Origin: Parashewanella curva
GTDB taxonomy: Bacteria > Pseudomonadota > Gammaproteobacteria > Enterobacterales > Shewanellaceae
DNA length: 64,000 bases
Direction of reading: 5' to 3'
Assembly (NCBI RefSeq): GCF_003675895.1
Contig: NZ_ML014761.1
Span: forward strand, 1 to 64,000
Positions within the stretch are counted from its first letter, which is position 1. Every line of letters starts with the position of its first letter. This document shows, in pieces, positions 1 through 64,000 of the stretch. The notes beneath the pieces are model-generated. The model did not search any database. It saw only the letters and a list, made by a program, of their open reading frames with translations, and had not been told where the DNA came from. The translations under genes and the position numbers were made by a program.

Positions 1-224
1 CCAATTGCGAGAAGTCCGAAGAGCCTCCCCTTTTCCCCGTAGGGTTTATGCGGTATTAGCCATCGTTTCCAATGGTTATCCCCCACAACTGGGCAAATTC
101 CCAGGCATTACTCACCCGTCCGCCGCTCGACGCCGAGGTGCAAGCACCTCTCGTTTCCGCTCGACTTGCATGTGTTAGGCCTGCCGCCAGCGTTCAATCT
201 GAGCCATGATCAAACTCTTCAATT
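1..224 (-). rRNA. rrs: 16S ribosomal RNA, 5' part (runs off the window edge)
   Basis: Read on the minus strand, the sequence begins with the near-universal 16S 5' end (GAAGAGTTTGATCATGGCTC at about 202-221) and continues through the GGCGGCAGGCCTAACACATG region and the variable V1/V2 area. Only about 224 bases of the gene are inside the window; the rest lies beyond position 1. The V1/V2 text resembles Shewanella-type 16S, which supports Shewanellaceae. The exact 5' processing site is estimated from the E. coli start. Confidence 0.97.
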
Positions 225-446
225 AAAAGTTTAATTTGTTCACCCTAAGATGAACTACTCAATGAATTCTGTCGTGATTAACTTAATTAAAAGCCAATCG
301 TTTGCATGTCTGAAATCAGTCTTACCTAAGTAAGTTTGATTTCTATCTATGCGGACTCTTCATTGATAGAATTTTTGTTAGCATCCGAAGATGATAACTG
401 GATGTTTCTATCTCTGCGAGTGTCCACACAGATTTGCTTGATACTT

Positions 447-460
447 ATTTTTAAAGAACA
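447..460 (-). promoter_or_regulatory. boxA antitermination element in the rRNA leader
   Basis: On the minus strand this reads TGTTCTTTAAAAAT, close to the E. coli rRNA boxA (TGCTCTTTAACAAT). It lies about 220 bases before the 16S 5' end, where NusB/NusE-dependent antitermination signals sit in rrn leaders. The remaining leader (225-660) holds AT-rich sequence that includes the 16S processing region; I see no gene in it. Confidence 0.75.
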
Positions 461-662
461 TTGTGCCTTATCAGCACCCCGCTTTAGCATTCTCTTCAGC
501 GGGCCAGGGCTGCGCATTCTACGCATTTCCCTGTGGTCGTCAACAACTTTTTTAAAGTTTTTTTCGACCGTTTAAAAAGTGACTTAATCGCCCTTTAAAC
601 CCTGACTTGCTAGCTGCTGTAACAGTGTCTGTTTCGCCGCTGTGCCGTGTCAGTGGTGGCGC

Positions 663-690
663 ATTATAGGGAGCTTAGAATTTTGCGCAA
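663..690 (-). promoter_or_regulatory. rRNA operon P1-type promoter
   Basis: On the minus strand: -35 TTGCGC (685-690), 16-base spacer, -10 TATAAT (663-668), followed by a GC-rich GCGCCACC discriminator. The text from CTCCC through the -10 into CACCACTGACACGG matches my memory of E. coli rrn P1 promoters, which respond to growth rate and ppGpp. An A/T-rich stretch at 691-720 sits where an UP element would be. Confidence 0.88.
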
Positions 691-752
691 CCCTTTTTTG
701 AAAGAAAAATACGTTTTTTTTATTAAGCGTCTAGATATCCATCAACATGAAT

Positions 753-788
753 AAAAAAAGGGCGAAATCTAACGAAATCGCCCTTTTT
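753..788 (-). terminator. Intrinsic terminator after ccmH
   Basis: GGGCGA and TCGCCC pair around a 12-base loop. On the minus strand the stem is followed by a run of seven T. It lies 20 bases past the ccmH stop and ends the ccmFGH transcript before the rRNA promoter. An A-run on the other flank means it may also work in the plus direction. Confidence 0.8.
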
Positions 789-807
789 TATTGAGGTTTC
801 TAATGAC

Positions 808-1287
808 TTATTTATTGTCATCGCTTTTAAGTATGGCTTTAAGGGCTTCTTCATCGCTTTCAGTGAATGCTTCGGAAGTAGTCTTATTCGCTCTTTGTTT
901 GCGAACAAGTAATCCAATAACGATAACACCACAAATAAGTAAACCTAACGGTCCCCACCAAAGTATGTAGGTTTTGGGATCCATTCTTGGCTTATAGAGA
1001 ACAAAGTCACCATAACGCTGCGTCATGTATTGAACAATTTGTTCGTCACTCTTACCTTCATCGACCATTTTAAAGACTTGAATCCGCAAGTCGTGGGCAA
1101 CGGGAGAGTTGGAATCCACCAGATCTTGGTTCTGACATTGTGGACAACGCATAGAACGCGCCAGCTTCAATCCTCGCTCTTGGTTCGCTTGGTTTTTAAA
1201 TTGATAAGTATCAACTGGCGTCGCTATGGCTTGACCAGTTAAGAAAGTTCCTACACACAATAATAGAGCCATGATCCACGGTTTCAC
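808..1287 (-). CDS. ccmH: Cytochrome c maturation protein CcmH (thiol reductase)
   Basis: 159-residue periplasm-facing membrane protein of system I cytochrome c maturation. It keeps apocytochrome CXXCH cysteines reduced so that haem can be attached. Visible parts are an N-terminal signal segment (about 1-22), the family motif RCPQCQ with Cys48 and Cys51, and a C-terminal membrane helix (about 106-128) with a basic, acidic-ending tail. It is the short form; the TPR part found fused in E. coli CcmH is encoded separately here as ccmI (4071-5288). The start overlaps the last base of ccmG, so it is the third gene of a ccmF-ccmG-ccmH operon. Confidence 0.95.
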   Translation of the reverse strand: MKPWIMALLLCVGTFLTGQAIATPVDTYQFKNQANQERGLKLARSMRCPQCQNQDLVDSNSPVAHDLRIQVFKMVDEGKSDEQIVQYMTQRYGDFVLYKPRMDPKTYILWWGPLGLLICGVIVIGLLVRKQRANKTTSEAFTESDEEALKAILKSDDNK

Positions 1288-1841
1288 TATGATGCTCCTT
1301 GCGCTTTAGCTTGTTGTTGCAATTTTTGGATAATAGGCAGTAAGGTGTTATTCCACACAGGTTCCGCTATCGGCCCCGCATAACGGTATTGAATGATGCC
1401 ATTGTGGTCGATAATAAAAGTCTCTGGTGCACCGTATACACCAAGATCCACACCTAATTTCCCCATAGGATCGAAGATGTTCAAAGCATAAGGATCGCCG
1501 ACTACTTTTAACTCATGTAACGCAGCTTTTCGTTCATCACGGTAGTTAATGCCATAGATAGGTAAAATGTTTTGCGCTTCAAGCTTCATTAAATACGGAT
1601 GTTCGAACTTACAAGATGGACACCAAGTTCCCCAAACATTGATCATCGACACTTTACCAATCAGATCTTTGTTGGTCAGCTTTATGTTTTCATCTTCCAG
1701 CTTTTGAAGCTCAAAAGCTGGAATGGGTTTTCCGATCAGGGCTGAATCCAATTGTTGAGGATTCAAAAATAGCCCTTTATAAAGAAAGTACCCTAATACT
1801 GCAAAGGTCACTAAAGGTAAAAATAGGATGAATTTTTTCAT
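1287..1841 (-). CDS. ccmG: Thiol:disulfide interchange protein CcmG/DsbE
   Basis: 184-residue thioredoxin-fold protein, anchored by one N-terminal helix (about 4-22) with the catalytic domain in the periplasm. The active site is WCPSC (Cys74, Cys77), and a downstream GAPETF segment carries the cis-proline-region signature of this family. It passes reducing power from DsbD to CcmH and apocytochrome c during haem ligation. Length is normal for the family. It sits 15 bases after ccmF and overlaps ccmH by one base, which fits co-transcription. Confidence 0.95.
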   Translation of the reverse strand: MKKFILFLPLVTFAVLGYFLYKGLFLNPQQLDSALIGKPIPAFELQKLEDENIKLTNKDLIGKVSMINVWGTWCPSCKFEHPYLMKLEAQNILPIYGINYRDERKAALHELKVVGDPYALNIFDPMGKLGVDLGVYGAPETFIIDHNGIIQYRYAGPIAEPVWNNTLLPIIQKLQQQAKAQGAS

Positions 1842-1856
1842 CGTTAATGGTTTTCC

Positions 1857-3845
1857 TTATTCCGTTACTAGTTGACCAGTCGGTTTAATATCTTGAACAG
1901 GCTTAGTAAATTTAGCCGCTACTTTTTTACGATAACGTTTATCAGAAGCGGATAATATGCCACCTATCATCATAAAGATGGCACCAAACCATAACCAACG
2001 CACAAACGGCTTATAGGTAATACGTACTGCGTAGTCAGTTTTCGAGATTGGATCGCCAACTGTGACATACAAGTCGCGTAGCACACCCCAGTCGATGCCG
2101 ACTTCGGTCATGCTCATTACTTGAATGTTATACTCACGTTTTTCAGGGTGAAGGGTGCTAATTTTTTTGCCGTCTTTATATATATCCATATAAATCCGGT
2201 TAGCTGTGTAGTTAGGACCTTTTACAGGGACTTCTTTTACAAAGGTAAAATCATAACCCGCGACATGCTGAGTGATTCCTGGTCCCATACGAACGCTTTG
2301 CTCAATATCGTAGTTCGAGACTAAAGTAGCACCTACAACAGTGATGGCGATGCCAAGGTGTGCCCATGCCATTCCCCATTGGCTGCGACCAATACGTTTA
2401 AGCTCGAACTTCCCTGACGTTGATGTGGCATTTTTATAGATAACAGCCGCTGTGGCTAACGCTACCCACACAGCTCCTGTGATCCCTAGTGCTACCCAAA
2501 TTTTGTAATCACTTCCCGTCACTAGAGGGGCTGCAAAGCCAATTATTATCGCAGCGACTGCTGGTACCCATAGTGTTTTCTTCACTTCGCCTTGCTTGGC
2601 TTTTTTCCAGCGGATCACAGGCCCTATTCCCATAAACACTAATGTTATTAAGGTAATTGGAACAAATACCGCATTAAAATATGGAGGGCCTACAGATATT
2701 TTGCCCATACCTAATGCTTCAATCAGCAATGGATATAAGGTTCCAAGTAATACAGTGGCACATGCTACGGTAAGTAATAAGTTACACACTAAGATTAAGG
2801 TTTCTTTTGACCATAGCTGAAAGCGAGATGGACTCTCCATTTGATTAGCTCTGAAACCAAAGAGTGTTAACGAACCACCAATGGTGATCGCTAATAATAG
2901 TAAGATAAACGAACCACGACTCGGATCAGCCGCGAACGAATGCACTGACGTTAACACGCCAGAACGAACAATAAAGGTACCTAATAAGCTTAAACTAAAA
3001 GCAAAGATAGCCAGAAGTACCGTCCAGTTTCTAAAAGTACCTCGCTTTTCGGTAACAATTAATGAATGAACTAATGCTGTACCGACTAACCATGGCATAA
3101 AGGACGCATTCTCTACTGGGTCCCAGAACCACCATCCGCCCCAGCCAAGCTCATAATAAGCCCACCAAGATCCAAGCGCGATTCCCCCAGTTAGGAATAT
3201 CCATGCTGCTAATGTCCAAGGACGACTCCAGCGTGCCCATGCCGAATCTAAACGACCGCTCATGAGTGCCGCAATTGCGAACGCAAAGCTCACCGAGAAC
3301 CCAACATAACCGATATAAAGCATTGGAGGATGGAAAATCAAACCCACATCTTGAAGCATTGGGTTCAGATCTCGCCCTTCTAACGGCATTGGGAATAAGC
3401 GTTCAAATGGATTTGATGTCAATAGCATAAAGGCGGTAAAACCCGTTACAATCAAACCTAGAATGGCTAGTACCCTAGCCGTGTAGCGAATATCAACACT
3501 TTTGCTGAACTTGGCTACTGATGCAGTCCATAAGGATAAGGTAAATACCCAAAACAGTAGTGAGCCTTCATGCCCCCCCCACACGGCGGCAATTTTAAAA
3601 AACTCTGGAAGATGTGAATTAGAATGCTGAGCCACATACTTTACTGAGAAATCATCAGTACCAAAACTGTACCCCAGCACTAAAATGGCGATAAAAATGA
3701 AAGAAAACATGCCATAAGACAGTGGCCACGCATAGCGGATCAAATGATCGTTACGCTGTGCAACACCAACCAATGGGATGATGGTTAAAAGCAATGCAAA
3801 GGCTAACCCTAGTACCAGTGCAAAATGTCCAAGTTCAGGGATCAT
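1857..3845 (-). CDS. ccmF: Haem lyase subunit CcmF
   Basis: 662-residue polytopic inner-membrane protein, the core of the CcmFHI haem lyase. The tryptophan-rich WWD motif (WGGWWFWDPVEN) is present and is followed by many hydrophobic helices; a periplasmic domain precedes the last helix near the C-terminus. The length is typical for CcmF. It is the first gene of the minus-strand ccmF-ccmG-ccmH unit. The promoter is expected in 3846-4070, which also serves the divergent ccmI; no clear site could be fixed there. Confidence 0.97.
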   Translation of the reverse strand: MIPELGHFALVLGLAFALLLTIIPLVGVAQRNDHLIRYAWPLSYGMFSFIFIAILVLGYSFGTDDFSVKYVAQHSNSHLPEFFKIAAVWGGHEGSLLFWVFTLSLWTASVAKFSKSVDIRYTARVLAILGLIVTGFTAFMLLTSNPFERLFPMPLEGRDLNPMLQDVGLIFHPPMLYIGYVGFSVSFAFAIAALMSGRLDSAWARWSRPWTLAAWIFLTGGIALGSWWAYYELGWGGWWFWDPVENASFMPWLVGTALVHSLIVTEKRGTFRNWTVLLAIFAFSLSLLGTFIVRSGVLTSVHSFAADPSRGSFILLLLAITIGGSLTLFGFRANQMESPSRFQLWSKETLILVCNLLLTVACATVLLGTLYPLLIEALGMGKISVGPPYFNAVFVPITLITLVFMGIGPVIRWKKAKQGEVKKTLWVPAVAAIIIGFAAPLVTGSDYKIWVALGITGAVWVALATAAVIYKNATSTSGKFELKRIGRSQWGMAWAHLGIAITVVGATLVSNYDIEQSVRMGPGITQHVAGYDFTFVKEVPVKGPNYTANRIYMDIYKDGKKISTLHPEKREYNIQVMSMTEVGIDWGVLRDLYVTVGDPISKTDYAVRITYKPFVRWLWFGAIFMMIGGILSASDKRYRKKVAAKFTKPVQDIKPTGQLVTE

Positions 3846-4070
3846 GAAACGTTCCTACTACAAAAGAGTACACACAGATTTTACTACGTTTACTGTGCAA
3901 AACTTGGCTTATTTTAGAGTGAAACCTACAGGATGTCTCTTAATTTTATGATTTCTACAGCTTATATATGGGTTCAATTTGACCTGTGTCTAGTTCAGCT
4001 CAGTTTATTCACGTATAATCAACCAACTTGTGCGGTTAAGCCGTAGGCCAATAATTTGTAAAGCATTAAC

Positions 4071-5288
4071 ATGATGACGACATTTTGGATTTTTATTGTT
4101 TTGTTTATCTTGGTCAGTTTATTGCTGATCTGGCTGCCTTTTTTCCGTCAACGTCAAGACAAACACATTGATACTGATGTACGCCAAAGTGCCAATATTG
4201 CTCTCTATAAAGAAAAAATTACCTTTTTAGAGCAAGAGTTAGCAGAGCAGCAAATCAATGCCGAAGAATTTAAAACCTTAAAGCATGAACTTGAAATCAC
4301 CTTACTGCAAGATACTAAGCAAGGTGATGAAGAAGACAATAAGACTCAAACATCTAACCATAAGTCACCATTGTGGCCAGCGATTATGTCGATAGTGCTC
4401 CTTTCTGTCGGCGGTTACTTTTACCATAAGCTTGGCGCCTATCAGATTTTAAATGACATTCCTCAATTGGCTCAAAGTCACACCAATATGTCACCTGAGC
4501 AGATCATGCGCCAGCAGCTAGCCATGATGGAGCAACAAGTTAAAAGTAACCCGAAAGACAGCGAAACATGGTTTAGTTTAGGTCATGCTTACATGTCTTT
4601 AGGCCGTTATCCTGATGCCATCAGCGCCTTTGATAAGGCCATTAACATTGATGGTGAGACTGCAGAGTTATTAGGACCGAAAGCTACTGCGATGTATTAC
4701 CAAGCAGGGCAAGTGATCACTCCTCAAATTCAAACCCTAATCGATAAAGCATTGGAACTCGATCCAACTGAACCTTCTACGCTATTGTTAGTGGGGATGA
4801 ATGCCTTCTTTGAAAGTCAATATCAAAAAGCCATTGATGCTTGGCAGAAAATATTAGACAGTGAGCGCAATGATATTGATCGCAATGCGGTAACGAATGC
4901 GATATCTGAGGCGACAAAACGCCTCGCGCCACCAGTAGATAGCACAAAATTAGGTGTAAACATTACCTTAACGGTAACACCTGAGCTAGCTAAGCATGTG
5001 TCAGCTAAAGACACGATTTACTTATTCGCTCGCACCTCTGGTGATAAAATTGTGCCGATTGCTGCCACAAAAATCACCGCAGAGGCCTTACCTATTGAAG
5101 TGAGATTAGATCAATCGAATACCTTAGGCACTGGCACTGACTTCAGCCAAGTGAAAACCGTCGACGTCATTGCCCTACTGACAAAGTCAGGTAAATTAAA
5201 AGCGGAAAAAGGTGATTTACAAGGTCGATTATCAAATGTGAAAATAGGTAGTGATATTACCCTGACACTAAATGAGTTGATTAAATAA
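4071..5288 (+). CDS. ccmI: Cytochrome c biogenesis TPR protein CcmI
   Basis: 405-residue membrane protein. Two helices (about 4-24 and 102-118) flank a cytoplasmic coiled-coil stretch. A periplasmic domain follows with TPR-type repeats around 150-230 (a segment like WFSLGHAYMSLGRYPDAISAFDKA, shown in part) and a C-terminal beta-rich domain. CcmI chaperones apocytochrome c to the CcmFH haem lyase. It is transcribed away from ccmF and towards scyA. Tandem ATG codons start the gene; the first is used here. A terminator follows at about 5305-5338. Confidence 0.93.
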   Translation: MMTTFWIFIVLFILVSLLLIWLPFFRQRQDKHIDTDVRQSANIALYKEKITFLEQELAEQQINAEEFKTLKHELEITLLQDTKQGDEEDNKTQTSNHKSPLWPAIMSIVLLSVGGYFYHKLGAYQILNDIPQLAQSHTNMSPEQIMRQQLAMMEQQVKSNPKDSETWFSLGHAYMSLGRYPDAISAFDKAINIDGETAELLGPKATAMYYQAGQVITPQIQTLIDKALELDPTEPSTLLLVGMNAFFESQYQKAIDAWQKILDSERNDIDRNAVTNAISEATKRLAPPVDSTKLGVNITLTVTPELAKHVSAKDTIYLFARTSGDKIVPIAATKITAEALPIEVRLDQSNTLGTGTDFSQVKTVDVIALLTKSGKLKAEKGDLQGRLSNVKIGSDITLTLNELIK

Positions 5289-5304
5289 GCTTTGCGACAA
5301 GCAT

Positions 5305-5339
5305 AAAAAAAACCAGCTCCCCCTCAGGTGCCGGTTTCT
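5305..5339. terminator. Terminator between convergent ccmI and scyA
   Basis: An imperfect stem, AACCAGCTCC against GGTGCCGGTT with a short CCCTCA loop, is flanked on the left by a run of eight A. On the minus strand this gives a U-tract after scyA. In the plus direction only TTTCTT follows, so it is best for scyA and weaker for ccmI. Confidence 0.7.
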
Positions 5340-5353
5340 TGACTTCAAACGAA

Positions 5354-5656
5354 TTATTTTTTCGCAGAAGACATGTACTTAATCGCAGCTTGATAGTCTG
5401 CATCAGTACAATCAGTACACATGCCACCTGGAGGCATTGCACCCTTACCTTTTTTCACAACTTTAACTAACTCACCAAGACCAAGCTTCAAGCGTGGAGC
5501 CCAATCAGCTTCATTGTGAGACTTAGGAGCGCCAGCAACGCCCATAGAGTGACAAACGTGACACGCTTTGTCATAAACCGCTTTACCATCTTGCGCCAAT
5601 ACATTGGCAGATAGAGTCAGCGCAGCTACCGCTGACATCACTAACAGTTTTTTCAT
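5354..5656 (-). CDS. scyA: Monohaem c-type cytochrome ScyA (cytochrome c5 family)
   Basis: 100-residue exported cytochrome. The signal peptide ends near Ala21. The haem-binding motif is CHVCH (Cys32, Cys35, His36), the likely axial methionine is in AMPPGG (Met74), and a CTDC pair (Cys80, Cys83) matches the disulfide of cytochrome c5. In Shewanella, ScyA carries electrons to periplasmic peroxidase and the terminal oxidase. I start at the ATG at 5654-5656 because it opens directly into a normal signal peptide; an upstream in-frame ATG adds 23 residues that do not fit. It is flanked by the machinery that matures it. Confidence 0.93.
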   Translation of the reverse strand: MKKLLVMSAVAALTLSANVLAQDGKAVYDKACHVCHSMGVAGAPKSHNEADWAPRLKLGLGELVKVVKKGKGAMPPGGMCTDCTDADYQAAIKYMSSAKK

Positions 5657-5791
5657 ATTTAATGTTCCTAATGCCGTTACAAACATTGCTTGAAAGTGTT
5701 GCCTGAATGCTAAATTGCCAGACAATCAAATATTATTGTAGTAATACCTATTTAATATAGCTCGGTATTAAGACATTAGAATACAATAAAT

Positions 5792-5807
5792 TGTGACAAA
5801 ACTCACC
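5792..5807. promoter_or_regulatory. Candidate CRP-binding site between scyA and ccmA
   Basis: TGTGACAAAACTCACC has the CRP half-sites TGTGA and TCACC with the correct 6-base spacing, one mismatch from TGTGAN6TCACA. It lies in the 403-base divergent gap between scyA and ccmA. A TATATT box at 5754-5759 on the minus strand would put it about 52 bases upstream of scyA transcription, so the target is not settled. CRP controls much respiratory gene expression in Shewanella. I see no gene or other clear structure in the rest of this gap (5657-6059). Confidence 0.5.
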
Positions 5808-6059
5808 CTACCTCCATGAAGATTTTATGGTTAATCGTCAATATGCCTGTATAAATGCTGTCAAAAGGACATGTTTTTCAGTGCGATAAACAATGATCAT
5901 CCTTGTGATGGAATTTAATGGAGTTTTGCAGTAAATCAATTTCTTGTTACTTAAACATAACGGAAAGTAAACCATTGCAAAGCTTTGTGCTACTATTGCG
6001 CCAACCCAAAAATCATCGTTTGTGTGTACTGCAAACCAAGACCCATGAAAGAGGGCTCC

Positions 6060-6710
6060 GTGTCGCAACCAGTTTCAACTAATGTCTTATTGACCGCTGA
6101 CAATCTGACTTGCATTCGTGAAGAACGCGTGTTGTTTGATGAGCTGAGTTTTTCGGTAAACGCGGGTGATATAATTCAAATAGAAGGGCCGAACGGCGCT
6201 GGAAAAACCAGCCTACTGCGGATATTGACCGGCTTGTCTCGCCCTTATGATGGTCGAGTTTGCTTCCAAAACCAACCAATCGATCAAGTCTCTGATGAAT
6301 TCCGCCAAGCCTTGTTGTATCTAGGGCACAAAGCGGGCGTAAAGCCCGAGCTTACCGCTAAAAAAAATCTTGAAGTGCACCTCACCCTTAATGGGTATGA
6401 AAATGCCGATCTGCTCGCGATTTTGTCAGAAGTTAACCTATCAGGTTTTGAAGACAGCCTTGCAGGACACCTATCTGCAGGCCAACATCGACGCACCTCG
6501 TTAGCAAGGCTATGGCACACCAATGCCAAAATTTGGATTTTAGATGAACCCTTTACCGCCATTGATAAACGCGGCGTTGAACATTTGGAAAATAAATTCC
6601 TCAAACATGCTGATCAAGGAGGGTGTGTGATCTTGACCAGTCATCAAGATCTCTCTGTGATCCCTGCTGAGCGTCTTAAAACCATTCGCCTAGACGCACA
6701 GGAGGATTAA
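6060..6710 (+). CDS. ccmA: Haem exporter ATP-binding protein CcmA
   Basis: About 216-residue ABC ATPase that, with CcmB, CcmC and CcmD, releases holo-CcmE after haem loading. The Walker A is GPNGAGKTS, the signature is LSAGQHRR (a CcmA-type variant of LSGGQ), and Walker B is IWILDEPF followed by a switch histidine in TSHQD. I choose the GTG at 6060, which has GAGGG four bases upstream; an ATG at 6045 would add five residues and lacks a good ribosome-binding site. It is the first gene of ccmABCDE. Confidence 0.95.
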
Positions 6711-6712
6711 TC

Positions 6713-7405
6713 ATGGATAAGTCAAATCAGCTTAGTTATTGTCGAGGATTCTTTACAGTCTTAAAGCGTGACGTGGCTATCGCTTTACGACAACGTGGTG
6801 ATATTTTTAATCCATTATTATTCTTCATTATGGTGATCACCCTATTCCCATTGGGCATTGGTCCTGAACCAAATACTTTGGCACGAATCGCACCGGGGAT
6901 CATTTGGGTGGCCGCATTACTCTCTGCCATGTTATCACTAGAGCGCTTGTTTAAAGCCGACTTTAACGACGGTACGCTTGAACAAATGCTGTTAAGCCCC
7001 CAACCGCTTACCATATTGGTACTGGCAAAGGTATTAGCGCATTGGATTTTAACCGGATTACCTTTAGTGCTGATCTCACCATTATTAGCACTTTTATTAA
7101 ATCTCGATCATCAAGCTTACCTTGCGTTAGTCCTAACTTTATTATTAGGCACACCAGTATTGAGCTTATTAGGTGCAATTGGCGTAGCATTAACCGTAGG
7201 ACTAAATAAAGGCGGTGTGTTGTTGAGTTTATTGATATTACCCTTATATATTCCAATATTGATTTTTGCCACCAGTGCCATAGATGCCGCTGGAATGAGT
7301 TTACCGTATGATGGCCAACTGGCAATTATCGCCGCCATGTTGGCAGGTTCATTAACCATGGCGCCATTTGCCATTGGCGCTGCATTAAAAGTGAGTACGA
7401 ATTAG
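6713..7405 (+). CDS. ccmB: Haem exporter permease CcmB
   Basis: 230-residue inner-membrane permease with six predicted helices. It is the membrane partner of CcmA in the CcmABCD complex. The N-terminal region with RDVAIALRQRGD and the central GTPVLSLLGAIGVALTVGL segment are typical. The ATG follows the ccmA stop by two bases behind an AGGAGG ribosome-binding site at 6701-6706, and its TAG stop directly abuts the ccmC ATG, so translation is likely coupled. Confidence 0.95.
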   Translation: MDKSNQLSYCRGFFTVLKRDVAIALRQRGDIFNPLLFFIMVITLFPLGIGPEPNTLARIAPGIIWVAALLSAMLSLERLFKADFNDGTLEQMLLSPQPLTILVLAKVLAHWILTGLPLVLISPLLALLLNLDHQAYLALVLTLLLGTPVLSLLGAIGVALTVGLNKGGVLLSLLILPLYIPILIFATSAIDAAGMSLPYDGQLAIIAAMLAGSLTMAPFAIGAALKVSTN

Positions 7406-8152
7406 ATGTGGAAATGGTTACATCCTTACGCTTCACCTGAAAAAGCGTATCAACTGTCTACGACCCTATTCCCATGGTTTGCCGTGTTAGGGTTCTCTTT
7501 AACCCTCATTGGCACAATTTGGGGGTTAATGTTTGCGCCTACTGATTATCAGCAAGGTGACAGCTATCGAATCATCTTTATTCATGTTCCTGCCGCCTCT
7601 ATGTCAATGTCGGTTTATGTCGGCATGGCCATTGCGTCTTTTATTGGTATGGTATGGCAATTAAAACTGGCGGATTGGAGTGCCGCGGCCATGGCTCCCG
7701 TGGGCGCTGTTATGACTTTTATTGCCTTGATCACGGGCTCATTTTGGGGAAAACCCATGTGGGGTGCTTGGTGGGTATGGGATGCTCGATTAACCTCAGA
7801 GCTTATCTTACTCTTCCTTTATCTAGGTGTGATCGCGCTTTACGCCTCCTTTGAAGATAAAGTCGTCGCAGCACGTGCAGCGGGAATTTTAGCCATCGTG
7901 GGTGTGATTAACATTCCTATCATCAAATATTCTGTAGATTGGTGGAACTCATTACATCAAGGCTCAACCATTAAAATCACTGAAAAGTCAGCGATCACTA
8001 ACGATATGCTGTATCCACTTTTGATGAATATTTTTGGTTTTGGCTTACTGATTGGCGCCATTGTGATCATGCGCTTTAAAGCGGAGATCATTGCTCGTAG
8101 CGGTATGCGTCCGTGGGTAAAAACAATGGCACTTGAAGGAGAGAACAAGTAA
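7406..8152 (+). CDS. ccmC: Haem transporter CcmC
   Basis: 248-residue, six-helix inner-membrane protein that presents haem to CcmE in the periplasm. The WWD motif WGAWWVWDARLTSE is clear, and histidines in the flanking periplasmic loops (such as FIHVPAAS and NSLHQGS) fit the haem ligands. It starts with the ATG right after the ccmB stop. The final base of its TAA stop is the first base of the ccmD ATG. Confidence 0.96.
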   Translation: MWKWLHPYASPEKAYQLSTTLFPWFAVLGFSLTLIGTIWGLMFAPTDYQQGDSYRIIFIHVPAASMSMSVYVGMAIASFIGMVWQLKLADWSAAAMAPVGAVMTFIALITGSFWGKPMWGAWWVWDARLTSELILLFLYLGVIALYASFEDKVVAARAAGILAIVGVINIPIIKYSVDWWNSLHQGSTIKITEKSAITNDMLYPLLMNIFGFGLLIGAIVIMRFKAEIIARSGMRPWVKTMALEGENK

Positions 8153-8364
8153 TGCAATTTGATTCCTTACAAGCCTTTTTCAATATGGGCGGCTATGGCT
8201 TTTTTGTCTGGTGCTCCTATGGCATCACTTTTGGCAGTATTGGCATACTCATATACTTAAGTGCCACTCAAGAAAAGCGTAACCTTAAACATATCGCAGA
8301 CAAGCTCAAGCGTGACGAAAGATTAAAAGCAATTCGGAGAAATAAAAATGAATCTAAGGCGTAA
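8152..8364 (+). CDS. ccmD: Cytochrome c maturation protein CcmD
   Basis: 70-residue single-pass membrane protein that joins CcmABC and helps release holo-CcmE. It has the typical N-terminal [16 protein letters not shown] segment, one membrane helix (about 16-38) and a basic cytoplasmic tail. The start overlaps the ccmC stop and the end overlaps ccmE by 17 bases. Confidence 0.93.
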
Positions 8365-8818
8365 AAAACGACTGATCTTAGCCAGCACTCTGATCCTTGG
8401 TGTCGCAGCTGCAGTTTCGTTGATGCTATACGCACTGAACTCAAATCTGAACTTGTTCTATACCCCTTCTGAAATTGTGAATGGTAAGAAGGACAGTGGC
8501 GTAAAACCAACAATTGGACAACGCATTCGTATTGGTGGCATGGTGACAGTTGGCTCACTCAAACGTGATCCTAAAAGTTTGCACGTAGAATTTGCGGTTC
8601 ATGATGCTGACGGCCATCAAATCATCGTTGTGTACGATAACCTACTCCCCGATTTATTCCGTGAGGGACAAGGTATTGTCGCTCAGGGCGTATTAATCGC
8701 GCCAAACCGATTACAAGCGACGGAAGTGTTAGCCAAGCATGATGAAGAATACATGCCACCTGAAGTTGCTGAAGCAATGGGCAAAGGGCATAAAAAGCTT
8801 GAATACGACAAACAATGA
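8348..8818 (+). CDS. ccmE: Haem chaperone CcmE
   Basis: 156-residue periplasmic haem chaperone with one N-terminal anchor helix (about 8-28) and an OB-fold domain. The covalent haem-binding histidine lies in [12 protein letters not shown] and corresponds to His131 here. CcmE takes haem from CcmC and hands it to the CcmFHI lyase. The start lies inside ccmD, which suggests coupled translation. It is the last gene of ccmABCDE. Confidence 0.95.
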
Positions 8819-8835
8819 TGTGTCTATCCTAGTTC

Positions 8836-8860
8836 GAGTTGAGCTGACATAGCTCAACTC
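8836..8860. terminator. Perfect 10-bp hairpin between convergent ccmE and the 8854-9780 gene
   Basis: GAGTTGAGCT (8836-8845) and AGCTCAACTC (8851-8860) pair around GACAT. No T-tract follows on either strand, so it is not a standard intrinsic terminator. The right arm contains the TGA stop of the minus-strand gene. It may still block read-through or protect mRNA 3' ends. Confidence 0.5.
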
Positions 8861-9780
8861 CTTAGATAAACACCATTACCATAAAAATAAGCTGAACCAG
8901 TTAGTGAATGCTCTTCAGTAACTTCAACAGTATCTTCTGAAAGTTTTAACCATAAATCATCTTGGAAATCCCGCGTATTAGACGGAATATTATCCCAATC
9001 AAATGACGTTACACCTTTCTTTAGCAAATAGGGTCTCTGCTTTGGCTCTGAAAACACCACCCAATAACTTTTTTGACGTACCTTTCCTATCTGATCCATA
9101 GATTTGACACGAGCTTTAAACTTGATCCTAGAATCTAAACAAAGTTGTTTCAAAGACAAGAAAGCGTCATCACACTCTGATTCTGTATTTGCTGACCTCA
9201 ACTGTTCGAATAAATCATAAACTTCAGTCTCATGAGCAAATGAATCTGGACAACGCTGAAGAAGCTCATGTGGCTGACAATATGCACTTGTTAGTGACTC
9301 AGCTGCTAACTCGAAAGCTTGCTTGCGTTTCTTTTGTATATCTTTGTCTTTTTTACGATTGATTTTACACAATTCTACTTTCTTTTCATTCCCATTTAAG
9401 TCGCGATAAACAAGTGTAAAAATAATATTCCCCGCATCGTTCCAATGATCAGGTGGTGTGGTCATAGTAATCATAGGCCCTTTATATCCATTAACTACTC
9501 TCCGAGGTAAATTATTGAACTTCCACATGGCTTCACGACAAGCAGTTTGATCAGTCTGCTGCAATGAACTTCCTGCTCCGCCAGCCATCAAAATAACGTT
9601 CAATGGCGTAGTAAATTCTTGTGATTTAATGCCAACCAAAAAATTTTTAAATCGCTCCCACAATCCCTGCAAACTTGAAAAGTTGCCACGTTTTCCATTT
9701 TTGATTTTGTTAATTAACGTTTCATCGATTACAGGACTATAACTGGAATATAAAAAAGAACGGCTGCCAACGATACCCAT
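8854..9780 (-). CDS. Unrecognised 308-residue cytosolic protein
   Basis: I do not recognise this protein. It has no signal peptide and no clear membrane helix. A glycine-rich segment MAGGAGSS lies near residue 65, followed by a mixed alpha/beta stretch, a Lys/Arg-rich segment (around 135-155) and a central region with several cysteines. The start is well supported: GAGGT lies five bases before the ATG at 9778-9780. It stands alone, convergent with ccmE and divergent from the penicillin acylase gene. Its AT-rich codon use resembles the other orphan genes of this window more than the ccm genes, so it is probably lineage-specific. Confidence 0.75.
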   Translation of the reverse strand: MGIVGSRSFLYSSYSPVIDETLINKIKNGKRGNFSSLQGLWERFKNFLVGIKSQEFTTPLNVILMAGGAGSSLQQTDQTACREAMWKFNNLPRRVVNGYKGPMITMTTPPDHWNDAGNIIFTLVYRDLNGNEKKVELCKINRKKDKDIQKKRKQAFELAAESLTSAYCQPHELLQRCPDSFAHETEVYDLFEQLRSANTESECDDAFLSLKQLCLDSRIKFKARVKSMDQIGKVRQKSYWVVFSEPKQRPYLLKKGVTSFDWDNIPSNTRDFQDDLWLKLSEDTVEVTEEHSLTGSAYFYGNGVYLRS

Positions 9781-10070
9781 ATTGCACCTCGCTGCAGAAA
9801 AGTAAGCTTATATCTGTAGGTTTGATTCTAATAGATTTCAATCTAAAGCCGAACCTTGATGAACCATTATTAATATGCTGGAAAAGCGACCAAAAGTCCG
9901 CCAATAGCTTTATTAGTGTATTCAGTAGCTTACAAGTAATCGTTATGGCTAATGATGAACATATAAAAATATAAACCATTGCCTACACAGTAATTAAATG
10001 TTGTCAGACGCATTTGATAGCAAGCAAATAACAGATTAAAGTAGTTGAAAAAACCAGCAAGGATAGAAGG

Positions 10071-12479
10071 ATGAAACTTGGGTTATCAAGAACGCTAAAG
10101 TCGCTAGTGCTATTTGCAGTAATAGCAATGATAACGGTTTTTATGCTATTCAGATTAAGTTTACCTCAGCTGAATGGCTCGATTACAACCTCGGTAATTA
10201 AGCACCCTGTAGATGTCACTCGTGATAGTCAAGGTGTTCCCACCATAACAGGAAAATCAAGAGCAGATGTGGCTTTTGCCACTGGCTACCTTCACGCTCA
10301 AGAACGCTTTTTCCAAATGGACTTAGCTAGACGCAACTCGGCTGGTGAACTAGCAGAACTATTTGGTGAACGTGCTATCAATTACGATAAAAAGCAACGG
10401 ATCCATCGCTTTAGACTGGTGGCTAGCCAGTCCATTAAACGATTGCCAAAAACGCAAAAACAAATCCTTAACGCCTATACCCTCGGGGTCAATCAAGGGT
10501 TAAAAGATTTAACCAGTAAGCCTTTTGAATATTGGCTACTAAACCTAGCACCTAAGCCATGGAAACCAGAAGATAGCTTTTTAGTCATCTATAGTATGTA
10601 TTTAGATCTCAATGATCCAAGCGGTCATCTCGATGCAACAAAGGGTTTTTTAGCAAAGATAGTCTCACCAAAAGTACTGGCATTCTTATCACCTCCATAC
10701 ACCCGCTGGGATTCTCCACTTCACCATGACCATAAATATCGTATAACCATCCCAAATAAAGATGAAATCAATTTAAGAAGCCTTGCACCTAAGGTTTATG
10801 CCTCAATGACAGGTAACATCAAACCCGAAATAATGATTGGTAGTAACAATTTTGCTGTTGCAGGCGAATTAACGCCTTATCACAGTGCCATGGTAGAAGA
10901 TGACATGCATCTTGGCTTACGAGTTCCCACGACATGGTATCGTGCTCAGTTACGATATCCTTCTTCTAACAAACAACAGATGGTCAAAGTGACAGGCGTT
11001 ACCCTACCTGGTGTTCCAAGCATGATTGTCGGTAGCAATGGCCAAGTTGCGTGGGCCTTTACCAATAGTTATGGAGACTGGGTAGATTTGATCAAGCTTA
11101 AGATTGATGGCAATGAATACTTTACTAAAGAGGGCAAGGACAAATTCCATACTTGGTATGACACCCTCAATATAAAAGGACAAAGTTCGATAGAAATGAA
11201 GTTCAATAGCACTCGCTGGGGACCTGTCATTGATTCACCTTATACCAATCGAAAATATGCCTTAATGTGGACAGCCCATAAACCCAGCGCCACCAACGTT
11301 AACTTAATGAAATTGGAAACGGCAAACACTGTGAAGGAAGCCATAGATATCGCGAACCAATCGGGCCTCCCTCCACAAAATATCACCATTGCCGACAGTC
11401 AAGGCAATATAGGGTGGAGCATTGCAGGCAAAATCCCTAAACGAAATCACATAGACACCAGACTTCCCATTGATTGGAGAATGGCCGATACCCAATGGCA
11501 AGGTTGGATATCACCCAATGCTTACCCTAAGGTGATAAACCCTGCAGCAAAACGAATATGGACCGCCAATGCGCGTATTGCAAGTGGTAAGGATCTTCAC
11601 AAAATTGGAGACGGTGGTTACGCCCTAGGAGCACGTCAACAACAAATCCGTGATCACTTGATGTCGTTAAAACATGTTGATGAACAAAAGCTACTGAGTG
11701 TAGCGACCGATAGCCGCGCTCTATACTTATCTCACTGGAGAAAACTGATGCTAGAGGCGTTAACACCAAATGAGCTAGAGGGACATCCAGAACGCGCCTA
11801 TATACGTGAGCAAATACAGCAGTGGAGTGGTCATGCTCAACCACATGACCATGGTTACCGCATTGTTAGAGAGTTTCATGACCAACTTAACAAGACTGTT
11901 TTACAAAGCATCGGTCGTTATTTGCTGTACACAACGCATGTGCCACACAAAGAACTCGATGATACTTGGATACAAGGGGTAAACCATGAACGAGAAATGC
12001 TATTAACCCTGTATGAGCACAAGCCAATGAACTGGTTAAGCCCACAATATAAAGATTGGGATCAATTGTTTTTACAGACGATTGATTCAGTAATAGCCAA
12101 GTTAGCTAAACAGAATCACAGTGACGCTATGACAGCACTAAAAGCCGCGACTTGGGGACAGAGAAACACAGCAGCCATCAATCATCCATTAAGCAGTGCC
12201 ATTCCAATCATTGGAAAATATCTGAATATGCCGGCCGTTGAACTAGCCGGTGATAATTGGATGCCAAGTGCACAAAGACCTAATGCTGGTGTATCAGAAA
12301 GAATGATTGTTGCACCAGGACATGAAGATAAAGGTATATTTCATATGCCCGGTGGCCAAAGTGGTCATCCACTATCACCTTACTATAAGAGTGGTTTTAA
12401 TGATTGGGTCGAAGCTAACCCAAGTCCATTACTTCCTGGTAAAACAAAATATGCACTGAAATTTATTCCACAGAAGTGA
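10071..12479 (+). CDS. Penicillin acylase family protein (Ntn hydrolase precursor)
   Basis: 802-residue precursor of the penicillin/cephalosporin/acyl-homoserine-lactone acylase family. One N-terminal helix (about 10-30) exports or anchors it. The alpha chain carries DSQGVPTI and the conserved LHAQERFFQMDLARR motif. Autocleavage is expected at Gly257-Ser258 in the IGSNNF motif, making Ser258 the N-terminal nucleophile of the beta chain. Later features include GLPPQNITIAD and a C-terminal GQSGHPLSPYYKSGFNDW segment, both typical of the family. Substrate cannot be told from sequence; amide hydrolysis of acylated compounds is likely. It is monocistronic, ending at the terminator at 12499-12528. 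Confidence 0.9.
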   Translation: MKLGLSRTLKSLVLFAVIAMITVFMLFRLSLPQLNGSITTSVIKHPVDVTRDSQGVPTITGKSRADVAFATGYLHAQERFFQMDLARRNSAGELAELFGERAINYDKKQRIHRFRLVASQSIKRLPKTQKQILNAYTLGVNQGLKDLTSKPFEYWLLNLAPKPWKPEDSFLVIYSMYLDLNDPSGHLDATKGFLAKIVSPKVLAFLSPPYTRWDSPLHHDHKYRITIPNKDEINLRSLAPKVYASMTGNIKPEIMIGSNNFAVAGELTPYHSAMVEDDMHLGLRVPTTWYRAQLRYPSSNKQQMVKVTGVTLPGVPSMIVGSNGQVAWAFTNSYGDWVDLIKLKIDGNEYFTKEGKDKFHTWYDTLNIKGQSSIEMKFNSTRWGPVIDSPYTNRKYALMWTAHKPSATNVNLMKLETANTVKEAIDIANQSGLPPQNITIADSQGNIGWSIAGKIPKRNHIDTRLPIDWRMADTQWQGWISPNAYPKVINPAAKRIWTANARIASGKDLHKIGDGGYALGARQQQIRDHLMSLKHVDEQKLLSVATDSRALYLSHWRKLMLEALTPNELEGHPERAYIREQIQQWSGHAQPHDHGYRIVREFHDQLNKTVLQSIGRYLLYTTHVPHKELDDTWIQGVNHEREMLLTLYEHKPMNWLSPQYKDWDQLFLQTIDSVIAKLAKQNHSDAMTALKAATWGQRNTAAINHPLSSAIPIIGKYLNMPAVELAGDNWMPSAQRPNAGVSERMIVAPGHEDKGIFHMPGGQSGHPLSPYYKSGFNDWVEANPSPLLPGKTKYALKFIPQK

Positions 12480-12498
12480 ATTAATTCTAGCTAGACAT

Positions 12499-12528
12499 AA
12501 AAAAACCGAGCTATTAGCTCGGCTTTTT
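12499..12528. terminator. Bidirectional terminator (penicillin acylase / alpha operon)
   Basis: CCGAGC (12506-12511) and GCTCGG (12517-12522) pair around TATTA, with an A-run on the left and a T-run on the right. It therefore works in both directions, ending the acylase gene on the plus strand and rplQ of the alpha operon on the minus strand. Confidence 0.88.
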
Positions 12529-12543
12529 TAATTTCCTGAAAAC

Positions 12544-12936
12544 TTACTCAGCTGCTTCTTCAACAACTTCAGTCGTTTCTGGACGATCAACTAGCTCAAT
12601 ATACGCCATAGGCGCTTTATCACCAGTACGTAGACCGCACTTCAGGATACGGGTGTAACCACCAGGACGTTCCTGATAGCGTGGACCCAATTCAGTAAAT
12701 AACTTACCGACAACTTCGGCGTCGCGAGTGCGAGCAAACGCTAAACGACGATTTGCAACACTGTCACTTTTAGCAAGTGTGATCAATGGCTCAACTACGC
12801 GGCGCAGTTCTTTCGCTTTAACGGTAGTCGTCTTGATGATCTCATGACGAACTAGCGATGCAGCCATGTTTGAGAACATGGCCTTACGATGACTGCTGTT
12901 GCGGTTAAGTTGACGTCCACTCTTACGATGGCGCAT
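12544..12936 (-). CDS. rplQ: 50S ribosomal protein L17
   Basis: 130-residue L17, recognised by the N-terminal [17 protein letters not shown] motif and the central ARTRDAEVV segment. It is part of the large-subunit exit-tunnel region. It is the last gene of the alpha operon (rpsM-rpsK-rpsD-rpoA-rplQ), 41 bases after rpoA, and ends 16 bases before the terminator. The C-terminus is an acidic tail. Confidence 0.98.
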
Positions 12937-12977
12937 GACTTAATCCTTATAACCTAAAATCTGTACAGACCTGGGAC

Positions 12978-13967
12978 TTATAGGTCGTCTGCTAAACTAG
13001 CTGGAGGCCAGTTTTCAAGACGCATACCTAACGACAGTCCGCGAGATGCCAAAACATCCTTAATTTCAGTAAGAGATTTCTTACCAAGATTAGGTGTCTT
13101 AAGCAACTCAACTTCAGTGCGCTGTACCAGATCACCGATGTAATGAATCGCTTCGGCTTTCAAACAGTTAGCCGAACGTACAGTTAACTCTAGATCGTCG
13201 ACAGGACGCAATAATATCGGATCGAACTCTGGCTTCTCTTCTTTCTGCTCTGGCTCAGACACATCACGAAGTTCAACAAATGCATCTAGCTGTTCAGCTA
13301 AAATCGTTGCTGAGCGACGGATCGCTTCTTCAGGGTCGATAGTACCGTTAGTGGTCATATCGATGATGAGCTTGTCTAAATCAGTACGTTGCTCAACACG
13401 AGCCGCTTCAACATTGTAAGCGATACGAGCAACAGGTGAGAAAGAAGCATCGACTAATAGACGGCCAATTGGGCGGTCGTCGTCTTCGGTTTGTGCACGA
13501 GCAGATGCTGGTACATAACCACGGCCACGTTCAACACGAATACGCATGCTGATGTCATTGTTACCTGTCAAATGACAAATAACGTGATCTGGATTCATGA
13601 TAGCAACATCGCCATCATGAGTGATATCTGCTGCGGTGACAGGGCCTGCGCCTGACTTACTCAAGGTAAGCATGGCTTCATCTTTACCCTCGAGGTGTAC
13701 TGCTAAGCCTTTTAGATTAAGCAATATTTCAAGGATATCTTCTTGTACGCCTTCCTTGCTGCTGTACTCGTGCAACACACCGTCAATTTCAACTTCGGTG
13801 ACTGCGCAGCCTGGCATAGACGACAATAGGATGCGACGCAACGCGTTACCTAAGGTGTGACCAAAACCACGCTCTAGTGGCTCTAGGGTTACTTTGGCAC
13901 GAGTTGGGTTAACCTGCTCGATATCTACGAGACGCGGTCTAAGAAATTCTTTAACAGAACCCTGCAT
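12978..13967 (-). CDS. rpoA: RNA polymerase alpha subunit
   Basis: 329 residues, exactly the usual length. The N-terminal domain (about 1-235) drives assembly of the core enzyme and contains [17 protein letters not shown]. An acidic linker with [13 protein letters not shown] follows. The C-terminal domain (about 250-329) has the [16 protein letters not shown] and [14 protein letters not shown] segments that contact UP elements and activators such as CRP. It is the fourth gene of the alpha operon. Confidence 0.99.
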
Positions 13968-13991
13968 TGTGTCCTCTCTTGTTTGTTAGCC

Positions 13992-14612
13992 TTACTTAGA
14001 GTAAAGCTCGACGATCAGCTGTTCGTTTATGTCCGCAGACAGGTCGCTACGCTCAGGTAGACGCTTGAAAGCACCTTCCATCTTAGCGTTGTCTACTTCA
14101 ACCCATGTAGGCTTTTCACGTTGACCAGCCACTTCTAAAGCAGCTTGAATACGAGCTTGCTTACGTGACTTCTCGCGAATGCTTACTACATCATTCGCAG
14201 ACACTTTGAATGATGGAATGTTTACAACACGACCATTTACCATAATTGACTTATGGCTAACCAGCTGACGTGCTTCTGCGCGTGTCGAACCAAAACCCAT
14301 ACGATAAACTACATTATCTAGACGAGTTTCAAGTAATTGCAACAAGTTTTCACCAGTGTTGCCTTTAACGCGTGCAGCTTCTTTATAGTAGTTACGGAAT
14401 TGCTTTTCTAACACACCGTAAATACGACGAACTTTTTGTTTCTCACGTAACTGAAGACCGTACTCAGATAGACGAGGCTTACGAGCGCCGTGCTGACCTG
14501 GTGCAGTTTCTAGTTTACATTTCGAATCAATTGCTCTCACACCGCTCTTTAAGAAAAGGTCAGTACCTTCTCGGCGGCTGAGCTTGAGCTTGGGACCCAA
14601 GTATCTTGCCAT
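13992..14612 (-). CDS. rpsD: 30S ribosomal protein S4
   Basis: 206-residue S4, a primary 16S-binding assembly protein and, in E. coli, the translational repressor of the alpha operon. The sequence starts [18 protein letters not shown] and contains the S4 RNA-binding fold with [11 protein letters not shown] and [21 protein letters not shown]. It lacks the zinc-binding cysteines of some bacterial S4 forms, as in E. coli. It lies between rpsK and rpoA. Confidence 0.98.
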
Positions 14613-14638
14613 GATCTTTCTCCAACTATCCTAAGGCG

Positions 14639-15031
14639 TTATACACGACGCTTTTTAGGAGGACGACAACCGTTATGAGGGATTGGCGTCACGTCTGTGA
14701 TGTTGGTAATTTTATAACCAACTGCGTTCAGCGCACGAATGGCTGATTCACGACCTGGACCAGGACCCTTTACGAAAACTTCAAGGTTTTTAAGACCGTA
14801 GTCTTGAGCAGCATTACCTGCACGCTCTGCAGCAACCTGTGCAGCAAATGGAGTTGATTTACGTGAACCACGGAAACCACTACCACCTGCAGTAGCCCAA
14901 GCTAATGCATTACCTTGACGGTCTGTAATAGTAACAATTGTGTTGTTGAAAGACGCGTGGATGTGAGCCATGCCGTCTGCAATCTGTTTACGTACACGCT
15001 TGCGCGGTGAACGTGATGGACTTTTAGCCAT
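14639..15031 (-). CDS. rpsK: 30S ribosomal protein S11
   Basis: 130-residue S11 of the small-subunit platform. Recognisable segments are [35 protein letters not shown] and the C-terminal [18 protein letters not shown]. It lies between rpsM and rpsD in the alpha operon with short spacers (17 and 26 bases). Confidence 0.98.
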
Positions 15032-15048
15032 TGCTTAACCCCTTCCCG

Positions 15049-15405
15049 TTACTTTTTAATTGGCTTACGTGGACCTTTACGCGTACGCGCATTGGTCTTT
15101 GTACGTTGCCCACGGAGAGGCAGGCTACGACGATGGCGGAGACCACGATAACAACCAAGATCCATTAGGCGCTTGATGTTCATTGAAATCTCACGACGTA
15201 AGTCACCTTCTACAGTGTATTTGGCAACTTCTTCGCGTAGAGTATCTATTTGAGCTTCGCTCAATTCCTTGATCTTAGCGTCTTCAGCGATAGATGCAGC
15301 AGAACAAATTGCCTTAGCAGTTGTTTTGCCGATGCCGAAGATTGCAGTCAATGCAATGACTGTATGCTTCTGATCAGGAATGTTAATGCCAGCGATACGG
15401 GCCAC
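15049..15405 (-). CDS. rpsM: 30S ribosomal protein S13
   Basis: 118-residue S13 of the 30S head, which contacts the 50S subunit and tRNA. Diagnostic are [19 protein letters not shown] at the start, the helix-hairpin-helix [12 protein letters not shown], and the basic C-terminal tail [20 protein letters not shown]. It is the first gene of the alpha operon and has GAGGAG ahead of its ATG. A promoter lies 43-71 bases upstream. Confidence 0.98.
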
Positions 15406-15447
15406 TATGCACTCCTCAAGTTAATGGTCATCTGCGAAAAGCCCGAA

Positions 15448-15476
15448 AGGATACTCGACAGACGACAGTTTTGCAA
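15448..15476 (-). promoter_or_regulatory. Alpha operon promoter upstream of rpsM
   Basis: On the minus strand: -35 TTGCAA (15471-15476), exactly 17 bases, -10 TATCCT (15448-15453). Transcription would start near 15441, leaving a leader of only about 36 bases before rpsM. That is shorter than the E. coli alpha leader, where S4 binds a pseudoknot. It would let the alpha operon be expressed apart from the spc operon. Confidence 0.6.
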
Positions 15477-15482
15477 TCATTA

Positions 15483-15519
15483 TTTGACCGATTTACAACC
15501 TTTCACGTAAATCGGTCAA
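15483..15519 (-). terminator. Strong hairpin at the spc/alpha operon boundary
   Basis: TTGACCGATTTAC and its exact complement GTAAATCGGTCAA form a 13-bp perfect stem around a 10-base loop, between rpmJ and rpsM. No T-tract follows on the minus strand (ATAATGATT), so termination may be partial or it may be an mRNA-processing or attenuation structure. It lies just upstream of the alpha promoter. Confidence 0.6.
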
Positions 15520-15531
15520 AACTTCTTCTTT

Positions 15532-15645
15532 TTAGCCTTGACGCTGTTTGTGTTTTGGTTCAACACAGATAACGCGTACAACGCCACTACGCTTGACGAT
15601 CTTGCAGTTACGGCAGATCTTCTTCACGGAAGCTCGAACTTTCAT
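15532..15645 (-). CDS. rpmJ: 50S ribosomal protein L36
   Basis: 37-residue L36, translated by eye: [20 protein letters not shown] begins it and KHKQRQG ends it. Cys11, Cys14, Cys27 and His32 form the zinc ribbon, so this is the zinc-containing form. It starts 18 bases past the secY stop behind GGAGTG, and is the last gene of the spc operon, as in E. coli. Confidence 0.96.
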
Positions 15646-15663
15646 TTCATCACTCCGTTATGC

Positions 15664-17007
15664 TTATCCGCGACCAAAGCGGTCTAAATTCGCTTTGTTC
15701 ACTAGATTTGCTTTCTTCATCACAGACTCATATTGATGTGACATCATATGGGTCTGAACCTGAGCCATAAAGTCCATGATAACCACTACCATGATCAGTA
15801 GTGAAGTACCGCCGAAGTAAAATTGTACTTTCCAAGCGATAAGCATGAACTCTGGAATTAAACAGATAAAGGTAATGTATAACGCACCAGCCAATGTAAG
15901 ACGGGTCATTACTTTATCAATGTAACGCGAAGTCTGTTCTCCAGGACGTATCCCAGGAATGAATGCGCCACTCTTCTTCAAGTTGTCTGCTGTTTCACGA
16001 GGGTTGAATACCAACGCCGTGTAGAAGAAACAGAAGAAGATAATAGCAGCTGCATACAATAATGAATACAGCGGTTGTCCAGGCGACACAGCAAGTGAAA
16101 TATCACTTAACCACGCCATAGATTCATTTTGACCAAACCACTGAGCCAGTGTGCCTGGGAACAAAATGATGCTGGATGCAAAAATCGGTGGTATCACACC
16201 CGCCATATTAACTTTTAATGGCAAGTGGGTACTTTGCGCTGCAAACACCTTACGGCCTTGCTGACGCTTCGCATAGTTAACAACGATACGACGTTGACCA
16301 CGCTCGACGAATACCACGAAATATGTGACTGCAAATACAATCACAGCAAGCAGCAACAACACTAATACATTCAAGTCACCTTGACGCGCCTGCTCAGCCG
16401 TTTGGCCGATAGCAGATGGCAGACCAGCAACAATACCTGCGAAAATAAGGATCGAGATACCATTACCAATGCCGCGTTCGGTAATTTGCTCACCTAGCCA
16501 CATCAGGAACATGGTTCCTGTCACTAAGCTCACTACCGCAACAAAGTAAAAACCAAAGCCTAAGTTAACAACTAGACCTGGTACTAAGTTTGGTAAACCT
16601 GTCGCAATACCGATTGCCTGAAAGGTTGCCAACACGAACGTTCCATATCGTGTGTATTGACTAATTTTCTTACGTCCTGACTCGCCTTCCTTTTTCAGTT
16701 CAGCCAGTGCAGGATGCACAACAGTCAATAATTGCATGATGATCGACGCCGAAATGTACGGCATGATCCCCAATGCAAAGATAGAGGCACGCTCAAGGGC
16801 ACCACCAGAGAACATGTTAAACATGCCTAAGATGGTTCCCTTTTGTTGAGCAAACAGCTCTGCTAGTACAGCTGCGTCAATACCAGGAATTGGTACAAAT
16901 GAACCCGCTCTAAAGACGATAATTGCACCAATCACGAACAGGAGACGTGTCTTCAATTCTGATAGACCGCCTTTCGCGCTTTTTAAATCAAGTCCTGGTT
17001 TTGCCAT
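15664..17007 (-). CDS. secY: Protein translocase subunit SecY
   Basis: 447-residue, ten-helix channel subunit of the SecYEG translocon. Family landmarks are the plug-region [15 protein letters not shown] segment, the [16 protein letters not shown] loop, and a cytosolic C5-loop region with [22 protein letters not shown]. It exports all Sec-dependent proteins in this window and inserts membrane proteins. It lies between rplO and rpmJ in the spc operon. Confidence 0.99.
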
Positions 17008-17013
17008 TGACGA

Positions 17014-17448
17014 TTATTCCTCGATCTTACCGCCGGCAGCTTCGATAGCTGCACGTGCACCTTTGGTTACCTTAAGACCTTTTACGGTCACTGGGCGATC
17101 AATGGTACCTGAAAGAACGATTTTCGCAAACTGGATATTGCGAGTAATTACGTTCGCTGCTTTTAGCGAATGCAAGTCAATAACATCACCGTTAACTTTA
17201 GCGAGTTCGCCTAGGCGTACTTCTGCAGTCACTAGAGACACGCGAGAAGTAAAACCGAACTTAGGCAAACGGATTTTAAGTGGCATTTGACCACCTTCAA
17301 ATCCTACGCGTACACCGCCGCCACTACGTGACTTCTGACCTTTGTGGCCGCGACCACCAGTCTTACCTAAACCAGAACCAATACCACGACCAACGCGCTT
17401 CTTAGCTGATTTAGAACCAGGTGCTGGAGATAAAGTGTTTAATTGCAT
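17014..17448 (-). CDS. rplO: 50S ribosomal protein L15
   Basis: 144-residue L15, a late-assembly large-subunit protein. The Gly/Arg/Lys-rich N-terminal half ([20 protein letters not shown]) is diagnostic, and the C-terminal globular part ends [11 protein letters not shown]. It begins one base after the rpmD stop, so the two are likely translationally coupled. Confidence 0.98.
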
Positions 17449-17449
17449 C

Positions 17450-17632
17450 TTATTCCTCCACCGATACCATGTAGTAGACTTTGTTAACCATACCGCGAAC
17501 AGAAGGAGTATCTTCTAGCTCAACAGTGTGGCCAATGCGACGTAGACCTAAACCAGTTAGGGTTGCGCGGTGCTTTGGTAAACGACCAATAGCACTTTTA
17601 GTCTGAGTTACTTTAATAGTTTTCTTAGCCAT
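17450..17632 (-). CDS. rpmD: 50S ribosomal protein L30
   Basis: 60-residue L30. [19 protein letters not shown] and [20 protein letters not shown] match the family, and the length is typical. It sits between rpsE and rplO with single-digit spacing. Confidence 0.98.
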
Positions 17633-17638
17633 GGTGCA

Positions 17639-18142
17639 TTACCCCTGAATGTCTTCAACGTTCAGACCACGCTTAGCTGCGATTTGCTCAGGTGACTTCA
17701 TGTGCACTAGAGCGTCTACAGTTGCGCGAACGATGTTGATCGGGTTAGTAGAACCGTAAGCTTTTGACAGTACGTTGTGTACGCCAGCAACTTCCAGAAC
17801 TGCACGCATTGCACCACCGGCGATAACACCAGTACCTTCACTTGCTGGTTGCATGTAAACTTTAGAACCAGAGTGACGACCCTTAATAGGGTGATGCAAA
17901 GTACCGTCTTTAAGCTGAACGGTCACGATGTTGCGACGAGCTTTTTCCATCGCTTTTTGGATCGCAGCAGGTACTTCACGTGCTTTACCATAGCCGTAGC
18001 CAACTTTACCATTACCGTCACCAACAACAGTTAGTGCAGTAAAGCTAAAGATACGACCACCTTTTACCACTTTAGAAACACGATTTACTGCTACAAGCTT
18101 TTCTTGTAAATCGTCTTTTTGCTGAGTTTCTAATTTAGCCAT
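17639..18142 (-). CDS. rpsE: 30S ribosomal protein S5
   Basis: 167-residue S5, important for decoding fidelity and mRNA unwinding. The double-stranded-RNA-binding N-terminal part contains [20 protein letters not shown] and the C-terminal domain contains [17 protein letters not shown]. It lies between rplR and rpmD. Confidence 0.98.
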
Positions 18143-18158
18143 AATTTTGTATAACTCC

Positions 18159-18509
18159 TTAGAACTTCAGGCCAGCTTCACGAGCGGCATCAGCTAGTGC
18201 TGCTACACGACCATGATACTTGAAACCAGAACGGTCGAACGCAACGTTAGTTACGCCCTTCTCTACCGCACGCTCAGCAATAGCTTTACCTACTGCTTTC
18301 GCCGCATCAACGTTACCTGTTGCTTTTAGGCTTTCGTTTACTGCTTTTTCAGCAGTAGAAGCTGCAACGATTACGTTTGCGTCAGGACCGATAACCTGAG
18401 CGTAAATGTGACGCGGAGTACGATGTACGACCAGACGGTTAACGCCCAGTTCAAGGATCTTCTTACGAGCGCGAGTGGCGCGACGTAAGCGAGATGTTTT
18501 CTTATCCAT
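18159..18509 (-). CDS. rplR: 50S ribosomal protein L18
   Basis: 116-residue L18, the 5S rRNA-binding protein of the central protuberance. [30 protein letters not shown] and the C-terminal [20 protein letters not shown] are typical. It is between rplF and rpsE. Confidence 0.98.
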
Positions 18510-18520
18510 ATCGCGTTACC

Positions 18521-19054
18521 TTACTTCTTCTTAGCTTCTTTACGGCGAACATTTTCGTCAGCGTAACGAACACCTTTACCTTTGTAAGGCTCTGGTGGAC
18601 GGTAGCCGCGAATTTCAGCCGCAACTTGACCAACCAATTGCTTATCAACACCGCTGATAACAATTTCAGTTTGGCTTGGACATTCAGCTTTGATGCCTGC
18701 TGGTAGTTCGTGAACTAAAGGATGTGAGAAACCTAAAGTCAAATCAACGCCTTTACCTGCGATTTTCGCACGGTAACCAACACCGATAAGTTGTAGTTTC
18801 TTCTCAAAACCTTGAGAAACACCGATAACCATGTTGTTGATAAGTGCACGAGCAGTACCTGCTTGTGCCCAAGCGTTAGCTACACCTTCAACAGGTGCTA
18901 CTTTAAGCTCAGCACCTTCAACAACTGCAGTTACTGCAGCGTTTAGCTCACGAGAAAGTGTACCTTTAGCACCTTTCACTGTGATATTTTGGCCGTTTAA
19001 AGTCACTTCTACGCCAGCTGGAATAGCGACTGGTGCTTTTGCTACACGAGACAT
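18521..19054 (-). CDS. rplF: 50S ribosomal protein L6
   Basis: 177-residue L6 near the factor-binding site. It has two homologous domains; recognisable are [21 protein letters not shown] and the C-terminal [19 protein letters not shown]. The length is the usual 177. Confidence 0.98.
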
Positions 19055-19064
19055 TGCTAACTCC

Positions 19065-19457
19065 TTATGCTACGTAGCAGATAACTTCACCACCCATGCC
19101 TGCTTGGCGGGCAGCGCGGTCGGTCATCAAGCCTTTTGAAGTGGATACGATTGCGATACCCAAACCGCCCATCACTTTAGGAAGCTCGTCTTTACCTTTG
19201 TAAATACGTAGTCCTGGACGTGATACACGTTGGATAGTCTCAACGACTGGTTTGCCTTGGAAGTATTTTAATTCAACTTCTAATTCAGGCTTGGCTTCAT
19301 CTGCTACGGCGTAGTCAGTGATATAACCTTCGTCCTTAAGAACTTTGGCTAATGCAACTTTCAGCTTAGCTGAAGGCATTTTCACAGATACTTTGTTAGC
19401 AGCTTGGCCGTTACGAATACGGGTTAACATATCCGCAATAGGATCTTGCATGCTCAT
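19065..19457 (-). CDS. rpsH: 30S ribosomal protein S8
   Basis: 130-residue S8, a central-domain 16S-binding protein that in E. coli represses the spc operon by binding mRNA near rpl[21 protein letters not shown] and the C-terminal [22 protein letters not shown] are diagnostic. Confidence 0.98.
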
Positions 19458-19481
19458 ATTAGCTTACTCCGTAACAAGTGC

Positions 19482-19787
19482 TTACCAGCTGGCCTTACGT
19501 AGACCAGGAACCTCACCGCGCATAGTTGCTTCACGTAATTTGATACGGCTTAGGCCGAATTTACGTAGGAAACCATGTGGGCGTCCAGTTTGATTACAGC
19601 GGTTGCGCTGACGCGCACGGCTAGAATCACGTGGAAGACCTTGCAGCTTCAATACTGCGTCCCAACGATCTTCTTCTGAAGTCTCAGGACTTGCAATGAT
19701 AGCTTTAAGAGTCGCACGCTTCTCAGCGTACTGAGCTACAAGCTTGGCACGTTTTGCTTCACGTGCTTTCATTGAACTTTTTGCCAT
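19482..19787 (-). CDS. rpsN: 30S ribosomal protein S14 (zinc-free form)
   Basis: 101-residue S14 of the 30S head. The long form lacks the CXXC pairs of zinc S14, as in E. coli. [20 protein letters not shown] and the C-terminal [17 protein letters not shown] identify it. It lies between rplE and rpsH. Confidence 0.98.
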
Positions 19788-19797
19788 TGCGCTACCC

Positions 19798-20337
19798 TTA
19801 TTTCTTGAATGGGAAGTTGAATGCGTCTAATAGAGCTCGACCTTCTTCATCATTTTTCGCAGTAGTAGTGATAACGATATCCATACCACGAATTTTATCG
19901 ATTTTATCGTAATCGATTTCTGGGAAGATGATTTGCTCACGCACGCCCATCGCATAGTTGCCACGACCGTCAAAAGACTTCGCACTTAGACCACGGAAGT
20001 CACGGATACGAGGGATCGCGATATCAACTAAACGCTCGAAGAATTCCCACATACGCTCACCGCGTAGGGTAACTTTACAACCAATAGGGTAGCCATCACG
20101 GATTTTAAAACCAGCAACTGATTTACGAGCAACAGTTACAACTGGCTTTTGACCTGCGATAGCAGTCATGTCACGAAGCGCGTGCTCCATAACTTTCTTG
20201 TCTGCTACAGCCTCGCCAACACCCATGTTAAGGGTGATTTTCTCAATCCGAGGGACTTGCATGACACTGGTAAAACCAAACTTTTTAGAAAGTTCAGCGA
20301 TAACAGTCTCTTTATATTTATCATGCAGTTTCGCCAT
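19798..20337 (-). CDS. rplE: 50S ribosomal protein L5
   Basis: 179-residue L5, which binds 5S rRNA and forms the B1b bridge with S13. [23 protein letters not shown]-like [11 protein letters not shown] and the C-terminal [19 protein letters not shown] are family segments. It lies between rplX and rpsN. Confidence 0.98.
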
Positions 20338-20352
20338 CGTTTACTCCAATAC

Positions 20353-20664
20353 TTATACGAGTTCACTGTTCGATTTGAAGAAGCGCACTTTTTTGCCATC
20401 TTCGAATCGGAAACCAACACGATCCGCCTTACCAGTGGTAGGGTTCTTGATCGCTACATTTGATGCTTGAATCGGTGCTTCTTTGTCAATCACGCCGCCA
20501 GTCACGCCCAATTGTGGGTTTGGCTTTTGGTGTTTCTTAACAAGGTTAACGCCTTCAACAAGTACTTTGCCGTTTTCAAGGACTTTAGTAACCTTTCCAG
20601 ATTTACCTTTGTCTTTGCCAGCAATTACAATTACTTCGTCTTCGCGACGGATTTTAGCTGCCAT
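20353..20664 (-). CDS. rplX: 50S ribosomal protein L24
   Basis: 103-residue L24, an assembly initiator with a KOW motif ([20 protein letters not shown]). [15 protein letters not shown] is also typical. It starts 10 bases after rplN behind GGAGCT. Confidence 0.98.
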
Positions 20665-20674
20665 TTGAAGCTCC

Positions 20675-21043
20675 TTATAGTACTTCTGGGGCTAGCGACA
20701 CAATTTTCATGAATTGCTCAGTACGCAATTCACGTGTCACAGGGCCAAAGATACGAGTACCAATCGGTGCAAGGTTTGCATTTAGCAATACCGCTGCGTT
20801 CCGATCGAAGCGAATGACAGAACCGTCTGGACGACGAACGCCTTTCTTAGTACGGACTACCACCGCGTTATATACATCACCTTTCTTCGCTTTAGCGCGA
20901 GGAATTGCTTCTTTTACAGAAACTTTGATGATGTCGCCGATCCCGGCATAACGACGATGAGAGCCACCCAAGACCTTAATACATTGAACTCTACGTGCGC
21001 CGCTGTTGTCGGCCACTTCAAGCTGCGATTGCATTTGGATCAT
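20675..21043 (-). CDS. rplN: 50S ribosomal protein L14
   Basis: 122-residue L14, starting [19 protein letters not shown], which is the family norm; an in-frame upstream ATG would add ten unrelated residues and is rejected. L14 sits at the subunit interface. It is the first gene of the spc operon, and a terminator and promoter lie just upstream. Confidence 0.98.
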
Positions 21044-21135
21044 TTCAAGTGCTCCGCTATCGTTACTACACAAATCCCAAAATTAGGACATAAAAACACC
21101 CATCTTCGACCCAATTTGGTCAAAAATGGCGCGCA

Positions 21136-21141
21136 AGTATA
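21136..21141 (-). promoter_or_regulatory. Candidate spc operon promoter (-10 element)
   Basis: On the minus strand TATACT lies about 92 bases before rplN and after the rpsQ terminator. No strong -35 hexamer is found 16-18 bases further upstream, so this is a candidate only. A promoter is expected here because the S10 transcript has a terminator just before. Confidence 0.45.
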
Positions 21142-21167
21142 ACACCATAATTTTGAAATAGGTAGTG

Positions 21168-21204
21168 TTAAAAAAACAAACGGCCCCATTTTTTGGAGCC
21201 GTTT
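21168..21204 (-). terminator. S10 operon terminator after rpsQ
   Basis: On the minus strand, AAACGGC (21198-21204) pairs with GCCGTTT (21178-21184), with further GC pairing inside, followed by GTTTTTTT. It lies 19 bases past the rpsQ stop and separates the S10 and spc operons. Confidence 0.85.
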
Positions 21205-21222
21205 CACTAAAAGACTAAAAAA

Positions 21223-21471
21223 TTAGGCTTTTGTTACTACTTCTACCAAAGTCCAAGACTTAGTCTTAGACTTAGGAGCACATTCGCGAATGGTTACTAA
21301 ATCACCTTCGTTACACACGTTTGCTTCGTCATGTGCGTGAAGTTTAGTAGTACGCTTAATGTACTTCCCGTAGATTGGGTGTTTTACTTGGCGCTCTACT
21401 GCAACAGTAATAGACTTGTCCATTTTGTTGCTTAGTACGCGACCTTGTAATGTACGAATTTTCTCAGACAT
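21223..21471 (-). CDS. rpsQ: 30S ribosomal protein S17
   Basis: 82-residue S17, a primary 16S-binding protein with an OB fold. [22 protein letters not shown] and [17 protein letters not shown] are diagnostic. It is the last gene of the S10 operon; its ATG overlaps the rpmC stop by one base. Confidence 0.98.
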
Positions 21472-21662
21472 TATGCACCCGCCTTAGAAGTAATAATGGT
21501 CTTAACACGCGCAATGTTACGGCGTACTTGCTTCAACTGATGAGTTTGGTTCAGTTGGCCAGTAGCGTGTTGCATACGCAGGTTAAACTGCTCACGCAGC
21601 AGACCAAGTAGTTCAGCGTTTAGTTCTTCAACGCTCTTTTCTCTTAGTTCGCTCGCTTTCAT
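21471..21662 (-). CDS. rpmC: 50S ribosomal protein L29
   Basis: 63-residue L29 at the polypeptide exit site, where it contacts trigger factor and [22 protein letters not shown] and the helical [17 protein letters not shown] are typical. It overlaps both rplP and rpsQ by one base. Confidence 0.98.
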
Positions 21663-22072
21663 TACATCACCGTCTTAGTTACGAAGGTAGTTTTGATCGG
21701 AAGCTTAGCAGCAGCAAGTTCAAACGCTTCACGCGCTAGCTCTGCTGGTACACCTTCCATTTCGTAAAGTACCTTACCAGGTTGAATCTGACATACCCAG
21801 TATTCAACGTTACCTTTACCTTTACCCATACGCACTTCAAGAGGCTTAGAGGTAATTGGCTTGTCAGGGAAAACTCGAATCCAAATTTTACCTTGACGTT
21901 TAATGTGACGTGTCATCGCACGACGCGCAGATTCAATCTGACGTGCAGTTAAACGGCCGCGGCCAACTGCTTTCAGACCAAATTCACCGAAGCTTACTTC
22001 AGCGCCTTTACCAAGACCGCGGTTACGGCCTTTGTGCATCTTGCGAAACTTCATTCGTTTAGGTTGCAGCAT
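21662..22072 (-). CDS. rplP: 50S ribosomal protein L16
   Basis: 136-residue L16 near the A-site t[22 protein letters not shown] and [19 protein letters not shown] are typical. It lies between rpsC and rpmC, with a one-base overlap to rpmC. Confidence 0.98.
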
Positions 22073-22083
22073 TGAAGGCTCTC

Positions 22084-22770
22084 CTATTTACCACGAGACT
22101 TGCGCTTAGGCTGCTTCGGCTCTTCAAGCTTCGGCATAACTCCGTCTAGAACTTCACCTTTGAAGATCCAAACTTTAACGCCGATCACACCGTATTGGGT
22201 GTGAGCTTCTGCAGTTGCGTAGTCGATGTCAGCACGTAAAGTATGTAGAGGTACACGACCTTCACGATACCACTCGCTGCGTGCGATTTCAGCGCCGCCT
22301 AGACGACCGCTTACTTCAACTTTGATACCTTGAGCACCAATGCGCATTGCATTTTGTACCGCACGCTTCATAGCGCGACGGAACATTACACGACGCTCTA
22401 ATTGTTGTGCGATAGAATCAGCAACTAGCTTAGCGTCTAGTTCTGGCTTACGGATCTCAGCGATGTTGATCTGCGCAGTAGTACCAGTAATTTTTGATAC
22501 TGCTTTACGTAGAACTTCAACGTCTTCACCTTTCTTACCAATCACAACACCTGGACGTGCAGTGTGGATAGTCACGCGAACACTTTTCGCTGGACGCTCG
22601 ATAACAATCTTAGATACAGACGCCGCTTTTAGTTTCTTAAATAGAAACTGACGTACTTCCCAGTCGCTATCTAGGTTAGCAGCATACTCACCTTTATCAG
22701 CGTACCAGGTAGAGATCCAAGGCTTGGTGATACCCAGACGGATACCATTTGGATGTACTTTCTGTCCCAT
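22084..22770 (-). CDS. rpsC: 30S ribosomal protein S3
   Basis: 228-residue S3 at the mRNA entry tunnel. It has the KH-type RNA-binding core ([19 protein letters not shown]) and the S3 C-terminal domain ([20 protein letters not shown]). [14 protein letters not shown] opens it. Confidence 0.98.
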
Positions 22771-22779
22771 TACTCTCTC

Positions 22780-23112
22780 CTAGCGATCTGATACAACCAC
22801 AGTGATGTGGCTGGTACGCTTGATGATACGGTCAGCACGGCCTTTAGCACGTGGCATGATGCGCTTCATGGTAGGTGCTTCGTCAACGAATACCTTACCA
22901 ACGACTAGCTCATCAATGTCTGCGCCTTCGTTGTGTTCAGCATTAGCAATTGCTGAATCTAGTACTTTCTTAACCAGTACGGCCGCTTTCTTAGGGCTGA
23001 ATGTTAGGATTTCCAGCGCTTTAGCAACAGGTAATCCACGAATTTGATCAGCAACTAAGCGAGCTTTTTGTGGCGACGTACGGGCGTAGCGATGTTTAGC
23101 TAAAACTTCCAT
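22780..23112 (-). CDS. rplV: 50S ribosomal protein L22
   Basis: 110-residue L22 lining the exit tunnel, whose beta-hairpin ([18 protein letters not shown]) is a known macrolide-resistance site; the hairpin looks wild-type. It lies between rpsS and rpsC. Confidence 0.98.
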
Positions 23113-23127
23113 CTATATTCTCCCGTA

Positions 23128-24245
<1,118 letters not shown>

Positions 24246-24262
24246 GATTCAATCTCCTTTGC

Positions 24263-24565
24263 TTATTCAGCGCCGCCGACGAAGTCTAGGTCAGCACCGT
24301 CAGCTAGAGTTACATAAGCTTTTTTCCAGTCGCTACGACGGCCGAAACGGGCACCGTGACGCTTGGTTTTGCCTTTTGCAACTAGAGTGCGAACAGACTT
24401 AACTTCAACTTCAAACAATTGAGCTACTGCAGCTTTAATCTCAGCTTTAGTCGCATCAACAGCTACACGGAAAACAACAGTGTTGTTTTGCTCAGCGTTG
24501 ATGGTGCTCTTTTCAGAGATGTGTGGTGCTAGAATAACTTTTAGCAAACGTTCTTCGCGGATCAT
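24263..24565 (-). CDS. rplW: 50S ribosomal protein L23
   Basis: 100-residue L23, the main docking site for trigger factor and SRP at the tunnel exit. [20 protein letters not shown] is the family signature. Its start overlaps the rplD stop by four bases. Confidence 0.98.
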
Positions 24566-25167
24566 GCTAGCATCTCCTCGATTTGCTTCACTGCATCAGC
24601 AGTTACCAACACAGTGTTGAACGCGATTAGGCTTACTGGGTCAATACCAGCAACATCACGAACGTCAACCTTGTATAGGTTGCGAGCAGCTAAGAACAAG
24701 TTCTCATCTACTTCTGGAGTTACGATTAACACGTCTTCCAGATCCATAGCGTTCAGCTTGTTTTTAAGCTCTTTAGTCTTTGGTGCTTCAACACCAAACT
24801 TCTCAACAACCAGTAAACGGTCTTGACGTACCAACTCAGAAAGGATGCTTTTGATCGCACCACGGTACATTTTCTTGTTTACTTTTTGGCTGTGATCTTG
24901 TGGCTTAGCCGCGAACGACACACCACCGCTGCGCCAGATTGGGCTTTTTACTGAACCCGCACGAGCGCGACCAGTACCCTTTTGACGCCATGGCTTTTTG
25001 CCAGAGCCTTTTACTTCTGCGCGAGTTTTTTGCGCGCGAGTGCCTTGACGAGCGTTAGCTGCGTAAGCCACTACTACCTGATGAACCAGTGCTTCGTTAA
25101 ACTCCTGGCCAAAGGTAGTTTCGGAAACTTCAAGAGCGCCTTGCGCGTCTTTCAATACTAATTCCAT
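24562..25167 (-). CDS. rplD: 50S ribosomal protein L4
   Basis: 201-residue L4, with a long loop in the exit tunnel ([20 protein letters not shown]). In E. coli it also autoregulates the S10 operon by transcription attenuation and translational repression at the leader; a fitting hairpin is present at 26193-26242. Confidence 0.98.
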
Positions 25168-25184
25168 TACTATCTCCTCAGACC

Positions 25185-25823
25185 TTAAGCTTTAACGGCT
25201 GGCTTAATGATCAAATCACCATTGGTAGCGCCTGGTACAGCACCTTTTACCAATAATAGGTTGCGCTCAGCATCTACACGAACCACTTCTAGGTTTTGTG
25301 TAGTTGTGCGCTCATCACCCATGTGACCTGACATTTTTTTACCTTTGAATACGCGACCAGGCGTTTGGTTCTGACCGATAGAACCGTTTGCGCGGTGCGC
25401 CAAAGAGTTACCGTGAGTCATATCTTGAGTACGGAAGTTCCAACGCTTAACACCACCTTGGAAGCCTTTACCTTTAGATTGACCAGTAACGTCAACTTTC
25501 GCTACGTCAGCGAAGATATCAACTGTTAGCTCAGCACCAACTTCAATGCCTTCACCTTCACCATCAGCAAGACGCATTTCACGAATGATACGACCAGCTT
25601 CTACGCCAGCCTTTGCAAAGTGACCTGCAGCTGCTTTATTAGTGCGGTTGGCTTTTTTGGTACCAGTTGTAAGTTGAAGTGCGCGGTAACCGTCAGTTTC
25701 AAGTGTTCTCACTTGAGAAACACGGTTTGCTAATACTTCAATTACAGATACAGGTATGGAAGCACCATCTTCAGTGAAGATGCGCGTCATACCAACTTTA
25801 CGACCGATAAGACCGATAGCCAT
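25185..25823 (-). CDS. rplC: 50S ribosomal protein L3
   Basis: 212-residue L3, an early-assembly protein near the peptidyl transferase centre. [20 protein letters not shown] opens it, and the extension with [20 protein letters not shown] contains the glutamine that PrmB methylates in E. coli. Confidence 0.98.
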
Positions 25824-25850
25824 CTCTCAAACCTCTTCTTAGGATCTCAA

Positions 25851-26174
<324 letters not shown>

Positions 26175-26190
26175 CTAAAATGAACACATA

Positions 26191-26242
26191 AAAAATCACC
26201 CTCTTGCAACTTCCATTTATAGAAGGCAGAGCGAGATGATTT
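26191..26242 (-). promoter_or_regulatory. S10 leader attenuator-like hairpin
   Basis: On the minus strand a long imperfect stem (about 20 bases each side, AAATCATCTCGC... against ...GAGGGTGATTT) is followed by six T, about 30 bases before rpsJ. It resembles the last leader hairpin of the E. coli S10 operon, where L4 stimulates termination. Other small stems lie upstream at about 26251-26268 (CGATTCC/GGAATCG) and 26313-26329 (CGCTGA/TCAGCG), so the 175-base leader is structured throughout. Confidence 0.65.
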
Positions 26243-26337
26243 AACCGTTCGATTCCCAATCGGAATCGCTGTTGTTTAGTCATCAGCTTCAACGAACTGA
26301 TGCTTATTTTTACGCTGAATATCTCAGCGAGGGGTGC

Positions 26338-26365
26338 ATTATACTCAGCTTTCCGCTAAAAGCAA
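26338..26365 (-). promoter_or_regulatory. S10 operon promoter, proximal
   Basis: On the minus strand: -35 TTGCTT (26360-26365), 16 bases, -10 TATAAT (26338-26343). It gives a leader of about 170 bases before rpsJ, similar to E. coli. Confidence 0.75.
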
Positions 26366-26428
26366 CCCAGCTGCGCAATTTATCTGCATTTTTATCACTT
26401 ATTACGCAACTCTTTCTCAATGGCGGCA

Positions 26429-26456
26429 ATTATACTGATTTTTGCATTTTGTTCCA
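26429..26456 (-). promoter_or_regulatory. Possible second, distal S10 promoter
   Basis: On the minus strand: TGGAAC (26451-26456), 16 bases, TATAAT (26429-26434). The -10 is perfect but the -35 is weak, so this is less certain than the proximal promoter 90 bases downstream. Confidence 0.5.
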
Positions 26457-26546
26457 GTGATTAATCACGCCATCTATTCAGTTTATAGTCAGCTGATTTC
26501 GTTTAGCGTTGACGGCTAGTTTTACAATCACTTGAGCTAAATATGT

Positions 26547-27752
26547 ATGGCCGTTGATGCACCAAATACATTGGAACGACTTCCTAATGGGCTCGATCCA
26601 TCATTACCCAGAGACCAAAAAGTATCGACATACATTCAGGCTTCGAGCACACCTGAAAATAGTGATAAAATGCCAGATACACTTAATTTGCCATTACGGA
26701 AAAAGCATTATTCTGGGATGCAGTATAAGGTTACTATTCTACGCAGGACCTGTAACGAACTCACCAATTCAGTTGATGCAAAATCAAAACAATTTTTCGT
26801 CGATACTTTGACTCAATTGCAAATGACTAGTGACATTTCGTTTGCAATGGAGTGTACATTTGAGATGAATCGTGTTCTTCAACATCCTTTTACTGTTTCT
26901 GTCGTTCCAACAATAGAAAAACAACTCCAAGTTTATCGCTTTTTCCTTACGAAGCACACAGCTGAACAGTTACTATTGGCTGCAATTACCAAGCCTCGTT
27001 CTACACAGACTAAAGCGCCTATTTTGCCGCCTATTAACGCTCAATTCATATTACTACCTAAAAGTTTCACTCGAGCTCCAGTTTTATTAAAACTAGATGA
27101 GAATCCTTCGAAGATCTCGCCGATCATACACCCACGTCCTTTTCGTGCAGGAACCTTTAAGATTCGACCAAGCTATAAACCTATGGCACCAACACCACCG
27201 GAATCTGCTGTTCATTCACGTGCTGTTTCTAAAGCTACACTACCATCGCTGGCCAATAATGACGCTGAACCGCCTTCTACACTGGCCGGTGAAAGCAAGG
27301 CTAGTAACTTAGCTCAACCATCTACTCATACTAAACCCAAACGCAGAATTCGCCACAGAACAGTAGCTAAAACTCACTCTGGACAACCTAGCCAACGCAA
27401 TGTCATTGCTAGAAGTAAAGATCAAGCTGGCCAGAAAAGTCGTGTTCAGCCAAAACTCAATATCAGTCAAACACAACCGAAATCAACTTCTTCAGAGTTG
27501 CTAACACCGATAACCGCAGAGAAAAGCCAACCAACGCCTTCTATTGCAGAGACTGAAAACAGGCATCCCTTACCAGATATATATTCTACAGATGAGAAAG
27601 ATGAGTCTATAACCTCAAAACCAGAGCCATCACTAAGTGTCCGAGAAGGGTTATCTGCTAAGCCATCAATATCGCCGTTGAATTCAGAGCCTGAAGGAGA
27701 ACGTTCCACAAGTCATTCATTCAGTATTCTTCCGGCTGATTCTGAACAATAA
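26547..27752 (+). CDS. Unrecognised 401-residue protein with a disordered C-terminal half
   Basis: I do not recognise it. Residues about 50-160 look folded (mixed helices, two cysteines, LQVYRFFLTKHTAEQLLLAA). The rest (about 165-401) is rich in Pro, Ser, Thr, Lys and Gln with no hydrophobic core, so probably disordered; a basic KPKRRIRHR patch lies inside. There is no signal peptide. It starts about 90 bases beyond the S10 promoters and is transcribed away from them. A second unrecognised gene follows 44 bases later. It is probably lineage-specific. Confidence 0.65.
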   Translation: MAVDAPNTLERLPNGLDPSLPRDQKVSTYIQASSTPENSDKMPDTLNLPLRKKHYSGMQYKVTILRRTCNELTNSVDAKSKQFFVDTLTQLQMTSDISFAMECTFEMNRVLQHPFTVSVVPTIEKQLQVYRFFLTKHTAEQLLLAAITKPRSTQTKAPILPPINAQFILLPKSFTRAPVLLKLDENPSKISPIIHPRPFRAGTFKIRPSYKPMAPTPPESAVHSRAVSKATLPSLANNDAEPPSTLAGESKASNLAQPSTHTKPKRRIRHRTVAKTHSGQPSQRNVIARSKDQAGQKSRVQPKLNISQTQPKSTSSELLTPITAEKSQPTPSIAETENRHPLPDIYSTDEKDESITSKPEPSLSVREGLSAKPSISPLNSEPEGERSTSHSFSILPADSEQ

Positions 27753-27796
27753 ACCATTCGGGCTATTTTCACTATGCAAGAGATGGAAAGTTAACT

Positions 27797-28222
27797 ATGG
27801 CAATTAATACTTCTTCACATGTTCACAATTTATGTCCAGATATATTTCATGGATATGTTCATGGTGAAGCTCGTCCCTTTGTCACTACAGGGCACCAAGG
27901 TGCCTTTGAAGTGTTATTTGACCAATTAGCGACATGTACAACAGAGGCTAGTACTCGAGATGTGGTTAGTGAACTTAATCGCTATTTAAAGGGGTTTCAT
28001 CAAGGTGGGCCTGGCTTTTTTATCAAAACCCAACATTACGGTATTGCGCCAAATAAAGACGCAGGGATTTCGTGTTTGGTACTGTTTAGCGAGAGCAAGA
28101 ATGATCCCTATAAACTTTTGGTTCGTCGCTTTTCAATTTCCAAACCCAAGGATAAACAAGGTTACAAGCCCAGACCATCCAACTACTCAAATACCCATTT
28201 AACCAAGTTATATCGCAATTAG
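27797..28222 (+). CDS. Unrecognised 141-residue protein
   Basis: No family is recognised and no signal peptide or membrane helix is visible. It is a compact soluble protein with a PGFFIKTQHYGIAPNKDAG centre and a basic, Tyr/Asn-rich C-terminus. It may share a transcript with the 401-residue gene 44 bases upstream. Its TAG stop is formed by the first bases of the MITE-like element at 28220; without the element the same position would read TAA, so the protein is not truncated by the insertion. Confidence 0.65.
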   Translation: MAINTSSHVHNLCPDIFHGYVHGEARPFVTTGHQGAFEVLFDQLATCTTEASTRDVVSELNRYLKGFHQGGPGFFIKTQHYGIAPNKDAGISCLVLFSESKNDPYKLLVRRFSISKPKDKQGYKPRPSNYSNTHLTKLYRN

Positions 28223-28486
28223 GGCGTGTTGACCTTTCGTGATTGTTTTTGCAGCGAGAAATTGGTTATCTTATGCAAGGCGGAATTTGTGAAGTGTGGC
28301 AGCCCCACAGAAACAAACGACAACGTAGCAGAAGTGACCAATTTACGCTGTCTTCGATGCTTTTGAGCACTTTCTGTTCTATGTTGTGACCAGTTTACTT
28401 AGATGGCTAAGCTTCACTGCTCACGCCTTGAACAGAAAAGTGCTCAAATAGCACAAAATTTAATCCAGGAAGATCAACACGCCCTA
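28220..28486 (+). mobile_element. MITE-like element, copy 1 (267 bp)
   Basis: Ends are inverted repeats: TAGGGCGTGTTGACCTT on the left and the complement of TAGGGCGTGTTGATCTT on the right, with TA at each edge as expected from a TA target duplication. A second copy lies inverted at 30885-31055 and aligns along its whole length, except that copy 1 has about 96 extra bases after the first 35. Inner arms (GAGCACTTTCTGTTC against GAACAGAAAAGTGCTC) make it foldable. It has no transposase, so it would need one supplied in trans; the TA target suggests an IS630/Tc1-like source, which I cannot confirm. Confidence 0.75.
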
Positions 28487-28513
28487 ATCGCCCTCACCTT
28501 TTTGACGGGCGAT
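28487..28513. terminator. Hairpin between convergent 27797-28222 and chemoreceptor genes
   Basis: ATCGCCC (28487-28493) and GGGCGAT (28507-28513) pair around a 13-base loop. It follows the MITE-like element immediately and probably was the original transcript end of both neighbours. T-tracts are weak (TTTATAAT on the plus strand). Confidence 0.5.
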
Positions 28514-28529
28514 TTATAATCAAGCTAGG

Positions 28530-30122
28530 TTATCTATCAAACTGGGCGACGAGATCTTGTTGCTGTTCATTTTGCACCGTAAGACCTTGGCTGAGTTCGA
28601 CTGAACTATCGATATTATCTAACAGTGCCTCTGTATTAAGTTTTATAGCATCCATATTTTCTTGCACTTGCAACATAGCTTGAGATTGTTGCTCAGCCGC
28701 TACTGCAGTTTGCTGCCCCATATTATGCACTTGCTTAAGGGCTGTATTCATTTTGAGTAGCGTATCTTTTAATGCTTTTTCTGATTGAGTGCTCTCCAAA
28801 ATCATACTCTGACTGTGTTGCATTTGCGCTACCGCCACAGCTGTCGTTTGCTTTAGCCCATTAATGATTTCTTGAATTTCTTTGGCTGAAGTCTGCGAGC
28901 GATTGGCTAGCATTCTGACCTCATCGGCCACTACCGCAAACCCTCTTCCGGCCTCCCCAGCCCGTGCCGCTTCAATGGCTGCATTCAATGCCAACAAATT
29001 AGTCTGTTCAGCAAGGCTGTCTATCACATTCAGCACAGAGTCAATTTTGCCACACAGCTCATCTAAATTCGCAATTGAAGACTGCGAGCACTCTAATAAC
29101 TGGGTAATTTTGTTGCTGGACTCCTGGGAGATGCTCAATGCCGTTTGGGTATCAACCAGTTTTCCGATGCTTTCCTCTATATGCATTGCAGTATCAACGG
29201 TGTTTTCTGCCACTTCACTGATGGCTTCACTCATTTGGCAAACCGACATTGCCACTTGAGACAAATTATCGTTCTGCTCTGCCAGATTGGTTAAGTTTTG
29301 CTGGTTTTGGTCATCTTGAACAAGAATCGACTTTTGCAGTTTTTCACCACTGTCTTGTATTCGACCGACAATGGCTAAGGTTTCGGCTTTTCTCATTCTC
29401 AAGCTTAACTCTAAATGAGACAATTCATCAATTGTGCCACTATAGAGGTATTGACCGATTTTGTTATCATGCACTTCGGAGCTCAATTTCATGAGTCCTT
29501 TAAGCCTCTCTTTTAACCACCACAAGCCTATAAACCCACTAATAACTCCAAGCCCACTTATCCCCCATTGGATCACAACACTCTTGGACGATAAACCAGC
29601 GAAGACCATTAACAAGCTCATCCCCCAGATGAGCCCTATTTTGTGCACAAGAGATAGTGACCATTGTGGCAGTGATACGCTCCCTTTTTGTAATTTTTGA
29701 TAACACTCTGCGGCACGTTTTTTTAACTCTGGCTCAAGTTGTGTCCTCACCGATTGATATTCAACCGTTTTCCCTTGCTGTTTAACAGGACTAACGAAGG
29801 CATTAACCCAATAGTAATCACCATTTTTGCAGCGATTTTTAACCATTCCCATCCAATTATGGCCTTCTTTAATCGTTAGCCACATATTTTCAAATGCTTT
29901 CTTTGGCATATCTGAATGTCGAACGATGCTATGAGGCTTATCTATCAATTCCTCATAGCTGTAACCGCTCACAGCGACAAAATCTTGATTAGCATAGGTA
30001 ATACGACTATCAAGATCGGTTGTTGAGAGCAGTTTATAATGAGAAGGGTATTCAACTTCCTGTGAATGAACGATTGATGAGCTTTTCAAGTGAAGCACTT
30101 TTTTACTTGTCATTGATTCCAT
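28530..30122 (-). CDS. PAS-domain methyl-accepting chemotaxis protein (Aer-like)
   Basis: 530 residues. A PAS domain (about 30-130) has the Aer-type segments [35 protein letters not shown] and [13 protein letters not shown]. Two close hydrophobic helices (about 162-178 and 183-203) form a membrane hairpin with no large periplasmic domain, then a HAMP-like linker. The signalling domain includes the tip [20 protein letters not shown] (about 370-389). Sensing is therefore intracellular, and by homology to Aer may be redox or oxygen through FAD. It is a single gene; an FNR-like box lies about 90 bases upstream. It sits between two MITE-like copies. Confidence 0.92.
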
Positions 30123-30206
30123 TCAGTGCACTCGAACCTGTGCACTAATCACAAGTAAAACCATACAAAACTTAGTAGCTTACACTAACTTAAAATTCAG
30201 TTTTTA

Positions 30207-30220
30207 ATGACTTAGATCAA
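30207..30220 (-). promoter_or_regulatory. Possible FNR-like box upstream of the chemoreceptor
   Basis: ATGACTTAGATCAA matches TTGATN4ATCAA at 8 of 10 positions, 85 bases before the chemoreceptor start. A weak -10 (TGTAAG, 30179-30184 on the minus strand) would put the box near -41.5. Anaerobic control would suit a redox-sensing receptor, but the match is modest. Confidence 0.35.
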
Positions 30221-30347
30221 TTAAAAATTGTTCGTACAATCAAAAGCTCAAATCGCTGTTATATCGACACTCACCGTACGCGCAAACATTGTAATATGGA
30301 CACAGATCGCTCTTTACATAGTCAATATAACAACTCAAAATTTGTAA

Positions 30348-30860
30348 CTAACAGCCCGAATTTACAATAGACTCACTGGGTCGTTTAGGTGAACCGAGTG
30401 TACCTGCTTCGGTGTAAATTAAATAACAATTTTTTGGAGCATTTGAAGCATAAATTTTCACTTGCCCAGGAACATTGCCTTGCACATCCAGTACATCCAT
30501 ACTCCAATTAGAAGCGGCACTGTATATACTTTGCTTGGCGTTATAGGCAATATTAAGCCCATTTTCTAACGAGGAGCGACTGGCTTTTAAAAAACCATTA
30601 ACTAATGAAACAGGAATTGAATTAATGGTGATATCAGCTTTACCAGTGGTTACCTGATTCTCTTCCGCATTCTTATGAATAATACTATTCGCATGCTCTA
30701 AGGCGATTTCTAATGAAGCTATCGCTTTAGCGTGGGTTTCTTTAGCTACTTGTTCGTTTGTAGATTTTTGACTGATGATCACTCCCGCCACAACTGCAAT
30801 CCCCAAAACGAGTATTAACCCTGTGGTTTTAGATTGCCCTGTTCCATATTTATTCTTCAT
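30348..30860 (-). CDS. Membrane-anchored protein with MSHA-pilin-like C-terminus, paralogue 1
   Basis: 170 residues: one N-terminal helix (about 13-30), then a periplasmic domain. Two cysteines (Cys145 and the terminal Cys170) enclose 24 residues, in NCYLIYTEAGT...IVNSGC, resembling the disulfide loop at the end of MSHA pilins. The PVSLVNGFLKAS segment also resembles the pilin body. There is no prepilin leader (no G-F-T-L-[IV]-E), so it is not a normal type IV pilin substrate. I start at the ATG 30858-30860 with GAGG upstream; a longer frame to 30968 reads through the MITE-like element. It is a paralogue of 31131-31637. Confidence 0.75.
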   Translation of the reverse strand: MKNKYGTGQSKTTGLILVLGIAVVAGVIISQKSTNEQVAKETHAKAIASLEIALEHANSIIHKNAEENQVTTGKADITINSIPVSLVNGFLKASRSSLENGLNIAYNAKQSIYSAASNWSMDVLDVQGNVPGQVKIYASNAPKNCYLIYTEAGTLGSPKRPSESIVNSGC

Positions 30861-30884
30861 AGCGCACCTCATGTTTGATGAGTC

Positions 30885-31055
30885 TAGGGCATGTTGATCT
30901 TTCAGGATTAAATTTTGTGCTATTTGAGCACTTATCTGTTCATGGCGTGAGCAGTGAAGCTTCGCCATCTAAGTAAGCTGCTCACAATAAAAAACAGGAA
31001 GTGCTCATAAACATCGAAGACTGCAAAAATAAACACGAAAGATCAACACGCCCTA
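30885..31055 (-). mobile_element. MITE-like element, copy 2 (171 bp, inverted)
   Basis: It is bounded by TAGGGCATGTTGATCTTTC and GAAAGATCAACACGCCCTA. Read on the minus strand it aligns with copy 1 (28220-28486) apart from the 96-base segment that copy 1 has in addition. Nested inner arms (GAGCACTT/AAGTGCTC and GTGAGCAG/CTGCTCAC) allow the whole unit to fold into a long hairpin. It lies between two paralogous genes, 25 bases upstream of the start of paralogue 1. No transposase is encoded. Confidence 0.75.
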
Positions 31056-31130
31056 AAATCAGAGTTTTGGTTGTTTTACCTAACTCTGTATCAACAAGAA
31101 AGTGCAACGCTAGACAATGTCAGCTGAGGT

Positions 31131-31637
31131 TCAGCATCCATTATTGACGATGATATATTGCGGTGCTCGGGGATGGCTACTAGTACCTGCTTCGGTATAG
31201 AGCAAATAACAATTTGCTCCAGCCCCTCTTGGAATGAGCTTAATTTGATGTGCGCCCAATGATGCAGTCTTTGAAGGTATCATCTGCCAATCGATTTTTT
31301 TGATGTGAGGCAGGACTAAGAGCTTTCGGGCAATGTCTAACCCATTTTCAAGTGAAGAAGTGGTAGCTCGAAGCTTACCATTCACCAAATCTAATGACAC
31401 ATCACCAAAATAATCATGATGGATCCCAAAATTACCGGTAGGCTCTGGCCCTAACACCACTTCATTTACGTGCTTTATGGCCACCACAATATCAGTCAGC
31501 GCGTGCTGATGATTCGCCTTTAGTGCTTCCATTTTCTTTTCTTGGTTTACGGTTACCAATAAAATCAACAGGATCAACACAATGCCTGCAACGAGTACTA
31601 AGATTTTGCTATTAGACATACCTCGATGATGATTCAT
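31131..31637 (-). CDS. Membrane-anchored protein with MSHA-pilin-like C-terminus, paralogue 2
   Basis: 168 residues: one N-terminal helix (about 11-30) and a periplasmic domain ending NCYLLYTEAGT...IVNNGC, with Cys143 and the final Cys168 again 24 residues apart. It shares SLENGL-IA, LVNG-L-A and the C-terminal loop with the gene at 30348-30860, so the two arose by tandem duplication. No prepilin motif is seen. The start at 31635-31637 is chosen for its AAGGAGGGG ribosome-binding site; an upstream in-frame ATG adds 13 residues. Function is unknown; a pilus or surface-fibre accessory role is only a guess. Confidence 0.77.
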   Translation of the reverse strand: MNHHRGMSNSKILVLVAGIVLILLILLVTVNQEKKMEALKANHQHALTDIVVAIKHVNEVVLGPEPTGNFGIHHDYFGDVSLDLVNGKLRATTSSLENGLDIARKLLVLPHIKKIDWQMIPSKTASLGAHQIKLIPRGAGANCYLLYTEAGTSSHPRAPQYIIVNNGC

Positions 31638-31706
31638 AACCCCTCCTTGGCTGATGCTAACTATTGTAGAAAACAATCAGCCATTTTGCTGGAGGAGTTC
31701 AGAATA

Positions 31707-32702
31707 TTATTGTTTGGCTTGATATAATTCTTTGCGTTCAGAATCAGACAAGAAAGCCATCTCTACACCATTTCGTTGAGCTTGTTCCAGCTGGGCTGCT
31801 GTTAACCCAAGCTCTTGCTCCGCTACATGATACTCGTGCTTAATATCAATATTACTGACACCAGGATCATCAGTATTAAGCCCAATACAGATATCGTGAT
31901 CTAAGAACTGAATAAACGGGTGTTCAGAATAATGAGACACGGTAGAGGTATGTAAATTACTGGTCGGGCATGATTCAATACCAATTCTATACTTGGCTAA
32001 ATAGTCCATAAGCTTAGGATCATGTATGGCCTTAACACCATGTCCAATTCGAGTAGCGCCAAGTTCGGTGATCGCCTGCCACATGCTTTCGCTACCTGCC
32101 GCTTCACCGGCATGAACCGTAATATTTAAGTCCGCATCACGTACTTGCTTGAAATGCTCCTTAAATAAATCGCCAGGGAAGCCGAGTTCATCACCCGCTA
32201 AGTCCATACCGACCAAGTGCTGCTTATGAGCCAGTAAAGCATTAAGCTCTTGCTGACAGGCTTCTACACCAAATGAACGAGACATGATCCCAATCAGATT
32301 AATTCGAGTGTCGAAGTCCTTAAGCCCTGCTATAACACCATCAATGACGGCTTCAACCACACCTTCAACCGACAGTTTGTTAGTCATAGCCATGTAGTAT
32401 GGACTAAACCTCAGTTCTGCGTAGTCCAAACCAGATTCAGCCGCATCTGCAACATTTTCATACGCCACGCGTTTAACGGCATCTAAATCAGCTAATACGG
32501 CAACCATCCAATCCAACTTTTTTAAAAAGCCGAGTAAGTCACTTTCTTTACCTTGAATTTGAACAAAAGGGGCAAGCGTTTCAAGGCTATCTGCAGGTAG
32601 AGCAATACCGTGTTGGTGCCCTAACTCCCAAATCGTGTTCACTCTTACATTGCCATCTAAATGACGATGTAAATCCACTAACGGAATGGTGTTATTTATC
32701 AT
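31707..32702 (-). CDS. add: Adenosine deaminase
   Basis: 331 residues, normal for the enzyme that converts adenosine to inosine in purine salvage. Zinc and catalytic motifs are present: HRHLDGNVR near residue 12, HAGEAAG (catalytic Glu) near 197, [16 protein letters not shown], and the metal-binding LNTDDP near 276. It acts in the cytosol as a zinc TIM-barrel. It is separated from the pilin-like pair by 69 bases on the same strand. Confidence 0.95.
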
Positions 32703-32939
32703 GGTGTCTCCCTATCTGCGCCCCAATAGCCATAAATTGGCAGCGGAGTCTACCAACTGAGCCAATATTGGCATTCACTTTTGAGCAAATGTGTGAGCTA
32801 GGTTGGATAACTGCGTGTAAGGAAAGTATTTAGTTAACCATCAAAGAGATAAGCCCACAACGTCAGAAGCAAAACGCAATCTATGTAAAGCTGTTAGGCT
32901 TGAGTATAAATGAGTTAGTGGCATAATCGCCAACAAATC

Positions 32940-34778
32940 ATGAAAAACTTGGATGATCTCATGCGATATCTATTCGCCACCGTTGCCGTTAGTTTGTTTC
33001 TGAGTGGCTGTACTCTCAACTCCACATTCTCAGATGCCTATGTAAAAAAATACAAATCGAGTGCGCCAGAAATATCCAAAGCTCAAGAGCCCAAGCACAC
33101 TTCTTCACTACAAACGTATATTGATCAAGACTGGCAAATCAAACTGGATGCTAGTGCTCAGCTTGCAGCTTCTATGGGAGACAAAAGCCAGCAAGGTAAA
33201 CTTGATGATTTGTCACCCACTCACCTTTCGCAGATCAATCAGCGTCGTGAACAACTGTTAGCGCAACTTAAAGCATTAGACATCGCTGCTTTAAATAAGC
33301 AGCAAAAGATCAATGCTCAACTGCTTCAATACCAATTACAAAACAGTGTGGATATGTATCATTTCCATGCCCAATACGTTCCCATCACCGCAGAAAGTGG
33401 CTTTCATGCCTATATCGCCAGCATCAGCAAGGGACGTTTTAAGACAGAACAAGATTACCGAAATTACTTGTCGCAACTCCATGCGCTGCCAAAGTATTTT
33501 AAGCAGCAAACGTATTGGCTGACTCAAGGGGTTAAATCGGGCATTACACCACCGAAAGTAACCTTAAAAGGTTTTGAAGACAGCATTTCAGCCTTTATTG
33601 TACCCGTGCAAAAAAGTGGTTACTTTAAGCCTTTCACTCAATTTCCTGAGCATTTCTCGGCGGCATTAAAAGCCGAGCTAAAGCAGCAAGGGCTGCAAGC
33701 TGTTAACCAAGACGTATTGCCAAGTTATCAGAAGTTTTATAACTTCATGACCAAAACTTACATTCCAAATAGCCGCACCAGCATCGCCGCTTATGATTTA
33801 CCCGATGGTAAAGCCTTTTACGAAAACCGAGTACGTTACTACACGACTTTGCCGATGACTTCAAAAAAGGTGCATCAGATAGGCCTTAAAGAAGTCGCAC
33901 GTATTCGCAATGAAATGCAGCAAGTGATGAAACAAACGGGATTTAAAGGGAGTTTTGCTGAATTTCTTCATTATCTGCGAACCGATCCTAAGTTTTACCC
34001 AAAAACAGCAGAAGAACTGTTAAAAGATGCCAGCTTTATTGCCAAAAAAGCTGATGCAATGTTGCCAAAATATTTTGGTAAATTACCTCGTACCCCTTAT
34101 GGCATAATGCCAGTGCCAGCAGAAATTGCCCCTAAGTACACCACTGGACGCTACTCTGGCTCCAATCGTGACGATCAACCCGGCTATTATTGGGTAAATA
34201 CCTATGCCTTAAATAAGCGACCTCTTTATGAACTGACGGCATTGACATTACACGAAGCGGTACCGGGACATCATTTACAGATTTCGCTAAATAAAGAGCT
34301 AGACTCATTACCTAACTTTCGTCGTTACAGTTACATCTCAGCTTTTGGTGAAGGTTGGGGGCTATACTCAGAGTATTTAGGGCTAGAAGCAGGCATGTAT
34401 CGTACTCCTTACGATAATTTCGGCCGCTTAACTTATGAAATGTGGCGTGCAACTCGCTTGGTAGTCGATACAGGTATTCATGCTCAAGGCTGGACTCGAC
34501 AACAAGCTATCGATTACATGGCAAAGAACTCGGCACTGTCATTGCACAATATTACAACCGAAGTGGATCGCTATATTTCATGGCCAGGACAAGCCTTATC
34601 TTATAAAATTGGAGAACTAACCATTAAGCGGTTGCGTAAGAAAGCCGAGCAAGCATTGGGACAACAATTTGATATTCGCGCCTTCCATGATGCAATTTTA
34701 GCGCAAGGCTCTGTAACTTTACCGATCCTAGACCAACAAATTGACGATTTTATTGCTCAGCAGCAAGCCAAAAATTAA
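32940..34778 (+). CDS. DUF885 family lipoprotein (putative metallopeptidase)
   Basis: 612 residues. The signal peptide ends in the lipobox LSGC, so it is probably an outer-membrane lipoprotein. The C-terminal half has the DUF885 signature HEAVPGHHLQ, a likely zinc-binding motif, with a downstream GEGWGLYSEYLG segment whose glutamates fit a third ligand. The family is thought to contain peptidases, but substrates are unclear. An internal ATG at 32961 would start directly at the signal peptide and may be the true start. It is followed closely by the PldB-like gene. Confidence 0.88.
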   Translation: MKNLDDLMRYLFATVAVSLFLSGCTLNSTFSDAYVKKYKSSAPEISKAQEPKHTSSLQTYIDQDWQIKLDASAQLAASMGDKSQQGKLDDLSPTHLSQINQRREQLLAQLKALDIAALNKQQKINAQLLQYQLQNSVDMYHFHAQYVPITAESGFHAYIASISKGRFKTEQDYRNYLSQLHALPKYFKQQTYWLTQGVKSGITPPKVTLKGFEDSISAFIVPVQKSGYFKPFTQFPEHFSAALKAELKQQGLQAVNQDVLPSYQKFYNFMTKTYIPNSRTSIAAYDLPDGKAFYENRVRYYTTLPMTSKKVHQIGLKEVARIRNEMQQVMKQTGFKGSFAEFLHYLRTDPKFYPKTAEELLKDASFIAKKADAMLPKYFGKLPRTPYGIMPVPAEIAPKYTTGRYSGSNRDDQPGYYWVNTYALNKRPLYELTALTLHEAVPGHHLQISLNKELDSLPNFRRYSYISAFGEGWGLYSEYLGLEAGMYRTPYDNFGRLTYEMWRATRLVVDTGIHAQGWTRQQAIDYMAKNSALSLHNITTEVDRYISWPGQALSYKIGELTIKRLRKKAEQALGQQFDIRAFHDAILAQGSVTLPILDQQIDDFIAQQQAKN

Positions 34779-34796
34779 AGGACATTGATCCACCCA

Positions 34797-35789
34797 ATGA
34801 CAACACGGCAATACTCCAGTGAGCACGCAATCCACACTCCAGAGCAACAAGCCCTATGGGAGCAGGTGGAGCATGGTCTGTTACCCATTAGCGCCAATGT
34901 AACACTGGCGTATTGTCAATTATTGCAGCCACACACAACTAAAGCGATAGTGATCAGTTCTGGACGTATTGAATGTTATGAAAAATACAAAGAGCTGATT
35001 TACGACCTATATCAACAAGGCTATTCAGTCTATTGTTTGGATCATCGCGGTCAGGGCTTGTCATCGCGCTTAACCAAGAATCCACATATGGGACATGTCG
35101 ATAAATTCGACGATTACATTGATGATTTTGATGCCTTTATCGAACGAGTGGTTAAACCGAAACAACACGAAAAATTGTTTTGCTTAGCTCACTCTATGGG
35201 CTGTGCCATTGCAGCATTGTATATGCAGTTTCATACACAAACCTTTACGGCGGCCGTGTTTTCAGCCCCCATGTTTGGCGTAAACTTACCGTTGCCAAGA
35301 GGATTAGTGGATTGGTTAGCGGGTTGTTTGGACTCTTTGAAGCGACCTCGGTATATTTTGGGTGGACGCGACTTTCGATTTAAGCCTTTTCACAATAACA
35401 AACTGACTTCTAGCCAATCTCGTTACCAAGCCTTTCATAATCTTTATCGGCAACGCCCCACAGTTCAGCTAGGCTCTCCAACTAACCGCTGGTTATTAGA
35501 AGCACTACACGCCGCGGATCGCTGCTGGCCAGCCATTGCAGGAATGAGGGTTCCGATTCTATTATTAAAAGCCGAAGCGGATACCATTGTCGACAACCAT
35601 AAAATTGATAAGTACTACAAATCAATGAAGCATATCGGCTTAGGTGAAATGCAAAGTTTTAAAGAAGCCAAGCACGAGTTGTTTGTAGAAAACGACACCA
35701 TTCGTTCACAAGTACTCGACGCGACATTGAATTTTTTTGAGAAACATCACAATCGTCCACTTCCCATGAAACACCAATCTGTACTCTAA
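34797..35789 (+). CDS. pldB: Alpha/beta hydrolase, lysophospholipase L2-like
   Basis: About 330 residues of the PldB/monoacylglycerol-lipase type. DHRGQGLSSR (oxyanion region), the nucleophile elbow AHSMG, and an acid/histidine pair in EADTIVDNHK and EAKHELFVEN complete the triad. PldB removes the acyl chain from lysophospholipids at the inner membrane. A TTG four codons earlier is possible, but its spacing from AAAGGA is only two bases, so the ATG is used. It lies 18 bases behind the DUF885 gene. Confidence 0.85.
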   Translation: MTTRQYSSEHAIHTPEQQALWEQVEHGLLPISANVTLAYCQLLQPHTTKAIVISSGRIECYEKYKELIYDLYQQGYSVYCLDHRGQGLSSRLTKNPHMGHVDKFDDYIDDFDAFIERVVKPKQHEKLFCLAHSMGCAIAALYMQFHTQTFTAAVFSAPMFGVNLPLPRGLVDWLAGCLDSLKRPRYILGGRDFRFKPFHNNKLTSSQSRYQAFHNLYRQRPTVQLGSPTNRWLLEALHAADRCWPAIAGMRVPILLLKAEADTIVDNHKIDKYYKSMKHIGLGEMQSFKEAKHELFVENDTIRSQVLDATLNFFEKHHNRPLPMKHQSVL

Positions 35790-35819
35790 AGGGCTTAGGA
35801 AAATACAAACCTATCCATT

Positions 35820-36868
35820 TTAATTCTGCCCTAATAAAGCTAGATATTTATCTTTGATGTATTCCTCTAACAATTGCTCTGATACTGAAACAGCATCAAG
35901 CTCTTCTGCGGTAGAGACATAATCCGTTAAATCTTTGACCCTTACGTCCAACCCATAATTCCTTTTATGGGAACAAACTTCAACTTGAACGATTCGAACC
36001 ATTTCTTCACCGGTATCAACATTAACGTTGCAGATAGGAAAAATTCGAGCATCTATATCAAATTCAGGAACTCGGTCATCAACCCCTAAACCACCTCGCT
36101 TATCACTATATCCAATGGTAAGAAATTTTGTTTGAGGGTTTTCTTGCGGCACAAACCTTAGCTCGGCATATTTTTCTAATCTATCAATAATTGGATTTGA
36201 CTGATGTGTTAATCGGTTAAAGTCATCTCGGAGGGTCTCAGTATCATTAAAGTTATATCCGACTATTTTTCCATTTGAGACTTTTGGTGTTATTTCATAG
36301 GTATGATAATCAATACTTTTTGACTGTTTAAAGAAGAGTTTTAACTGGATTTCCTACTTTTTCCCCAATTTGCAACTGACCAACTTCCCTCAGACAATCA
36401 AGCCCTTCGAACCTATCTACAGTTGAGTTAGTTTCATCAATAACAACGGTAAAAAAACGCTGGCCTTCATTATTAAACCTATCTGCAATATCCTTAGAGT
36501 AAGTGCCCTTCCAAGCCTAAACGTGCCGTTAGCCCCCCTTGTACACCAAAGAAATACGCAACACCCCCTCTAAACCGACTATCATTTCGAATTAATCGTA
36601 TTTTTGATCGTTGTTTATTAATGCCACTTTGTGTTTTATAGCTTACTATGCCGTCTTCGTAGACATCATAAATCTTTAAGGTTGTGTCGTTGCTCCCAAG
36701 TCGTTGACTTAAAAATCGAATTTGAGAACCTACAATTCGTAAATTTCCTCGAATACTATATATTCTTTGATTGTTATAATCCCAAATCAATACAGGGTCT
36801 TTACCAGAGCGTTTCCATCCATCAGGAAGTTGTACTTTTCCGCCAGTTTCAACGCTAGAAACTGCCAT
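35820..36868 (-). pseudogene. Orphan gene broken by two +1 frameshifts
   Basis: Three open segments in different frames read as one protein of about 348 residues. Segment 1 (MAVSSVETGGKVQLPDGWKR onward) runs from 36868 and, if not shifted, stops at 36494. Removing one G from GGG at 36506-36508 continues into GTYSKDIADRFNNEG... Removing one A from the A4 run at 36339-36342 continues into KLFFKQSKSIDYHTYEI... and on to the stop at 35820. Both breaks are single extra bases in homopolymers. Either the gene is decaying or the assembly has two errors. No family is recognised; no signal peptide. Confidence 0.75.
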
Positions 36869-37051
36869 GGTGACACCTCTAATATCTCATTGTATACACT
36901 CTATATTCGTCAAGTTGTCCTGTATAGAAACTTAATAGTAAAGTGGTTGTGAATGCAGCTAATACCAATTTGCATTCAAATTGGTATTACAGATGTCAGG
37001 TAAACGACAATGGTGTAAAATGCTTTTTTTTCTTCAAATCTAGGAAGTTGT

Positions 37052-37516
37052 ATGTTTCATATCGCCTTATATGAACCAGAAATCGCCCCTAATACTGGCA
37101 ACATCATTCGCCTTTGTGCCAATACAGGAACACATCTGCACCTTATTGAACCACTGGGTTTTGATTTTGAAGAAAAGAAACTGCGTCGTGCAGGACTCGA
37201 TTATAAAGATCTCACCAACGTAACCCGTCATAAAAACTTTGACGCATTTTTAGACGCGGTAAAAGGCAAGCGCATTATGGCTTGCACCACCAAAGGTAGC
37301 CGCCCTCACTCAGAGCTGAGGTTTGAAAAAGACGATGTGTTGTTGTTTGGCCCTGAAACGCGTGGCCTACCTGCGGACATTATTGAAGCGACACCGACAG
37401 AGCAGCGCTTGCGTATTCCTATGGTGCCTAGCAGCCGCAGTCTAAATTTATCCAATTCCGTTGCGGTGATCTGCTATGAAGCATGGCGACAATTGGGGTA
37501 TGAAGGGGCGGTTTAA
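37052..37516 (+). CDS. trmL: tRNA (cytidine(34)-2'-O)-methyltransferase TrmL
   Basis: 154-residue SPOUT methyltransferase that 2'-O-methylates the wobble base of tRNA-Leu isoacceptors. It starts [20 protein letters not shown], and has the trefoil-knot motifs [10 protein letters not shown] and [18 protein letters not shown] that bind S-adenosylmethionine. Length is normal. GGAAG precedes the ATG. It stands alone between two orphan genes. Confidence 0.96.
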
Positions 37517-37530
37517 GCCAATCCCCTTAA

Positions 37531-37989
37531 TCACACATTTGAATCTACTGGAGACGATTTCACTAGAGAAGAGTTCAACGACCGCTCAACAGCTTGATGC
37601 CTAAATGATACTTGAGCGTGAGTTCTCCCGAAAATTGATTGTCTTGAAGACAAACTAGAGTTTTTTTGATTCTGTGACTTTTTGATTGCTTCTTTCTGTT
37701 CACGCTGCGTATCATAATAGGATTGCAGCCCACGATACACTTTAGCTTCTGCTTTAAGTTTAAATAGACCACAAGAAATAAATGACAAAAATTTTGACCA
37801 ATGACTTGTGCTAAAGGTGTCGACACGGTTATCAATTATTCTTACTGAATAAACTCGCATCTTGCCAGTGTCATTACACTTAACAGTTAATTGCCCACTA
37901 CTTTCATTTGAGAGATCCACATCACCCAAATTAGGAAACTCAAGCTTATTTGCTCGAAAACTTTTAACTTTGATTGTACCTAAACTCAT
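37531..37989 (-). CDS. Unrecognised 152-residue basic protein
   Basis: No family is recognised. The N-terminal half (about 1-60) looks like a small beta domain; a short hydrophobic stretch (WSKFLSFISCGLFKL, about 64-78) follows, and the C-terminal half is Gln/Ser/Lys-rich and probably disordered. The start is supported by AGGAGG six bases upstream. It has no partner on its strand and ends convergent to trmL. It belongs with the other lineage-specific orphans of this window. Confidence 0.6.
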   Translation of the reverse strand: MSLGTIKVKSFRANKLEFPNLGDVDLSNESSGQLTVKCNDTGKMRVYSVRIIDNRVDTFSTSHWSKFLSFISCGLFKLKAEAKVYRGLQSYYDTQREQKEAIKKSQNQKNSSLSSRQSIFGRTHAQVSFRHQAVERSLNSSLVKSSPVDSNV

Positions 37990-38177
37990 GAAAACCTCCT
38001 AACAATAAGGAGAGGCTACTTACGGGCAGATAATGAATAGGAAGTGTTATAAATCCGTCTATAAATTAGTCTCTTACACCATATAGATTAGGCTTTTTAT
38101 CGATAAATTCCATAAGATTAAGTAAAGGTAATCTACTGGAAATATCCACATTACTTTTGGTGAGGTTTTTCAGTAGT

Positions 38178-38209
38178 AAAAAGCTTAAACCCTAGGGTTT
38201 AAGCTTTTT
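38178..38209 (-). terminator. Perfect 32-bp palindrome ending the peptidase operon
   Basis: AAAAAGCTTAAACCCT is followed by its exact complement with no unpaired loop bases in sequence. The outer A/T pairs supply a T-tract on each strand. It lies 20 bases after the stop of the 38230-39681 gene, so it terminates the M20-M16-M16 transcript. Confidence 0.8.
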
Positions 38210-38229
38210 ATATTTATCGCAATATTTGA

Positions 38230-39681
38230 TTATTTGCTATCAAAACCTACAGCTTTAATATCAACTTGCGTCACTTTGCCATATTTAGCCACAATAGGTG
38301 CAATCTTAGCCGCATTACCCACTAACACAAACTGCAAATGCTCACGAGGGAAGTAAGTATCAATAATGCGTTTGGTCTCGGCAACAGTTAGGCTGTTTAC
38401 CTTGTTTTCAAAGTCATTGATGTAACTGTCACCAACCCCGTAAAGGTACATATTTCCAAGCAAGCCTGCTAATTGGCCGTTAGTTTCAAAGTCGGGTGGA
38501 AACTGTCCTTTTACATAGGCTTTTGCCGATTTCAGTGTTGCGGCATCAATGCCTTGTGACCATAGGCGATCATAAGTTTTTAACGCTAAATCAATGGCTT
38601 CTTTGGTGGTCGAGGTTTTGGTAAATGAGCTAATACGGAATAATCCTGCCTTTGAATACTCACTAAACCCTGAACCGGCTCCATAAGTCAAACCTGCGTT
38701 TACGCGCAACTCATCATTCAGCCATGAGGTGAAACGCCCACCCAAAATGGTGTTCACGACGCTAATGGCAACAGAGTCAGGGTTATCAAACGCGACCCCT
38801 TTACCACCAATCAAGAAACGAGTTTCAATGGCATCGCCCTTATTCACCAATAATACGCGGCTGCTATTGTAACTTGTCAGATTAGCGCTTAAGTCTGGTT
38901 GGCTGATAGAGTGTGTATTCTTCCATCCTCCTAGTGCTTGGTTCAGCTGAGCTTTCATCTGGGCAATATTAAAATCGCCTACGACAGTAATCGCGGTATT
39001 ACTCGGCTGGTAATATTGCTGATAAAAACGCTTTAAGGTTGCGACATTGATTTTTTTCAGGCTATTGCGATCACCAGATGTTGGATTACCATAAGGCTGA
39101 TTGCCAAACATAAACTTATTGAAATAGCTGCCAATCACATTACGTGGGCTTTCTTTTGCTTGAGCAAGGCCCGCAATTTGCTGCTTCTTCATTTTGGCAA
39201 ATTCAACACTGTCAAATTTTGGTTGAGTCAGTACAGAGGTAAAGATAGGCAACATGGTGTTCATGTCTTTTGCCATAAAGCTACTGTTGACCGAACTGCC
39301 TTCACGACCGGCTCCCGTGCCTAAACTTGCCCCTAAGAAGTCGACTGCATTTTCAATTTGAGTTTTGCTTTGATTGCCCGCACCTAGCACCAGTGCTTCA
39401 GCCGTCATTCCAGCTTCACCGGAAATGGCATCGTTAACACTACCAGCGCGAACTACCGCATTAAGGGTGATCAAAGGCACTTCTTTTCGCTGCATCAAAT
39501 ACACAGTTAAGCCGTTAGCCATTTGGTATTTTTCGTACTTTGGCATTGAGAAGCTACTGCTCGTCTCTGCGACAACTTGTGCTTGCGAATGAGTATCAGT
39601 GGTAGATTTACAGCCAGTTAGCACTATACTTCCAACGGTTAAAGCCATCACACAGGCTTTTGTTAATGGCGAATATATCAT
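38230..39681 (-). CDS. M16 family peptidase-like lipoprotein (non-catalytic partner)
   Basis: 483 residues. The signal peptide ends in LTGC, a lipobox. The body has two M16 (insulinase/processing peptidase) domains, but the zinc motif HXXEH is absent: the matching N-terminal position reads GEAGMTAEAL. Such subunits pair with an active M16 subunit and help bind substrate. The partner is encoded just upstream (39678-41009), overlapping by four bases. Confidence 0.92.
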   Translation of the reverse strand: MIYSPLTKACVMALTVGSIVLTGCKSTTDTHSQAQVVAETSSSFSMPKYEKYQMANGLTVYLMQRKEVPLITLNAVVRAGSVNDAISGEAGMTAEALVLGAGNQSKTQIENAVDFLGASLGTGAGREGSSVNSSFMAKDMNTMLPIFTSVLTQPKFDSVEFAKMKKQQIAGLAQAKESPRNVIGSYFNKFMFGNQPYGNPTSGDRNSLKKINVATLKRFYQQYYQPSNTAITVVGDFNIAQMKAQLNQALGGWKNTHSISQPDLSANLTSYNSSRVLLVNKGDAIETRFLIGGKGVAFDNPDSVAISVVNTILGGRFTSWLNDELRVNAGLTYGAGSGFSEYSKAGLFRISSFTKTSTTKEAIDLALKTYDRLWSQGIDAATLKSAKAYVKGQFPPDFETNGQLAGLLGNMYLYGVGDSYINDFENKVNSLTVAETKRIIDTYFPREHLQFVLVGNAAKIAPIVAKYGKVTQVDIKAVGFDSK

Positions 39682-41009
39682 TTGTTGCTCTCCTCTTTCG
39701 CCGCTAATACACCCACCGTGCGATTCGACTTGATCAAATAGGTTTTCGCCACGCGCTGAATGTCAGCAGGCGTTACTTTGCTATACAGTTTGGGCGCATC
39801 AAACAGTTTTTTATAACTGCCAAAATACACCTCATAAGTGCCAATGGTATTGGCCTTACCATTAATGGTTTCTAATGTTTGATAAAACTCCATTAATTTC
39901 ATGTTCTTCACTTTTTCAAGCTCTTTTTGAGTCACGCCATTTTTAGCAATGTCATCCATTTGAGTAATCAATGCACGCTCTAACTTGTGCTCAGACACAC
40001 CTGGAGCAGCGATGCCATAGACATAGAAAAGGTTAGGATCGAAAGAAGTTGGCAAGTAAGTATCGGCACCGAGTGCAATTTGCTTATCTACTAAGCCCTT
40101 ATAAAGGCGAGAACTTTTACCCTCACTTAAAATTGAAGATAAAATGTCCAGTGCGTAGTGATCTTCAGATTTCGCATTTGGCGTATGGTAAGCCAGCATC
40201 ACATTTGGCGTACTGACCGAAGCCTTTTTCACAAACAAGCGGCGTTCGCCTGTTTGTTTCGGTTCAACCGTACGCACTTTTGCTGGCGGAGTTTGTGCTG
40301 GGATTGGGGCAAAGTATTTGTTTGCAAGACGCTTCACATTATCTAACTTTACGTCACCTGCAATAACCACAACCGCATTGTTCGGAGCATAGTAAGTTTT
40401 GTGATACTTAACTAAATCTTCAAGCGTCCATGCATGAATATCAGACTCCCAGCCAATCACAGGCCAAGAATATGGATGAGCACTAAAGGCAACACTTTTA
40501 AGTGGACCTTGTAGCGCACGCCAGTTGGAGTTTTCCAGACCGGTTCTACGCTCTGACGCAACAACGTTTCGCTCACTTTCCACCATTTTTGGATTGATAT
40601 CGAGATGAGCAATACGATCGGCTTCTAAATCAAAAATAGTTTCGATTGAACTTGCAGGGAACCAATCGGTATAAACCGTAAGATCTTCTGTGGTGTAAGC
40701 ATTGTTTGCCCCACCATTAGCTTCCATGGTGCGGTCGAACATCTTAGGGCCGTACTTTTTAGCCCCGTTGAACATCATGTGTTCAAAGAAATGTGAAATC
40801 CCGGTGATACCCGGAACTTCATTTCGAGAGCCTACTTTCCAGAACAAGTACATATTGGCATTTGGGATAGAATCATCCTCAAGCACCATGATCTTCATAC
40901 CATTATCTAGGGTGAAGCTCTTTACATCATCAGCCGTCGTTGCTGATGCCGTAGTCGAGGCAAACAGCATACTGAGCGATAATGCGAGCGCACTCAATTG
41001 TCGTTTCAT
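39678..41009 (-). CDS. M16 family zinc metallopeptidase (catalytic subunit)
   Basis: 443 residues with a cleavable signal peptide. The inverted zinc motif is HFFEH (His73, Glu76, His77), and glutamates in the ESERNVVASERR region fit the distal metal ligand. It is predicted to degrade peptides in the periplasm together with the non-catalytic partner whose start overlaps its stop. An M20 amidohydrolase lies 11 bases upstream on the same strand, which makes a three-gene peptide-degrading operon. Confidence 0.95.
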   Translation of the reverse strand: MKRQLSALALSLSMLFASTTASATTADDVKSFTLDNGMKIMVLEDDSIPNANMYLFWKVGSRNEVPGITGISHFFEHMMFNGAKKYGPKMFDRTMEANGGANNAYTTEDLTVYTDWFPASSIETIFDLEADRIAHLDINPKMVESERNVVASERRTGLENSNWRALQGPLKSVAFSAHPYSWPVIGWESDIHAWTLEDLVKYHKTYYAPNNAVVVIAGDVKLDNVKRLANKYFAPIPAQTPPAKVRTVEPKQTGERRLFVKKASVSTPNVMLAYHTPNAKSEDHYALDILSSILSEGKSSRLYKGLVDKQIALGADTYLPTSFDPNLFYVYGIAAPGVSEHKLERALITQMDDIAKNGVTQKELEKVKNMKLMEFYQTLETINGKANTIGTYEVYFGSYKKLFDAPKLYSKVTPADIQRVAKTYLIKSNRTVGVLAAKEESNK

Positions 41010-41020
41010 CTTGATACCTA

Positions 41021-42328
41021 TTACTCTTTACTAGTTAAATTTACCATGGCCAAACGGGTCATGGCTTCAACACCTAATTTCAACGCGGATTCATCCACAT
41101 AAAAATTGGGCGAGTGGTTTGCTGCCACTTTTGATAAGTCTTGATCTTTGGGAGTCACGCCTAAAAAGAAAAACAGTCCCGGAGTCTCTAGCGCATAATA
41201 TGAGAAATCTTCAGCCCCCGTAATAAGACTTGGTTCTATCAAATTGCCTTTACCGACCACACTCTCCAACACTGGACGCATTTGCTTAACCAGTTCAGGG
41301 TTATTAACCGTCACTGGGTATCCGTGCTGGATTTTAGTCTCTGCTTTCGCTCCGAGTGTCTGTGCTGACAGGTTGGCGATTTCAGGCAAACGCTTTTTAA
41401 TATCACCACGCATATCTTGATCAAAGGTGCGAATAGTGCCAATGAGCTCAACTTCATCTGGGATAATATTGCTGCGAATGCCCCCATTAATGGCTCCAAA
41501 GCTCACTACCGCTGGGGCTTTAGTTACATCGACTTGACGGCTGATGATGGTTTGCACGCTATTGATCACCTGCGCTGAAGCCACAATCGGGTCAACACCT
41601 TGCCATGGGCGAGAGCCGTGAGTTTGCTTGCCTTTGACCTTAATCGTGAATGAATCTTCGCTTGCCATGGCAGGGCCACTTCTTAGTGCTATCGTCCCAG
41701 TATGCATACTTGAGGTAACATGAAGCCCTAATACTTTTTCAGGCTTGCGCTCAGCAAATAGCCCTTCTTTAAGCATTAACTCAGCACCACCTTCCTCTCC
41801 TTCAGGGGCGCCCTCTTCAGCAGGCTGGAAGATAAACATCACATCACCGGCTAATTGGTCTTTTATCTTCACCAAGTTGTGAGCTACACCCAGCAGCATA
41901 GCCACATGAGTGTCGTGACCACAAGCGTGCATCACTCCCACTTTTTGGCCACGATATTCAGCTGTTGCCTTCGATGCAAATGGAATATCAACTTGTTCAG
42001 TCACTGGCAAGGCATCCATATCGGCACGAAGCGCAATCAGTGGTCCCGGCTTACCCCCTTTAAGCATCGCTACTACACCTGTATGAGCAATGTTGGTTTG
42101 TATCTCTAGCCCCAACGCTTGAAGTTCTTTTGCCACAAGCTGACTGGTTTTGAATTCACGATTAGATAATTCAGGATGTTGATGAAGTTGTCGACGTAGC
42201 TCGATCACTTTGGATTCGATTTGTTGAGTTAATTGCTTAGCCGTATTTGCAGTCACACTCGGGCTAACAAGAATACCAAAGGTAGATAATGCGGTTAAGA
42301 ATAATGTAGATTTGAATCGAGTAGTCAT
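41021..42328 (-). CDS. Exported M20 family amidohydrolase
   Basis: About 435 residues with a signal peptide (about 1-28). Metal-binding motifs are HACGHDTHVAM and PAEEGAPEGEEGG; the dimerisation domain lies in the middle. The subgroup contains aminoacylases/carboxypeptidases (hippurate hydrolase or IAA-amino-acid hydrolase type) that remove acyl groups from amino acids; the substrate here is unknown. The start at 42326-42328 has AGAGA upstream; an ATG 8 codons earlier lacks a ribosome-binding site. It is first gene of the operon with the two M16 genes. Confidence 0.93.
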   Translation of the reverse strand: MTTRFKSTLFLTALSTFGILVSPSVTANTAKQLTQQIESKVIELRRQLHQHPELSNREFKTSQLVAKELQALGLEIQTNIAHTGVVAMLKGGKPGPLIALRADMDALPVTEQVDIPFASKATAEYRGQKVGVMHACGHDTHVAMLLGVAHNLVKIKDQLAGDVMFIFQPAEEGAPEGEEGGAELMLKEGLFAERKPEKVLGLHVTSSMHTGTIALRSGPAMASEDSFTIKVKGKQTHGSRPWQGVDPIVASAQVINSVQTIISRQVDVTKAPAVVSFGAINGGIRSNIIPDEVELIGTIRTFDQDMRGDIKKRLPEIANLSAQTLGAKAETKIQHGYPVTVNNPELVKQMRPVLESVVGKGNLIEPSLITGAEDFSYYALETPGLFFFLGVTPKDQDLSKVAANHSPNFYVDESALKLGVEAMTRLAMVNLTSKE

Positions 42329-42528
42329 AGGCAGATTCTCTTTTTTTGCCATATACTACAGAGCTTTATCATAATTGTTAACGCTTAAAATAAACAATAT
42401 TGAAACTAATTGTTAACAACAATGAGCGATGGAATATTTCCACAATCTAATATTGGAGTTAATCTTTTTTCATCCAAAACAAAATTCATTGCCGTACAAA
42501 AACAAATCAATTACTGTTCAGAAAACAT

Positions 42529-44508
42529 TTGATTTTTTTGATATTTATGGCTGAAAGAGCGACATCAAAACAAGAGTCTCCCCCTTATAACAGGCCTTCA
42601 GCAACTCACGGTGAAATAACCAAAGAGTTACAATTAATAAACCAACAAGTTCGCTTGCCACCAGGTATGAAAAACAGGCAAGAAAAGTTATTTTCTGTAA
42701 AGGTTATAGAAGCTCCTCGTTGCCATACTTCACAATTTCATTCTGGTAACATTCGTTTGTTGCCCTGTCCCGCTACCAACATACAAGCTTTTGACATACC
42801 TTCAGATGAACAAAAGCTCTTAGATACACTTCGGCAAATCATAAATATCTGGCGTCATTCACCACAAAGCAGTTTGAAACTTTCTAGCGATCAGCATCAA
42901 CTAACACTCAATATTGACTCGATAGAGAGCATGCAACCTATTGAATTGGTCTCTTTCTTTTTAAATCACTCTCAGATTAGATACCAAGCAGCCAGTGTCT
43001 ATGACGCTCTACATATTGGCCATAGTTCAGATCTGAACGATTATTGTAAGGTAACTAATTCTTCTTCGTTGCATTCAAGGCTCACCAATTACCCAGTTGA
43101 GCACCAGAAGCACATTTTAGGCTACTGCTTAAATGAAATGATGCCATCATCGAGCAGCAATCAATACTATTTGATTGCTCATTTTATCCTCTGTGAATCT
43201 CAGGGGTTGATTGTAGATAATGGAGTACTCAAAGGTTATCCTGATAAACGTATCGAACTCATACCTGAGCACTGCTTTTGCTCTTCTCCTCTTGCCAAGT
43301 GGGAATTGCTATTAGAGAACTTTGTAAAGCTAATACAAGTATTTCACCTTATGACTAATGGCAAGTGTGAGCGACAGAATCAAAGCGATAAACAGCAAGT
43401 AACGCAATTAAATGCAGAATGTACTTACTTCCTCCAGTTTTATTTCAAACTGACTCAAGGGGTAAAATCAAAGCCATTCAAACAAGCAGGACAATTGGTT
43501 TATCCAAATACAAAGTTAAACCATCTCAGTCGTTTTGTTATTGAACACTTAATGCAGTCAGCGCTTGAAGTGTATTTGTTATTTTGTCAATGGCTACAAC
43601 AACCGCCAGTTTTTCAATGCGTGTTTAATACAGACGAAAGTGGATTAACAAAAAGTTTTGCACTGTTAAACATTCAACCAAAATCAGAATTTTCTCTAAA
43701 AAAAACGGCACAAGTGGAACTGAATAAAAAGCAGCTAACAACGTTCGCTGGTAATATTGAACTGGTTCAATTTATTTTTAAACAGCACCAAGATAAACCT
43801 ATTTATGCGTTTGAAATTTTAGCGCTCTCGACGATTCTCAAAGAGCATGAACAACATATATTACAAGGTTTACTGATACATTTAGTTCAAGAGCCCTTTC
43901 TTTTTGACGATGCGATGAATAGCATTGCTACCCACAGCTTTGAAGAGCTTGCTAAGGAATTTTCATGGAGTAAAGAGTACTTTTTAAATCTTTACTCTGC
44001 TAAGCAACACTTACAGGCCTTAGATGAAAATGGCGTCACTCGTGAATATCTTAAAGCATGGCTGTTGGTTACAGCACCAGAGTTAATTCGAGATTCATTT
44101 TCTCTGGGCTTACAGTGGCTAACCATAATGACCAATCCACAAATTATGCATCGAGCACTCATTGATTTATGTCTGCCTCAAATGAACCCAACCCCAGATG
44201 ACACTCATTATGAACATCCAAAAGAGGGCGCTTTTGAAATAACTGGAGCAGGTTTAGTCGCAGCAAATATTTTTAAGGCTATGACAAGTGAATACCCTCA
44301 ATCTTGTCACTGTCAACACTGTAATAGCTTATTATTCCAGATCGATTATAAAAACCATCAAAATAATACTGTTAATAAAAATCCTGTCTTCTATTGTGCA
44401 GCACGTCAAATCACGCTCTGCTGCGATTGCGTTGAAAAAATGATAGTAAAACAGCACCCAGATGCGTTACGAGCATCCTCTATGCCAGAATCACCACATC
44501 GTCACTAA
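42529..44508 (+). CDS. Unrecognised 659-residue protein with a Cys-rich C-terminus
   Basis: No family is recognised. It is soluble, largely helical by appearance, without signal peptide. Near the C-terminus (about 593-640) two Cys clusters, CHCQHCN and CAARQITLCCDC, flank a 35-residue stretch and could bind zinc. The first residues (MIFLIF) may be untranslated, with the true start at the ATG at 42547 giving MAERATSKQ. The gene is AT-rich and Gln/Ser/His-rich. Its end overlaps the convergent methyltransferase gene by 29 bases. It is likely lineage-specific. Confidence 0.75.
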   Translation: MIFLIFMAERATSKQESPPYNRPSATHGEITKELQLINQQVRLPPGMKNRQEKLFSVKVIEAPRCHTSQFHSGNIRLLPCPATNIQAFDIPSDEQKLLDTLRQIINIWRHSPQSSLKLSSDQHQLTLNIDSIESMQPIELVSFFLNHSQIRYQAASVYDALHIGHSSDLNDYCKVTNSSSLHSRLTNYPVEHQKHILGYCLNEMMPSSSSNQYYLIAHFILCESQGLIVDNGVLKGYPDKRIELIPEHCFCSSPLAKWELLLENFVKLIQVFHLMTNGKCERQNQSDKQQVTQLNAECTYFLQFYFKLTQGVKSKPFKQAGQLVYPNTKLNHLSRFVIEHLMQSALEVYLLFCQWLQQPPVFQCVFNTDESGLTKSFALLNIQPKSEFSLKKTAQVELNKKQLTTFAGNIELVQFIFKQHQDKPIYAFEILALSTILKEHEQHILQGLLIHLVQEPFLFDDAMNSIATHSFEELAKEFSWSKEYFLNLYSAKQHLQALDENGVTREYLKAWLLVTAPELIRDSFSLGLQWLTIMTNPQIMHRALIDLCLPQMNPTPDDTHYEHPKEGAFEITGAGLVAANIFKAMTSEYPQSCHCQHCNSLLFQIDYKNHQNNTVNKNPVFYCAARQITLCCDCVEKMIVKQHPDALRASSMPESPHRH

Positions 44509-45115
44509 TCACTTCAAGTTTCCACCTGTATTGCTTGGCAATCCATTCAAATGTATCTATCGAATAAAAGCAAATATGGGTGAGATCATTTTTATAATGC
44601 CAACGACTAAAGGCATCCACATCTTGAACGCGTTTGGTCATTAATGCTAACAAGCCATTAGCGTTAAGCAAGGACTGGAACAATTCAAAGGTGGATTTAG
44701 CATCTGCAATATGTTCAATCACCTCAGTGCAAGTAATGAAGTCATATTGCTGATTAAGTAGAGATTCGTCATTGGCATAAAACAAATCGTAGTTAGCAAC
44801 ATTCACACCTTGCTCTTTTGCCATAGTGGAAAGCACCTTACCCTCGCCGCACCCAAAGTCCAATCCTTGAGCATTGGCATCTACTCGCGCTAATGTTGGT
44901 TTCAGACAACGAGATAAAAATCCACGATAACCCGCATCGTCATTGGAGTTATCATGCTTGTCGTATTCGGCTTTTTCTTGCTCAACACTCAATAGAAACA
45001 CATCAGGCACTTGAACAAGCTGGCATTGTGGACACTGCCAATATTCACGACGCTTATCCTCAAAATAGAAATCTATCTCTGGGCTATGACATAAACGACA
45101 AGAAAATGAGTTCAT
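44480..45115 (-). CDS. Class I SAM-dependent methyltransferase with N-terminal zinc ribbon
   Basis: About 211 residues. Two CXXC pairs at the N-terminus (CRLCHSPEI and CPQCQLVQVPD) make a zinc ribbon. The SAM-binding motif I is LDFGCGEGKVLS, and TCTEVIEHI marks motif II/post-I. It resembles uncharacterised bacterial methyltransferases of the Methyltransf_23 type; the substrate is unknown. The start at 45113-45115 is the first ATG; a TTG four codons earlier is less likely. It is the last of three same-strand genes, behind a DTW-domain gene and a small exported protein. Confidence 0.87.
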   Translation of the reverse strand: MNSFSCRLCHSPEIDFYFEDKRREYWQCPQCQLVQVPDVFLLSVEQEKAEYDKHDNSNDDAGYRGFLSRCLKPTLARVDANAQGLDFGCGEGKVLSTMAKEQGVNVANYDLFYANDESLLNQQYDFITCTEVIEHIADAKSTFELFQSLLNANGLLALMTKRVQDVDAFSRWHYKNDLTHICFYSIDTFEWIAKQYRWKLEVISDDVVILA

Positions 45116-45144
45116 AAATAAAACCAATCATAAAAAAGCGTATG

Positions 45145-45537
45145 CTACTCTATAACTCCCTTTTTTGATGCCGCTGATGACATTTTTTTAGACTTTTTCG
45201 CAGCCGCTTTAGCTCTTTGTAACTGTTTTTTGGTTCGTTGCTTAGCCTGTTTAAACTCTTGATTAGCTTGCTTGCGTAACGTGTTTTCCCAATCAGGCTT
45301 TTGTTCATGCTTAAAGCGTTCTGCACGCTGGGCATTTTTCTGATTGTGAAGTTTAGCTTTTTCGAGTTGTTGCGTTACTTGAGAGTCTTTTTGAGAAGAT
45401 AACCTTGTTGACGCTTGTGCTTCTGCTTTAACCTTAGGAGACCATTTAAGGCGCTTCTTATCTTCCTCTTGAGCCATTGAGGTAAACGAGAGGCCGATAA
45501 ATATACCGCATACAATAATTGACAATTCCTTTGTCAT
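45145..45537 (-). CDS. Small exported, Lys/Gln-rich protein
   Basis: 130 residues. The signal peptide is followed by a cleavage site near SMAQEE. The mature part is almost all charged or polar, rich in Lys, Gln, Arg and Ala, and probably helical or coiled-coil, ending in a KKSKKMSSAASKKG basic tail. No family is recognised. It lies 12 bases downstream of the DTW gene and 29 bases before the methyltransferase, so likely in one operon. Confidence 0.72.
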   Translation of the reverse strand: MTKELSIIVCGIFIGLSFTSMAQEEDKKRLKWSPKVKAEAQASTRLSSQKDSQVTQQLEKAKLHNQKNAQRAERFKHEQKPDWENTLRKQANQEFKQAKQRTKKQLQRAKAAAKKSKKMSSAASKKGVIE

Positions 45538-45549
45538 AACTCAATCCTT

Positions 45550-46140
45550 TTAATAACGCGCTTGAACATGCTTAGGCATGTGGGCAAGTTGTTGTTCTAT
45601 CATGGCATCAAACGCTGATAATATTGGCGTAATATCCATGTTAGGCTGTAAAGCTTTTAAGCCAAGAGCCGCCGCTTCTAAACTCGATAAACTATCCGCT
45701 CGGTGAGCTTTTCTTATTCGATATCGACTCGGAGCTTGTGGTGAAAAATGCAGCGATTTAAATGATAACAGCCACGGATTTAATTTCAACATTTTCAGTG
45801 CCTTGCGCCAAGTCCCGTCAAGAACAACTAAGGTTCCTTGCTGAGAATGCTCAACTTGTGGCGCTTCAATACTTTGCTCTGAAGGATAAAGTAAGTATAC
45901 GGGATGATGCTTTGCAGCAAGCTGGGCCTTCAAGTCAGCAAAATCATTCTCAGTTTCCCCAACCACTATACGCACATTATCCAGTAAGTTCGGAAGTAAT
46001 CGAACACTGTTTTTGGCGTGCTCAACTTCACTTGGATGTTGCATGACCACCAGCTCAATATCACTATGCACAATCGATAAGTGATCACAAAGGCATTGCT
46101 TAACCAAAAACTGACATCGCGGACAAACAGGACGCGTCAC
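45550..46140 (-). CDS. DTW-domain tRNA-uridine aminocarboxypropyltransferase
   Basis: 196 residues of the DTW/TapT family, which makes acp3U in tRNA (position 47 in E. coli for TapT). The N-terminal cysteines CPRCQFLVKQCLCDH bind metal, the DTW motif appears as LDGTW, and RIRKAHRADSLSSLEAAAL is the typical C-terminal motif. The assignment to TapT rather than another DTW enzyme is by general similarity only. Confidence 0.88.
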   Translation of the reverse strand: MTRPVCPRCQFLVKQCLCDHLSIVHSDIELVVMQHPSEVEHAKNSVRLLPNLLDNVRIVVGETENDFADLKAQLAAKHHPVYLLYPSEQSIEAPQVEHSQQGTLVVLDGTWRKALKMLKLNPWLLSFKSLHFSPQAPSRYRIRKAHRADSLSSLEAAALGLKALQPNMDITPILSAFDAMIEQQLAHMPKHVQARY

Positions 46141-46250
46141 ATAACCCTCACTAAAAAACTGATATCGGCAAAATTATACCAATTTCGATTGCTGTTTGTG
46201 GCAAATTCAGAAAAGATAACGTCTTTTGCAAGGAATTAAGGACGCTTAGG

Positions 46251-48068
46251 ATGCCATCGCCACGCTTTCACTTACTTCTCTCCGCCATATTGTTAAATAC
46301 AATGACTTTTTCAGCTCATGCTGATACTCAGTTTGTTAATGATAATATTTTACCTCCTTTACTTGAATGGCAAGGCCAAAGCACAACGCTCATGCAGGAC
46401 GCAGAACAACCATGGAGTACTCCCTTTGAGCACTCAAACGGGATGAAAAGCCCAAGTTACGATGACACTTTTAAGTGGCTTGATAAATTAGTCGCGGAGA
46501 GCAGCCTACTTCACAAAGTCAGCTTAGGCAAAAGTCCGCAAGGTCGTGACATCTGGATGATTATTGCTACCAAAGAAGGCTTAACCACGTCTCAAGCACT
46601 TGCAGCTCAAGGTAAACCTACCTTATTAGTACAAGCGGGTATCCATGCCGGTGAAATTGATGGTAAAGATGCCGGTATGATGCTGCTGCGAGACATGGTA
46701 AAAGGCGAGAAAGCGCATTTACTCGATAATGTGAACCTGCTTTTCATTCCAATTTTCAGTGTCGATGCTCACGAACGTTCAAGCACTTATAATCGTGTTA
46801 ATCAACGTGGCCCTGTCGATATGGGGTGGCGCACCAATGCAAGAAATTTAAACCTCAATCGAGATTATGCCAAAGCTGATACGATTGAGATGCGCCATAT
46901 GCTCAATGCCATTAATCAATGGCAGCCAGATTTATACATAGACGTTCACGTCACCGATGGCATTGATTACCAATATGACATCACTTATGGCTACAACTTA
47001 CCACGTGGTTTAAGTAAAGCCAGCTACCAATGGCTGGATAGTATTTATCGTCCTACCGTTGATGCAGCACTTGAGAATGCAGGTCATATTCCGGGGCCTT
47101 TAGTGTTTGCCATGGATAAAACGGACCTTTCTAAAGGACTGCACAAATGGGTAGCATCACAACGCTACTCTGACGGTTACGGTCATGCTCGCCATTTGCC
47201 AACAATTCTAGTGGAAAACCACAGCTTAAAGCCGTTCAAGCAGCGTGTTCTTGGCACTTATGTTTACCTTGAGCAAACCCTGAAAACCTTGGCTCAACAA
47301 GGTACTAAATTAAAAACCGCCATTGCAAAAGATAAGTTTGCCTACCCTGATACGCTTACCTTAACTTGGAAAAGTGAAGTCCAGCCCAAAGGGTGGAATT
47401 TTAAAGGCGTTGAGTATTTCAAAGAAACCAGTTCGATCAGTGGCTCAGATGTCGTTCGCTGGACTGGAAAACCTAAGCTTTACCCTAACTTACCTGTGAT
47501 TGGAAATACCATCCCTGACATTCAAATTTCTCGACCGAGCGCTTACTTTATCCCACCACAATGGCAGCAAGTAATCAAGCGATTACAAATACACGGTATT
47601 CGAATGACACGCCTTGCAAAACCACAAACGTTGCACCTCAGACAATATCAGTTTGATGCACATAAGTTTGCCAATCAGTCTTATGAAGGCCACCAGCGAG
47701 TTAATGTCTCAGCTAGCTTGCATAAAGTAACGTCCACACTTCCTGCTGGCACAGTTAAAATTACGACTAAGCAGCCCTTGGGCGATTTAGCCATCATGCT
47801 GCTCGAGCCACAGTCTCCTGATTCTTTCTTGCAGTGGGGATTTTTTAACCCCATTTTTACCCGCACTGAATACATGGAGGCTTATGCGGTGGAACCAATG
47901 GCAGCGCAAATGTTGAAAACTAACCCCGAACTGAAAGCTGAATTTGATCAAGCCTTAAAAGATAAAACCTTTGCAGCCGATCCTAAAGCCAGATTACGCT
48001 GGTTTTATGAGCGTAGCCCATACTATGACAATCAATATCTAAAGTATCCGGTTTATAGACAACACTAA
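46251..48068 (+). CDS. Exported M14 family zinc carboxypeptidase
   Basis: 605 residues with a signal peptide cut near AHAD. The zinc motif is HAGEIDG (His132, Glu135), and the third ligand is in DVHVTDG around residue 233. The catalytic domain covers about 65-350, and a C-terminal region of unknown role follows. It probably trims peptides in the periplasm or outside the cell. It is monocistronic, with a terminator 6 bases past the stop. Confidence 0.92.
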   Translation: MPSPRFHLLLSAILLNTMTFSAHADTQFVNDNILPPLLEWQGQSTTLMQDAEQPWSTPFEHSNGMKSPSYDDTFKWLDKLVAESSLLHKVSLGKSPQGRDIWMIIATKEGLTTSQALAAQGKPTLLVQAGIHAGEIDGKDAGMMLLRDMVKGEKAHLLDNVNLLFIPIFSVDAHERSSTYNRVNQRGPVDMGWRTNARNLNLNRDYAKADTIEMRHMLNAINQWQPDLYIDVHVTDGIDYQYDITYGYNLPRGLSKASYQWLDSIYRPTVDAALENAGHIPGPLVFAMDKTDLSKGLHKWVASQRYSDGYGHARHLPTILVENHSLKPFKQRVLGTYVYLEQTLKTLAQQGTKLKTAIAKDKFAYPDTLTLTWKSEVQPKGWNFKGVEYFKETSSISGSDVVRWTGKPKLYPNLPVIGNTIPDIQISRPSAYFIPPQWQQVIKRLQIHGIRMTRLAKPQTLHLRQYQFDAHKFANQSYEGHQRVNVSASLHKVTSTLPAGTVKITTKQPLGDLAIMLLEPQSPDSFLQWGFFNPIFTRTEYMEAYAVEPMAAQMLKTNPELKAEFDQALKDKTFAADPKARLRWFYERSPYYDNQYLKYPVYRQH

Positions 48069-48074
48069 TCTCTG

Positions 48075-48111
48075 TGCTCAATCGTCATTATTCCAATGAC
48101 GATTGAGCATT
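48075..48111 (+). terminator. Terminator after the M14 peptidase gene
   Basis: TGCTCAATCGTCATT and AATGACGATTGAGCA pair perfectly over 15 bases around ATTCC. A short TTTT follows, so termination is likely in the plus direction. Confidence 0.8.
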
Positions 48112-48241
48112 TTCACCAACTGTTAATCAACTTGGCTACTTTTCCTTACCTGTGAAATAAAAAACACTTACCAATCAACACACTACCGTTTGGCACGCTT
48201 CATGCTATCTCTGATTAACATCAAAAACTAGGGATAGACTT

Positions 48242-49105
48242 ATGAAGTCACTTTCAACACTTTTACTGGCATCAACAACACTGTTACTCAGTGGCTGTAT
48301 CATTCATATTAATGGCGCTAACGCAGAGCCCACGCTACATCAACAACGAACCCTCGAATTATCCACTGAGCAATTAGCCAGCTTAAAAGCAGAAGTGACA
48401 TCTGGATTTTTAAAAATCTCAGGTGTCCGCGGACAGCAAAGTGTCCAAGTACAAGCGGACATTTACACCTATGATGATGTGTCTCCTACTCTTACCTTAA
48501 AGCCCAATGGTCAGCATGCCTTATTGGTCGCTAAATTTGACCAATCTGGTTTTTACAATCGTTCACCTCGTATTGATTTAACCATTACCGTACCTGAGAG
48601 CTTGATGCTGGATATTCACGACGGCTCGGGTGATATTGATATCAACTCAGTGAACGCTGACATCAATATCAATGACGGCTCTGGCAGTATTACTGTTCAC
48701 CAAGGAAAGCAGATAAAAATCAACGATGGTTCGGGCAGTATCGAAGTTACTCAAACGGGAGCTGTGACCATCAATGATGGCTCTGGAGATATCCACTTGG
48801 CTCGAATCACGGGCAAAATTAGCATCAAGGATGGCTCTGGTGATATTGATATTCAAGAGACCCAAAGCACTGTGGGTATCAATGACGGCTCAGGTGGTAT
48901 TGAATTAACTCACATTGGTGGAGATACCGACATCAATGATGGTTCTGGCAGTATATACGCTGAACATATTGATGGAACGGTTACTATTGATGATGGCTCT
49001 GGCGGCATCAAGGTTAGACATACTAAAGGATTGAAGATTATCGATTCTGGTTCTGGTAGCCTGAGTTTTAAAGATATTGATGGGCCGGTGTCCGTAGAAG
49101 ATTAA
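48242..49105 (+). CDS. Lipoprotein with nine DGSG repeats (DUF4097-like beta-solenoid)
   Basis: 287 residues. The signal peptide ends in LLSGC, a lipobox. After a first domain (about 25-125) the protein consists of nine repeats of 17-18 residues, each centred on INDGSG[SDG]I, from about residue 125 to the end. The pattern fits a parallel beta-solenoid with an Asp-Gly-Ser-Gly turn, as in DUF4097/adhesin-like proteins. No enzymatic motif is seen. It is alone, with AGGGATAGACTT before the ATG. The function is unknown; a surface or periplasmic scaffold role is likely. Confidence 0.88.
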   Translation: MKSLSTLLLASTTLLLSGCIIHINGANAEPTLHQQRTLELSTEQLASLKAEVTSGFLKISGVRGQQSVQVQADIYTYDDVSPTLTLKPNGQHALLVAKFDQSGFYNRSPRIDLTITVPESLMLDIHDGSGDIDINSVNADININDGSGSITVHQGKQIKINDGSGSIEVTQTGAVTINDGSGDIHLARITGKISIKDGSGDIDIQETQSTVGINDGSGGIELTHIGGDTDINDGSGSIYAEHIDGTVTIDDGSGGIKVRHTKGLKIIDSGSGSLSFKDIDGPVSVED

Positions 49106-49140
49106 CCCTTTCCCGACGCAACGCTGAACCGCTGTTTCGT

Positions 49141-49422
49141 TCAGTGTTGTCCTTTTATTAGTGCTAATTTTTGAGTTCTTGATAGCTTTTTTATGGCAAT
49201 TTCTCGCTTAAGTGCAGCGCTTTTATCTGTTACAGACTCACGATAAAGCAAGGTCAACGGTCCTTTACCTCGCAAAAACTTTGCGGCTTTTACTCCACCA
49301 GCTTGATGTTCAACAAATCGACGTTCAACATCTGTGGTGATGCCAGTATACAATGGACCGTCATTAGCGCATTGGATCATATAGACCCACCAAAAATTTG
49401 TGTATAGTTTTGAGTTACTCAT
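49141..49422 (-). CDS. GIY-YIG nuclease family protein
   Basis: 93 residues with WVYMIQCANDGPLYTGIT (the GIY-YIG core as VYM/YTG), the conserved arginine in VERRFVEH and a later glutamate. This is the YhbQ-type small single-domain form, whose cellular role is uncertain, possibly DNA repair. It is convergent with the DGSG lipoprotein gene. Confidence 0.92.
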   Translation of the reverse strand: MSNSKLYTNFWWVYMIQCANDGPLYTGITTDVERRFVEHQAGGVKAAKFLRGKGPLTLLYRESVTDKSAALKREIAIKKLSRTQKLALIKGQH

Positions 49423-49638
49423 ACTAACTTATGAATGCTTTGAATCCCGCAATGCTATCTCAATCAGAGTTTACAGTGTAGTTATATACAAAATCTTGTT
49501 TCATATTGAGATAACTTACTTTCTGGCAACAAGTGTAGGATTCATATCTCTCTAGATCCAAGATCAGAAATCTATTCTTCCCTAGTTTCTCGCTCAGTTA
49601 GAAACCCAACGGTGGACTTGTCTGCAATCAAATTTGGC

Positions 49639-50181
49639 TTACTTTTTCCATTTCCATCGATTTTTTTTCGCTTCATCAGCGGTCTTCTGGTGAATGGTGA
49701 GGAGTTGTCCGCTCCCATCATGAGCATCATAATAAATTCTGCGTGTAGATTTTTTTTCATCGAACTCTCTTTGTCTAATAACAGCCTGTTGTGCCACACT
49801 GAGCAGAACACCTATTCTGTCTCTTATCTGAAATTGCTTTTGTACTTTTGCTAAGTAGGCATTATGTTGATCTTCAACGCTTGTCTTATTCAAAAACTCA
49901 ATTATGGCTTCGCTTATCTCATCTCTTTTTAATAAGACATCACCCGTATAGGTCTGCGTTTTATGGGTATTAAAAACACCAAGCTTTTTGGCAGTGTATG
50001 TATAACTATAAGTTAACGTGGCTTCTACAGGTTCAGACTCTGTTTCTTCCCCCTTTTTACGAGCAGGAACCACGGCTGATAAAGCAGAATAGTCCTCATC
50101 AGATAATTGAAATGGTTTGCCCTCATTCCAGACCGTACGCAATGTTACTGTTGGACGCGATGAAACGACAGATTCTGCCAT
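49639..50181 (-). CDS. Unrecognised 180-residue soluble protein with an A8 tract near its end
   Basis: No family is recognised. It starts MAESVVSSRP with GGAG upstream, has an acidic, Glu-rich middle and a basic C-terminus ending NRWKWKK. Eight consecutive A at 49661-49668 (on the minus strand) lie 7 codons before the stop. With seven A the frame would continue KKIDGNGKSKPNLIADKS... to a stop at 49572, replacing the last 7 residues by about 30 and giving a protein-like tail. Slippage, a disrupted end, or a sequencing error are all possible. No neighbour on its strand. Confidence 0.65.
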   Translation of the reverse strand: MAESVVSSRPTVTLRTVWNEGKPFQLSDEDYSALSAVVPARKKGEETESEPVEATLTYSYTYTAKKLGVFNTHKTQTYTGDVLLKRDEISEAIIEFLNKTSVEDQHNAYLAKVQKQFQIRDRIGVLLSVAQQAVIRQREFDEKKSTRRIYYDAHDGSGQLLTIHQKTADEAKKNRWKWKK

Positions 50182-50483
50182 ATAGACTCCATAATTTAAT
50201 GATTAATCTGCCTAATATTTTAACGGTGTATGCCTTACTTTCTCCTGAACACTCACTTCATAGAAGAGTTAATCTAAAAAAAGCAGCTAGTTAGGTTGCT
50301 TTTGAGCAAATTGAATATAACCTGCGCCGTTCAACACACGTTAAGTGATTATCACTTATAGTTTCTGATAACTGATAAATAGTTTGATCATTCAGCATTA
50401 CTTCACCATTGAAATTTGACCTAATTCACAGACAATATTTTTAAGTTAAGGCTACGAGCCTTAAAGATAAAGAGGGACAAAAA
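50182..50483. other. Intergenic region with a 15-bp palindrome
   Basis: This 302-base AT-rich gap separates two divergent genes. The only clear structure is AAGTGATTATCACTT at 50343-50357, an inverted repeat with a one-base centre that could be an operator for the gene at 50484. No ORF with a ribosome-binding site and no repeat were found. Confidence 0.35.
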
Positions 50484-50846
50484 ATGAAAAACTTATTGTT
50501 AATTTTACTTTTTTTTCCATTCACAGCTTTTTCGGCTATTCATGACGGTCACACTATTGATAGGCATAAATTTAACTGTAAAGGAGAATTGGATGTCACT
50601 TCGAAAGATGGAAGCAGTAAAACAATTTTTCAATTAAGTGGACAATGCCTGTTTAATGGTTATGACGTTCAGTTATTTATACCTGGCTTTGGATACGGCT
50701 CTCACTTTACCGCTGACTTACTCAAGTTAGATATTAAAGATGTATTTCAGGCATACAACACCAATGATCCAGTTTTTAAAGCCATTACTGAATGGAAAAT
50801 GGCTGTCGACTTTAACTCTATGCCTGTGAGTAATTTTAATCAATAA
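50484..50846 (+). CDS. Small exported protein of unknown function
   Basis: 120 residues. The signal peptide ends near AFSAI. The mature protein has two cysteines (in NCKGEL and GQCLFN) that probably form a disulfide, and no membrane helix. It begins with a good AGAGGGA ribosome-binding site. It is convergent with the ferritin gene. Confidence 0.72.
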   Translation: MKNLLLILLFFPFTAFSAIHDGHTIDRHKFNCKGELDVTSKDGSSKTIFQLSGQCLFNGYDVQLFIPGFGYGSHFTADLLKLDIKDVFQAYNTNDPVFKAITEWKMAVDFNSMPVSNFNQ

Positions 50847-50871
50847 AAAAGCAGCCGGAACAGGCTGCTTT
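50845..50871 (-). terminator. Terminator of the ferritin gene
   Basis: AAAGCAGCC (50848-50856) and GGCTGCTTT (50863-50871) pair around GGAACA. On the minus strand a run of six T follows, ending the ferritin transcript. The plus-strand tract is weak. Confidence 0.8.
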
Positions 50872-50904
50872 ATGTAAGAACGAATTTGTTAATTTTAGGG
50901 GTAA

Positions 50905-51438
50905 TTACCCAGCACTGATCTGAGCATTCATCACACTTTCATGCCCCTTTCCTGCCATAACTTCTAAATCTTTATCGATAAAGAACAAGGCTTTGCCGTC
51001 TTCACCCACTAAACGGATTTTATCGACTATAGACTTAAACAGCTTTTCTTCTTCATGTTGTTCAGCTACATACCATTGTAAGAAGTTAAAGGTGGAATAG
51101 TCGTGGTTAGTAAAAGCATGATGCGCCAGTTCATTAATCTTACCCGTGATCATTTGCTCATGCTCATAAGTATGCTCAAACAAAGATAATAGCGATTCAA
51201 ATTCAGACTGCGGTGCTTCAATGGCTCCTATTAATGGCATGCCACCTGTTTCACTGACATAAGTGAATAAACGGCGCATATGCTCCATTTCTTCTTCAGC
51301 ATGCCCACGCATAAATTTAGCAGCACCATCAAAACCTTTATCTTCACACCAAGCGCTCATTTGTAGATATAAGTTAGAAGAAAAAAACTCTAAGTTGATT
51401 TGCTCATTCAACTGTTTAACCATTACATCCGTTAACAT
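50905..51438 (-). CDS. ftnA: Ferritin (non-haem)
   Basis: 177-residue four-helix iron storage protein. The ferroxidase residues are visible as [11 protein letters not shown] (Glu in helix A), [11 protein letters not shown] (Glu/His in helix B), [14 protein letters not shown] in helix D, and an [10 protein letters not shown] segment in helix C. It stores iron as a mineral core in the cytosol and lowers oxidative stress. It is monocistronic and divergent from moeA. Confidence 0.96.
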
Positions 51439-51566
51439 TCATATACCTCAATTAAGTCAAAGACTTCATAATGCACTTATTGTGAGCCATTGCAGGTAAA
51501 AAAGCAACCAAAGGAAGCCGCATAACACATTGTTAAATAAGAATAATTTTTATTTGTAAATCTGTT

Positions 51567-51608
51567 TTGTTGTAGATCAACTCCAGCAAAAGTATATTTC
51601 TCTACACT
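51567..51608 (+). promoter_or_regulatory. FNR-like box and promoter upstream of moeA
   Basis: TTGTTGTAGATCAA (51567-51580) matches the FNR site TTGATN4ATCAA at 9 of 10 positions. A -10-like TACACT lies at 51603-51608, so transcription near 51615 would put the box centre at -41.5, the classic class II position. No -35 is needed in this arrangement. Confidence 0.55.
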
Positions 51609-51670
51609 TGCGCTTATCCCTAAGCTAATGGCAGCATTACACTAATCGCCAGACATTATAAGAGAACACT

Positions 51671-52924
51671 ATGCCCACTTCATCCGATCCATGTGCCAAG
51701 CCTGAACTGATCCATCCAAATGATGCACTTCCAATGTTACTGGAGCAAGTCAACGCAATTACTGATACGCTATCCTTACCGTTAGAAAATGCACTTGATC
51801 ATGTACTAGCTGAAGATGTGATATCCACTGTCAATCTCCCCCCTTTTGATAATTCCGCCATGGATGGTTATGCGTTTCGTTTTGCTGATCTCAATTCAAA
51901 AACCGATACCACCAGCTTAACGCTTGTGGGTGAAGCCTTTGCTGGCCACCCGTTTACTGGTGAAATTCCAGCAGGAGCTTGTGTTCGTATTATGACAGGA
52001 GCTCAAATACCCAGTGCGTTAGATACGGTGCAGATGCAAGAGCAAACAGAAATTCAAGGCGATAAAATCTGCGTTACCCACACTAGGAAATCTGGGGCTA
52101 ATGTGCGTTCAAAAGGTGAAGAAGTCAGTGTGGGGCAAACGGTGCTCAAAGCTGGTACTTTAATTCGAGCAGCAGAACTTGGCGTACTCGCCACTTTAGG
52201 GCAAGCCAAGGTAACTGTATTCCATATGTTAAAGGTGGCGTTTTTCTCAACCGGTGACGAACTCAAGCCAGTGGGCACTGAGCTTCAACCAGGGCAGATT
52301 TATGATTCCAACCGTTACTCGATTCGTGGGCTTCTATGTAAAACAGGCGTGGAGTGGATTGATCTTGGAATCATTGAAGATTGTCCCAATGCGATCAAAC
52401 AAGCTTTTTTGAATGCCTCAGAGCAAGCCGATTTGGTATTAACCTCTGGCGGCGTTTCGGTGGGTGATGCCGATTATGTCAAACAAGTCTTGCAAGACGT
52501 CGGAAAAATCACTTTCTGGCGTCTCGCCATGAAACCGGGTAAACCTTTTGCAATGGGTGCATTACCTAATGCGATTTTCTGTGGTTTACCGGGGAACCCT
52601 GTTGCCTCAATGGTGACTTACTACCAATTAGTGCTGCCTCTCATTTATAAAATGCAAGGGCGTGGTGAGTTAAAGCGGCATCTCGTAAGCGCGACCTTAG
52701 TCCATGATATTCGACGCAAACCGGGTCGTGTGGAATATCAGCGAGCCGTGGTATCTCGAAATAAGCATGGAGCGCTTGAAGTCAGCACCACTGGTGCGCA
52801 AGGCTCAGGCATGCTCACATCGATGTCTTCAGCCAATAGCTTTTTAATTGTACCAAGAGAGCAAGGTGAAATGACTGCGGGAAGCCAAGTTACTGTTGAG
52901 CTATTCAATCACGTTTTATCATAG
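51671..52924 (+). CDS. moeA: Molybdopterin molybdenumtransferase MoeA
   Basis: 417 residues. MoeA inserts molybdate into adenylylated molybdopterin. Typical segments are PPFDNSAMDGYAFR, IPAGACVRIMTGAQIP, FFSTGDELKPVG, IYDSNRYS, LTSGGVSVGDADYVK and FCGLPGNPVASMVTYY. It is followed 6 bases later by moeB, so the two form an operon, as in E. coli. Confidence 0.97.
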   Translation: MPTSSDPCAKPELIHPNDALPMLLEQVNAITDTLSLPLENALDHVLAEDVISTVNLPPFDNSAMDGYAFRFADLNSKTDTTSLTLVGEAFAGHPFTGEIPAGACVRIMTGAQIPSALDTVQMQEQTEIQGDKICVTHTRKSGANVRSKGEEVSVGQTVLKAGTLIRAAELGVLATLGQAKVTVFHMLKVAFFSTGDELKPVGTELQPGQIYDSNRYSIRGLLCKTGVEWIDLGIIEDCPNAIKQAFLNASEQADLVLTSGGVSVGDADYVKQVLQDVGKITFWRLAMKPGKPFAMGALPNAIFCGLPGNPVASMVTYYQLVLPLIYKMQGRGELKRHLVSATLVHDIRRKPGRVEYQRAVVSRNKHGALEVSTTGAQGSGMLTSMSSANSFLIVPREQGEMTAGSQVTVELFNHVLS

Positions 52925-52933
52925 GGAGTAGTG

Positions 52934-53695
52934 ATGACAGACACAGTGGAGGACTTGCTAACGGATCAAGAAATGCTGCGCTATAGCCGCCAGATTTCGA
53001 TTAAGTCAATGGATATCGATGGCCAAGAAAAGCTCAAGCAGGCGCGTGTTTTGGTATTCGGTGTTGGCGGTTTAGGCTGCGCGGCCAGTCAATATTTGGC
53101 TGTAGCCGGTGTGGGACATCTTACGCTTGTTGACTTCGATACCGTTGCGCTTTCTAATTTACAACGCCAAGTGCTGCACCATGATGCCGATGTCGGTCGT
53201 GCTAAGGTGGATTCTGGTGCAGACAGTCTAAGGCAACTTAACCCTCATATTGATGTTGAAACCATTAATGAATCTCTTGATGAATCTGAAATCTCTGCAT
53301 TAATTGCTAACTATGATGTGGTGGTGGATTGCACCGATAACCTCACCATTCGTCAGCAATTAAACCAAGCCTGCTTTCAGCATAAAACATCATTGGTTTC
53401 TGGCGCCGCTATTCGTATGGAGGGGTTGCTGACAGTATTCAATTACCAAGCTGACACCCCATGTTATCAGTGCTTTTCACGCTTATTTGGCGAACAGCAG
53501 CTCTCTTGTGTCGAATCAGGTATTTTAGCACCTGTGATAGGGGTTATAGGCAGCTTGCAAGCATTAGAAGCCATCAAGTTAATCACACAAATGGGTGAAC
53601 CATTGATTGGTCGCATTTTGATGTTTGATGCGATGACATTAGAGTGCCGAGAAATGAAGCTCAAACCGAATGAGCGATGCACCGTGTGCCGTTAA
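52934..53695 (+). CDS. moeB: Molybdopterin-synthase adenylyltransferase MoeB
   Basis: About 253 residues of the E1-like family. It adenylates the C-terminal glycine of MoaD for sulfur transfer. It has GVGGLGCAASQYL (ATP-binding), VDFDTVALSNLQRQ, and CYQC plus CTVC zinc-binding pairs. An ATG at 52934 is chosen over the GTG at 52931 because AGGGAG lies five bases before it. Confidence 0.96.
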   Translation: MTDTVEDLLTDQEMLRYSRQISIKSMDIDGQEKLKQARVLVFGVGGLGCAASQYLAVAGVGHLTLVDFDTVALSNLQRQVLHHDADVGRAKVDSGADSLRQLNPHIDVETINESLDESEISALIANYDVVVDCTDNLTIRQQLNQACFQHKTSLVSGAAIRMEGLLTVFNYQADTPCYQCFSRLFGEQQLSCVESGILAPVIGVIGSLQALEAIKLITQMGEPLIGRILMFDAMTLECREMKLKPNERCTVCR

Positions 53696-53703
53696 TTCCC
53701 AAA

Positions 53704-53740
53704 TACGGCTTTTTTCCCTAAAAAGCCGCATTTTCTTTTA
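53704..53740. terminator. Bidirectional terminator between moeB and the MarC gene
   Basis: ACGGCTTTTTT pairs with AAAAAGCCGC around CCCT. T-rich sequence follows on both strands, so it ends moeB on the plus strand and the MarC-family gene on the minus strand. Confidence 0.75.
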
Positions 53741-54373
53741 CTGTGGCATCCAGTGGTTTTGAATATGAACCACACTTCCGGTTAATAAAAACTCCACCGC
53801 CATTGAGGCAATGATTAACCCCATCAATCGATTGATAACACTCGTAACATTGTCGCTTAGCAGCTTTCCAAAATGATTGGTTAACCAAAACATTAACATG
53901 ATGATCAAGGTGTTGGTTAATATTACTCCAACCATCAATAACTCATGCAATAGGGATGGATGCATGTGTGTATAAATCACCACAGTGCTAATAGAACCTG
54001 GTCCGATCAACATCGGCATTGCCAAAGGCACAACCGCAATTGCCATTGGGCTAGAGCCTTGCTCACTGTCCTCTGTTTTACTATTACTTCCTTTATCGCC
54101 AGCAAGCTGCAGCGCACTTAAAAATAATATCGCACCACCAGCAACCTTAAAGGCTTCAATAGAAATCGAGAAAAAATTAAGAATGCTTTCCCCCAAAAAA
54201 GTAAACATGGTCAATATCAAAAAATACAACAGCGCCGTGATCCCAATGGTTTTTAACTTTTCAGTCTGACTGTAATTTTTTGTTAACCCCAAATAAACAG
54301 CTGAAGCCGCAACTGGAATGGTAATTGCGAATAAACCTACCGTGAGCTTGATGTATTCATTAATTTCTATCAT
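53738..54373 (-). CDS. MarC family inner-membrane protein
   Basis: 211 residues with six predicted helices. The conserved VPLAMPMLIGPGSISTVV segment is diagnostic, and an acidic Ser-rich loop lies at about 92-108. MarC proteins have no established transport substrate, and the early link to multiple antibiotic resistance was not upheld. It is convergent with moeB. Confidence 0.92.
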   Translation of the reverse strand: MIEINEYIKLTVGLFAITIPVAASAVYLGLTKNYSQTEKLKTIGITALLYFLILTMFTFLGESILNFFSISIEAFKVAGGAILFLSALQLAGDKGSNSKTEDSEQGSSPMAIAVVPLAMPMLIGPGSISTVVIYTHMHPSLLHELLMVGVILTNTLIIMLMFWLTNHFGKLLSDNVTSVINRLMGLIIASMAVEFLLTGSVVHIQNHWMPQ

Positions 54374-54561
54374 CGAACAAAATCCCTTATTTAAGCCTTT
54401 TTACCCACCTTTTTATATTAGTTGGGCACATGCCAATGAAGACTGGCCTTATTAGCTTAGTACAGTTGCAAGGGGTTTCGAGTTACGCTGGTTATTTTAA
54501 AAATTGAACAAAGTTGTTGGTTACTGCGTACATAAGACAAAGTACTTAAAGATAAATAGTC

Positions 54562-55272
54562 ATGAAAATTTTAATCATTGGTGGTAGTGGTGGTATTGGT
54601 CAGGCACTGATTAAAGAAGCACTGCAACGATTTGAAGGGGCAAACATTTACGCCACTTATCATAAAAATAAACCTCAATGGAATTTACCTTGTTTGACTT
54701 GGTTACCTCTTGATGCCACAAACGAAAACCAAATATTCAAGTTGTCTCAAAAAATTACTGATTTAGATTTATTGATTAATTCTATTGGATTTTTGCATTC
54801 CCCCAGCCAGTTACCAGAAAAAAGTGTGCAACAATTTGATGTCGACTTTTTTCAGCAAAACCTAAGTCTTAATACCTTACCGACTTTACTACTGGCGAAG
54901 CATTTTCAGTCAGCATTTAAAAACGCTGGTAATCAAAGTCGTTTTGCGGTCTTCTCGGCCCGTATTGGCAGTATCAGCGATAATCGCTTAGGAGGTTGGG
55001 TAAGTTATCGCAGCAGTAAAGCCGCACTGAACATGGCGATTAAAACCATCAGCATCGAATGGCAGCGCACAGTAAAAAACGTCTGTTTGTTTGCCTTTCA
55101 TCCCGGCACCACAGATACCGAACTGTCCAAGCCGTTTCAACACAATCTCAAGCCACAACAATTACAAACCGCTAAACATACGGCTGAAGCTTTTTTTGAT
55201 GTATGCGGGCAATTAACGAGTGCCGACAGCGGCTGCTTCGTGGACTATCAAGGTAATTCGATAACGTGGTGA
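54562..55272 (+). CDS. Short-chain dehydrogenase/reductase (C-factor-like)
   Basis: 236 residues. The Rossmann motif GGSGGIGQAL is at the N-terminus and YRSSKAALNM carries the catalytic Tyr and Lys; a serine in the preceding ARIGSISD stretch completes the triad. It resembles the C-factor/CsgA-type SDRs found widely in gammaproteobacteria. The substrate is unknown. It is alone on its strand and converges with the ETF oxidoreductase gene. Confidence 0.9.
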   Translation: MKILIIGGSGGIGQALIKEALQRFEGANIYATYHKNKPQWNLPCLTWLPLDATNENQIFKLSQKITDLDLLINSIGFLHSPSQLPEKSVQQFDVDFFQQNLSLNTLPTLLLAKHFQSAFKNAGNQSRFAVFSARIGSISDNRLGGWVSYRSSKAALNMAIKTISIEWQRTVKNVCLFAFHPGTTDTELSKPFQHNLKPQQLQTAKHTAEAFFDVCGQLTSADSGCFVDYQGNSITW

Positions 55273-55277
55273 GCATA

Positions 55278-55303
55278 AAAAAACCCCTACTTTTTTTGCA
55301 GAG
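55278..55303 (-). terminator. Terminator of the ETF oxidoreductase gene
   Basis: On the minus strand CCTCTGC and GTAGGGG pair (two G-T pairs) around seven A, followed by seven T. It lies 30 bases past the stop. Confidence 0.7.
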
Positions 55304-55332
55304 GCTCTTGTTGTCAAAACATCATGAGTAAA

Positions 55333-56982
55333 TCACATATTCGGATAGTTCGGACCACCGCCACCCTCTGGCGTTACCCAAGTGATGTTTTGGCTTGGAT
55401 CTTTAATATCACACGTCTTACAGTGAATGCAGTTTTGACCATTAATGACAAAGGTCTTTTCACCGGCCTCTTCCACGACTTCATACACGCCAGCAGGACA
55501 ATAACGCTGTGCAGGTTCATCGTATTTTTCAAGGTTCACTGAAATCGGAATAGTTACGTCTGTCAGTTTTAAGTGACACGGCTGATCTTCTTCATGGTAA
55601 GTATTGGATAAATAAACCGATGACAGTTTATCGAAAGTTAACTTACCGTCTGGCTTAGGATAATCAATCACTTTATAAGCCGATTTTTCCGCCATCTGAG
55701 CATAATCAGGGGTTTCATCACGAAGCGTGATTGGGAATTTACCGCCAAACCAGTTTTGGTCAATATAGTTAAACGCGCCACCCAGCAGCGTGCCGAATTT
55801 ATGCAGCGCGGGACCAAAGTTACGAGAGCTATATAACTCTTGGTACAGCCAGCTTTGTTCAAATTTGGTTTGGAAACAATCTAAGTCTTTGCCCCCCTCA
55901 ACACCAGCCATCAGTGCTTCTGCAATGGTTTCAGCGGCAATCATGCCACTCTTCATGGCGGTGTGAGTGCCTTTGATTTTTGAGAAGTTAAGCGTACCTG
56001 CATCACAACCCACCAATAGACCACCGGGGAAGCTCATTTTCGGTAATGAATTTAAGCCACCTTTGGCAATGGCTCTAGCACCATAAGTGACACGTTCACC
56101 ACCTGCTAATTCTTTGGCAATCACAGGGTGCGTTTTGTAGCGCTGGAATTCATCAAACGGGCTAAGATGTGGGTTTTGGTAATTAAGATCAATAATCAGC
56201 CCCACCACCACTTGGTTATCGTCAGCGTGGTATAAGAAACCACCGCCCGATGCGCCCTCGGTTAGCGGCCAGCCGCCTGTATGCACCACTTTACCCGCTT
56301 GGTGCTGTTCGGCAGGAATAGTCCAAATCTCTTTAAAACCAATGCCATAGTGTTGCGGTGTCTTACCGTTATCCAAATTGAATTGCTGAATTAACTCTTT
56401 ACCAAGATGACCCCGACAACCCTCAGAAAATACTGTGTATTTAGCATGCAGTTCCATACCTGGCATGTAGCTGTCTTTGGGTTCGCCGTTTTCACCCACA
56501 CCCATATCACCAATTAAAATCCCTTTTACGCTGCCATCTTCATGATATAAGGTTTCACTGGCGGCAAACCCAGGGAAAATTTCTACGCCTAAGCCTTCGG
56601 CTTGCTCAGCCAGCCAACGGCATAAATTACCGACACTGATAATATAATTGCCTTCGTTGTGCATGGTTTTAGGCACAAATGCGTTCGGCATTAAGCGGCT
56701 ATTTTGCTCTGAATTAAGCAAATAAATTTCGTCATGAGTCACTGTGGTTTTCAGTGGTGCACCTGTTTCACGCCAATCACTGAAGAGTTCATCGAGCACC
56801 TTAGGCTCAAATACCGCACCTGATAATATATGAGCCCCAACCTCAGAGCCTTTTTCAACCACACACACGGTTAACTCTTTTTCGGTATTTTGGGCAATTT
56901 GCATAAGACGACAAGCCGTTGCCAGACCGGAAGGACCAGCCCCAACAATTACTACGTCAAATTCCATCGATTCGCGTTCCAT
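55333..56982 (-). CDS. Electron transfer flavoprotein:ubiquinone oxidoreductase
   Basis: About 549 residues. The FAD-binding GAGPSGLATACRLMQ is at the N-terminus and the 4Fe-4S cluster cysteines are near the C-terminus in CPAGVYEV and CIHCKTCDI. It passes electrons from ETF (fatty acid and amino acid oxidation) to the quinone pool at the inner membrane. An ATG at 56982 is chosen for its distance from AAGGTG; in-frame ATGs at 56985 and 57033 are alternatives. ETF subunits are not in this window. Confidence 0.96.
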   Translation of the reverse strand: MERESMEFDVVIVGAGPSGLATACRLMQIAQNTEKELTVCVVEKGSEVGAHILSGAVFEPKVLDELFSDWRETGAPLKTTVTHDEIYLLNSEQNSRLMPNAFVPKTMHNEGNYIISVGNLCRWLAEQAEGLGVEIFPGFAASETLYHEDGSVKGILIGDMGVGENGEPKDSYMPGMELHAKYTVFSEGCRGHLGKELIQQFNLDNGKTPQHYGIGFKEIWTIPAEQHQAGKVVHTGGWPLTEGASGGGFLYHADDNQVVVGLIIDLNYQNPHLSPFDEFQRYKTHPVIAKELAGGERVTYGARAIAKGGLNSLPKMSFPGGLLVGCDAGTLNFSKIKGTHTAMKSGMIAAETIAEALMAGVEGGKDLDCFQTKFEQSWLYQELYSSRNFGPALHKFGTLLGGAFNYIDQNWFGGKFPITLRDETPDYAQMAEKSAYKVIDYPKPDGKLTFDKLSSVYLSNTYHEEDQPCHLKLTDVTIPISVNLEKYDEPAQRYCPAGVYEVVEEAGEKTFVINGQNCIHCKTCDIKDPSQNITWVTPEGGGGPNYPNM

Positions 56983-57155
56983 CATTTCACCTTTTGCTTT
57001 GATGTCTTGATACTTCGATTTTATTGTTCTCAATAAGCGGGTATTTGAAGTTTAATTGTACCCATTGAGCGGCTATCGAATGTTTTTTAGGCTCACCTTA
57101 CCTCAAATGTCGCGTTCAAACAAAAAAGAGCCCACCCACGCAGCGAATTAATTTA

Positions 57156-57171
57156 TGTGATCTTACTCTCA
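57156..57171. promoter_or_regulatory. Possible CRP-like site upstream of moaA
   Basis: TGTGATCTTACTCTCA carries the CRP half-site TGTGA and, six bases later, TCTCA, one mismatch from TCACA in each unit sense. It lies between the ETF oxidoreductase and moaA genes and could serve either. Weak evidence. Confidence 0.3.
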
Positions 57172-57196
57172 CCTGTCACAGATAATTAACGCGACC

Positions 57197-57257
57197 TTGA
57201 TAAGGGTCAATAATTCATCTCCTTTAGCTGTCTTATCGATTCGGCATTTCGTATACT
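57197..57257 (+). promoter_or_regulatory. FNR-like box and promoter of the moa operon
   Basis: TTGATAAGGGTCAA (57197-57210) matches TTGATN4ATCAA at 9 of 10 positions. A -10 TATACT lies at 57252-57257, so a start near 57265 places the box centre at about -61, the class I FNR position. No good -35 is present, as expected for an activator-dependent promoter. Confidence 0.55.
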
Positions 57258-57265
57258 CAAATCAC

Positions 57266-57408
57266 AACGAATCTCCGAGCTTGTCATTCTAAGTTTATTT
57301 GAATATGAATGACTGGCCGTAACGAACAATAGATCAGAGTTAAGCGGTCTAATCGTTACCAGGGTGGTCTCAGAAATGGTACCACCTCCCGAATTTGGAA
57401 AGGTGATC
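57266..57408 (+). promoter_or_regulatory. Structured moaA leader, candidate molybdenum cofactor riboswitch
   Basis: The 140-base leader holds three paired segments: GTCATTC/GAATGAC, GTAACGA/TCGTTAC and GGTGGT/ACCACC, with CTCCGAGC at about 57273-57280 just before them. moaA leaders of many gammaproteobacteria carry the Moco RNA motif (Rfam RF01055), a proposed riboswitch sensing the cofactor. The last stem lies just before the AAAGGTG ribosome-binding site, so a translational switch is possible. Assignment rests on position and pairing, not on an alignment. Confidence 0.5.
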
Positions 57409-58389
57409 ATGTCTCAATTAGTCGATGATTTCGGCCGTAAGTATAGTTACTTGCGCCTATCGGTAACCGATGTCTGCAATTTTAAATGCAGCTACTGCTT
57501 GCCCGATGGTTATAAACCCGAAGGTAAGCCATCATTCTTGCGCTTAGATGAAATTCAGCGTTTATTGCGCGCCTTTGCCAGTGTAGGGACTCAAAAGGTC
57601 AGGATCACCGGTGGTGAGCCTACATTGCGTAAAGATTTTACTGACATCATTCGTGCAGCCAATGACACCAAGGGTATTAAAACCATTGCCACCACTACTA
57701 ATGGTTATCGCTTAGAAACACACGCGAAGGAGTGGTTTGATGCAGGCCTTAGACGCATTAACGTGTCAATGGACAGCCTTGACCCTAGGCAGTTTCAACA
57801 AATTACGGGTGAAAATAAGTTTCATCAAGTGATGCGTGGTATTGATGCAGCCTTAGAAGCAGGCTTTAAACGCATCAAAATCAATGCAGTATTGCTCAAA
57901 GGCCTCAATGATAACGACCTGCCAAAGTTTTTGTCTTGGCTTAAAACTCGCCCAATCGATGTGCGTTTTATCGAATTGATGGAAACCGGCTTAGGTCGCG
58001 ATTACTTCCAAGAACATCACCTTAGCGGTAATACCATCAAGGCTAAATTACTGGCACAAGGTTGGTTTCATCAACTGCCACAAGCCACTGATGGACCGGC
58101 GATAAACTTTTGTCATCCTGATCATCAAGGTCGAATAGGGCTTATCATGCCTTACTCGAAAGATTTTTGCAGTACATGTAATCGTCTTCGAGTCTCCGCT
58201 ACCGGTAAATTGCATTTGTGCCTGTTTACTGAAGCTGGCGTTGTTTTGCGTGATTTATTACAGGATGACAATCAGCAACAAGAATTGATTGAGCGTCTGC
58301 ACCAGCAACTGCACCAGAAAAAAGCTACTCATGATCTCCATCATGGTATCACTGGCATCACCAAACATCTGGCGTCAATCGGCGGATAA
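57409..58389 (+). CDS. moaA: GTP 3',8-cyclase MoaA
   Basis: 326 residues. It is a radical-SAM enzyme making the first molybdopterin intermediate from GTP. Cys23, Cys27 and Cys30 (CNFKCSYC) bind the SAM cluster; a second cluster is bound by C-terminal cysteines ([18 protein letters not shown]). The start has AAAGGTG seven bases upstream; an in-frame ATG 45 bases earlier lies inside the leader and is rejected. It heads moaA-moaB-moaC-moaD-moaE-modABC. Confidence 0.97.
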
Positions 58390-58412
58390 CACCCACAATA
58401 ATAGGTAATACC

Positions 58413-58940
58413 ATGGCGAAATGTACGACCAAAGAATTTGTGCCACTGGGCATTGCGGTATTAACCGTTTCCGACAGGCACACTTTTGATTCCGACACTT
58501 CTGGTAGCGACTTAAACAATGCACTCACTGAAACGGGTCACCACTGCGTTGATCGTAAGATCAGTAAAGATTGCATTCATCATATTCGCGCCATTGTCAG
58601 CCAATGGATCATCAATAATGAAATTCACGCCATTATCATCAACGGTGGCACAGGCTTTACCGAAGGTGACAATACTCCAACTGCAGTTTCCGTTTTGTTT
58701 GATAGGCCCATGGAAGGCTTTGGTGAATTGTTTCGCCAACTGAGCTTTGATGACATTGGTACATCTTGTGTGCAATCACGTGCCATCGGCGGCTTAGCCA
58801 ATCGTACCGCCATTTTTTGCTTACCGGGATCACCGGGGGCTTGCCAATTAGGGTGGGAGCAGATCATCAAACCACAACTGGATGCACGAACTCGCCCTTG
58901 TAACTTTGTCGGACATCTAAAACCTAATAAAAGCAGATAG
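58413..58940 (+). CDS. moaB: Molybdenum cofactor biosynthesis protein MoaB
   Basis: 175 residues of the MogA/MoaB adenylyltransferase family. It has LTVSDRHTFDSDTSG, the NGGTGFTEGDNT loop that binds molybdopterin, and LPGSPGACQLGWEQII. It activates molybdopterin by adenylation for MoeA. It is assigned to MoaB rather than MogA by its position in the moa cluster. A 230-base gap with a hairpin repeat separates it from moaC. Confidence 0.94.
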   Translation: MAKCTTKEFVPLGIAVLTVSDRHTFDSDTSGSDLNNALTETGHHCVDRKISKDCIHHIRAIVSQWIINNEIHAIIINGGTGFTEGDNTPTAVSVLFDRPMEGFGELFRQLSFDDIGTSCVQSRAIGGLANRTAIFCLPGSPGACQLGWEQIIKPQLDARTRPCNFVGHLKPNKSR

Positions 58941-59017
58941 ATGCAAATAGAATATTTAGCTTAATAACATTAAAGAAATATATTATTGAACCTGAAAGTA
59001 GACAAATACTGAACGCC

Positions 59018-59124
59018 CATAAGCTGGCTAAAACTGCCGCTATCTGCGTTAAGGGTTTTGTAGGTAAGAATAACTAGCTACTGCAACCCAAGCCTTGCTA
59101 TCGGCAGTTTTTTCTACGCTTATG
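59018..59124 (+). repeat. Long hairpin-forming repeat between moaB and moaC
   Basis: Nested inverted arms: CATAAGC (59018-59024) with GCTTATG (59118-59124), AAAACTGCCG (59030-59039) with CGGCAGTTTT (59102-59111), and GGGTT...GTAG with CTAC...AACCC inside. A T-run follows the right middle arm, so it could also act as an intrinsic terminator or attenuator within the operon. It looks like a dispersed palindromic element, but only one copy is in the window. The rest of the gap (58941-59170) shows nothing else. Confidence 0.65.
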
Positions 59125-59170
59125 AACGTTTCTACCTACTTTTATTAGGTTAAGGAAAATAATCAAAAGA

Positions 59171-59659
59171 ATGAATACCCTGACACACATTAACACCAAC
59201 GGCGATGCTCACATGGTTGATGTTGGAGATAAAGACATCACCGAACGTACCGCTCGTGCTGAAGCGATTATCGAAATGGCACCTGAAACGCTGACGCTGA
59301 TTTTATCTGGCCAACATCACAAAGGGGATGTATTTGCTACCGCTCGTATTGCAGGCATTATGGCGGCTAAGAAAACGTCTGACTTAATTCCACTTTGCCA
59401 TCCGTTAATGCTTACCAAGGTTGAGGTGGACATTGAAGCGCAGCCTGAACAAAATCAAGTACGCATCATCACGCTTTGTAAACTCAAAGGGAAAACTGGT
59501 GTTGAAATGGAAGCCCTTACCGCTGCCTCCGTCACCGCACTCACCATTTACGATATGTGTAAAGCCGTACAAAAAGACATGATCATCAAAGAGGTACGCC
59601 TGCTGGAAAAACAAGGCGGTAAATCAGGACATTTTGTAGCAGGAGAAACAGCACTATGA
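59171..59659 (+). CDS. moaC: Cyclic pyranopterin monophosphate synthase MoaC
   Basis: 162 residues. It acts with MoaA to form cyclic pyranopterin monophosphate. Diagnostic are [36 protein letters not shown] and the [15 protein letters not shown] segment. The stop overlaps the moaD start by four bases. Confidence 0.97.
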
Positions 59660-59907
59660 TCACGGTTTTATTTTTTGCTCAGGTACGTGAGCGTTTGGGC
59701 TGTGCACAAATCGAAGTACCATTTAATGATGAAGTGACGACTGCAGAAAGTTTACGACAACATTTAGCCCAGCGTGATGAAAAGTGGCAACAAGTCCTCA
59801 TTGCCGACAAATTATTAGTGGCTGTTGATCAAACCATGTGTGATTGGCAAACACCACTAACAGACAATAGCGAAGTGGCGTTTTTTCCTCCGGTAACGGG
59901 TGGATAA
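59656..59907 (+). CDS. moaD: Molybdopterin synthase small subunit MoaD
   Basis: 83-residue ubiquitin-fold sulfur carrier ending in the diagnostic Gly-Gly (PPVTGG). MoeB activates the terminal glycine, which becomes a thiocarboxylate and donates sulfur to molybdopterin in the MoaD-MoaE complex. It starts within the moaC stop region and is three bases from moaE. Confidence 0.95.
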
Positions 59908-59910
59908 GCT

Positions 59911-60366
59911 ATGGAAAACACGCACATTCTGGTTCAACAAGCTGATTTTAACGTCGCCGATGAATACACCCAACTGAACCAAGACGACAGTGATGGTGCA
60001 ATTGTCACTTTCGTCGGCAAGGTGCGAAATCGCAATGAAGGTAATGATGTCAGCCAGCTTACTCTAGAGCACTATCCTGGAATGACCGAAAAAGTGCTAC
60101 AAGAATTGGCACAAGAAGCAAGAGAACGTTGGCCACTTAACCATATTCGCATCATTCATCGCGTAGGCACTATGAATTTAGGTGAGCAAATCGTATTTAT
60201 TGGCGTCACCAGTCAGCACCGTCAAGCCGCGTTTGATGGTTGTGAATTCTTAATCGATTTCTTGAAAACCAAAGCCCCATTTTGGAAACTCGAAACCACA
60301 GATAAAGGTGATAAATGGGTTGATGCTCGTGAAACGGATCAGCACGCCACCAGCCTCTGGCAATAG
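59911..60366 (+). CDS. moaE: Molybdopterin synthase catalytic subunit MoaE
   Basis: 151 residues. It holds the active-site lysines in LKTKAPFWKLE, and DGAIVTFVGKVRNRNEG is the family segment. It converts cyclic pyranopterin monophosphate to molybdopterin using sulfur from MoaD. Its TAG stop abuts a possible modA ATG. Confidence 0.96.
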   Translation: MENTHILVQQADFNVADEYTQLNQDDSDGAIVTFVGKVRNRNEGNDVSQLTLEHYPGMTEKVLQELAQEARERWPLNHIRIIHRVGTMNLGEQIVFIGVTSQHRQAAFDGCEFLIDFLKTKAPFWKLETTDKGDKWVDARETDQHATSLWQ

Positions 60367-60387
60367 ATGACCATAGAGACCGCAACC

Positions 60388-61152
60388 ATGATTCGATTTC
60401 GTTTCGTACTCTTTTTTCTGATGCTCTTCGCGCCCACTTGTTTTGCTCAAAGTATTCCAACTGTTGCGGCAGCGGCCAATGTGCGCTTTGCGTTAGATAA
60501 AATTCAACAGCAGTTTGAGCAAGATACGGGCAAGCAAGTCAGGATCAGTTATGGGTCTTCAGGGCAGTTGATGCAGCAAATCAAACATGGGGCACCGTTT
60601 GAAATTTTTTTGAGTGCCAATATCGATTATGCCCAGAAAATTGTAGATGCAAAACTGGCACCTCCCCCCGCTAAGATATACGCCATTGGTCGCTTAGCCA
60701 TTATGCATAATAAGCACGTTAAGCTTCCACTGAGCAACAATTTAGCCTATCTGAAACAAGAGCTACAACAAGGCAAAATTCAGCGCTTTGCCATAGCAAA
60801 TCCAGATCATGCGCCTTATGGCGCTCGCGCTAAGGATGTATTACAAGCCATTGGCGTTTGGCAGCAAATTCAACCTAAGTTGCTCTATGGTGAAAACGTG
60901 GCACAAGCGGCTCAGTTTGCGCTTTCTAACGCATCTCAAGGTGGAATTGTGGCTTTATCCCTTACCAAAGCGAAAGGTTTCAGTGAAAAGGCTGATGCGG
61001 TTGCCATCGATGCCAAGCTACACCCCAAACTGACTCAAGCTATGGTGTTACTTAACAATGCGTCAGATACCGCTAAAGCCTTTTATGCCTATCTGCAATC
61101 TCCAAAAGCACAGCAAACCTTGCTAGACTTCGGATTTGATCTTCCAAAATAA
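60388..61152 (+). CDS. modA: Molybdate ABC transporter substrate-binding protein ModA
   Basis: About 254 residues. A signal peptide precedes the mature start near FAQS; AAANVRFALDKI and the SYGSSGQLMQQI loop (serines binding molybdate) are ModA features. It delivers molybdate or tungstate to ModBC. The start at 60388 begins a normal signal peptide; an ATG at 60367 that abuts the moaE stop adds seven residues and is possible. Confidence 0.94.
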   Translation: MIRFRFVLFFLMLFAPTCFAQSIPTVAAAANVRFALDKIQQQFEQDTGKQVRISYGSSGQLMQQIKHGAPFEIFLSANIDYAQKIVDAKLAPPPAKIYAIGRLAIMHNKHVKLPLSNNLAYLKQELQQGKIQRFAIANPDHAPYGARAKDVLQAIGVWQQIQPKLLYGENVAQAAQFALSNASQGGIVALSLTKAKGFSEKADAVAIDAKLHPKLTQAMVLLNNASDTAKAFYAYLQSPKAQQTLLDFGFDLPK

Positions 61153-61179
61153 CAACCCCATGAATCGCAAAGGAGCCTT

Positions 61180-61848
61180 ATGGATTGGCAAGCGCTGCTG
61201 CTCTCAATAAAACTGAGTGTGATCACCACCTTAATTTTGACCCCCATTTCGATTTTGGTAGCAAGGGCGTTGGCATTTAATCAATTTCGAGGCAAAGCAT
61301 GGGTTGAAGCCTTAGCGATGACGCCGCTGATCCTCCCTCCAACGGTCATCGGTTATTACTTATTGGTGGGCTTTGGGCAACAAAGCTGGCTTGGTCAAAC
61401 CTTACAAACGGTATTGGGCACCCCCATCGTCTTTCATTTTTCAGGTTTGGTATTGGCCTCTCTTTTGGTGAACATCCCCTTTGCACTACAACCCATTCAA
61501 CGAGCTTTTGAAGCTATCCCTGATGATGTCCGAGATGCCGCCGCTTGTTGTGGCCTCAATCGTTGGCAATCGTTATGGAAAGTAGAAATCCCTTTAGTAT
61601 GGCCTGGAGTTTTAACCGCCATCGTATTGTGCTTTTCTCATGTATTAGGTGAATTTGGTGTAGTCTTGATGATAGGTGGCAACATTGCGGGAGAAACCAA
61701 AACCTTATCCATTGCCATATACGATAAAGTTCAAGCCTTTGATTTTGATGCAGCTGGCATTATGTCGTTAATTCTGCTTATTTTTGCAGTATGTACCTTA
61801 GCCTTTACCACTCATTTAACCAAAAAAATCGGGGTAAACCGTGGTTGA
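61180..61848 (+). CDS. modB: Molybdate ABC transporter permease ModB
   Basis: 222-residue inner-membrane permease with five predicted helices. The cytoplasmic loop DDVRDAAACCGLNRWQSLWKVEIP matches the EAA motif that docks on ModC (shown in part: DAAACCGLNRWQSLW). AKAGAGG-type RBS text (AAAGGAGCC) precedes the ATG. It overlaps modC by eight bases. Confidence 0.95.
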   Translation: MDWQALLLSIKLSVITTLILTPISILVARALAFNQFRGKAWVEALAMTPLILPPTVIGYYLLVGFGQQSWLGQTLQTVLGTPIVFHFSGLVLASLLVNIPFALQPIQRAFEAIPDDVRDAAACCGLNRWQSLWKVEIPLVWPGVLTAIVLCFSHVLGEFGVVLMIGGNIAGETKTLSIAIYDKVQAFDFDAAGIMSLILLIFAVCTLAFTTHLTKKIGVNRG

Positions 61849-62911
61849 ACCATTTCAAGGATTAGTATGTCAAATTAATACTACTACCCCTATTTTCATT
61901 GAAGCTGAGTTTGACTGTAGAAATGGAGAAATCACAGCTCTACTTGGGGTTTCGGGTGCGGGAAAAACAACTTTATTAAAAATACTTGCTGGACTCATTA
62001 AGCCACAACAAGGGGAGATCCACTTAAATCAGCGAACATGGTTTAACAGTCAATGCCACCTTCACCTAACCCCCCAGCAGCGACACATTGGTTACGTGCC
62101 TCAACATTTTGGTTTGTTTGAACATCAAACCGCACTTGAAAACGTTATTTCTGGACTCAACCATTTGCCTAAAGCTGAGCGTCATGCTCGTGCTAACGAT
62201 TGGTTAGAGATGGTTGGCTTAGCCACAGAGCAACACAAACGACCGCCACAACTGTCAGGTGGACAAAGGCAGCGCATCGCTCTTGCTCGTGCTCTTGCTC
62301 GAGAACCGGATTTGTTATTATTGGACGAACCCTTTTCTGCGGTAGATCCTCAAACCCGTAAGCAGCTGCATTTACAGCTATTAAAACTCAAGTCTCGCAT
62401 CCATTGCCCTGTGATAATGGTGACCCATAATATGCGAGAAGCTCAGTTACTTGCCGATCACTTAGTTTTGATGAATAACGGTCGTATTCTTCAACAAGGA
62501 ACAACAGACGAGGTTATTTCTCAGCCAAACTCTATCACAGCAGCACATTTATTGGGTAATCAAAACGTCGTCTACGCCAAAGTGATAAGCCAAGATCAAT
62601 CAAAACAAACGACGCAGATCCAGTTGGGCTCACATCAATTTTGCCTACCAGATCCACAGGTACGCCATATTGGCGAACGTGTCGGATGCTTACTACCCAA
62701 CGAACTAAATGTGCTTTCAAACTCTGCACCTATCGCCATCACCCTAGATATCCATTGTCATTACCAAGACGGTCAATATCGACAAATCATGGCCACCATT
62801 GTCGGAGATCATACCCCGTTAACGCTGCACAGTATGCCTGAGCTACTAAGAAAAACGGAAAGTTCTCAAGCCGTTTGGCTTTTAACCCCTACCGACATCA
62901 CCCTACTCTAA
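61841..62911 (+). CDS. modC: Molybdate ABC transporter ATP-binding protein ModC
   Basis: 356 residues. The ABC domain has Walker A GVSGAGKTT, signature LSGGQRQR and Walker B LLLLDEPF; a C-terminal Mop/TOBE domain (about 290-355) binds oxyanion and probably gives feedback inhibition of transport. It starts with GTG inside the end of modB, typical of coupled translation. It is the last gene of the moa-mod unit. Confidence 0.95.
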   Translation: MVEPFQGLVCQINTTTPIFIEAEFDCRNGEITALLGVSGAGKTTLLKILAGLIKPQQGEIHLNQRTWFNSQCHLHLTPQQRHIGYVPQHFGLFEHQTALENVISGLNHLPKAERHARANDWLEMVGLATEQHKRPPQLSGGQRQRIALARALAREPDLLLLDEPFSAVDPQTRKQLHLQLLKLKSRIHCPVIMVTHNMREAQLLADHLVLMNNGRILQQGTTDEVISQPNSITAAHLLGNQNVVYAKVISQDQSKQTTQIQLGSHQFCLPDPQVRHIGERVGCLLPNELNVLSNSAPIAITLDIHCHYQDGQYRQIMATIVGDHTPLTLHSMPELLRKTESSQAVWLLTPTDITLL

Positions 62912-63183
62912 GATGATCAAATCTTAATGCAATCGACACTAGGATTTAAGCTGTTGTTGAGTACACTTCGTTAACCGAATTCGTTCAAACAACGGCGTTT
63001 GCCACGGTCTCAGCTGAATTTTTTGATAAATCCAAATCCTCTACCATACTTTTATGGAGCAAATTTAACGGGGATTAGATCTTTGCAGCTATCGACAGTC
63101 AATAACCATTAGGGAATTGAGTATGTCAGAACAAACGCCATTCATTCTACGGTTTACAGTATTGCACTGTAGAGGGGGAAGAT

Positions 63184-63702
63184 ATGCGTTGGCTGCTCGG
63201 GTTATTGTTATTCAGTAGTGCAGCAATGTCGGCACCAAATGTCATGACATTGTTGTTAGGTCCGAATAACCAAGATCCAATAAAAACGATGCGGCGGATT
63301 GAGCGTTCTGAACCTGGAGTTATCTCCTCATTCAGCATCAATATGAAACAGCAAAGACTGCAATATGTCTATACGTTGGTAAATTTGCACAATGGGACAG
63401 TGACTCACTTTGAGTACCGAGGAAAAGATGGTCATTTACTTAAAAGGTATATTTCCACCCTAGTTCCCAAACAACATTCTGAGCTGGAAGCAGTTAGGTT
63501 TATTGAAAAAAATAAGCTACTGTTTTCGAAGTTGGTCGGCCTTGCCATTGATAAAAGCCAAGTGCATTTATTAAAGGCTGTGCTGGATCATGATCTGGGC
63601 ATTAGCTATCTTGAGTTAGAGCTAATTGATGACAACGGACCGTATCGATTGGCTTTTGATGTAGAAACACTACGCCCGTTACCGTTGCTAAGATGGTACT
63701 AA
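63184..63702 (+). CDS. Secreted protein of unknown function next to a two-component system
   Basis: 172 residues with a signal peptide ending near AMSAP. The C-terminal part (about 90-172) resembles PepSY-type domains (alternating beta strands, ELELIDDNGPYRLAFDVET), often found beside two-component regulators. A strong AGGGGGAA ribosome-binding site supports the start. The stop is 8 bases before the response regulator ATG, so the two are co-transcribed. Exact role unknown. Confidence 0.75.
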   Translation: MRWLLGLLLFSSAAMSAPNVMTLLLGPNNQDPIKTMRRIERSEPGVISSFSINMKQQRLQYVYTLVNLHNGTVTHFEYRGKDGHLLKRYISTLVPKQHSELEAVRFIEKNKLLFSKLVGLAIDKSQVHLLKAVLDHDLGISYLELELIDDNGPYRLAFDVETLRPLPLLRWY

Positions 63703-63710
63703 GGAGTAAT

Positions 63711-64000
63711 ATGAAAGTCTTACTGGTTGAAGATGATGCAACAACACTTGACTATATTGTCAAGGGATTCACCGAGCAAGGTCACAATATTGAGACTGCC
63801 AACGATGGTCATCAAGGTCTGTTGCTCGCCACTAGCAACCAGTATGATTTGATCATCTTGGATCGAATGTTACCTAGTTTAGGTGGGTTAAAATTACTGG
63901 CAGCTGTTAGAGCTACGGGTAATCAAACTCCTGTGATGCTGCTATCAGCACTCAGCCATGTTGATGAAAGGGTCAAAGGATTGAGAGCGGGTGGTGATGA
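63711..64000 (+). CDS. OmpR-type response regulator, N-terminal part (runs off the window)
   Basis: 96 complete codons are in the window, read by eye. The receiver domain has the acidic pocket EDD (Glu7-Asp9), the phospho-acceptor Asp51 in LIILDRMLP, and Ser79 at the switch position. The text is similar to QseB/CopR-type OmpR regulators, but the DNA-binding domain is outside the window. AAGGAG lies upstream. A histidine kinase gene is expected just downstream. Confidence 0.9.
   Translation, partial: MKVLLVEDDATTLDYIVKGFTEQGHNIETANDGHQGLLLATSNQYDLIILDRMLPSLGGLKLLAAVRATGNQTPVMLLSALSHVDERVKGLRAGGD

Follow-up and report, generated by a model that had tools for sequence, protein, structure and literature searches.

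MshA-like pilin paralogues without a recognisable prepilin cleavage site are conserved across the genus Parashewanella

Genes A and B of Parashewanella curva lie in tandem and encode paralogues of the MSHA major pilin located outside the MSHA cluster, an assignment that is well supported by sequence searches and structural models. The loss of the recognisable prepilin processing site is also well supported, and extends to all 12 homologues (hereafter, orphans) collected from five Parashewanella species. We put the probability at about 0.5 that A and B, as leaderless MshA paralogues, act as a fixed partner of the MSHA system outside the filament and would modulate the MshA pool or pilus assembly and possibly signal to an Aer-like chemoreceptor; this is the function that we infer for them.

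The window, i.e., the whole stretch of 64,000 nt analysed here, is part of contig 9 of a 4.78 Mb genome. On the minus strand, the genes follow the order add, gene B, gene A and PAS-MCP, and the features of the locus are the following.

31707–32702, minus strand: add, adenosine deaminase (PF00962, E = 2e-107; synteny)
31131–31637, minus strand: gene B, MshA-like protein of 168 aa without a prepilin cleavage site (phmmer, AlphaFold, Foldseek)
30887–31053, no strand: internally shortened MITE copy of 167 bp (at least 40 related copies; spacer of the sister species without it)
30348–30860, minus strand: gene A, MshA-like protein of 170 aa without a prepilin cleavage site (phmmer, AlphaFold, Foldseek)
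28530–30122, minus strand: PAS-MCP, Aer-like chemoreceptor with a PAS domain, a membrane hairpin and an MCP signalling domain (PF08447, PF00015)

Besides add and PAS-MCP, the locus contains a lipoprotein-like protein, together with what we take to be, by our own reading, an alpha/beta-hydrolase-like protein and ribosomal genes. Between the MCP gene and the ribosomal operon lie two plus-strand ORFs (26547–27752 and 27797–28222) without a Pfam match; similar ORFs occupy the same place in the sister species (G004, L061:6367-7409).

The initial annotation described tandem pilin-like proteins with one N-terminal membrane helix each, and both ORFs were found in place. Their start codons (30860 for A and 31637 for B) are kept in the sister species. 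Each protein has a single hydrophobic helix starting near residue 12, preceded by MKNKYGTGQSK in A and MNHHRGMSNSK in B. The closing cysteines (145 and 170 in A, 143 and 168 in B) had been described as 24 residues apart, which is correct for the number of residues between them, the positions themselves being 25 apart; this spacing is constant in 12/12 homologues. The pilin-like segment reported earlier is present as VSLVNG in A and LDLVNG in B.

No Pfam, NCBIfam or PHROG model names A or B above chance. A phmmer search against all PDB sequences returned a sole match, MshA of entry 9lab, the cryo-EM structure of Shewanella oneidensis MshA pili (E = 7e-15 for A and 9.9e-10 for B). AlphaFold (AF2) models, built from eight genus sequences with a mean pLDDT of 80 (A) and 82 (B), feature one helix of 54–56 residues (A 12–67, B 8–61), followed by an antiparallel sheet and the C-terminal Cys loop, giving a pilin lollipop for both proteins. 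In the Foldseek comparison with the PDB, 9lab_B was the sole significant match (E = 1.2e-8 for A and 3.2e-6 for B; TM 0.58–0.67). The resemblance of the C-termini to those of MSHA pilins, proposed in the initial annotation, is thus borne out, and the modelling and homology searches named there as able to refute the pilin reading both came out in its favour and uphold it. The Cys145–Cys170 (A) and Cys143–Cys168 (B) pairs may form the loop disulfide.

Proteins A and B share with S. oneidensis MshA the pilin fold, the single N-terminal membrane helix and the C-terminal Cys loop NC[YF]L-YTEA...GC, with 27% identity in the structural alignment. Unlike MshA, they possess neither the GFTL[IV]E site nor Glu5, are encoded outside the MSHA cluster and are presumably uncut and absent from the filament. 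A tree that also included 42 canonical MshA proteins groups all 12 orphans into a single clade (support 100/100), in which A makes up one subgroup (moderate support, 91/74) and B and the third copy, C, the other, with a program warning of long branches. These proteins are pilin homologues, yet they are not prepilins by definition.

The absence of a G-F-T-L-[IV]-E leader, noticed at the outset, was confirmed. Neither A nor B matches PF07963 (N_methyl) or TIGR02532, models matched by the genome's own MshA proteins, and neither is among the 19 ordinary class III signals of the genome, all of which match prepilin models. A mis-called start hiding a prepilin leader was rejected for both genes: the sole in-frame extension of A (36 aa) is MITE-derived, and the in-frame upstream reading of B brings no GFTLIE. 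The Gly at which canonical MshA is cut precedes the Asn of an 'AN' motif by 47 residues, and Asn was found at exactly this distance in 40 of the 42 proteins checked. The orphans keep the motif and the register, ungapped, and the Gly position is occupied by Lys (seven proteins), Asn (one), Pro (two) or Val (two), while position +5, Glu5 in pilins, carries a hydrophobic residue in 12/12. The last residue of a prepilin leader is invariably Gly or Ala, followed by a hydrophobic stretch (PMC10191384), and since this position is replaced in every orphan, A and B are likely not cleaved. The single MshA-related clade, the ungapped register and the replacements in 12/12 agree with the earlier suggestion that these are pilins that lost their processing site. 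No described case of pilin-like proteins without a prepilin site was found in the open-access literature.

Eight of the 12 orphans keep Gly6, which is then followed by five polar residues before the membrane helix. The leader ending in Gly6 resembles that of MshA (MKQHQG vs MHKHQG, MNNQQG and MKNKYG) and looks like its descendant, with the cut point seemingly pushed away from the membrane. At the edge of the helix, Gly14 is found in A of P. curva (G000) and the sister species, and Ala12 in A of the close pair G001/G002. The retention of Gly6 and the presence of Gly14 or Ala12 in the A group make it conceivable that some atypical cleavage may occur at these points. Processing by PilD at such an unusual site would let A and B be incorporated as minor pilins into the MSHA pilus, and the variable length of prepilin leaders and the usual, not universal, presence of Glu5 (PMC10191384) speak for it, as does the short polar leader before Gly6, with Met at +1 in four of the eight. 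However, the five polar residues between Gly6 and the helix end in Lys or Asn, no Gly or Ala is suitably placed in B and C of G001/G002, conservation of Gly14 and Ala12 is lacking even inside the A group and neither protein of the window is recognised by prepilin models, which makes this explanation distinctly unlikely.

The locus add–pilins–PAS-MCP lies near the S10 ribosomal operon in 5/5 species; the same-genus genomes include Shewanella sp. OPT22 and Parashewanella hymeniacidonis (G002), in which the locus is split over two contigs. Three species carry two copies (A and B) and two species carry three (A, B and C). Between P. curva and the sister species, orthologue identity is 78% for A and 80% for B; dN is 0.12 and dN/dS 0.05–0.06 for both genes at saturated dS; for G001/G002, dN/dS is 0.06–0.30. 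All 12 orphans are intact, with 15 invariant positions. By these sequence measures, the pilin body, the Cys pair and the membrane helix are held under purifying selection. Decay of duplicated mshA genes into relics would be in keeping with the lost processing site, the position outside the MSHA cluster and the MITE near gene A. This origin is contradicted by the dN/dS values, the intact reading frames, the invariant residues and the synteny in five species, and is extremely improbable; recent pseudogenes are ruled out by dN/dS and synteny as well. The site loss is old and genus-wide and not a recent decay, and is best explained by the loss of the class III signal before Parashewanella diversified.

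The distribution was studied with the genus alignment in 153 Shewanellaceae and in samples of the order (395 genomes) and the class (369 genomes). The orphans scored 191–230 bits, and everything else in the 153 Shewanellaceae scored at most 93 bits. No member was found in the other 148 Shewanellaceae, nor any high scorer in the sampled 395 order and 369 class genomes; hence, a wider family of leaderless MshA proteins was rejected within this set. The next best matches read (L078–L122) carry GFTL[IV]E, with the exceptions of L108, in which the N-terminus is masked, and L082, which is read only after an internal stop. The latter is the mshA gene of P. hymeniacidonis (C271:6833-7330), which has an in-frame TAA in the assembly; the three leaderless paralogues of this species are intact. 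The idea that Shewanella already had a copy of the locus was likewise rejected: in the genomes read, add adjoins a hemN-like gene or a contig end, with no pilin.

The spacer between B and A is split by a short non-coding element, as the initial annotation proposed in calling it MITE-like. Its 17-bp terminal inverted repeats, GGGC[AG]TGTTGATCTTTC, contain one mismatch, and TA stands on both sides as the target duplication. At least 40 copies of the family were scored in the genome, most of the aligned ones longer, so that the present copy is regarded as lacking an internal part. The syntenic spacer of the sister species is an empty site of 107 bp, and the element is thus most simply a later insertion in the P. 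curva lineage. The gap between its edge and the ATG of gene A measures 26 bp and includes a GAGG motif. The initial annotation suggested that the element might have altered the expression of this gene; the scan for promoters and terminators gave no more matches than shuffled sequence gives. The element provides an in-frame upstream start at 30968, which accounts for the mechanical 206-aa ORF of gene A; automatic annotation could add a false 36-aa N-terminal extension from 30861–30968. A second, longer copy (28219–28486) lies just past the PAS-MCP gene on its 3′ side, and the pilin–MCP group is thus flanked and split by copies of one element.

The genome search for MSHA genes suggested in the initial annotation revealed a complete canonical cluster (L066) apart from the A/B locus. 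The genome contains one prepilin peptidase (PilD), and MshE is present in 5/5 Parashewanella species. Within L066:7142-10299, the cluster includes four tandem MshA-type pilins and, downstream of these, an unrelated glycine-rich, membrane-like ORF of 165 aa (L066:7142-7639). The ORF at L066:10537-11064 is presumably MshF, a bitopic accessory protein. Like A and B, it has a single N-terminal helix without the prepilin motif; unlike them, it shows no recognisable kinship with MshA, and its gene is part of the MSHA cluster. At the A/B locus, no secretin, ATPase or chaperone genes were found. The other earlier suggestion, anchored pilus-like proteins of a different assembly route, was therefore discarded, with no assembly genes at the locus and the canonical cluster elsewhere. 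A different relation to the canonical pilus would be that of an inhibitor or decoy: when expressed, uncleaved mimics of MshA would take up places on the MSHA platform or cap filaments as they grow. The MshA-like helix and head and the loss of the usual Glu5 in all copies are consistent with this, but divergence to about 30% from MshA exceeds what a simple decoy would need, and such a role seems very unlikely.

In all five species, add lies upstream and PAS-MCP downstream of the pilin genes, both on the same strand as these. The chemoreceptor is 59–84% identical within the genus and at most 38% elsewhere (40 relatives searched). According to the hydropathy profile, it has a short membrane hairpin near residues 155–203 and almost no periplasmic part. 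As the invariant neighbour is an Aer-like receptor that has just a membrane hairpin, it is natural to guess that contact is made via membrane helices. A link between the pilin paralogues and the chemoreceptor, based on adjacency and common restriction to the genus, nevertheless seems rather doubtful to us. It is similarly unlikely that A and B are the dedicated sensing input of PAS-MCP, independent of the MSHA pilus. The same-strand adjacency, the equal genus restriction and the hairpin-only architecture of the receptor speak for such an input; against it, adjacency is the sole basis, the intergenic gaps are about 160–475 bp (the range of the gap between A and the MCP gene) and Aer-type receptors normally sense by their own PAS domain. 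Quite unlikely, too, is a sensory module peculiar to the genus, with uncleavable pilin paralogues that stay permanently in the inner membrane and would monitor the MSHA pilus, or the pool of its subunits, and signal via a membrane helix to a dedicated Aer-like chemoreceptor encoded beside them.

For A and B as a fixed partner of MSHA, the following mechanism can be proposed. If PilD does not cut these proteins, they would keep a short cytoplasmic N-terminus and stay in the inner membrane as single-pass proteins whose head faces the periplasm, which is the topology of prepilins (PMC10191384). They could then not be extracted and polymerised into a filament, and might still pack against MshA by the pilin helix or the head, or contact the platform. 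In this way, they would tune the MshA pool or pilus assembly from outside the filament. Their state could possibly be passed through the membrane helix to the adjoining Aer-like chemoreceptor, as in the PilA–PilS and the proposed PilA–PilJ pairs of Pseudomonas.

A regulatory role gains plausibility from two analogies. The accessory protein TfpY helps in building the pilus but is not detected in it (PMC11841053). Proteins of the TfpY/FimB type resemble A and B in function only, as membrane proteins with a periplasmic C-terminal domain that act with pilins and go undetected in the pilus; they differ in having three membrane helices and another architecture and are not pilin homologues (PMC11841053). 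In Pseudomonas aeruginosa, PilA is read by PilS (PMC6058289) and, as proposed, by the chemoreceptor PilJ (PMC12607626). The likeness, again an analogy only, consists in an inner-membrane pilin as the input of a membrane receptor; the reporter is a true pilin in Pseudomonas, whereas in Parashewanella it would be a leaderless paralogue beside an Aer-like receptor.

Pilins are defined by a cleavable leader, which is also what annotation pipelines use to detect them, so that pilin-fold proteins without a leader are left unnamed. The occurrence of several intact copies across Parashewanella suggests that a pilin may lose its filament signal and yet stay under selection. Since the whole genus keeps pilins that are presumably fixed in the membrane under selection, the pilin fold may have been reused for a non-filament job. 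With a locus as small as this, the roles that pilins may play in the inner membrane, apart from filaments, become testable.
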